DNA from: a virus
Reading direction: 5' to 3' (one strand)
DNA length: 27,222 bases
Virus record (IMG/VR): IMGVR_UViG_3300020169_000088
Span: 1-27,222 of that record
The position numbers were made by a program, and so were the translations under genes. Below are positions 1 through 27,222 of the stretch, piece by piece. The notes beneath the pieces are model-generated. The model did no database searches. It was not told the origin of the DNA and worked only from the letters and a program-made list of their open reading frames with translations. Position 1 is the first letter of the stretch, and each line of letters opens with the position of its first letter.

Positions 1-236
1 TTCTGCTGTTGCTGATACTCCAGAGAATCTTTGTATTCGTCGTTACGCTGTCGCTCTGCCAAACGAGACTCGTTGGAGGCTATACGTCCAAGGCTAGAGT
101 TAATCTGTGAGAATGCCTTAGCGAGCATTCGGGAGTTTTGATTGTCGAGTGCGGGGCGCATGTACTGAGCGCGGTTACCCACCTCACCAGACGCTGCTCC
201 ACCCCGGCCCTGTATTTGTACTGGACCTCTTACCAT
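1..236 (-). CDS. Internal virion protein gp15-like, N-terminal part (runs off left edge)
   Basis: The frame opens with ATG at 236 and stays open to the window edge, giving about 78 residues. It starts MVRGPVQIQGRGG and becomes a polar, Gln/Arg/Glu-rich helix ending in a run of Gln. In T7-type phages gp15 follows gp14 and is a core protein ejected into the host to help build the trans-envelope DNA channel. The assignment rests on position directly after gp14 and on the general N-terminal character, because too little is present for a domain. It starts five bases after the gp14 stop and has only a weak GGA upstream, so translation may be coupled to gp14. Confidence 0.65.
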   Translation of the reverse strand, partial: MVRGPVQIQGRGGAASGEVGNRAQYMRPALDNQNSRMLAKAFSQINSSLGRIASNESRLAERQRNDEYKDSLEYQQQQ

Positions 237-240
237 CTTA

Positions 241-876
241 TTATCCTACATAAGGGTTCATTGCTTGGCCCATGAAGCCGCCGCCCGTGCCGCCGCCCAT
301 GCCGCCGCTCATCATGGACCCCGGTACTTGACCGATCTGGCTCATGCGCTGCTGCTGGTAGTTATTGTTCTGTCCTTGGATCATCAGTGATGAGAACCCA
401 TTAACAACAGGGGCCAACATCGCCATCGTGTCACCAGCCGTCCAGCGGCCTTGCATCACGGTGTTGATCTGGTTGACTTTGGTTACCTCAAGGTTGTGCA
501 GGTCCATCTCGTAGGCATCTGCAAGGTTCTTACGCTCATCAATAAATCGACGGGCATCCTTGGACCATTTGCCCTTAGCATCGTTGATCGTTGCACGGAT
601 AGACGCACCACCGAGGTTAGAACTACCCGCCTGAGCCGATAGGTTTGACTCGGAGAGCTTCCCCATGAGTTCGAAGTCGAACCCTTGCTGTCGAATCTTT
701 TTGTTATTCTGCAGGAACTTCAGGGAGGAAGTTTCTACCGCTGCGCCGTAACTGGCTTCAGCAGCTAATTTGTTAGCTTCATACTGTCGGTTTTGTTCTT
801 CGATCCGCGCTTTCGATTGCGCAGCCGAGGACATCATTCCGAAGCCCATTTGGAGTACCTGACCGATACCACACAT
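241..876 (-). CDS. Internal virion protein gp14-like
   Basis: This 211-residue protein starts MCGIGQVLQMG and ends in a Gly/Met-rich tail. The ATG at 876 is chosen because AGGAG lies eight bases upstream, and because the open frame further upstream overlaps the preceding gene. In T7-like phages gp14 is an internal core protein ejected into the cell envelope at infection. The typical features are present: a short hydrophobic, Gly-rich N-terminus, then long Ala/Gln/Lys-rich helices (roughly residues 25-150), a second mildly hydrophobic patch (DTMAMLAPVVNG) and a low-complexity end. It lies between the gp13-like gene and gp15, as in T7. Family recognition is by order and composition rather than a catalytic motif. 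Confidence 0.75.
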   Translation of the reverse strand: MCGIGQVLQMGFGMMSSAAQSKARIEEQNRQYEANKLAAEASYGAAVETSSLKFLQNNKKIRQQGFDFELMGKLSESNLSAQAGSSNLGGASIRATINDAKGKWSKDARRFIDERKNLADAYEMDLHNLEVTKVNQINTVMQGRWTAGDTMAMLAPVVNGFSSLMIQGQNNNYQQQRMSQIGQVPGSMMSGGMGGGTGGGFMGQAMNPYVG

Positions 877-877
877 A

Positions 878-1402
878 TTATTTGCTCCTAAGGATTGGAT
901 GAACTGGTTCACCGCTAGGGTGAGCCACGCGGTCAAAGATTTCGAAGCCGACAAACTCCACCCACTTTAGGTGTAACTCGTTGTCAGCATGGACGAAGTT
1001 GTAGATTTGGCTATGGTCACCCTGAAGTATCTCAACTTCATCTCGGGAGACCCGTAAAAACCCCATGACGTGCTTATCTACTGCTGTACTGCCCAAGCCC
1101 CAGACGATGCCGTCTTTGGTGGTCCCGTACATGATCAGTGGGGTGTCTTTGTGGGAGAGCGTCCGACATACTGTGGACTGCTCAAAACATTCTGTCAGGG
1201 CTTGCTTAGGCTCCTGCCCTGATAGGAGCATGATCTCACGTCTATCAGCGTGGCGCATCGAGGCTGCAATAGCCCCGATGTCACCTTGTGTCGCTGGGCG
1301 AGCGTTATACTCGCCGCGCGTGAGGGTTGTGTTTGCCGAACCAATCGACGTGGAGGATCGTGCAGCCGAATGGGCTGTCGTTCCTGAGGGTAATTTCTGC
1401 AT
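878..1402 (-). CDS. gp13-like internal virion protein (start uncertain)
   Basis: The 174-codon frame contains a region resembling T7 gp13 (138 residues), an internal virion protein related to acetyltransferase-fold proteins: YNARPATQGDIGAI near residue 32, then a strand-rich middle and HLKWVEFVGFEIF near the end. That match implies a true start around residue 28-32, just at the gp12 stop, yet no ATG, GTG or TTG lies there. The only canonical upstream start, ATG at 1402, would overlap gp12 by 98 bases. The next in-frame ATG (SMRHADRR) would cut into the domain. Either a rare start codon or the long overlap is used. The stop is one base before the gp14 ATG. Confidence 0.6.
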   Translation of the reverse strand: MQKLPSGTTAHSAARSSTSIGSANTTLTRGEYNARPATQGDIGAIAASMRHADRREIMLLSGQEPKQALTECFEQSTVCRTLSHKDTPLIMYGTTKDGIVWGLGSTAVDKHVMGFLRVSRDEVEILQGDHSQIYNFVHADNELHLKWVEFVGFEIFDRVAHPSGEPVHPILRSK

Positions 1403-2033
1403 TATCGTTCCGAGTCATTACAGGCACACGCAATGTCCCTGAAGATTTCGGGAGGTCACCAAAGGTTGACGACGTGTAGCCTACGCGAGGGCCAGCATGA
1501 TATGTTTTGGCTGGACGCCCACGGCTTGAGACATCCACAGAGAACGTGGCAGTGTCAGTGTAGGCAATGTTGATATAGTTGATTGTCAGTCGCCCATCGG
1601 TAACCAAGATTTCACCCTGAGGTTTCCGAGGTGCCCTCATGTAGAGGGTCGAGAGCTTCACCTCCATATCGTAGGGAATGCCCACAACAAGATCAGCAGC
1701 CGAATAATCTCCCTTAACGAAGAGGTTTCCACCCTCCGTATAGCGGTCGATATTTACGGTATGTCCGCTGGTCAAATCCCACACCTCTACGAGGTTGGTC
1801 CCGTCATAGGGAATGGTTAGAAGTGTCTCTGGGTCACCGCTTGAAGATATCCCACTCTGATAGAATGTCTTTGTTGGGGTTACCTGCATATCGAGACGCA
1901 GCAACTCATATCCAAATAGGTCTTGTTGGTCGCGAATATCGATCTTAGTGAGTTCACGCTCAGTTCCAAGGGAAGACACGCAGTAGAGATAGTTGCCGTA
2001 GATTCCGATAGATTCGATATCTCCGATACTCAA
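1305..2033 (-). CDS. Tail tubular protein B (gp12), 3' part after the frameshifting duplication
   Basis: This frame encodes the C-terminal 242 residues of the gp12-like tail tube/nozzle protein. Its first ~65 residues (MSIGDIESIGIYGNY onward) repeat the end of the upstream gp12 fragment almost exactly, because a 227-base tandem duplication separates the two. Removing one copy joins this frame to the upstream fragment and gives one intact ORF of 1,082 residues. The internal ATG at 2033 is therefore probably not a natural start. Gene 12 proteins form the end of the tail tube in T7-like virions. The stop overlaps the region where the gp13-like gene should start. Confidence 0.75.
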   Translation of the reverse strand: MSIGDIESIGIYGNYLYCVSSLGTERELTKIDIRDQQDLFGYELLRLDMQVTPTKTFYQSGISSSGDPETLLTIPYDGTNLVEVWDLTSGHTVNIDRYTEGGNLFVKGDYSAADLVVGIPYDMEVKLSTLYMRAPRKPQGEILVTDGRLTINYINIAYTDTATFSVDVSSRGRPAKTYHAGPRVGYTSSTFGDLPKSSGTLRVPVMTRNDNAEITLRNDSPFGCTILHVDWFGKHNPHARRV

Positions 2034-2287
2034 ATCCCAGCGGCACCACGCAGATTGGACTCACCGCTTGAAGATATCCCACTCTGATAGAATGTCTTTG
2101 TTGGGGTTACCTGCATATCGAGACGCAGCAACTCATATCCAAATAGGTCTTGTTGGTCGCGAACATCGATCTTAGTGAGTTCACGCTCAGTTCCAAGGGA
2201 AGACACGCAGTAGAGATAGTTGCCGTAGATTCCGATAGATTCGATATCTCCGATACTCAAATCCCAGCGGCACCACGCAGATTGGAC
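1834..2287. repeat. 227-bp direct tandem duplication inside gene 12
   Basis: Copy one covers 1834-2060 and copy two 2061-2287. Comparing them base by base shows one difference (T at 1937, C at 2164), and the copies abut with no spacer. Because 227 is not a multiple of three, the second copy shifts the reading frame and splits gene 12. It is either a real, recent duplication or an assembly artefact joining two strain variants. Confidence 0.95.
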
Positions 2288-4780
2288 CTTAGTTTGTCCG
2301 TCGTACTCGAACTTGTAGACCCAGATAGATTGAGGGTCTGCTCGATTGAGTACAAAGACAGCTTTATTGTCGCGAGATGCTTGGATGTAGCGAGCATCAC
2401 CCGTAATGAACTGCGGACACTGGATCGTTAAATCCGAGGACAACAATCGGTCATCTTGAGCAGCACCCAAGAAGAACTCACGGGCTTGCGTGTATCCGCC
2501 AATTTCAGCCGTAAAGAAGGCAGACTGACCGATGGCATGGGGACGAACCGCTGTTGAGGTTTGGTAGTCTCCGATTTGCTTGGCTGAGACTGTTTTAGGT
2601 GTCAGAGCTTGGGAGTTCGTGTTGAGAGAGAACTGGCCTTTGTCAGAGAATAGAATTAGCTCATCCTGAACAGCCAATGCCGCGTGTATTAACTCGACAC
2701 GTCCAAATCGTAACTCAACGTCAACCCGGTTGTCATCTTCAAGTTGAACACAGGTTGAGCGGTAGAATTGCTCGTAATAGCTGACCTCAGACAGAACCAC
2801 AGATTCACCGGCACAAAACCCGAGCCGTCCCTGAAAGAGGAACACGTCACTAAGTTGTTGCCCCACAAAGGACGGGGTTTCGTTGGAAACAGCATCACCT
2901 ACTGCACGTCCACGCCATGAGTATGGCTGGACAAGCCAGCTACCATCACCAAGGCGGATCAAGACTTGAGGCATGGTGTCCGGGTCAAGTTCTTCAGCCG
3001 CATCAAAGCCTACAGTCTCAGCCCATCTACTACCGCTCCACTCCACGTAGTAGTCATCTGTACCGTCATCCGACTGGCCGCCTACTCGCACTACCTCTCC
3101 AACCTTACCTCTATCAGGTAAATCTTCGAAGTCAGTTACATTTCGACCAGCGTAGGAAGTGGAAGAATCCATCGTTCCAGTAGCACTATTCCCATATTCG
3201 TTTAGAGAGTCGATATAGAAGGGTTCAGTACAATTAATCTCAATCCGGCCCGTGCCTGTGTTGTAGGACGTAGCCGCAAAATCAGCTTCAAAGCTATTGC
3301 CATCACTATCAGTGTCGATAACAGAAGTGGCAGCAATTGAGGCAGCAAGTTCACTGTGAGTTTGATCGTTGTTAGCAATACGAGTTGTGAATAATTCTAC
3401 CTGACCATTTTGAAGTGTACGCGGATTAACAAGTACAATCTCCCTGCGGCGATCTTGGTTAGACGGACCTGCAGGATGAATTGACTGGTTCTTCTTAGGG
3501 TCAGAACGAGTGTCTACCAACCTTGTATCATCAGTTATCGCTGCAACTGTTACATTCTGGAAGTCTTCATAAGCAGCACTGATGTAACACTGTTGATTAG
3601 TGGTAATTGTAATCTCTTCATCAGAGTTTATCGCTACTCCAGTAATCTGTAAGGTGATCGCTGTCCCATCTGATGCCGTAAAGGTCTTCTGTTTACCCGT
3701 AAGACGTTTCACAAACATCTGCCAATATACAGAAACACCAGTAAAGTATCCGTTATCCAGTTCAAGGCCGGGGCTACTTACGGAAACGAAGCGAGTCTCG
3801 GACCATGAGTCGGCCCATTCCCGGGAGCCTGTGGCAATCGCCTTAGCCGCATAATCGCCGTAGCTTGAACTGTAAGACGCGACTGGATGGGCGGGTGTGA
3901 TTACGGTTGGGTGATTTCGCGTGGGCGGATCGTTGAACGCGTTGGATGTTTTGATATATTCCCACCAAGGGTCAGAGCCGTCTAGGGCCACAGGAACCAT
4001 GTCACTAGCATACTCCCATTCGTTGGTACGTATTTCATGGTAAGTTTGTCGGTGAGCTTGCATCAAATTTGAGCCGACGGATTTTAGTACCGTATCGGTG
4101 GCAGTGTGGTTGCGCCGCTTAAAATAAAGCGTCGTTCCAATGTCCCTGTAGTCTTCAAAGGGATCCCATGCAAAGGTCTGCTCACTCAGGTCCGCGTTAA
4201 CGTGCTTTACCGAAAGCTCCAACCGAGCTTCGTAGCTTGGGCTTTTAGTGGGGGCAGTGGGGTCCACTAGAAATGCTTCTGAGGAATTATGTTGTAGTTT
4301 TTTATATTTAAGGTAGTGACTGGTACGTGTTTGCTGGGCCGCTGGTGCTTGTACGACTTCTTCTTTTAAGGCTGTCTGCCGTGTTCTATTAATTAGGAAC
4401 GTATAGTCACCAGCGGTTACTGCTCGAATGTTCTTTGAGGGGTCGCTGGTTGTCAGATAATCTTGCGCCCGACTATCGAGAGTAAGGTTCATCTTGTCCC
4501 CGTACAGATCGTAAACCTCCACGGTTCCGTCTGAGTTGGTCACAGTAAAATATTTCTCGTTCAAATCACGGTCAATTGTATGAAAGAACGATGTTGTACC
4601 GATAGCGCTCGAAGTCAGGCTTGAAACGAACTCAGCGCCCCTTCGTTTAGATAACCCTTGGATAGCCGATGGATAAGCATTGACCATCGTTTGGGTAGCT
4701 TCCTTAATACGGGTTTCGGGCGGCTGCTGGGTAATGCCCCCCGTCAGCTTGCCAATATGATCAGTGATCTGTGCCATCAT
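2030..4780 (-). CDS. Tail tubular protein B (gp12-like), 5' part
   Basis: This 916-residue frame starts MMAQITDHIGKLTGGITQQ, typical of T7 gp12-family tail proteins (N-terminal GG[IV][ST]QQP segment, then PSAIQGLSKRRGAEF). The family forms the hexameric nozzle at the tip of the podovirus tail. T7 gp12 is 794 residues; the repaired protein here would be about 1,082, so it carries extra material in the middle. The frame ends abnormally with ESNLRGAAGI because of the 227-base duplication. ATG at 4780 overlaps the gp11 stop as ATGA. A second ATG at 4777 has better spacing from AAGGA and may be the true start. Confidence 0.85.
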   Translation of the reverse strand: MMAQITDHIGKLTGGITQQPPETRIKEATQTMVNAYPSAIQGLSKRRGAEFVSSLTSSAIGTTSFFHTIDRDLNEKYFTVTNSDGTVEVYDLYGDKMNLTLDSRAQDYLTTSDPSKNIRAVTAGDYTFLINRTRQTALKEEVVQAPAAQQTRTSHYLKYKKLQHNSSEAFLVDPTAPTKSPSYEARLELSVKHVNADLSEQTFAWDPFEDYRDIGTTLYFKRRNHTATDTVLKSVGSNLMQAHRQTYHEIRTNEWEYASDMVPVALDGSDPWWEYIKTSNAFNDPPTRNHPTVITPAHPVASYSSSYGDYAAKAIATGSREWADSWSETRFVSVSSPGLELDNGYFTGVSVYWQMFVKRLTGKQKTFTASDGTAITLQITGVAINSDEEITITTNQQCYISAAYEDFQNVTVAAITDDTRLVDTRSDPKKNQSIHPAGPSNQDRRREIVLVNPRTLQNGQVELFTTRIANNDQTHSELAASIAATSVIDTDSDGNSFEADFAATSYNTGTGRIEINCTEPFYIDSLNEYGNSATGTMDSSTSYAGRNVTDFEDLPDRGKVGEVVRVGGQSDDGTDDYYVEWSGSRWAETVGFDAAEELDPDTMPQVLIRLGDGSWLVQPYSWRGRAVGDAVSNETPSFVGQQLSDVFLFQGRLGFCAGESVVLSEVSYYEQFYRSTCVQLEDDNRVDVELRFGRVELIHAALAVQDELILFSDKGQFSLNTNSQALTPKTVSAKQIGDYQTSTAVRPHAIGQSAFFTAEIGGYTQAREFFLGAAQDDRLLSSDLTIQCPQFITGDARYIQASRDNKAVFVLNRADPQSIWVYKFEYDGQTKVQSAWCRWDLSIGDIESIGIYGNYLYCVSSLGTERELTKIDVRDQQDLFGYELLRLDMQVTPTKTFYQSGISSSGESNLRGAAGI

Positions 4781-5376
4781 AGAATCCTTGTGCGCATCGA
4801 TGCAAAGCGCAGAGTGGGCTGGTCTTGGAGGATGTTATAATCCCCTACGCGATCTTCTTCCTGTTCAAGAAGGACCATCGCCCGTTGTGCTTGGATTTGC
4901 ATCTGTTGCAGGTCAGTGTCTGACCCGAGAATGTTCTGCATATATCGCGAGGCGGCATCGAGTAGGATGAACCTACGAGCAGCCTCCGTTAGGTCTTCCC
5001 AGTCCAAGCCTTCCACCAAATCCAGAACCACCTTGTCGTTAAACTTGCGGGTACGGTTCAGTACATCGTAAAGCTTGCCACCGCGGTCGGTGTAGCGCTT
5101 GGTCGTGTCGGGTCGTCCATCATGTCGGGACACCGCATCAACACGCAGGGTATTCGCTGGGAGAAGAATTTCTTTTAAGGTCGTAGGGGATAACTCGCGT
5201 TTTCGCTGAGTGTTCCATGACCAACCCTTAGTTTGGATTTCGCGGGAGGTCGCAGTGAGGACTTCAAGTGCGATCTGTGCTTCCGCTAGGTCTTCGTTAA
5301 GGTTCGTAATAGGTGCTTCACCTACAGCGGCCAACATGTAGTTAATGGCCTCTAGCTTCGTTGTTGCTTGGATCAT
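4777..5376 (-). CDS. Tail tubular protein A (gp11-like)
   Basis: This 199-residue protein matches the length of T7 gp11 (196). It shows the family pattern of an N-terminal helix (EAINYMLAAVGEAPI), then the conserved GWSWNTQRKRELSP and ILLPANTLRVDA segments and a C-terminal helical region rich in Gln/Glu. gp11 forms the upper ring of the tail that docks on the portal. Its ATG at 5376 has AAAGG upstream and lies just past the capsid terminator. The stop overlaps the gp12 start as ATGA, so the two tail genes are translationally coupled. Confidence 0.92.
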   Translation of the reverse strand: MIQATTKLEAINYMLAAVGEAPITNLNEDLAEAQIALEVLTATSREIQTKGWSWNTQRKRELSPTTLKEILLPANTLRVDAVSRHDGRPDTTKRYTDRGGKLYDVLNRTRKFNDKVVLDLVEGLDWEDLTEAARRFILLDAASRYMQNILGSDTDLQQMQIQAQRAMVLLEQEEDRVGDYNILQDQPTLRFASMRTRIL

Positions 5377-5404
5377 GTGTTCGCCTTTCGGTGAAGGAAT
5401 TTAA

Positions 5405-5428
5405 GGGGAAGCCCGTTAGGACTCCCCC
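5405..5428 (-). terminator. Hairpin after the capsid gene, probable main late terminator
   Basis: On the minus strand, arm GGGGGAGTCC (5428-5419) pairs over ten bases (two G-T wobbles) with GGGCTTCCCC (5414-5405) around a TAAC loop. A short AT-rich TTAAATT follows. It sits in the 70-base gap between capsid and gp11, the same place as T-phi in T7, where it lets capsid transcripts exceed tail transcripts. The U-tract is weak, so read-through is expected. Confidence 0.7.
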
Positions 5429-5446
5429 CTGTAGGATTTGTAACGC

Positions 5447-6565
5447 TTATACGTCAGCAGCCTTACGAACTTCGTAGAGGCAATCAGGGCGAAGCGTTGC
5501 AGCACCCATAAGAAGCTTGGAAACGAGCAAAGTACCCTGCTTGGCAACTGAGTATTCGGACTCAGTGGTGAGGTCTTGCAACTTAACCATGCCGAGACCT
5601 TCTGTGTGCATAAACAAACCAAGGTTGTCAGATGCATCCACAGCATAGTCTTGGCCGAAGCCATCTGTAGGTACGCCAGCGTCTGCACCGTTAGGGGCAT
5701 TCAGCGGGGTACGGCTATCAGGGCCGGTGTTGGAGTTTGCAGTACCGTTAATCGCGAGGTGGTTCGTTGGTACAATGTTAAAGCCAGCAATCTTGTAGAC
5801 TACTGCGTCACCGTAGTTACCGTTACCCGCAGAGAAATCAGAGTTGATAATCGTCTTATCGTTCTGGTTAATCAGGGAGTAGTAGGTGCGTGGTGACACG
5901 TACAGGTGACGGCCATCCATAGGGATGTCATGCTCATCAAAGTACGCGGCAGCTTCAAACGCAGAGGTAACGAGTTCAGCAGCGCCAGCGCCTGTGCCAA
6001 CGTGCTTCGTTACTGCGTTCTCCATGTCAACAATACCCTTACCAGCACCAGAAGCGGCACCAGTGGCTGTTACGCCGGGAGCGCCGGGTACTTGTGCAGC
6101 GTTGAACTGGTCACCGAGACGTGCATCACGAATAGCCATCTGGAACAAGGTACGCTCACAGGTGAGAGCCAAAGCTTGAGCCATCTGCTTGCTGTATTCA
6201 GCGCGGAACTCGAAGTGCGTCAGCATTTCGTCAATGTTGTTCAGGAATACGCTGGATACCAAGAAGTCATCGATGGAAATCGTCTTCTCATCAGTCTTCA
6301 TGGCCTGACCGACGATCTCTTGGCCGGGAACGAAGTGTTCAGCCTTAGCTTGGCCGATACCCGGGAATTGAGCGGTTTTGCCCCCCGAAATTGTACGGGT
6401 ACGAATCTTGTCTTTGAGAGAAAACTTCTCATCAAAATGCTTTAGGACTTCACCGCCAAAGGTTTTGAGCAGGAGGTCACGGGAGTTGTTGTAAGCGTTA
6501 GCGCCATTAATGGACGCAGGAAAGTTAGCTACTTGAGCTGGGGTAGGAGCGGCTGTCTGAGCCAT
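5447..6565 (-). CDS. Major capsid protein (gp10-like, HK97 fold)
   Basis: This 372-residue protein is close in size to the T7 gp10A capsid protein (345). It has the family's N-terminal arm, a basic/acidic segment (GGEVLKHFDEKFSLKDKIRTR), FPGIGQAKAEHFVPGQEI, the ISIDDFLVSSVFLNNIDEM strand-helix region, and a C-terminal part (LYVSPRTYYSLINQN, YKIAGFNIVPTNH). It assembles the icosahedral shell around the scaffold. The start ATG at 6565 has AAGGA eight bases upstream. A 245-base non-coding leader precedes it and a strong hairpin follows. Confidence 0.93.
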   Translation of the reverse strand: MAQTAAPTPAQVANFPASINGANAYNNSRDLLLKTFGGEVLKHFDEKFSLKDKIRTRTISGGKTAQFPGIGQAKAEHFVPGQEIVGQAMKTDEKTISIDDFLVSSVFLNNIDEMLTHFEFRAEYSKQMAQALALTCERTLFQMAIRDARLGDQFNAAQVPGAPGVTATGAASGAGKGIVDMENAVTKHVGTGAGAAELVTSAFEAAAYFDEHDIPMDGRHLYVSPRTYYSLINQNDKTIINSDFSAGNGNYGDAVVYKIAGFNIVPTNHLAINGTANSNTGPDSRTPLNAPNGADAGVPTDGFGQDYAVDASDNLGLFMHTEGLGMVKLQDLTTESEYSVAKQGTLLVSKLLMGAATLRPDCLYEVRKAADV

Positions 6566-6810
6566 TTTCTTAATCCTTAAATTGAGATATTTCGTTTATT
6601 GAAAAGAGCATGCCCCCGCGAGTGAACTCAGCGTCTCTCAGGGTTATCGCCGCAGCGGCCCATCGGTATTCTTTGTGTGTCTTGGGGTATATGTTTCTTG
6701 GTCGTCACCAAGGCCGTTCCACTTATGAGCGGCAACGGTCCCCGGACCTGTGCGATATTGCGCAGAAGCCCGAGGTAGTGGGGTCATCCTATAATATAGG
6801 AGAGGGCCAC
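6566..6810 (-). other. Non-coding structured leader before the capsid gene
   Basis: I see no minus-strand gene in these 245 bases, which is unusual in a genome where genes mostly overlap. It contains several inverted repeats: TCCTATA/TATAGGA around one base (6787-6801), GGTCC/GGACC (6737-6748), CTTGGT/ACCAAG with a four-base loop (6697-6712) and GCCGC/GCGGC (6649-6659). It ends with the capsid ribosome site AAGGA. A late promoter or mRNA-stabilising leader would fit, as in T7 gene 10, but no clear copy of the phage promoter motif is present. I cannot fold it into a tRNA. Confidence 0.55.
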
Positions 6811-7041
6811 CTACTGGTTCCGAGAGCGGTTTGTGGATCTCTTTTGGATCCGCAGGTTACTCATGGAGTTGTTCTTTGGGTTGCGATCTTTGTGGTCGAT
6901 ATCCTTGCCACGAAGAGCCGCTTTACCCTTCTTTTTGATCATCAATCGCCGTGCTTTCTTTCGCGCATCATTGCGACGACGCTGGGAAGGCTTTGACTGA
7001 TAATTCTCGTATTCTTTGCGGTAGTTACGTTTAGTAGCCAT
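6811..7041 (-). CDS. Small basic HNH-like phage protein
   Basis: This 76-residue, very Lys/Arg-rich protein contains GKDIDHKDRNPKNNSMSNLR near residues 45-64, the DH...N...N arrangement typical of the beta-beta-alpha metal motif of HNH nucleases. Similar short proteins are common beside structural genes of marine T7-like phages. I know no experimentally proven role; a DNA-binding or nicking function in packaging is possible. ATG at 7041 is preferred over GTG at 7044 because GGAGG lies nine bases upstream of it. It overlaps the o-spanin-like gene by 11 bases. Confidence 0.65.
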   Translation of the reverse strand: MATKRNYRKEYENYQSKPSQRRRNDARKKARRLMIKKKGKAALRGKDIDHKDRNPKNNSMSNLRIQKRSTNRSRNQ

Positions 7042-7261
7042 CACAAAAGGCCTCCCGTTTTGTGTTGTTCATGAAGACCTGACTGACGGTGCCTAAAGAA
7101 TCGTACTTACTTGCGTAGAGGTAGTCCCATTGGCTGCACGCTTGCTCAATCCCTGAACCAGCCCTTGTCGCGCATCCGCTGATGCTGCTGATCAGGACTA
7201 AGACGCAGACCATCGGAAGCAGCGTCGAGAGCAGCGCGAGACCGTCTATCGGCGTCCTCAT
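7031..7261 (-). CDS. Candidate outer-membrane spanin lipoprotein (Rz1-like)
   Basis: This 76-residue protein starts with a lipoprotein signal: a short charged start (MRTPIDG), a hydrophobic core and lipobox ISGC with Cys at about residue 30. The predicted mature part is 47 residues anchored in the outer membrane. Its first half lies inside the 83-residue membrane protein gene in another frame and it then extends past it, the overlapping layout seen in many two-component spanins that disrupt the outer membrane at lysis. ATG at 7261 has GGAA/AAGAAG upstream. It has few prolines, unlike lambda Rz1, so the assignment relies on lipobox plus architecture. Confidence 0.6.
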   Translation of the reverse strand: MRTPIDGLALLSTLLPMVCVLVLISSISGCATRAGSGIEQACSQWDYLYASKYDSLGTVSQVFMNNTKREAFCDGY

Positions 7262-7397
7262 CTTCTTTTTCCTTGTGTTGTTTTACAGCGGCTCTTTGAG
7301 AGACAAAGACAACCGCAACCAGACCAAGGAATGCCGCAGCGACCTTGGCCTTACCTGCGTCAAACCAAGTGAGAATGAATGCTAATTGTTCCATCAT
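7146..7397 (-). CDS. Small membrane protein, candidate inner-membrane spanin
   Basis: This 83-residue protein has an N-terminal transmembrane segment (about residues 18-36, VAAAFLGLVAVVFV) followed by a highly charged helical tail (KQHKEKEDEDADRRSR). That is the layout of an i-spanin (Rz): one anchor and a periplasmic coiled coil. It is shorter than most i-spanins. An embedded lipoprotein gene in another frame supports the pairing. Alternatives are a holin or another small virion membrane protein. The start overlaps the stop of the preceding gene as ATGATG; either ATG (7397 or 7394) could be used. Confidence 0.55.
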   Translation of the reverse strand: MMEQLAFILTWFDAGKAKVAAAFLGLVAVVFVSQRAAVKQHKEKEDEDADRRSRAALDAASDGLRLSPDQQHQRMRDKGWFRD

Positions 7398-7645
7398 TTA
7401 CGGCTCTTGGTTCCAGAACATTTCCATTTCGCCCGTGACAAACGCAGGGGTGAGTTAGGGTTCTTTGCAGCCTTGGAATGGGATTTCATCTGACCAGCGG
7501 ACCTTGCGCAATACGCATCCCCTTTGGATGTTCCGGGGCGAACACGGGGTCCACCACCTTTTGCTTTTCCTGCTTGGCCGTAGCTTACTTTTTTACCCGA
7601 AGAAGTGACTTTTACGGACGCCTTGCCCTTAGCAGGTTTCGCCAT
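7394..7645 (-). CDS. Small basic conserved phage protein (DUF6321-like)
   Basis: This 83-residue, Lys/Ser/Gly-rich protein has a C-terminal region GTSKGDAYCARSAGQMKS...NPNSPLRLSRAKWKCSGTKSR with two conserved Cys (in YCARS and WKCSG). It resembles a short domain common beside structural genes in marine cyanophages and pelagiphages, which I associate with DUF6321; I am not certain of the family name. The function is unknown. The charge suggests DNA or capsid-interior binding. It starts one base after the stop of the 47-residue gene upstream and its own stop overlaps the next start. Confidence 0.65.
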   Translation of the reverse strand: MAKPAKGKASVKVTSSGKKVSYGQAGKAKGGGPRVRPGTSKGDAYCARSAGQMKSHSKAAKNPNSPLRLSRAKWKCSGTKSRK

Positions 7646-7646
7646 G

Positions 7647-7790
7647 TCACTTCTTTTTCGGCTTAAAGCCGCCTGTCTTGTTCTTCATCTGAGAATAGGA
7701 CTTAGAAGACACTGTAGACTTACTCTTTGGGCGGCTGTTGCCAGCTTTCTTCCGAGCGTTGATGTTATCGTAGAGACCTTTACCGGGCAT
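7647..7790 (-). CDS. 47-residue basic conserved phage peptide
   Basis: The protein starts MPGKGLYDNINARKKAGNS and ends FKPKKK. Short proteins with an MPGKGLY-N-I-N-K/R start and Ser/Lys-rich tail are widespread next to head genes of marine podo- and myophages. The function is unknown, perhaps a minor virion or DNA-binding protein. It starts one base after the stop of the 220-residue gene and ends one base before the next ATG, so it is tightly packed within the late operon. Confidence 0.75.
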   Translation of the reverse strand: MPGKGLYDNINARKKAGNSRPKSKSTVSSKSYSQMKNKTGGFKPKKK

Positions 7791-7791
7791 C

Positions 7792-8454
7792 CTACTTTCC
7801 TTTCTGTGCGTTGAAGAGGCGTGACCAGAAAGACCGTTGAGGCTTCTCTGGGGGTTGGTACGTCATCTCTTCAGGTGTAACTTCGATGCTATAACCACCG
7901 TCACGCCAAGCTTCTCGCAAGCCGTGTATCATCCCCCAAAATAACTCATCGATCACAGCCTGATCAGACAGGTCGTAGACGATGTTGAAGGCTTCGAAGC
8001 CGGGAGCAGCGCTAGAACGAGCGCCTGCTTCCCACTTCCCCATAGCGACCATCACTTGGTACAGCCGGAGGTATCCCGCAGGGTCGCCCCATAGGTCGAT
8101 CACCTCGTACATGCCAAGGCCAGCGTCGCGAGCTACAGTGTTACCGTAGGTGTCGGAGTTACCTGTGGAGTATGCCTTCATAATTGCAGCGATGTTCGTC
8201 TGCCCCGGCTTAACTTCAGCACGTCGAATGACGTAGTGTCCGTAATAGGCCGCACCGCCATATACTGAGTTAAAGGCCGGGGTAGGTAATTGGGAACCAT
8301 CTGAGGCAGGCAGTGTGGCTGTATCGATTGCGCCGAACCTTGCCTCATGATTGTCACGACTGGCACCGATGGCCCCAATGTTTCGTAATCGAACACTGGC
8401 AGGCACAGACTTGTCGTGTAGGTCGTAGGCCCAAGGGCCAGTGTAGATTTTCAT
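7792..8454 (-). CDS. Hypothetical protein between scaffold and capsid (220 residues)
   Basis: I do not recognise this protein. It starts MKIYTGPWAYDLHDK; the middle is mixed alpha/beta with several Tyr/Gly-rich stretches (VYGGAAYYGHYVIRRAE), and residues ~130-180 are helical (LRLYQVMVAMGKWEAG, VIDELFWGMIHGLREAW). It ends with a Pro/basic tail (PPEKPQRSFWSRLF). There is no signal peptide or clear membrane segment. T7 has no gene at this position, directly between scaffold and capsid, so a head accessory, decoration or virion protein is a reasonable guess. Start ATG 8454 lies nine bases after the scaffold stop. Confidence 0.75.
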   Translation of the reverse strand: MKIYTGPWAYDLHDKSVPASVRLRNIGAIGASRDNHEARFGAIDTATLPASDGSQLPTPAFNSVYGGAAYYGHYVIRRAEVKPGQTNIAAIMKAYSTGNSDTYGNTVARDAGLGMYEVIDLWGDPAGYLRLYQVMVAMGKWEAGARSSAAPGFEAFNIVYDLSDQAVIDELFWGMIHGLREAWRDGGYSIEVTPEEMTYQPPEKPQRSFWSRLFNAQKGK

Positions 8455-8463
8455 GGTGTAACC

Positions 8464-9207
8464 CTAGAGTTGCGATCGGCCCAGCTTTTGGACAACCGCA
8501 TTATTGTACGCTGGGTCGGTGGAGTAGCGTGGGTCTGCCATCGCTTCCTTTACCTGCGCCCAAGAGTCGAAGCGGTCTGCTGAAGGGGCTTGACCACCCT
8601 CGATCTGTCGCACTGGATCAGACGGAGAGTTGGAGTTGCGGCGAGCCTGAAGGCCATTCACAGCAAGCTTAATTCCATCCACGTCGTTACTTTCAATTGT
8701 ACGGTTAAACGCATCGATCTCACCTTCAGACAGGTTGTCCGAGGCCCAGCCAATCAGATCGTCGTAGCCTGTCCGACCGCCCACCGTAGACACAATGTCT
8801 TCTACTTGGCGCTCAACTACGGCCTGTTGACCTTCGATGTACTTGTCTACGACTTCCTTCGAGTACCCAGCCTTAGCCGCTGCATCGTAGGAGTCTGAGG
8901 ACAACTCACCGCTCTCACGGTACTCCGCTTCCAGAGAGGGCAAATCCAAACCAGACTCACGCACAGTTTCTGCTGTCGGCACTGAGTCTGCTGGCGTGTC
9001 TCCAGCGCCCATCTTGCCTTCCAGCTCAGAGTACGCTTTCGCCATATCCTCAGGGGACTGGAACTTTTCTGGTAGCCATTCAGGACGTGAGGAGGCAGCA
9101 GATTTCTCTGCCGCCGCCGCATCATGGGCTTCCTGTACGAGTTGATCGGGGGTCTTCCCCACGGTCTCAGAACTCGTATCGATTGTGTTAGAGATTACTT
9201 CACCCAT
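8464..9207 (-). CDS. Capsid assembly scaffolding protein (gp9-like)
   Basis: This 247-residue acidic protein has the hallmarks of T7-type scaffolds: an Asp/Glu/Ala-rich N-terminus, the conserved RPEWLPEKFQSPEDMAKAY segment (about residues 41-60), LEGKMG, a helical middle, and a C-terminal region (QIEGGQAPSADRFDSWAQV) with a short basic-hydrophobic end (VVQKLGRSQL) likely to bind capsid subunits. It guides prohead assembly and is lost before maturation. It lies 19 bases downstream of portal and upstream of capsid, as in T7. Confidence 0.92.
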   Translation of the reverse strand: MGEVISNTIDTSSETVGKTPDQLVQEAHDAAAAEKSAASSRPEWLPEKFQSPEDMAKAYSELEGKMGAGDTPADSVPTAETVRESGLDLPSLEAEYRESGELSSDSYDAAAKAGYSKEVVDKYIEGQQAVVERQVEDIVSTVGGRTGYDDLIGWASDNLSEGEIDAFNRTIESNDVDGIKLAVNGLQARRNSNSPSDPVRQIEGGQAPSADRFDSWAQVKEAMADPRYSTDPAYNNAVVQKLGRSQL

Positions 9208-9226
9208 TAGGTTATATACTCACTTA

Positions 9227-10795
9227 TTATTCTTGTTCTTGTGTTTGAGCTTTGGCTTGGTCACGCATTGCGCCCATACCTTCTTGCATCGCCATCTGAG
9301 CCATTGCTGCCTCTTGAGCCTGCTGTTGTTCAGCCTGAATCTGTTCTTGGGATTTGATCAGACCATCAGCATCGATGCCAAGGGAGGTAGCCACGCGCTT
9401 CATGAGGTCGCCTACGTTAACCATAGAGAGAGCTTCAGGACCGAGAGGGGCCATCATCTGCATCATCTGTCCGTACTTGGTGAGGTCATGCCCACGTCCC
9501 AAAGCCTCAAGGCCAGTAACGATAGAAGGCTTCACGACACCATCAGGCAACTCAGGGAGTTTCTTCTGCTTCTGCATCCGAGACATCAGACGGTTCACCA
9601 GTGGCTGCTGCAGTTCGCTAGAGAGTACCGAGTAGACCCCGCCCAAAGCGTTCTCCAACATGGAGGACAACAGGCGGATTTCTTCAGCGGTCACACGTTC
9701 AGCGTTACGGGTAGCAGCGCTTTCCATGATGAAGGCTTGAGCCAGACGTTGTTCGAGCTTGGCTGCAGTACCTTCAGCAACCCGGAGGTCGGACGCCTTG
9801 TTAACCTGCAGAAACTCTACGTCGGTAGCCTTGCCTGTAATGACTGCGCCATTGGAGGCGCTAGCCACTTCTGCCTTGTTTGTCTGGCTGTTGGCGTTGA
9901 CCATAACCAGTGTACGAGCAGAGGCTGCAGAGGCATCGAGGATGTTCTTGTGCAAAGCCTCAAGAGACATGAGGTCACCGAAAAGTTCCTCTACGTGTGA
10001 ACGTCCGTAGCTTTCTCCGGTAACGGAGGTCCAACGGAGTGCCATCAGTGGAGGGGCTTCAGCCGGGTATGTTCCATATGAGTCGGGTACAACTACATCA
10101 TTAATTTCCTGATAGGTTACCCACTTGGTTTTCTTACCGGGTTCCATCGTCAGGTTGTAGCAAGTGTAGACATCAATGGTTTTAGAGCCAGCGGTGTTCT
10201 TAACCTCATATTCAGGGGTCCAGCCAACAGCCTGTAGTACACCGGGGTCCATTGTCTCCGGGGCAAACTGTTCTTTGATGGTGACCTTCTTGAGTCGGCC
10301 CTGTGGGTCTCGGGATACAACAAACTTGTCGAGACCATAGCCCTTCAAGTTTCCGTCCTTAGGCAGTACCAGCAGGTAGTTACCAGTGACGATCAGATGA
10401 CGCAGTGCCTCATGCAAGGCGTTACGCATTCCCTCACCTTCCAACTCGGAGATGACTGCACGTTCAATCGTGGAGAGACTTTCATCGACAGAGGCCCGTT
10501 GTGTTGGGTCTCCATTGGTCAACTGCAAGAGAGTGAAGTCATCTACACCAAGTTTAAAGAAGGGCGTGTTAGGGGGAAACAAAGCCATCATCAGCTTGGC
10601 GGCTAAGTTGTTCGTACCCCGTGCGCCGATAGATTGATAAGGCGTGTTAATGCGGAGAGAGGCGGTTACGCCCTCTTCCATCATTAGGGAGGGGACGGTG
10701 AGTGCAGATGACTCGCGTGCGCGACCCAAGTACACGTCTCTTGGGCCTTGCATCATCGAGTAGGAACCCGCGAGTGTTGCGTTAGGTTCAATCAT
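9227..10795 (-). CDS. Portal (head-tail connector) protein, gp8-like
   Basis: At 522 residues it is close to T7 gp8 (536). Typical family segments are RINTPYQSIGARGTNNLAAK near the N-terminus, NYLLVLPKDGNLKGY, a long helical stem region around LYGDLM/LEALHKNILDASAA (seen here as EELFGDLMSLEALHKN) and RNAERVTAEEIRLL. The Gln/Met-rich C-terminus resembles the barrel end of other podovirus portals. The dodecamer forms the DNA entry vertex. The start overlaps the preceding stop (TGATG), so translation is coupled. Confidence 0.95.
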   Translation of the reverse strand: MIEPNATLAGSYSMMQGPRDVYLGRARESSALTVPSLMMEEGVTASLRINTPYQSIGARGTNNLAAKLMMALFPPNTPFFKLGVDDFTLLQLTNGDPTQRASVDESLSTIERAVISELEGEGMRNALHEALRHLIVTGNYLLVLPKDGNLKGYGLDKFVVSRDPQGRLKKVTIKEQFAPETMDPGVLQAVGWTPEYEVKNTAGSKTIDVYTCYNLTMEPGKKTKWVTYQEINDVVVPDSYGTYPAEAPPLMALRWTSVTGESYGRSHVEELFGDLMSLEALHKNILDASAASARTLVMVNANSQTNKAEVASASNGAVITGKATDVEFLQVNKASDLRVAEGTAAKLEQRLAQAFIMESAATRNAERVTAEEIRLLSSMLENALGGVYSVLSSELQQPLVNRLMSRMQKQKKLPELPDGVVKPSIVTGLEALGRGHDLTKYGQMMQMMAPLGPEALSMVNVGDLMKRVATSLGIDADGLIKSQEQIQAEQQQAQEAAMAQMAMQEGMGAMRDQAKAQTQEQE

Positions 10796-11136
10796 CAGTA
10801 ATTCACCGGACCCTTGCTAGCCCGAAGGCCACCAATAGTAGGCAGCGAAGGGGAAGTCATATTTCCGCCTGTAGGGATGCTCAGGGGGTTGCGGTATCCG
10901 CTTCCTCCCGGCGAGGCTTTCTTCCCAGAAACAACTTTAGAGGAAGTGGCGGGGCTACTCATAGCGTCGTCAGCAAGACCTTGGTTGGTATTCGCTTGAT
11001 CTTGTGCATTGGAGCTATAATTCGTCTTGATTCGGGGGAGAACGGGAGCAGGGGTTGGTTCCTTGCCGCCTTTTCCACGCCCACCCATCAATGCGAGTAG
11101 AGCGATGCCACCTACAGCGGCCATAATGTTACACAT
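10795..11136 (-). CDS. Small virion-type protein, possibly gp7.3/gp6.7-like
   Basis: This 113-residue protein has a short hydrophobic start (MCNIMAAVGGIALLALMGG) followed by a low-complexity Ser/Gly/Pro/Lys region. Its SGKKASPGGSGYRNPLSIP segment resembles the C-terminal pattern of T7 gp7.3 (SGRKKARAGGKKSLS...), a tail assembly protein located just before portal. The position agrees with gp7.3 but similarity is short, so the assignment is tentative. It overlaps the upstream gene by eight bases and its stop overlaps the portal start. Confidence 0.5.
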   Translation of the reverse strand: MCNIMAAVGGIALLALMGGRGKGGKEPTPAPVLPRIKTNYSSNAQDQANTNQGLADDAMSSPATSSKVVSGKKASPGGSGYRNPLSIPTGGNMTSPSLPTIGGLRASKGPVNY

Positions 11137-11350
11137 AGGATTCTTCCTCTTGTTGTGTATTCACAGCGCGTAGGTGATCCAAGACTTGTCTGTGTCCGAC
11201 AGCTACATTGATAGTATGTAACTCCGTCACAACCTCATCTGGAACTATCAGAGGGAAGACATGCTCAAGGTACGCGATTAGTTGTTTTGATATAACTGGT
11301 TGTTTAACCACCGGTTTTTCCTTATTACCGTAAATTATCGTACCGGGCAT
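11129..11350 (-). CDS. Hypothetical 73-residue protein
   Basis: I do not recognise a domain. The protein starts MPGTIIYGNKEK, then has a probable helix (SKQLIAYLEHVFPL) and a C-terminal helix (VGHRQVLDHLRAVNT). Its start overlaps the reductase stop by 16 bases and its end overlaps the next gene by eight, which supports a real gene in a packed operon. A promoter-like motif lies across its first codons, so transcripts from that site would start inside this gene. Confidence 0.6.
   Translation of the reverse strand: MPGTIIYGNKEKPVVKQPVISKQLIAYLEHVFPLIVPDEVVTELHTINVAVGHRQVLDHLRAVNTQQEEESYV
11320..11340 (-). promoter_or_regulatory. Candidate phage promoter, divergent copy
   Basis: The minus strand reads ATTTACGGTAATAAGG here, matching the four strong motif copies at 12 of 13 positions up to GGTRATA, then differing (AGG instead of CGCC). 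It sits at the reductase/structural gene junction, where a late promoter would be useful. It is weaker evidence than the early copies because the 3' part is not conserved. Confidence 0.45.
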
Positions 11351-13296
11351 GCTCCGGTTGCACAGTCAGGGTCTTCCAGTTCGTCCATTAAGTCCGTAGC
11401 AGACAGGTCAACTTCCCTAAGTACAGCCATGTATTCCTCATATTCTCCCTCAGTGATTACTTCCTGAGGTAGGTACGGGTAGCCCAAATCTTTTGCAGTC
11501 TTGGTGGGATCATTTCGGAAAATCCAAGATACACCCACGTAGGTGTCCCAGTTTTCTAAAAGCCAGCTAATGATGTCTTTCATCTCTGAAGGATCGTAGG
11601 AGATTGTCACTGAACAGTTGTGGTCCACGTAGTGGTCCATCATTAATTTGTATCGATCCAACTGCTTAACAGCAGACTCAAGGTTGACGTGCTTTCCATC
11701 TACCTGATCGAACTCGACGGTATCCCACTTCACAGGGAAGGAGAAAATAATCGCGTCAGCAGGACTATATGGATCAGCAAAGTTGCGGTAACCCGCATCC
11801 TTCAGCCGTTCTACCAGAGGGTCGCTTACAGAGAACTTTACGTTATTGATGAGGTACTTTCCGAGAGGCTTGTGTACGCCCTCAGTTGTACTCATGACCT
11901 TGGACAGAGTGCCGGAAGGCTTGATCGTGGTGATTGCCTTGGAACGGGGAAGACCCAACTCATCAGCCATCTCATGGGCAGCATCATGCGCAGCCGCACG
12001 GATAGCCTGTAGGTACTCTGCGCTGGGGTTAGCAGCGGCGATACCAGTAATACCAACACCCATCAGGCGAAGGTAATCGTTACTCTCATCCCAACCGGGC
12101 TGGAGAACACCGTCTTTAAAACTTACGCAGGTCTGGCGGTAGTTAGCGCGTGATACCAATCGGACAACCTTGAGGATCGTGGGGTTCTTTAGCGAGAACT
12201 TGCTGAGGTCAATCTCTACTAGGTTGCAAAAACTTGTATCGCCGAGCATAATTTCCGCACATGGATTTACGCCCTTAAACCAAGGCGCACGTTTCTTTGC
12301 GGCAGAACCATTAATGAAACCCGGCTCTGATCCGCCAGCTTCCACCATCTTGGCAAACACACCTTCTAGTTCCAAGCGGTTAGGCTTGTCCCAGAACACT
12401 ACACTGTTGTTTGACTGACCGCGCCAAGGACGGTCGATCCAGTGGTCTTTCTTGGCCTCAATAAATTCGTGGGCCATCTCGTTGTCGATATCTAGCAGAG
12501 CAATCTCAGCAGACCGTCGAGAGGACAGAGTGGTTCCAAGAAGGTTCAACAGATCGAGGATATCTAGCTCATTCAGCAGTTCGCCGTTGCGATTATTAAG
12601 GACACCAGCAATCTTTTCATAAGCCTCTGCAAGTGTTCCATCGCCAGAGCTAATCCAGCCATAACCACTAAGGCGCTCACCCCCGGGACGAATCTCGGAG
12701 AAGTCGATTTTTAGGTTTGTAGCGTCCGCTGGGAGTGTCAGGAGTTTGCCGATGGACTTGGCCCATGCTTCGGCGCTGTCACCTACGGAGAGTGTGTAGT
12801 GGCCCTTCTGGGGGAGGCCAAACAGTTTTGTGGTATCTCGCCCACCCTTGGTCAGTCTTTGGGATCGCTGAATATTGACTGTGACAGGTTTGTGAAATCC
12901 CCGAAGCACACCCACCGAAGGTTTGAAACCCACTCCGCAGCCTTGGAGGAGTAACCAGAAAGAGTCCACGACATCGCTTGGAGTTGAGATGGTATTAAAG
13001 GAACAGTTGAACTGAGAGGCTTCTCGGGTCTTCGCAATGTCTGTTCCACCCAGCCAGCGAGTACGTCCAGAGGGTGACGCTTCGAGTTTGTAGAAGATGT
13101 CGTAGAGGTCATCGAGTTCGTTCAGTTCGTCAGTGTTTAGGTCGCGACCCAACGCTCGTTCCCACAGCCATTGCTGATGTTGGATGATGCGGTCGGTCGT
13201 CTGTTCGAGTGTTTCAAAAATACCTCGCTCCTCATCGAGAGGGCGCGAGTAAGTGCGTCGGTGGACGATCTCCGACCGAGTGTCTTGGAATGACAT
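11335..13296 (-). CDS. nrdJ: Ribonucleoside-triphosphate reductase, class II (adenosylcobalamin-dependent)
   Basis: This 653-residue protein is of the monomeric class II type (Lactobacillus leichmannii RTPR family; cyanophage relatives). The visible active-site elements are Cys98 in ASQFNCSFN and the finger-loop NPCAE (Asn344, Cys346 thiyl site, Glu348). The redox partner Cys357 is in SFCNLVE, followed by TTIKPSGTLS and a C-terminal CxxxxC (CATGACPVR, Cys645/Cys650) for reduction by thioredoxin/glutaredoxin. It makes deoxynucleoside triphosphates without oxygen but needs B12 from the host. ATG at 13296 has AGGA seven bases upstream. The glutaredoxin encoded at 16074-16298 may be its electron donor. 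Confidence 0.93.
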   Translation of the reverse strand: MSFQDTRSEIVHRRTYSRPLDEERGIFETLEQTTDRIIQHQQWLWERALGRDLNTDELNELDDLYDIFYKLEASPSGRTRWLGGTDIAKTREASQFNCSFNTISTPSDVVDSFWLLLQGCGVGFKPSVGVLRGFHKPVTVNIQRSQRLTKGGRDTTKLFGLPQKGHYTLSVGDSAEAWAKSIGKLLTLPADATNLKIDFSEIRPGGERLSGYGWISSGDGTLAEAYEKIAGVLNNRNGELLNELDILDLLNLLGTTLSSRRSAEIALLDIDNEMAHEFIEAKKDHWIDRPWRGQSNNSVVFWDKPNRLELEGVFAKMVEAGGSEPGFINGSAAKKRAPWFKGVNPCAEIMLGDTSFCNLVEIDLSKFSLKNPTILKVVRLVSRANYRQTCVSFKDGVLQPGWDESNDYLRLMGVGITGIAAANPSAEYLQAIRAAAHDAAHEMADELGLPRSKAITTIKPSGTLSKVMSTTEGVHKPLGKYLINNVKFSVSDPLVERLKDAGYRNFADPYSPADAIIFSFPVKWDTVEFDQVDGKHVNLESAVKQLDRYKLMMDHYVDHNCSVTISYDPSEMKDIISWLLENWDTYVGVSWIFRNDPTKTAKDLGYPYLPQEVITEGEYEEYMAVLREVDLSATDLMDELEDPDCATGACPVR

Positions 13297-13319
13297 TTAT
13301 TATCCTAAGGTTGTGTTAA

Positions 13320-13344
13320 AAGACCGCCCAATGGGGGTGGCCTT
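13320..13344 (-). terminator. Candidate hairpin terminator upstream of the reductase gene
   Basis: On the minus strand, AAGGCCACCC (13344-13335) pairs with GGGCGGTCTT (13329-13320), with one mismatch and one wobble, around a five-base loop. TTTT overlaps the base of the stem. It sits between the 27-residue membrane peptide and the reductase gene and would attenuate read-through from the replication genes. The stem is also compatible with the other strand. Confidence 0.5.
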
Positions 13345-13355
13345 CTAAGTAAACT

Positions 13356-13439
13356 CTACGACTGTAAGGTCAGAGTTATCGATGTAAGTATGAGCGCGGA
13401 AACAGCAAAGGCGAGTGCCATCAAAACTTGGTACGCCAT
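13356..13439 (-). CDS. 27-residue single-span membrane peptide
   Basis: ATG at 13439 opens a 27-codon frame starting MAYQVLMALAFAV and ending LTLQS: one hydrophobic helix spanning nearly the whole peptide. It begins one base after the MazG stop (TAGAATG), suggesting translational coupling, although no strong ribosome site is visible. Tiny membrane peptides in phages can be holins, antiholins or inhibitors of host membrane proteins; nothing here distinguishes these. Without it, this stretch would be an 80-base gap in an otherwise packed operon. Confidence 0.45.
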   Translation of the reverse strand: MAYQVLMALAFAVSALILTSITLTLQS

Positions 13440-13440
13440 T

Positions 13441-13839
13441 CTAAAACAGGTTCGCTAAATCCGGTTTCTCGTAGTTTGGTCCCTTCAGAACCTTGCCGTC
13501 TTCTCGGTAGATCGGCTTACCGTTGTCATCTAATTTTGACATGTTGGACGCATGGACCCGGTCGAATACTTCATCGATGGGAAGGCCGAACGTCACTGCG
13601 CAGCCGTAGACCACGTACAGGAGGTCAACGAGTTCTTTGGTGAGTGCCGCTGGGTCGATGATGTAGGACATCAACTCGTTGGTCACTTCGTAGTATTCCT
13701 CAGTGATCAGTTCGTCGCGGAGGTGTACTAGGTCTTTGTCCTCCAGTGATGCGCTGACAGGCTGGCCGAAGGCTTCAGTAAATGCCTTGACCGCCTCGTA
13801 GTGCCGGGAGGCCACAAGGGTTCCGTTTGGATTAATCAT
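13441..13839 (-). CDS. MazG-type nucleotide pyrophosphohydrolase
   Basis: This 132-residue all-helical protein carries the two acidic motifs that bind magnesium in the MazG/all-alpha NTP pyrophosphatase family: EExxE (EEYYE, about residues 47-51) and ExxD (ELVDLLY, Glu69/Asp72). It would hydrolyse a nucleoside triphosphate to the monophosphate. In marine phages such proteins are proposed to clean damaged nucleotides or alter ppGpp signalling; substrate is unknown here. ATG at 13839 is chosen because it overlaps the preceding stop as ATGA; upstream in-frame codons belong to another gene's shadow. Confidence 0.8.
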   Translation of the reverse strand: MINPNGTLVASRHYEAVKAFTEAFGQPVSASLEDKDLVHLRDELITEEYYEVTNELMSYIIDPAALTKELVDLLYVVYGCAVTFGLPIDEVFDRVHASNMSKLDDNGKPIYREDGKVLKGPNYEKPDLANLF

Positions 13840-13997
13840 TCTTCGTCGGCTCCTCCAGTGAACAGCTCGATCATCCCAAGGACCATGCCGAGCATAGTCT
13901 GGGAGATGGCAAGGGTAAGCCCCAACACCACGCCGACGCCGACGATGATGAAGGGAGCGATAAGGCCACACAAAGCGGCTAGCTTGAGTGTGTCCAT
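13836..13997 (-). CDS. 53-residue two-span membrane protein, possible holin
   Basis: ATG at 13997 gives 53 residues starting MDTLKLAALCGLIAPF and ending FTGGADEE. Two hydrophobic segments (about residues 4-28 and 31-47) and a short acidic C-terminus match the general plan of small phage holins. The function is not proven by sequence. It lies two bases after the stop of the 27-residue peptide upstream and overlaps MazG as ATGA, so it is part of a coupled run of small genes. Confidence 0.55.
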   Translation of the reverse strand: MDTLKLAALCGLIAPFIIVGVGVVLGLTLAISQTMLGMVLGMIELFTGGADEE

Positions 13998-13999
13998 GA

Positions 14000-14083
14000 T
14001 CATTGAGAAGCCAGTCCAAGCAGGGCTAGGCCAAACATCAGACCGATAAGTACCAGCATGGAAATTTGGGGCGCATCCATCAT
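14000..14083 (-). CDS. 27-residue membrane peptide
   Basis: ATGATG at 14083 starts a peptide MMDAPQISMLVLIGLMFG...ASQ that is almost entirely one membrane helix. The start overlaps the DUF3310 stop as ATGA and the stop is two bases before the next gene, exactly filling the space between them. This packing is the main support. The role could be membrane (holin/antiholin-like) or host inhibition; unknown. Confidence 0.5.
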   Translation of the reverse strand: MMDAPQISMLVLIGLMFGLALLGLASQ

Positions 14084-14325
14084 AGAATATCCTCGCCCTT
14101 GATAAGGTTGATCCTCATTTCTGCGTAACGGATCACCTTCTGTAAATCGATGATAGCGCTCTCTTCGGAGGTTTTGCCTTCGTAGGTTTTGTGTCCTGCT
14201 CGCAGGCAATATTTCACGATATTCCCACTCGCAAAGTCTAGGTTATTCACCATCGTGAATGTTACAGGTTCGATTTTGTATCGAACGTAATGGGACGGCT
14301 TCTTTACGATTTCGGCGGTGTCCAT
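14080..14325 (-). CDS. DUF3310 small phage protein
   Basis: This 81-residue protein shows the DUF3310 pattern: PSHY near residue 10, IEPVTF, NNLDFASGNIVKYCLRAGHK and a C-terminal DLQKVIRYAEMRI helix. The family is common in phages and sometimes annotated as a nucleotide kinase-like protein, but no activity is established. It overlaps the exonuclease stop by 22 bases and the next peptide by four. Confidence 0.85.
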   Translation of the reverse strand: MDTAEIVKKPSHYVRYKIEPVTFTMVNNLDFASGNIVKYCLRAGHKTYEGKTSEESAIIDLQKVIRYAEMRINLIKGEDIL

Positions 14326-15053
14326 AGTAACACTCCTTCTGAATGGTTAAAGTCGGTGTTGCGGAGGATGCGTGCGCATCGAGCCTGCTGTAGAGCGTCT
14401 TCTTCGGTTAACGCTTTGGCTTCATAGGCGCGGACAACACGGGGCCAGAGTTCATCGATGGTTAGGTTACCCACGGGTCCGAGGATGTCCGAAGCTCTCT
14501 TGGGACCAACACCGGGACAGCCCTTGTAGCCATCGGTGGTGTCGCCTGTGAGGGTCTGGAACATGAACCACCAGTCGGCCACTTCCTCTACGTTGTCGTA
14601 AACAAAGCGCTCATCGTTAGACCACAGCCGCGCTGGGATCGTCTTCATGTCTTTGTCTGCGGAGTAGATGAAGGTATCGCTTGGGGCGTTCGTCGCCATG
14701 ATCCCGAGAACGTCGTCGCCCTCAAGACTGTCGATCATCTGAACCTCATAGACTTCCTTGGCCCACTCTTTAAGACGACCAAGGTGCATAGGCTTGCGGA
14801 TGCCAGAGCGATTACCTTTATAGGTCTCTAGGACCGACTTGCGGAAGTTCTTGCGGCCAGTGAAGGCCAGCACGGCTTTCCAAGCTTCGGTGGCCTCGAT
14901 GATGGCTTGGATAGCCTCCGCGAACTTCACCTTTACTTCCTTGAAGTCCGAGTGGAGGGTCCAGACATCATCGTCCCATTCCCACTCGACTTCAGCTTGG
15001 GAACACACTTGGTAGGCGGTGATGTCTGCGTCGATAAGAACAATCTCAGTCAT
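14304..15053 (-). CDS. 5'-3' exonuclease (T7 gp6-like, FEN/RNase H fold)
   Basis: This 249-residue protein has the acidic clusters of the flap-endonuclease family: IVLIDADITAY at the start (Asp8, Asp10), then the FTGRKNFRK...YKGNR arch-like segment. These are followed by LEGDDVLG, YSADKDMKTIP, GDTTDGYKGCPGVGPKRA (metal Asp plus helix-hairpin-helix DNA binding) and a C-terminal helical domain. In T7 gp6 degrades host DNA and removes RNA primers. ATG at 15053 is used because AGGAG is nine bases upstream; the frame extends to a TTG at 15062 with no usable spacing. It overlaps the HNH-like gene upstream and DUF3310 downstream. Confidence 0.93.
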   Translation of the reverse strand: MTEIVLIDADITAYQVCSQAEVEWEWDDDVWTLHSDFKEVKVKFAEAIQAIIEATEAWKAVLAFTGRKNFRKSVLETYKGNRSGIRKPMHLGRLKEWAKEVYEVQMIDSLEGDDVLGIMATNAPSDTFIYSADKDMKTIPARLWSNDERFVYDNVEEVADWWFMFQTLTGDTTDGYKGCPGVGPKRASDILGPVGNLTIDELWPRVVRAYEAKALTEEDALQQARCARILRNTDFNHSEGVLLWTPPKS

Positions 15054-15450
15054 CTGTTTCAACTCCTTTCAGCCAGTAGCCGACCGCTAATATTTCGTTA
15101 GCGGTGGCACTCTGTTTGATCGTGTTAGCCATGGTGCTGATCCATATTACGTTTCCGGGGACGTACCCTTTAGCAGGAATAATACGATCTAATGATGGCT
15201 GGTGTTTGTCACGGGGGTCCGGGTGGGGCTTACTCTTGCGGTCGAAGGGTTTTCTAAGCTCAGTGTCAAACACAGGGCAATACCCAGTCCAGATTCTCTC
15301 TAGGTATTCCTCCGTAAGGTCAAAGGGGATACCTTTTCTTTTGGATCGACCCTTAAGATATCTAGCCTTCTCCTTGAAGGGACGCTCAAGATTTTTTAGA
15401 TAACTGGTGCTAAGTGTAGGACTGTCCCCTTTGCAGGAATGATCAGTCAT
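15046..15450 (-). CDS. HNH/endonuclease VII-like small protein
   Basis: At about 134 residues, its C-terminal half (PSLDRIIPAKGYVPGNV...STMANTIKQSAT) follows the pattern of phage HNH-related nucleases: a D in LDRI, then YxPGNVxxxS and NxxK. Its N-terminal half has a basic helix and TGYCPVFDTEL with one Cys. Classical His residues of HNH are not obvious, so activity is uncertain. It lies tightly between thyX and the exonuclease with overlaps at both ends, like a co-opted resident gene rather than a homing insertion. ATG at 15450 is preferred over GTG at 15456. Confidence 0.6.
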   Translation of the reverse strand: MTDHSCKGDSPTLSTSYLKNLERPFKEKARYLKGRSKRKGIPFDLTEEYLERIWTGYCPVFDTELRKPFDRKSKPHPDPRDKHQPSLDRIIPAKGYVPGNVIWISTMANTIKQSATANEILAVGYWLKGVETDD

Positions 15451-16084
15451 CAACACACCCCTCAGTCAGGACCGCCCAAGACACAGGAGCCACGCCAGAC
15501 ATCTGACGATAGATATCCCGAGCTATTACGCCCGACTCTGGCTGCGCATCTTTAGATATACGTAGTGTACAGACACGGGCAAATGCTGCCAAAGAGCCAG
15601 TCCAGAACCATTCGGTCATCATGGACTGCGGGAGAACCATACGGGCTTGCTCCGGGGCCACACCTTTCTTCAGAAGATGATAGTACGCAGCCGTAGATGC
15701 CCGGATCACGTCTTCGTGGTAGGCGTTGCAGTAGCCCTGATCATCAACCACTCCTGTGCTGCCTTGCTTGGCATTCGCAGGTGCTCCCCGCCATTCCTCT
15801 GGTGCGTGGAATAGTGGGTCTTCGGAGACGTAGCGTCTGCTCACCTCGTTCTCAGTCAGGCCTTGCTTGTGCTTGAACAACTGCCGAGCCACAAAGATAG
15901 GTGCCTGTACCCTGAACGTCGCCGTTACGTGGCTGAAAGGCGTCCAGTGGTTGTGTCGGGCAAGGTAAGAAATCAGCTTGGTGTCACGCTCAGAAAACTC
16001 AGAAACTTCCTTAGCAAATGACACGCGAGCAGCATTAACAACGGTGAGGTCGTTACCCATACTATCTATGAGTTCAGCGTACAT
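15443..16084 (-). CDS. thyX: Flavin-dependent thymidylate synthase
   Basis: At 213 residues from ATG 16084 it is the normal ThyX size. The signature region reads KHKQGLTENEVSRRYV, a variant of the canonical RHRxxSxNExSxRY with Lys for Arg and one extra residue before NE; similar variants occur in marine phage ThyX. Upstream, NHWTPFSHVTATFRVQAPIFVARQ and downstream QARMVLPQSMMTEWFWTGSL are also typical. It methylates dUMP to dTMP using FAD and NADPH. The frame is open upstream to 16198, but that part overlaps glutaredoxin, so the internal ATG (11-base overlap) is chosen. Confidence 0.92.
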   Translation of the reverse strand: MYAELIDSMGNDLTVVNAARVSFAKEVSEFSERDTKLISYLARHNHWTPFSHVTATFRVQAPIFVARQLFKHKQGLTENEVSRRYVSEDPLFHAPEEWRGAPANAKQGSTGVVDDQGYCNAYHEDVIRASTAAYYHLLKKGVAPEQARMVLPQSMMTEWFWTGSLAAFARVCTLRISKDAQPESGVIARDIYRQMSGVAPVSWAVLTEGCVDD

Positions 16085-16298
16085 ATTTTTCGAACTCCTG
16101 ATAGCCGCCGATGTGATTTCCATCAACGAAGATTTGTGGGACTGTTTTGAGGTTTTCGATCTCAAACCAGTGCTTGAGGTCTGCATTAGATTTCGCATCT
16201 AGGTCTCGATAGGAGACTTTATCCGCTACTTCCCGTGCCAGCTTTCGAGACTTGCGACACCACGTACAGTTTTTGCGGCCAATGATAACAACATCCAT
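16074..16298 (-). CDS. Glutaredoxin
   Basis: This 74-residue protein has a dithiol active site CTWC (Cys11, Cys14), the cis-proline motif TVPQIF and the GGYQEF glutathione-binding end. It is as short as other phage glutaredoxins. It can reduce disulfides with glutathione and is a likely electron donor for the encoded ribonucleotide reductase. The start abuts the PhoH stop and the end overlaps thyX. Confidence 0.93.
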   Translation of the reverse strand: MDVVIIGRKNCTWCRKSRKLAREVADKVSYRDLDAKSNADLKHWFEIENLKTVPQIFVDGNHIGGYQEFEKYVR

Positions 16299-17053
16299 TA
16301 TAAATTCTCCTTATGAAAGGCGATCAGCCACTGCTTAGTGATGCCAGAGCGCACTACATCATCGAGCGTCAACGACACAGGTTCGCAACCAATGTCGTAC
16401 TTCTCAGCGATGCGGATGAGTTGGGATAGGCCGCTATCTTTGCGGTCGGATTGGGCGATGTCGCCGTCGATAACTAGCTGGGTCTCTTCCCCAATACGGG
16501 TGACCAGCATCTTTAGTTCTTCGATGTCGCAATTCTGTGCCTCATCGAGGATAACGAAGGCGTCCTTAAATGTTCGGCCCCGCATGGTTTCCAGCGGTGC
16601 CACTTCGATTTTCCCTGACTTAATCGCATGCTCAACATAGGATTTCCCAAGTCTTGCATTGAGTGGTTCGATCAGGGGGATCATCCACGGCATTGTTTTC
16701 TCTAGCTGGTCTCCGGGCAGGAAACCCATAGACCGCCCTACGGAAACCATAGGCCGACATAAGATGATCTGCTTGACCCTGCCCTCACGAAGCCAATCAG
16801 CGGCCATAACTGCAGGAATGTAGGACTTACCTGTACCTGCTGGACCGCTGACAACAACTTGCTGGTTATCCTTGATTGCCCGGATGAGCCTTAGCTGGCC
16901 GTCTGTTTTTGCCAATAGTGGGGTTGGTTGCTCTCTTGGCTTTGGGACTGCGTTTACTTGGAGGCGTTGCTCGCGCATCTGCCTGTGGTGATCCTTGGCT
17001 TGCTTCTTTCTCAGTCGCTTCTGGAGGCGTTGATCCGCCCTTGTATTCGCCAC
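16298..17053 (-). CDS. phoH: PhoH-like P-loop ATPase
   Basis: This 251-residue protein has Walker A GPAGTGKS (residues 70-77), Walker B AFVILDEAQN (about 165-174) and the PhoH-specific CRPMVSVGRSMGFLPGD and IDGDIAQSD segments. The basic N-terminal ~45 residues are predicted helical. PhoH is a frequent marine phage accessory gene; a role in RNA metabolism (fused to PIN nucleases in bacteria) is known, while a phosphate-starvation link is only proposed. The start is GTG at 17053, supported by GGAG nine bases upstream. The gene overlaps the zinc-ribbon protein by 188 bases in a different frame. Confidence 0.9.
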   Translation of the reverse strand: MANTRADQRLQKRLRKKQAKDHHRQMREQRLQVNAVPKPREQPTPLLAKTDGQLRLIRAIKDNQQVVVSGPAGTGKSYIPAVMAADWLREGRVKQIILCRPMVSVGRSMGFLPGDQLEKTMPWMIPLIEPLNARLGKSYVEHAIKSGKIEVAPLETMRGRTFKDAFVILDEAQNCDIEELKMLVTRIGEETQLVIDGDIAQSDRKDSGLSQLIRIAEKYDIGCEPVSLTLDDVVRSGITKQWLIAFHKENL

Positions 17054-17159
17054 AGATATAATCTCCGGGGGTGGTTATAGGTGAGGGATAGCGCTGGCAC
17101 CGCGAACCCATCACAGGGTGCGTCCGCCAGTAGTCGCAGGTTGAACATGAGGTTTTCAT
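16866..17159 (-). CDS. Zinc-ribbon-like small protein overlapping phoH
   Basis: This 97-residue protein begins MKTSCSTCDYWRTHPV at ATG 17159, which overlaps the DNA polymerase stop as TAATG. The first ~38 residues contain CxxC (CSTC), RCQRYP and YICGEY, a four-Cys arrangement likely to bind zinc. The rest is low-complexity Lys/Pro/Ala/Gly and lies entirely over the phoH 5' end in another frame. The N-terminal part looks real; the tail may simply be what the phoH sequence allows. The function is unknown. Confidence 0.6.
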   Translation of the reverse strand: MKTSCSTCDYWRTHPVMGSRCQRYPSPITTPGDYICGEYKGGSTPPEATEKEASQGSPQADARATPPSKRSPKAKRATNPTIGKNRRPAKAHPGNQG

Positions 17160-18943
17160 TAGTGAGTCTCCGACCATGACTTTCCGACGTTGAAGTCGGT
17201 GTCTAGTTGACAACGGAATTTGAAGTGATCCTGCACAACGCGCATGGCGTCTTGACAGGCTTGGCCTACGGCCTCTGCTTCTTCAGGAGGACAGGAGAGT
17301 TGGACCTCGTCGTGAACCCAAGCGTGGAACTGAACGTCGAGACCGCGCTCTTGGAACAGCCTGTCCATTTCTAGGAGCCACTGCTTACACACCAAGGCAC
17401 CAGCAGACTGAAGCAAAGTGTTCAGCGCTGCGTGAGGTGAGCGGATATGGAGTAGTCGATCATCAAGGCCTTTGAGGAATCCATCGCGGATAGACCTTGC
17501 AGTTACTGCGCCGGATACCTTGGCGATAGCGGGTATCTTTTCGAAAAACGTATCTTTCAAAGCCTTTCCGATTTTTGGTCCCTTCCCGATGATAGAGCCT
17601 ATCTTTCCGTTACCTGCGCCATAGAGGAGGGCGTAGATAAAGGTCTTCGCTTGGTCTCTACTTGGTAGACCCGCCGCGTGCTGGTTGGCTGTATGGATGT
17701 CACCGTTGAGAACGATGTCAGCGTACTGCCCTTCGTCATATCGAGCGCAGAAGTGTGCTAGGCAACGGAGTTCCAAGCCACTAGCATCAGAACCCACCAG
17801 TACACGATCAGGAGGGGCCACAAACAAGCCCCTACAGCGCTCCCCAAAAGGCGCACGGTTGCCCGGAATTTGTCCAAGATTTGGCTGTGAATGAGTCGCC
17901 CGGCCCGTGACCGCACCATTGGTAATGACACGTCCATGGATTTTTCCATTCTTCTTCACCTTTTTGAGCCAAGCCTGAGGGCCGTTGGCGAGTTGTCCGA
18001 GGCGTTTGTCCAGCGTGAAGTTCAATGCGAGTAGCTTGGCTTCAGGGTAGGGCAGCGCGTCGAGGATGGTTTCATCCACCTTCGGCTTGCCGCTGGCGGT
18101 CATCTCCTTGGGCTTCCAGCCGTGCAGGGTCATAAGGCGATCTGCGATATGGTCACGGCTGGACGGATTGAAGACGGCTTCCTTTGTCTTGTACGTCCAC
18201 TCACCCTTGACGTAGCCACGGGTTTTGTTGTTCGCCTTAGGCAGGAAGGGCGTCTTGATTTCCCACGGGGGGAAGGCGGCTTGGAGGCGTTCACGGACTT
18301 CGGCTTGTTCAGCCATTAAGTCACGCAACAGTTTTTCGGCGGATTGTTCGTCGAAACAAAAGCCAGTCCTCTCTTGCCTCGCCATAAGACGGGCAACGGA
18401 CTGCTCCAAGTCTAACGCTGATGCGGAATACTTCTGCGCCATGCAGTGTTCGTGCAGGGCCAAGGTGGTTTCTACGTCCTGTTGGGCATACGAAAACATT
18501 TCCTCAGAAAACTCATCGAAGCGACCTGAGTATTCGTCTTTGTGTTCCCCAATGCGGAGACCCCAAGCTTTCAGTGAGTGCGAACCAATGAGGTTCTTTG
18601 GGATGTAGTCCGGGTTTCCCTCAAGACGTGCAAAGTCTAGCTCCTTGAGGTGGCTCCAGATCAAACGGGTGTTGATCATGGTGTCCACGTCACGGGGGTC
18701 TTCTAGTCGATCCCACCAGCCCAAACATTTCTGGAGGGCTGGGAGGTCGAAGCCGAAGATGTTGTGTCCAATGAGGGACTTTGCCCCATACAATTCACGG
18801 GCCAGCGCCTCACACTCATGTGGTCGAGCGGCGAGACGTTCCCCGGTATCGAGGTTGATAGCGGTGATGATGAACAGGTCGTCTGGGTTAGATAATCCGT
18901 CCAGAAAGCCACGGGTTTCGATATCGAAGATGTATGAGTGCAT
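17159..18943 (-). CDS. DNA polymerase, family A (T7 gp5-like)
   Basis: At 594 residues it has an N-terminal 3'-5' exonuclease (DIE at residues 7-9, Asp66, YAQQD Asp156). The polymerase motifs are A (Asp386 in GSDASGLELR), B (Arg429, Lys433, Tyr437 in RDQAKTFIYALLYG) and C (His-Asp-Glu 544-546 in WVHDEVQL). Tyr437 matches T7 Tyr526. Between the last exonuclease aspartate and motif A it is 71 residues shorter than T7 (T7 D174 to D475), close to the 76-residue thioredoxin-binding insertion, so processivity probably does not use thioredoxin. It replicates the phage genome with the primase-helicase and SSB. Confidence 0.95.
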   Translation of the reverse strand: MHSYIFDIETRGFLDGLSNPDDLFIITAINLDTGERLAARPHECEALARELYGAKSLIGHNIFGFDLPALQKCLGWWDRLEDPRDVDTMINTRLIWSHLKELDFARLEGNPDYIPKNLIGSHSLKAWGLRIGEHKDEYSGRFDEFSEEMFSYAQQDVETTLALHEHCMAQKYSASALDLEQSVARLMARQERTGFCFDEQSAEKLLRDLMAEQAEVRERLQAAFPPWEIKTPFLPKANNKTRGYVKGEWTYKTKEAVFNPSSRDHIADRLMTLHGWKPKEMTASGKPKVDETILDALPYPEAKLLALNFTLDKRLGQLANGPQAWLKKVKKNGKIHGRVITNGAVTGRATHSQPNLGQIPGNRAPFGERCRGLFVAPPDRVLVGSDASGLELRCLAHFCARYDEGQYADIVLNGDIHTANQHAAGLPSRDQAKTFIYALLYGAGNGKIGSIIGKGPKIGKALKDTFFEKIPAIAKVSGAVTARSIRDGFLKGLDDRLLHIRSPHAALNTLLQSAGALVCKQWLLEMDRLFQERGLDVQFHAWVHDEVQLSCPPEEAEAVGQACQDAMRVVQDHFKFRCQLDTDFNVGKSWSETH

Positions 18944-18976
18944 TGTTACCTCGCTGGGTTAGTTGCGCTAGAGGGA

Positions 18977-19288
18977 CTATTTTTGGAATAGGATATCCAC
19001 GAAGTCTTCGTCGTGAATCCAATCGTGCAGATCGATGTATTTGTCTGCGAGTTGGTTGTAGGAGCGCTCTAACTCCACGTAATCCTCAGCCGCATCGAAC
19101 ATGTCTTGGTCGTACATCTCCCGAAGGCGGTCCAACTCAGCTTCAAGCTCGTTGGCCTCATCGTAGAGTTCCAAGTTGGCGTCGTCGGCGTCGCTGAGGC
19201 TCTGGCGGAGATCGTTGATGTCCTCCAGCATACTGAAGAAGGTGACACGGAGCGCGTCCATATCGTCGCTTTGGTAGTTGTAGTTCAT
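18977..19288 (-). CDS. Acidic coiled-coil hypothetical protein
   Basis: This 103-residue, strongly acidic protein is nearly all helical. Long heptad-like stretches run from LEDINDLRQSLSDADD through ELEAELDRLREMYDQDMFD to DYVELERSYNQLADKYID. I do not recognise a family. Acidic coiled-coil proteins between HTH and polymerase genes could be partners or DNA mimics, but there is no direct evidence. The 33 bases between it and the polymerase start contain no other gene. Confidence 0.65.
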   Translation of the reverse strand: MNYNYQSDDMDALRVTFFSMLEDINDLRQSLSDADDANLELYDEANELEAELDRLREMYDQDMFDAAEDYVELERSYNQLADKYIDLHDWIHDEDFVDILFQK

Positions 19289-19301
19289 TTTGTTTCGCTC
19301 C

Positions 19302-19508
19302 TCATTTCTCGATCAAATAGTAACGAGCGTATGACTGCCCCGTTACAGGGTGTGTCCGAGCGTGGGTCTGTACGTCGAAGCCAGCTACTCGAAGGCGATG
19401 CACTGCCTTAGTCGTTGAGCCGATGTTAAGGTCAAGCATGCCCTCGCGAGAGGATACTGAGCCTTGTTTGCGGAGGTACTTCAGCAGTCGGGATGTTTCG
19501 GGTGTCAT
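19302..19508 (-). CDS. Small helix-turn-helix protein (HTH_39-like)
   Basis: This 68-residue protein from ATG 19508 (GGAAG upstream) begins MTPETSRLLKYLRKQGSVSS. It has the winged helix pattern of short phage/plasmid HTH proteins: LLKYLRKQGSVSSREGMLDLNI, then STTKAVHRLRVAGFDV and a GQSYARYYL wing. It probably binds DNA, possibly to regulate replication-gene expression. A copy of the phage promoter motif lies 60 bases upstream inside the primase-helicase end. The longer open frame upstream overlaps the helicase gene and is not used. Confidence 0.7.
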   Translation of the reverse strand: MTPETSRLLKYLRKQGSVSSREGMLDLNIGSTTKAVHRLRVAGFDVQTHARTHPVTGQSYARYYLIEK

Positions 19509-19521
19509 AATTTTGCTTCCT

Positions 19522-21162
19522 CTAGAAGTCGTCGTTCGACGGATCATCAAACGATTTGGTTTCGGTAGGCGTATCACCGGAAATAAATTCCGAGAGACGC
19601 CCGGTGGTGGGGTCGTAGGTCAGTTGGCAGGTCACGCCCGTCAATCCCGCGTACCTATTTTTTAATACGCGGACCTTGGTGCGGTGCCGTTCAGCGGGGT
19701 CTTCCGCTTGCTGGTCACGCTCAAGTCCGAGGCACATGTCACTGAGCTGGGCGATGGCAGCAGAGCCACGCAGTTGCGCTAGTGTGACCATGCCGCCGTT
19801 TTCATGGGCGATACCGTCAGGGCGCTTGAGGTGGGAAACAACGATCATGCCGATGTCGAACCTAGACACGACCGTTCGAAGTCGGGTCATCAAAAGGTCG
19901 ATTAATTTGCGTTCGTCATTCGTCTCTGTGCCTGAAACCACAAGCGAAACGTGATCTAACACTATCCAGCCGCAGCCGTTGGAGGCCATGAACTTGATCT
20001 TGTCGATGATGTTGTCCACGTCGGACGAACCGAAGTGGTCGTAGAGCATCAGCCGTCCGTTTCCACAGGTGGCGTCGAAGGCTTCACGCTTGGTCTCATC
20101 GTCTACTTCAGTACCGTGGATATGCAGCGGCAGGTTACAGTGCGTCCCCATAAGGCCCAGCGCGGTACGCTTGACGCTCTCTTCTAGGAACAGACCGCCG
20201 ACCTTCTCGCCGTTACTCAGCAGGTGGTACATGATCTCGCGGGTAACCTGAGACTTGCCCATGCCTGAACCAGAGGTGATGGTAACGAGTTCACCTTTGC
20301 GCATGCCATAGGTAAGAGTGTTGAGGCCTTCCCATGGGTACGGGATGGTCTCAAAGTTCTCTACTTTGGTCACCTCATCCCACAGATCAGCAGCATCGAT
20401 GACGCCATCAGGTCGGTAAGGGTGGGCATCCCAGAAGCACTGGACCAGCTCTTTGGCCTTGCCGTTGACGATGGCCTCGTTGGAATCCTTCGACGGGAGG
20501 TCAGCGACGAACACCTTGCCGGGTTCGAGTAGAGGGGCCACGGTCTGCACAGCAGCACGGCCAGCATCGTCCATGTCGAAGGCCAACACGATTTTCTCAA
20601 AACTTTCGAGCCAAGTGAGTTCCTGTTGGATCACCTTGGCGGCACCTTGAGCGCCGCTTGGGAGGGACACACAGGGCCACCGACTGCCCATTGCCTGATA
20701 CGCAGACAGGGCATCGATCTCGCCTTCGGTTATCACCAACATCTTCCCACCTTCGCGGAACAACTGCTGCCCATAAAAGCCAGCGTGGTTGGGGTTGCCG
20801 ATGGAGCGGAACTGTTTGTCTTTTCCTCGTACCTTCTGAGCTACGATGTCTCCATCTTTACGATACGAGGCAACCTGCAGAGGCTCACCGGATGTGGTGC
20901 AAAAATAGCCAAACTTGCGGCAGGTATCCTCTGTGATTTTACGGGAGGGGAGCGAGCGAAACTCGCCTGTGAGAAATTCTTTGTTGGTCACTTGCTTACT
21001 CTCCTTCCGTTCAATGGGTCCGTCCTGCTTGCGGGTCTTTCCACAGGAAAAGCACGTTGTGCCTCCATCCGAATATACCGCTAGGGCATCAGACGATCCG
21101 CAATCTCCACAAGCCTCATGATAGATGAAGTGTGATTCTTCATGACTTTCTGACATGCTCAT
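19522..21162 (-). CDS. Primase-helicase (T7 gp4-like)
   Basis: At 546 residues it is close to T7 gp4 (566). In order it has a zinc-binding module (Cys18, Cys21, Cys37, Cys40), a TOPRIM primase core (ITEGEIDALSAYQ around Glu146; DMDDAG 196-201), a linker and a RecA-like helicase with Walker A SGSGMGKS (297-304), WIVLDHVSLVVSG and HLKRP motif regions. It unwinds DNA and makes primers at the fork. ATG at 21162 has GGAGG four bases upstream and overlaps the amidase-like gene by 23 bases. A promoter motif lies in its 3' end. Confidence 0.95.
   Translation of the reverse strand: MSMSESHEESHFIYHEACGDCGSSDALAVYSDGGTTCFSCGKTRKQDGPIERKESKQVTNKEFLTGEFRSLPSRKITEDTCRKFGYFCTTSGEPLQVASYRKDGDIVAQKVRGKDKQFRSIGNPNHAGFYGQQLFREGGKMLVITEGEIDALSAYQAMGSRWPCVSLPSGAQGAAKVIQQELTWLESFEKIVLAFDMDDAGRAAVQTVAPLLEPGKVFVADLPSKDSNEAIVNGKAKELVQCFWDAHPYRPDGVIDAADLWDEVTKVENFETIPYPWEGLNTLTYGMRKGELVTITSGSGMGKSQVTREIMYHLLSNGEKVGGLFLEESVKRTALGLMGTHCNLPLHIHGTEVDDETKREAFDATCGNGRLMLYDHFGSSDVDNIIDKIKFMASNGCGWIVLDHVSLVVSGTETNDERKLIDLLMTRLRTVVSRFDIGMIVVSHLKRPDGIAHENGGMVTLAQLRGSAAIAQLSDMCLGLERDQQAEDPAERHRTKVRVLKNRYAGLTGVTCQLTYDPTTGRLSEFISGDTPTETKSFDDPSNDDF
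19569..19589 (-). promoter_or_regulatory. Phage promoter motif inside the 3' end of the primase-helicase gene
   Basis: The minus strand carries TTTATTTCCGGTGATACGCC, identical over the 16-base core to the other copies. It is within helicase coding sequence (encoding FISGDTP) and 60 bases before the HTH gene, so it would drive the HTH, coiled-coil and polymerase genes. Internal promoters at this place exist in T7. Confidence 0.7.
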
Positions 21163-21595
21163 TCGCCTCCGTAGCCAATTCGATTAGGGGTTCATATCCC
21201 CCCGTCGTAGCTAGGAATTCGGGGGCAGAATGAATGGTCGCGTGGGGGTACTCCCGCGCCATCATTTCCATGAGGGTCAGGAAGTTTGCCTTTGCGAGTG
21301 GATCAAGAGTGTCCGGGTGCTTGCCATCCCAACCCAAAATGCCAACGCCCACCGAGGTCTCGTCGTATTGACCAAGGTGAGCGCCTACAGTTTGGTGATC
21401 GCGTGTCTCGGTGATGCCGCTGCGGGTCACACAGTAGTGGAAACCACACTGCAGATAACCTTTACGGCGAAACCAGCGGTCCATTTCGAGGGGGTTGTTG
21501 GGGGCTAGTCGGGAGTGGATGATGATGGCATCCGTCGCTTCCCGTTCGAGGGTCCACCGCTTGAGAAAAGTTTTGCTTGGCGTATCACCGTAAAT
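21140..21595 (-). CDS. T7 lysozyme-like protein, probably catalytically dead; unusual start
   Basis: The protein aligns with T7 gp3.5 (N-acetylmuramoyl-L-alanine amidase and RNA polymerase inhibitor): EREATDAIIIHS keeps the zinc His17, then RRKGYLQCGFHYCVTRSG and VGAHLGQYDETSVGVGILG. However Tyr46 is Phe (GFHY), and the C-terminal segment HSAPEFLATTGGYEP lacks the Lys128/Cys130 pair and apparently His122. No ATG, GTG or TTG occurs at the expected start; the frame opens right after the endonuclease TGA in the same frame. ATT at 21595, eight bases after GGAGG, would give 151 residues, equal to T7 lysozyme; ATG at 21484 would remove the first zinc ligand. A role limited to binding the RNA polymerase is plausible. 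Confidence 0.75.
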   Translation of the reverse strand: MYGDTPSKTFLKRWTLEREATDAIIIHSRLAPNNPLEMDRWFRRKGYLQCGFHYCVTRSGITETRDHQTVGAHLGQYDETSVGVGILGWDGKHPDTLDPLAKANFLTLMEMMAREYPHATIHSAPEFLATTGGYEPLIELATEANEHVRKS

Positions 21596-21599
21596 AAAT
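21579..21599 (-). promoter_or_regulatory. Phage promoter motif at the endonuclease/lysozyme junction
   Basis: The minus strand reads ATTTATTTACGGTGATACGC with the conserved core (A instead of C before CGGT). It begins at the endonuclease stop and covers the first codons of the lysozyme frame, so transcripts starting at its 3' end would carry the primase-helicase gene but not the lysozyme start. Confidence 0.7.
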
Positions 21600-22039
21600 C
21601 ATTCCTCCAGCCACTCTCTCGGCACAGGCTCATCTTTATGAAACTTGGCGTACAGAAATCCGTTCCGCTGACACCACATGGCGTAAGTAGTTTTGCTCTG
21701 TTTCGAGATGCGGGTGTTTGGGTTGTTGAATATGAATCGAATTTCAACCTCAGGGTTAGAGGCGCGAACGTGAAGGTGCTTCTGCCTGTCTACAGTCTGA
21801 AAGCGCCCCTTGGATTCCACGATAATTTGCTTGCCTGAACGGGTCGTGATGATGAAGTCAGGGGTGTAGGTTCGCTCCTTGGTGGGAGGGGTGTAGCGCA
21901 GCTTGATTTCTTCGTAGGAAAACGAAACGCCCAAGGCCGTTAAGCCGAGGGCGATGTCTAGTTCCAAACCTGAGCGATACCCTTCAGCCCTGCCGCGTCT
22001 GTCTCGCGCATGCTTATAAGCTTTTTTGGGTACGGCCAC
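21599..22039 (-). CDS. Endonuclease I (T7 gp3-like Holliday junction resolvase)
   Basis: At 146 residues it is close to T7 gp3 (149). The catalytic residues fit: Glu26 (RSGLELD), Asp61 (TYTPDF), Glu75 and Lys77 (VESKG). DRQKHLHVRASNPEVEIRFIF and the WCQRNGF region follow the family. It cuts branched DNA and helps degrade host DNA and resolve concatemers. The start is GTG at 22039, one base after the SSB stop; the open frame continues upstream to 22165 but only over SSB. It ends in WLEE just before an in-frame lysozyme homologue. Confidence 0.92.
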   Translation of the reverse strand: MAVPKKAYKHARDRRGRAEGYRSGLELDIALGLTALGVSFSYEEIKLRYTPPTKERTYTPDFIITTRSGKQIIVESKGRFQTVDRQKHLHVRASNPEVEIRFIFNNPNTRISKQSKTTYAMWCQRNGFLYAKFHKDEPVPREWLEE

Positions 22040-22040
22040 G

Positions 22041-22643
22041 CTAGAAGTCCGTATTATCGTCGTCAGCGTCACCAGCCGTGGCTGCTTCTGGCTCATTGGT
22101 AGCGTGGTCGGCATTAAAGCCTCCAACATACCCATCATCCACAGCATCGAAGCCGCCATCAGCATCCTCAGACGGACCTACGAGGTCGATGATCTGGACG
22201 GCCACCGGCTGTAGCGAGATGCCTTTATCTACCCCAGCGGTCCACTGGTAGACCTCTGCGCCGACGATGTACTCAGTACCACCCCATACTTGCTCATTGA
22301 TGACATTGTTTTGGGTGTCGTACTGTTTCGGCTTACGGTCCCAGACCTCACCTTTTTTGGTACGGACGTTTTTCACCTTACACATGAAAACGACCTGCCC
22401 AGTTCGTTCGCCTTCCGAGTCCTCCTCGAATTTCCAGAGGTTAGTTTTCGTTGGCTTTAGATCGTTGCCAGTCCACTCTTTGTAGAGTTTGGACAGCCGC
22501 TCCATGTGTGGTTTGGCGTCCTCCAGACTAAGACGAACATCAGCTTTATAAAGTCCCAGCTCTGTCGCGAATTTAAAATCGGGTTTGTTTAGAGAGGGGA
22601 AGACAGCAATGCCCCGGATGTTGAGGCGAGGTGCTTTTGCCAT
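22041..22643 (-). CDS. Single-stranded DNA-binding protein (gp2.5-like)
   Basis: This 200-residue protein has an OB-fold-like body (LNIRGIAVFPSLNKPDFKF, WKFEEDSEGERTGQVVF, GGTEYIVGAEVYQW) and a very acidic tail ending DADDDNTDF. T7 gp2.5 also ends in an acidic tail with a final aromatic residue, which contacts polymerase and helicase. It coats single-stranded DNA and coordinates the replisome. ATG at 22643 has AAGGA nine bases upstream, and a strong phage promoter motif lies 25 bases upstream. Confidence 0.9.
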   Translation of the reverse strand: MAKAPRLNIRGIAVFPSLNKPDFKFATELGLYKADVRLSLEDAKPHMERLSKLYKEWTGNDLKPTKTNLWKFEEDSEGERTGQVVFMCKVKNVRTKKGEVWDRKPKQYDTQNNVINEQVWGGTEYIVGAEVYQWTAGVDKGISLQPVAVQIIDLVGPSEDADGGFDAVDDGYVGGFNADHATNEPEAATAGDADDDNTDF

Positions 22644-22668
22644 AATGTTAAATCCTTTGGTTAGGGTT

Positions 22669-22690
22669 GGCGTATTACCGGAAATAAATA
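22669..22690 (-). promoter_or_regulatory. Phage promoter motif before SSB
   Basis: The minus strand carries TTATTTCCGGTAATACGCC in the non-coding gap between RNA polymerase and SSB, so it is free of coding constraint. It ends 25 bases before the SSB start, a normal leader length. The core is identical to the other copies apart from GGTAAT for GGTGAT. Confidence 0.75.
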
Positions 22691-22720
22691 AGGCGTGGTA
22701 ATCACGCTAGCAGGAATGAT

Positions 22721-25339
22721 TTAGGAAAAGAAAAACTCAGACTGCAGCGTCTCGCGGATATCCAAGTTGCCCATTGTTGGGCGGGGAGGGAAAACAACAT
22801 CGGGTCCAGCAATCTCTCGCATACACAGTTCGTACTCACCCAGAGGGTCGTTGTTTTCGTAAAGCCTCACGAACTCTTCGCGGATCACCGCAGAGAACTC
22901 GCGGAAGTCCCGCGTACCCACAGCGAAACTATCGTGGATCATCGAAAATTCGGGGGACTGTCCCCGTAGCAGGACTATTTTAGACCAACGACGCACGACC
23001 ATACGGAGGTGTGTGCTGTCCTGTGCGTGGACCCAGTTTGGGGCGCACGAATTTCGATGTTGGCGAACGTCTTCCTGATCGAGCCACTGGCGGGTGGTTA
23101 GATCAACACGTTTAGCGGCAGCTTCAGCGTTCGCCGCCTTGCGCTGGGAATAATCGTAAATCCACACAGTTGGCTTAATCGTGCTTTCCTTTGGCCGATT
23201 GGTGCGCCCGACAAAGCCATCCGCAGTTTCCCACTGCAGGGGAGAGTTGGGATTAGCCTTTACTGCCGCACAGGATACATCCTGCAGCCACTTCATGATT
23301 TCCAAGCCCTTAACGACAACCTCAGGGATCGAGTCCCACACTAACTTGGCGACGAAGATGGTGAACCGGGAAAAGTTTTCGTGCGGTGATCCCTCGATCC
23401 TTTTGCGGTCGTAGTAGTATTCGCGAACGTACTTGCGGCAGCTATCCTCTTTGGCCGCATAGGGTACAGTCATGACCACACGCTTCAGCAGGCTGCGGTC
23501 GAACCCATACTCCAGTGCAGCACGGGCAAAATCTTGGGCCTGCTCGTAGTCAGCGTAATCCCCCAGATCACCCTTGGCGACAGCCTCCAGACGGGACTTG
23601 AATGGACCATTAGCCACAGCACCGTAGATGTCGTGCCGCTCAGGGCTGTCAGTGAGATTTACCATCTTGCCACCCACCTCATCACGGGACACCGCAGAGA
23701 GTACCTGCAGGCCGCTACAGGTGGCATCTACAGCCACAGGCATGCGGGAGACAGGCATGCGGGAGACGTAACCAAAACCTTGATCGGCATACTCGGCTAG
23801 CTCAATACAGGCTGCAAGAAAACAGGCAGGGCTATCGGCATCGGTCCACAGTAGTTGACCTTGAGGGTCACGGCCTACGGCCACCAGCTCATCGATGTTG
23901 TCTCGGGTCCACTGGATGCGGTCGTTGATGGGCAACTTATCGTGGCCCATAGCGTTAGCAGCAACGAACCTTATGCCGTCCATATCGGAATCCTTCTTAA
24001 TCACCTGACCCTGCGCAAATTGCAGTAAATGCTTATTCCAATCGCTACCCTGAGGGGACAGGGAGGAGGTGATTGGGTAGGCACGGCCACGGCTGTCCAT
24101 GTCCCAACAAAAGTAGATACGATTTTCATCGCGGAACTTGTTGGCAACCTCTAGCAGCGTGAGTGTTTGCAGCCGGGTCGAGCGGTCAGCACGTTCCTGC
24201 TCGTTGTACTGGTACAGGACAGTTTTGCAGGCCTTCTTGTCGGCCTCCCACTCCTCAGGGGTGAAGGCTGGCTTCACGGGCGGGTCAGCGCGGACGAAGC
24301 CGGGGACCAGATCAGCCTTGCGGTCAAACAGCCACTGCATGGTGTCGAGTACCTTGGTGTTGATCTTCCACCCAGTGCGCTGCATGGCGTTAAGGGCTGC
24401 GGATACATTCTCCACGCCACGGGTGTTCTGTATTTCGATTGAGTAAAGCTTGCGGGATTTCTTAACCATCGCAAAATTGCGAATATAGGTGGTGTAGTAC
24501 CCGCCCATCGCAAGGTTGTCCTTGCCCCAATCCATGGGTGGCACCAGCAGGGGCATAGCCGCGAACATGTCGGCACCAATCTTCATGATGCCGTCGTCAA
24601 TCTGTTGCTGCAAATCGGCGTGGATCGTTACGGTTACGTGGCGTCTGTTCTTCGACTCATAAGCACCGTCGCTGATGTCGATGGAGTTGGGGGCGGCTTG
24701 GTCCAACAGGTGGATCAGGGCTACTCCTGCCGTCATTACGTTACCTGATTTTTCCCAGCCATCTGGCTCAGTCATCAAGTTACGAGTGCGAGCCTGAGCG
24801 CGAACGTCCCGCTTTAGTGCGCGGATATTATCCTGCCGCCGCTGCGCATGGTGCATCAATTGTTTGATACCCTGCGTATCACGCGCGGCGAACTCTCGGG
24901 AGATAATCTCGGTCTTCAGGTTATCCATGATTTTACGACCGATGGTCTGCTGATCCTGTGCCTTGCCAGTCCGCGCAATCAAACCAAAAACTGTGTTGAG
25001 GGCAATGATGGCGATGTCTGAGGCGTCGAGGTGGCCCGTACCATCTAACAGGTTCTTCCATGCTGCTCGCGCACCACGTCCCTTGTAATCAAGGTTTTCC
25101 CTGATCAAGTCACGATAGGGTTCGAAGAGGGCGTTGACTACAGCCACCCCGGCGCGGTTCTCGTGGAAGTGTCCGTCCGCTTGCATTCGTTCAGCGTTGC
25201 GAGTGAACTTATCTTCTCCGACCTCACCGCTCCAGCGCTCCAGCGCCACCTGTCGGTCCATGAGTTCCTGACCGTAGGTCTCAACGGCTTTAGTATAGGC
25301 GTAGTGATCTTTAATCTTTGCGATATCTAGCTGGGTCAT
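22721..25339 (-). CDS. Phage single-subunit RNA polymerase (T7 gp1-like)
   Basis: From ATG 25339 (GGAG ten bases upstream) it is 872 residues; T7 is 883. Key elements are DMDSRGRAYP, catalytic Asp538 in VAVDATCSGLQ (T7 Asp537), Lys619 and Tyr627 in KRVVMTVPYAAKE (T7 Lys631/Tyr639), and His802/Asp803 in MIHDSFAVG (T7 His811/Asp812). It transcribes the phage genes from dedicated promoters. The frame extends to GTG 25384, but that part lies in the promoter motif. A five-residue tandem repeat, SRMPV twice (526-535), lies directly before the catalytic Asp. Confidence 0.95.
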   Translation of the reverse strand: MTQLDIAKIKDHYAYTKAVETYGQELMDRQVALERWSGEVGEDKFTRNAERMQADGHFHENRAGVAVVNALFEPYRDLIRENLDYKGRGARAAWKNLLDGTGHLDASDIAIIALNTVFGLIARTGKAQDQQTIGRKIMDNLKTEIISREFAARDTQGIKQLMHHAQRRQDNIRALKRDVRAQARTRNLMTEPDGWEKSGNVMTAGVALIHLLDQAAPNSIDISDGAYESKNRRHVTVTIHADLQQQIDDGIMKIGADMFAAMPLLVPPMDWGKDNLAMGGYYTTYIRNFAMVKKSRKLYSIEIQNTRGVENVSAALNAMQRTGWKINTKVLDTMQWLFDRKADLVPGFVRADPPVKPAFTPEEWEADKKACKTVLYQYNEQERADRSTRLQTLTLLEVANKFRDENRIYFCWDMDSRGRAYPITSSLSPQGSDWNKHLLQFAQGQVIKKDSDMDGIRFVAANAMGHDKLPINDRIQWTRDNIDELVAVGRDPQGQLLWTDADSPACFLAACIELAEYADQGFGYVSRMPVSRMPVAVDATCSGLQVLSAVSRDEVGGKMVNLTDSPERHDIYGAVANGPFKSRLEAVAKGDLGDYADYEQAQDFARAALEYGFDRSLLKRVVMTVPYAAKEDSCRKYVREYYYDRKRIEGSPHENFSRFTIFVAKLVWDSIPEVVVKGLEIMKWLQDVSCAAVKANPNSPLQWETADGFVGRTNRPKESTIKPTVWIYDYSQRKAANAEAAAKRVDLTTRQWLDQEDVRQHRNSCAPNWVHAQDSTHLRMVVRRWSKIVLLRGQSPEFSMIHDSFAVGTRDFREFSAVIREEFVRLYENNDPLGEYELCMREIAGPDVVFPPRPTMGNLDIRETLQSEFFFS
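23736..23765. repeat. 15-bp tandem duplication in the RNA polymerase gene
   Basis: ACAGGCATGCGGGAG occurs twice in a row (23736-23750 and 23751-23765) with no difference. It adds one in-frame SRMPV repeat (526-535) just before the catalytic segment VAVDATCSG. Related polymerases as I know them have a single SR[LM]PV there. Confidence 0.9.
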
Positions 25340-25374
25340 GGGTAGGCTCCAATAGGTAACTGAAAACGAAACTC

Positions 25375-25396
25375 GGCGTATCACCGGAAATTAATA
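25375..25396 (-). promoter_or_regulatory. Phage promoter motif before RNA polymerase
   Basis: The minus strand reads TTAATTTCCGGTGATACGCC across the end of the preceding gene. It ends 35 bases before the RNA polymerase ATG at 25339, so the polymerase may drive its own expression after initial host transcription. Confidence 0.7.
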
Positions 25397-25870
25397 GAAC
25401 CAGCTTGGTGGGACGCGCTTGGTCCACTTGCAGAAGTGGCCTTTGACGTTGCGGATGTAGCGCTGGTAGGCGACCTCAGTGGCCTGCGTCTTGTATTCAT
25501 CCGGCATACACTGAGGGGGTGGGGTCCAGCCGCCATCCATGGGCATCCCTTTGGGCGGCAGGATCAGCGCCGGGAGGACTTCGCGGATGGTCTTATGGTT
25601 CTTGCCGTAGCGATGGTAATATTCACCGCCAAGGCGAAAGAGTAGATCACGAACGAAGCCGTAATGTTCAACTGACTGGCGCACCCAGACAGCGCTGGGG
25701 TGGTTCTTGTGGGTCAGCCGGTAGATGCCATCACGGGCGCTGTCCCCATCGAGTACGTGGTGCGCTGTGGAGAGTAGCTGTGCGTACTCAATAATCATTT
25801 TTACAACGTGCTTGTCGCAGTGGTCGCGTGCGCACTCAGAGGGGAGGTGATGGGTATAAAAGATGTTCAT
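25391..25870 (-). CDS. Conserved phage protein of unknown function
   Basis: This 159-residue protein from ATG 25870 starts MNIFYTHHLPSECARDHCDK and continues HVVKMIIEYAQLLSTAHHVL. It also has NHPSAVWVRQS, HRYGKNHKT, PPQCMPDEYK and a C-terminal FCKWTKRVPPSW. This His/Cys-rich protein family is common in marine T7-like and T4-like phages; it is sometimes linked to pyrimidine-dimer glycosylase-like folds, but I cannot confirm that. The conserved CDKHVVKM and metal-like His residues suggest an enzyme. The frame runs upstream to 25924, but GGA eight bases before 25870 supports the internal ATG. Confidence 0.75.
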   Translation of the reverse strand: MNIFYTHHLPSECARDHCDKHVVKMIIEYAQLLSTAHHVLDGDSARDGIYRLTHKNHPSAVWVRQSVEHYGFVRDLLFRLGGEYYHRYGKNHKTIREVLPALILPPKGMPMDGGWTPPPQCMPDEYKTQATEVAYQRYIRNVKGHFCKWTKRVPPSWFY

Positions 25871-26114
25871 GCCGTTGGTCCTTTTAGCGGGATGATCACG
25901 GAACAAGTAATGCACCGAATGCAATCATCGCGTTGAAACTAAAAGAAACTTTGCGGTCGTTACCGGGGTTTACCTGCTAGCAGGACAGTTTTGGTAACTA
26001 GTCAAGCTTATTTTTCATCGCCTGACTAACGCAAAAGTTTCTATTTATCAGTAGGTTACAGCGACCCACCAATCGAGTCGCTACGAATATTCGTCATTTC
26101 ACGAATGGAGAACA
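25871..26114. other. Non-coding region between integrase and the early genes
   Basis: No gene is supported in these 244 bases. They hold a perfect palindrome ACGAATATTCGT (26083-26094), the palindrome CTGCTAGCAG (25974-25983), repeated AGTTTC blocks (25938-25950, and inverted near 26035-26041) and a degenerate promoter-like sequence. This is where an attachment site, integrase binding sites and a host-type early promoter would be expected. No recognisable tRNA fragment is visible, so attP cannot be placed. Confidence 0.5.
25954..25972 (-). promoter_or_regulatory. Degenerate promoter-like sequence
   Basis: The minus strand reads TAAACCCCGGTAACGACCGC, which shares CCGGTAA and the downstream CG/C pattern with the phage promoter copies but lacks the AT-rich left part. 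It lies about 85 bases upstream of the gene at 25391-25870. It may be a weak or decayed promoter copy or chance. Confidence 0.25.
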
Positions 26115-27107
26115 TCAGTCCAACATGTTGTGAACACCCTTCATCCAGTCTGGAGCGAGGTGCATATATCGACGGGTCTGCGTGATGTCTGCGTGGCCCA
26201 TCAGCTCTTGTATCTTGACGATATCCATACCTTTCTGGGCGAGGCGTGACGCAAAGGAGTGGCGCAGGGTGTGAGGCACCACCTTTTTACCGATGCGCAA
26301 ACCAGCAACTTGCAGGGCGTAACACAGTGAATTGTAAGGTAGGCGGAAGATCGGCTGGCCGGGTATGCGCACGTTTACCATCTCTTGGTCGTGCAGGGCG
26401 TCTATGGCGGTGGATGAGAGCGGGACGTAGCGTAGCTTCATTCCCTTGCCCAACACCCGCACACGGCCATCCTGAATATCCTCAGGTGTGATCGACATGG
26501 CTTCGCCCCGGCGTAGCCCCGTGGAGTTGATGAAGCGAACCGTGGGGTGGTAGCGCTTTGGCATATGCTGCAGCAGTTGCTCGATTTCATCCATCGTACA
26601 CCATTCGAAACGTGTGCGCTCACGCTTGAACGATGGCGGCACCTCTACCTCTTTACTGATGTAGCCCCAGCGCAGACACGATGCGCTCATCCGGCGGAAA
26701 TACTGGAGAAAATGATTCATGTACGAAACCGATTGGCCGCGCTCGTTGACCCCCTCGATCAGCCGCGTGATAACCCTCGTATCTAGAACGTCCCCTATGA
26801 GGGACTGTCCACCCAAAAGATCGCACATGCGGTTGAGGTGACCCAGCGCCGTGGCATACGTCGCCGGGGTCTTGAATGCGTAATACTCGCGGAGCATCCG
26901 GCGAGTGACTGCGTAGAGTGTGCGGTCTTCGAGTACCGTGTCCGCGAGGGTCGCTAGCGCAACACCGTCGCGCTTGGCTTCATCTGCTCGCTGCTCAAAA
27001 TCTTGCGCCGCGTCCACAGTAGGGAATGTTTTGGTGATCCCCTTACCAGCCACAGGGCAGACGATGCGCTTAGTCGTGAACGTGCCGTTTTTATTTTGAT
27101 ACGCCAT
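26115..27107 (-). CDS. int: Tyrosine-type site-specific integrase
   Basis: This 330-residue protein has an N-terminal arm-like region, a SAM-like core-binding domain (about residues 60-160) and a catalytic domain. All expected active-site residues are visible: Arg199 (TGLRRGEA), Lys224 (GKGMKLRYVPL), His279 and Arg282 (HTLRHSF), His305 (LMGHAD) and Tyr314 (RRYMHL). It would integrate and excise the phage genome. Integrases upstream of RNA polymerase occur in some marine alphaproteobacterial T7-like phages. The start overlaps a MarR-like gene end by 17 bases. Confidence 0.95.
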   Translation of the reverse strand: MAYQNKNGTFTTKRIVCPVAGKGITKTFPTVDAAQDFEQRADEAKRDGVALATLADTVLEDRTLYAVTRRMLREYYAFKTPATYATALGHLNRMCDLLGGQSLIGDVLDTRVITRLIEGVNERGQSVSYMNHFLQYFRRMSASCLRWGYISKEVEVPPSFKRERTRFEWCTMDEIEQLLQHMPKRYHPTVRFINSTGLRRGEAMSITPEDIQDGRVRVLGKGMKLRYVPLSSTAIDALHDQEMVNVRIPGQPIFRLPYNSLCYALQVAGLRIGKKVVPHTLRHSFASRLAQKGMDIVKIQELMGHADITQTRRYMHLAPDWMKGVHNMLD

Positions 27108-27222
27108 TGTCGATTGCTTTCTCTATGCGCTGGCAAAAGGCAGACCCTTTAGTGGTCAGCGCCAGCATTTTTCTGCGGTGATCTGCGGGATCGGGATAAT
27201 CCCTGATAAACTTTTCGCCTTC
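27091..27222 (-). CDS. C-terminal part of a MarR-like winged-helix regulator (runs off right edge)
   Basis: The frame is open from the window edge and ends with TAA at 27091, giving 43 residues. The segment RDYPDPADHRRKMLALTTKG fits the wing and following helix of MarR-family repressors (D-x-R, then LTxKG), followed by a helix (SAFCQRIEKAID). A transcription regulator directly before integrase would suit control of lysogeny or early expression. Only the end is present, so the family call rests on this one motif. Confidence 0.6.
   Translation of the reverse strand, partial: EGEKFIRDYPDPADHRRKMLALTTKGSAFCQRIEKAIDNGVSK

Follow-up and report, generated by a model that had tools for sequence, protein, structure and literature searches.

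The gp3.5 locus in a T7-like phage genome

The window, by which we mean the entire 27,222-nt stretch analyzed (positions 1 to 27,222 of IMG/VR record IMGVR_UViG_3300020169_000088), carries a T7-like genome that encodes an integrase, an RNA polymerase, ssb, endonuclease I, gp3.5, primase, DNA polymerase, and structural proteins. An open frame on the minus strand (21140-21598) lies between the gene for endonuclease I (gp3) immediately upstream (21599..22000, minus strand, 5′ end approximate; a longer ORF extending to 22165 matches Pfam PF05367 with E 1.1e-38) and that for the primase/helicase (gp4) immediately downstream (19522..21162, minus strand), which overlaps the end of the frame and was assigned by synteny with phage CRP-113. 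Read from an ATT codon, this frame comprises 151 codons plus a stop (21140..21595). The genome also encodes a single-subunit RNA polymerase (gp1; 22721..25339, minus strand) in which the catalytic residues D537, K631, Y639, and D812 are present, and which is the proposed partner of the protein described here. The nearest gene order is that of marine Roseobacter Autographiviridae such as CRP-113 (PMC11092137), and the window phage belongs to a T7-like, probably marine, family. Among isolates, the Roseobacter phages CRP-113 and CRP-114 rank with the closest in gene order, and CRP-113 is nearest to the window in both DNA polymerase (52%) and endonuclease I (56%).

The ORF at 21140-21595 is a homologue of T7 gp3.5 (T7 lysozyme) and resides at the gp3.5 locus; CRP-113 likewise has this gene flanked by endonuclease I and primase, and in T7 too it directly follows endonuclease I. 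Because searches of Pfam and NCBIfam yielded no match, its placement relies on PHROG 822 ('amidase'; E 4.6e-14), on a family profile that matched T7 lysozyme in the PDB (1aro_L/1lba; E 3.6e-16), and on its fold. Among the top matches of a Foldseek search with the predicted structure, whose confidence is modest (pLDDT 63.6, pTM 0.70), all were amidase_2/PGRP structures (1aro_L, E 5.8e-5), and comparison of this model with amidase_2 structures gave a VIA Z of about 9 over 117-122 residues (9.2 to 1lba). Homology to T7 lysozyme extends over T7 residues 7-125, and the two proteins share the fold, a single domain of ~150 aa, a gene located after gp3 and upstream of gp4, and a cognate single-subunit RNA polymerase encoded in the same genome. 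They differ in that identity is only ~25% and the N-terminus of the window protein is ~10 residues longer. By tblastn the homologue matched 1,138 phage records, and those listed are mostly annotated as lysozyme, amidase, or endolysin. Searches of phage records at the DNA level revealed no near relative, and none was found for the gp3.5 homologue among 84,980 bacterial and archaeal genomes.

Two other observations concern the surrounding genome. A separate ORF at 1305-2033 (minus strand) opens with a near repeat of the last part of the tail tubular protein B frame (2030-4780, minus strand), which suggests a local duplication, a gene split, or an assembly problem. A related contig carries a 703-aa ORF of unknown kind between MazG-like and ribonucleotide reductase genes (L130:1407-3518), and the window has no ORF of that length listed there.

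Active-site residues in the window clade and in a second group of phages

The initial annotation described the protein as a dead amidase in which only the first zinc-binding histidine is clearly kept, Tyr46 is replaced by phenylalanine, and the C-terminal segment lacks the expected lysine and cysteine. Alignment with the T7 protein from its record agrees on each of these points. Of the three zinc ligands of T7 lysozyme, His17 corresponds to His27 of the window protein (codon 21515..21517, minus strand), which is the sole ligand kept; His122 corresponds to Ala124 (21224..21226, minus strand) and Cys130 to Glu135 (21191..21193, minus strand). The catalytic residues Tyr46 and Lys128 correspond to Phe52 (21440..21442, minus strand) and Gly133, respectively. 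A histidine in the sequence IHSAPEF is located close to the His122 position, but it is not a substitute for this ligand, since it lies two residues ahead and varies among relatives (H/H/N/T/T).

We extended this comparison to T7 gp3.5 and 104 homologues (105 sequences), scoring T7 mature positions 17/46/122/128/130. The combination H-Y-H-K-C is found in 82 of the 105 sequences, including those of CRP-113 and CRP-114, whose gp3.5 proteins, in contrast to that of the window, retain the full set and are presumed to be working amidases. A gp3.5 homologue of the window kind was found in nine other contigs. The window and the contigs designated L003, L004, L006, and L008 carry H-F-A-G-E, and L009 carries H-F-A-G-D; thus the zinc-ligand positions are occupied by H, A, and E or D in all six of these clade members, and the catalytic positions by F and G. 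The loss is common to all five distinct lineages of the clade that were found, in relatives 58-92% identical to the window protein, and because the same residues are missing in five lineages we consider it a fixed property of the clade rather than an error in a single contig. Within this pattern the replaced zinc ligands carry more weight than the catalytic residues, since phage HTVC031P combines F46 and S128 with all three zinc ligands. The disappearance of two of the three zinc ligands and both catalytic side chains strongly supports the loss of N-acetylmuramoyl-L-alanine amidase activity from the window protein. This reading of the residues is strengthened by their absence from every relative and by the existence of a second group of homologues that also appears to be catalytically dead.

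This second group, which bears D-Y-R-T-G at the same positions, comprises the Roseobacter phages CRP-804, CRP-403, and CRP-118 together with 13 IMG/VR contigs (L034-L046). Its members have lost all three zinc ligands and have kept the gene at the same locus. They therefore resemble the window in the position of gp3.5, in the loss of the catalytic set, and in the retention of the gene; they differ in that the zinc ligands are replaced by D/R/G while Tyr46 is kept, in having an annotated ATG start, and in sharing only ~25% identity with the window protein. The gp3.5 genes of this group are annotated 'lysozyme' (L012:7833-8288, L016:7170-7595, and L017:6791-7216), and the main text of the paper that is the source of CRP-804, CRP-403, and CRP-118 does not mention lysozyme (PMC11092137). 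Within the limited literature collection searched, no paper on inactive gp3.5 was found.

The phylogenies are divided between a single and a double origin of the dead forms. A single origin is not rejected by the gp3.5 tree (p-AU 0.36), union of the two groups is marginally rejected by the DNA polymerase tree (p-AU 0.04), and the RNA polymerase tree joins them without strong support (94/93).

Probable AUU start codon and purifying selection

The frame of the gp3.5 homologue contains no ATG, GTG, or TTG before codon 38. At its beginning is an ATT codon (21593..21595, minus strand), located 8 nt downstream of a Shine-Dalgarno sequence, GGAGG (21604..21608, minus strand), that falls within the last part of the endonuclease I gene. 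The ATT is identical in three lineages (the window, L003, and L004-L006), in which it follows GGAGG by 7-8 nt, and the codon after it is variable (TAC/TCC/CCC). Near the same position, L008 has an ATG and L009 a GTG. Judging from this arrangement, translation probably starts at the AUU. The E. coli genes infC and pcnB are established cases of initiation at AUU, and expression from such starts is usually low and IF3-sensitive.

The gene is under purifying selection, with a dN/dS of 0.073 between the window and L003 at a dS of 0.55. Constraint is also strong in comparisons with more distant clade members, for which dS is near saturation. Codons 2-37 alone give dN/dS values of 0.21 (window-L003) and 0.10 (window-L004), and the former value indicates that the stretch ahead of the first ATG is translated and constrained. 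Given this selection, the gp3.5 homologue is kept as a functional protein.

A different origin of the N-terminus, by readthrough of the endonuclease I stop codon to give a gp3-gp3.5 fusion, from the upstream GTG in L003, or from the ATG at codon 38, is unlikely, and would be compatible with function as a polymerase regulator. The window and L004 have the endonuclease stop in the gp3.5 reading frame, and in L003 an in-frame GTG precedes the ATT by six codons. However, the two frames differ in L003, and readthrough as a conserved mechanism is thereby excluded. Codons 2-37, which hold part of the region matching the RNA polymerase-contacting half of T7 lysozyme, are moreover under purifying selection, and the presence of ATG and GTG near the ATT position in L008 and L009 also argues for initiation at this site.

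Conservation is uneven along the protein. Identity to intact homologues is 34% over T7 residues 2-52, 25% over residues 53-110, and 17% over residues 111-150, the region that carries ligands 122 and 130. Intact homologues compared among themselves show the same downward trend (63, 56, and 49% over the same three regions), and the gradient in the window clade is therefore steeper but not unique. The most invariant blocks of the clade protein are QCGFHYCV and GWDGKHPDT.

Proposed regulation of RNA polymerase and the question of lysis

In T7 lysozyme, zinc is needed for amidase activity but not for inhibition of RNA polymerase, and residues 2-52 constitute the part that interacts with the polymerase (PMC5445346). 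The lysozymes of several T7-like Pseudomonas phages likewise inhibit their RNA polymerases, with the N-terminus being critical (PMC10138996). The best-conserved part of the window protein is the segment corresponding to T7 residues 2-52. By analogy with T7 lysozyme, the N-terminal half of the window protein would be the part that binds the single-subunit RNA polymerase encoded by the same phage, and this binding would damp transcription or shift it between gene classes during infection, with the probable AUU start behind a strong GGAGG keeping the level of the protein low.

Features of the polymerase bear on this proposal to differing degrees. Its C-terminal foot, counted from HD812 to the end, is 69-74 aa long in phages that carry gp3.5 (71 aa in the window) and 64-65 aa in phiKMV, LKA1, and P-SSP7, which are three of four phages lacking gp3.5. 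The fourth, SP6, lacks gp3.5 yet has a foot of ~70 aa, so the correlation is imperfect and foot length lends the proposal weak backing. None of the 17 polymerase residues that contact lysozyme in T7 is identical in the window. These residues argue neither for nor against binding, since they are also poorly conserved in phages whose lysozyme has an intact zinc site (1-6 of 17). A matched acceleration of RNA polymerase and gp3.5 relative to DNA polymerase in the dead lineages is a weak trend among pairs that are not independent. The earlier suggestion that the protein survives as a transcription regulator is thus favored by purifying selection, operon position, the conserved polymerase-contacting half, and the retained polymerase foot, but draws no support from the contact residues. 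Regulation of RNA polymerase by a protein devoid of amidase activity is the best available explanation of these sequence comparisons, in which binding and inhibition are inferred from the T7 system.

The invariant blocks QCGFHYCV and GWDGKHPDT might just as well be kept for a different partner or ligand. One such ligand would be peptidoglycan, bound without catalysis for the timing of lysis or for envelope sensing rather than for contact with the polymerase. The fold search places the protein in the same fold as the peptidoglycan recognition proteins (PGRPs), and non-catalytic members of this fold bind peptidoglycan (PMC8124813); these share with the window protein the Amidase_2 fold, a broken catalytic set, and a non-enzymatic role. 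They are secreted or receptor proteins of animals and have no RNA polymerase partner. No signal peptide or transmembrane (TM) segment is evident by eye in the window protein, its gene stays in the replication operon beside endonuclease I, and the second documented partner of the T7 protein is RNA polymerase, so we regard a role of this type as rather unlikely. Continued enzymatic activity through a reconstructed metal or catalytic site, composed for example of His27, Glu135, and one of Cys50, His53, Cys55, His73, Asp90, or His93, is improbable as well. His27 and these six candidates are invariant in the clade, and the Cys130 position is always E or D. Yet intact homologues show the same invariance of His53 and His73 (T7 47 and 68), neither of which is a ligand there, several of them also have Cys50, and conservation is lowest in the segment that holds the positions of ligands 2 and 3. 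That the gene is a pseudogene or a sequencing artefact, with the missing start in codons 1-37 and the lost residues reflecting decay or a frameshift, is highly improbable, as it occurs in nine other contigs with no internal stop and is under strong purifying selection both upstream and downstream of the first ATG, and decay is refuted by this selection together with the losses shared among five lineages.

If the window protein acts as an amidase-less regulator of RNA polymerase, another phage protein would perform the cell-wall cleavage needed for lysis. The initial annotation placed this enzyme outside the window, a conclusion that is not established, as a lysis-like cassette lies inside it (7031-8454), between the scaffold and capsid genes. 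The cassette encodes an o-spanin-like lipoprotein (7031..7261, minus strand; PHROG 1275, E 2e-5, and E 9.5e-8 for a relative), a single-TM i-spanin-like protein (7146..7397, minus strand; the relative at L130:9825-10064 matches PHROG Rz-like spanins with E 9e-4), and an uncharacterized 220-aa protein of unknown fold (7792..8454, minus strand) that is a candidate lysis enzyme. The 220-aa protein matched nothing in Pfam or NCBIfam, nothing in PHROG at a significant level, and no phage record, and a fold search with its structure gave no significant match. Several relatives (among L137-L146) have a two-TM holin-like C-terminus fused to this protein and are encoded just upstream of spanin-like genes. 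Judged by this architecture, the family is possibly a lysin-holin fusion.

The annotation had also pointed to the region beyond the left edge as a place to seek an endolysin. This region is covered by the relatives L128 and L129 and by the 34.5-kb contig of L008, and the sole recognized peptidoglycan hydrolase domain there is a C-terminal CHAP/TIGR02594 tail-lysozyme domain in gp15, the internal virion protein, of L128 (L128:10816-13311). No recognized CHAP/TIGR02594 domain is present in gp15 of L129 (L129:8403-10946) or of the L008 contig, which rejects the gp15 domain as a general replacement.

Considered together, we find it reasonably probable that the protein, which is kept by selection, has lost its amidase activity, is translated from an AUU start, and binds and regulates the phage RNA polymerase, with lysis carried out by another protein. 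A broader scenario, which we offer tentatively and hold to be somewhat doubtful, is that a separation-of-function T7 lysozyme evolved once or twice, acting as an amidase-less polymerase regulator whose dose is limited by AUU, while the unrelated holin-fused family represented at 7792-8454 took charge of lysis. In sum, the window carries a catalytically dead gp3.5 that selection preserves and that probably starts at AUU. Database labels such as lysozyme or endolysin on genes of this kind would be wrong about function. Amidase activity is a suspected source of toxicity in expression systems (PMC10138996), and proteins of this type might find use there as non-toxic RNA polymerase inhibitors. T7 lysozyme is the textbook example of a protein with two jobs, and homologues in which one job is lost separate these functions by evolution rather than by mutagenesis; such homologues would indicate that regulation of the polymerase alone suffices to keep gp3.5.
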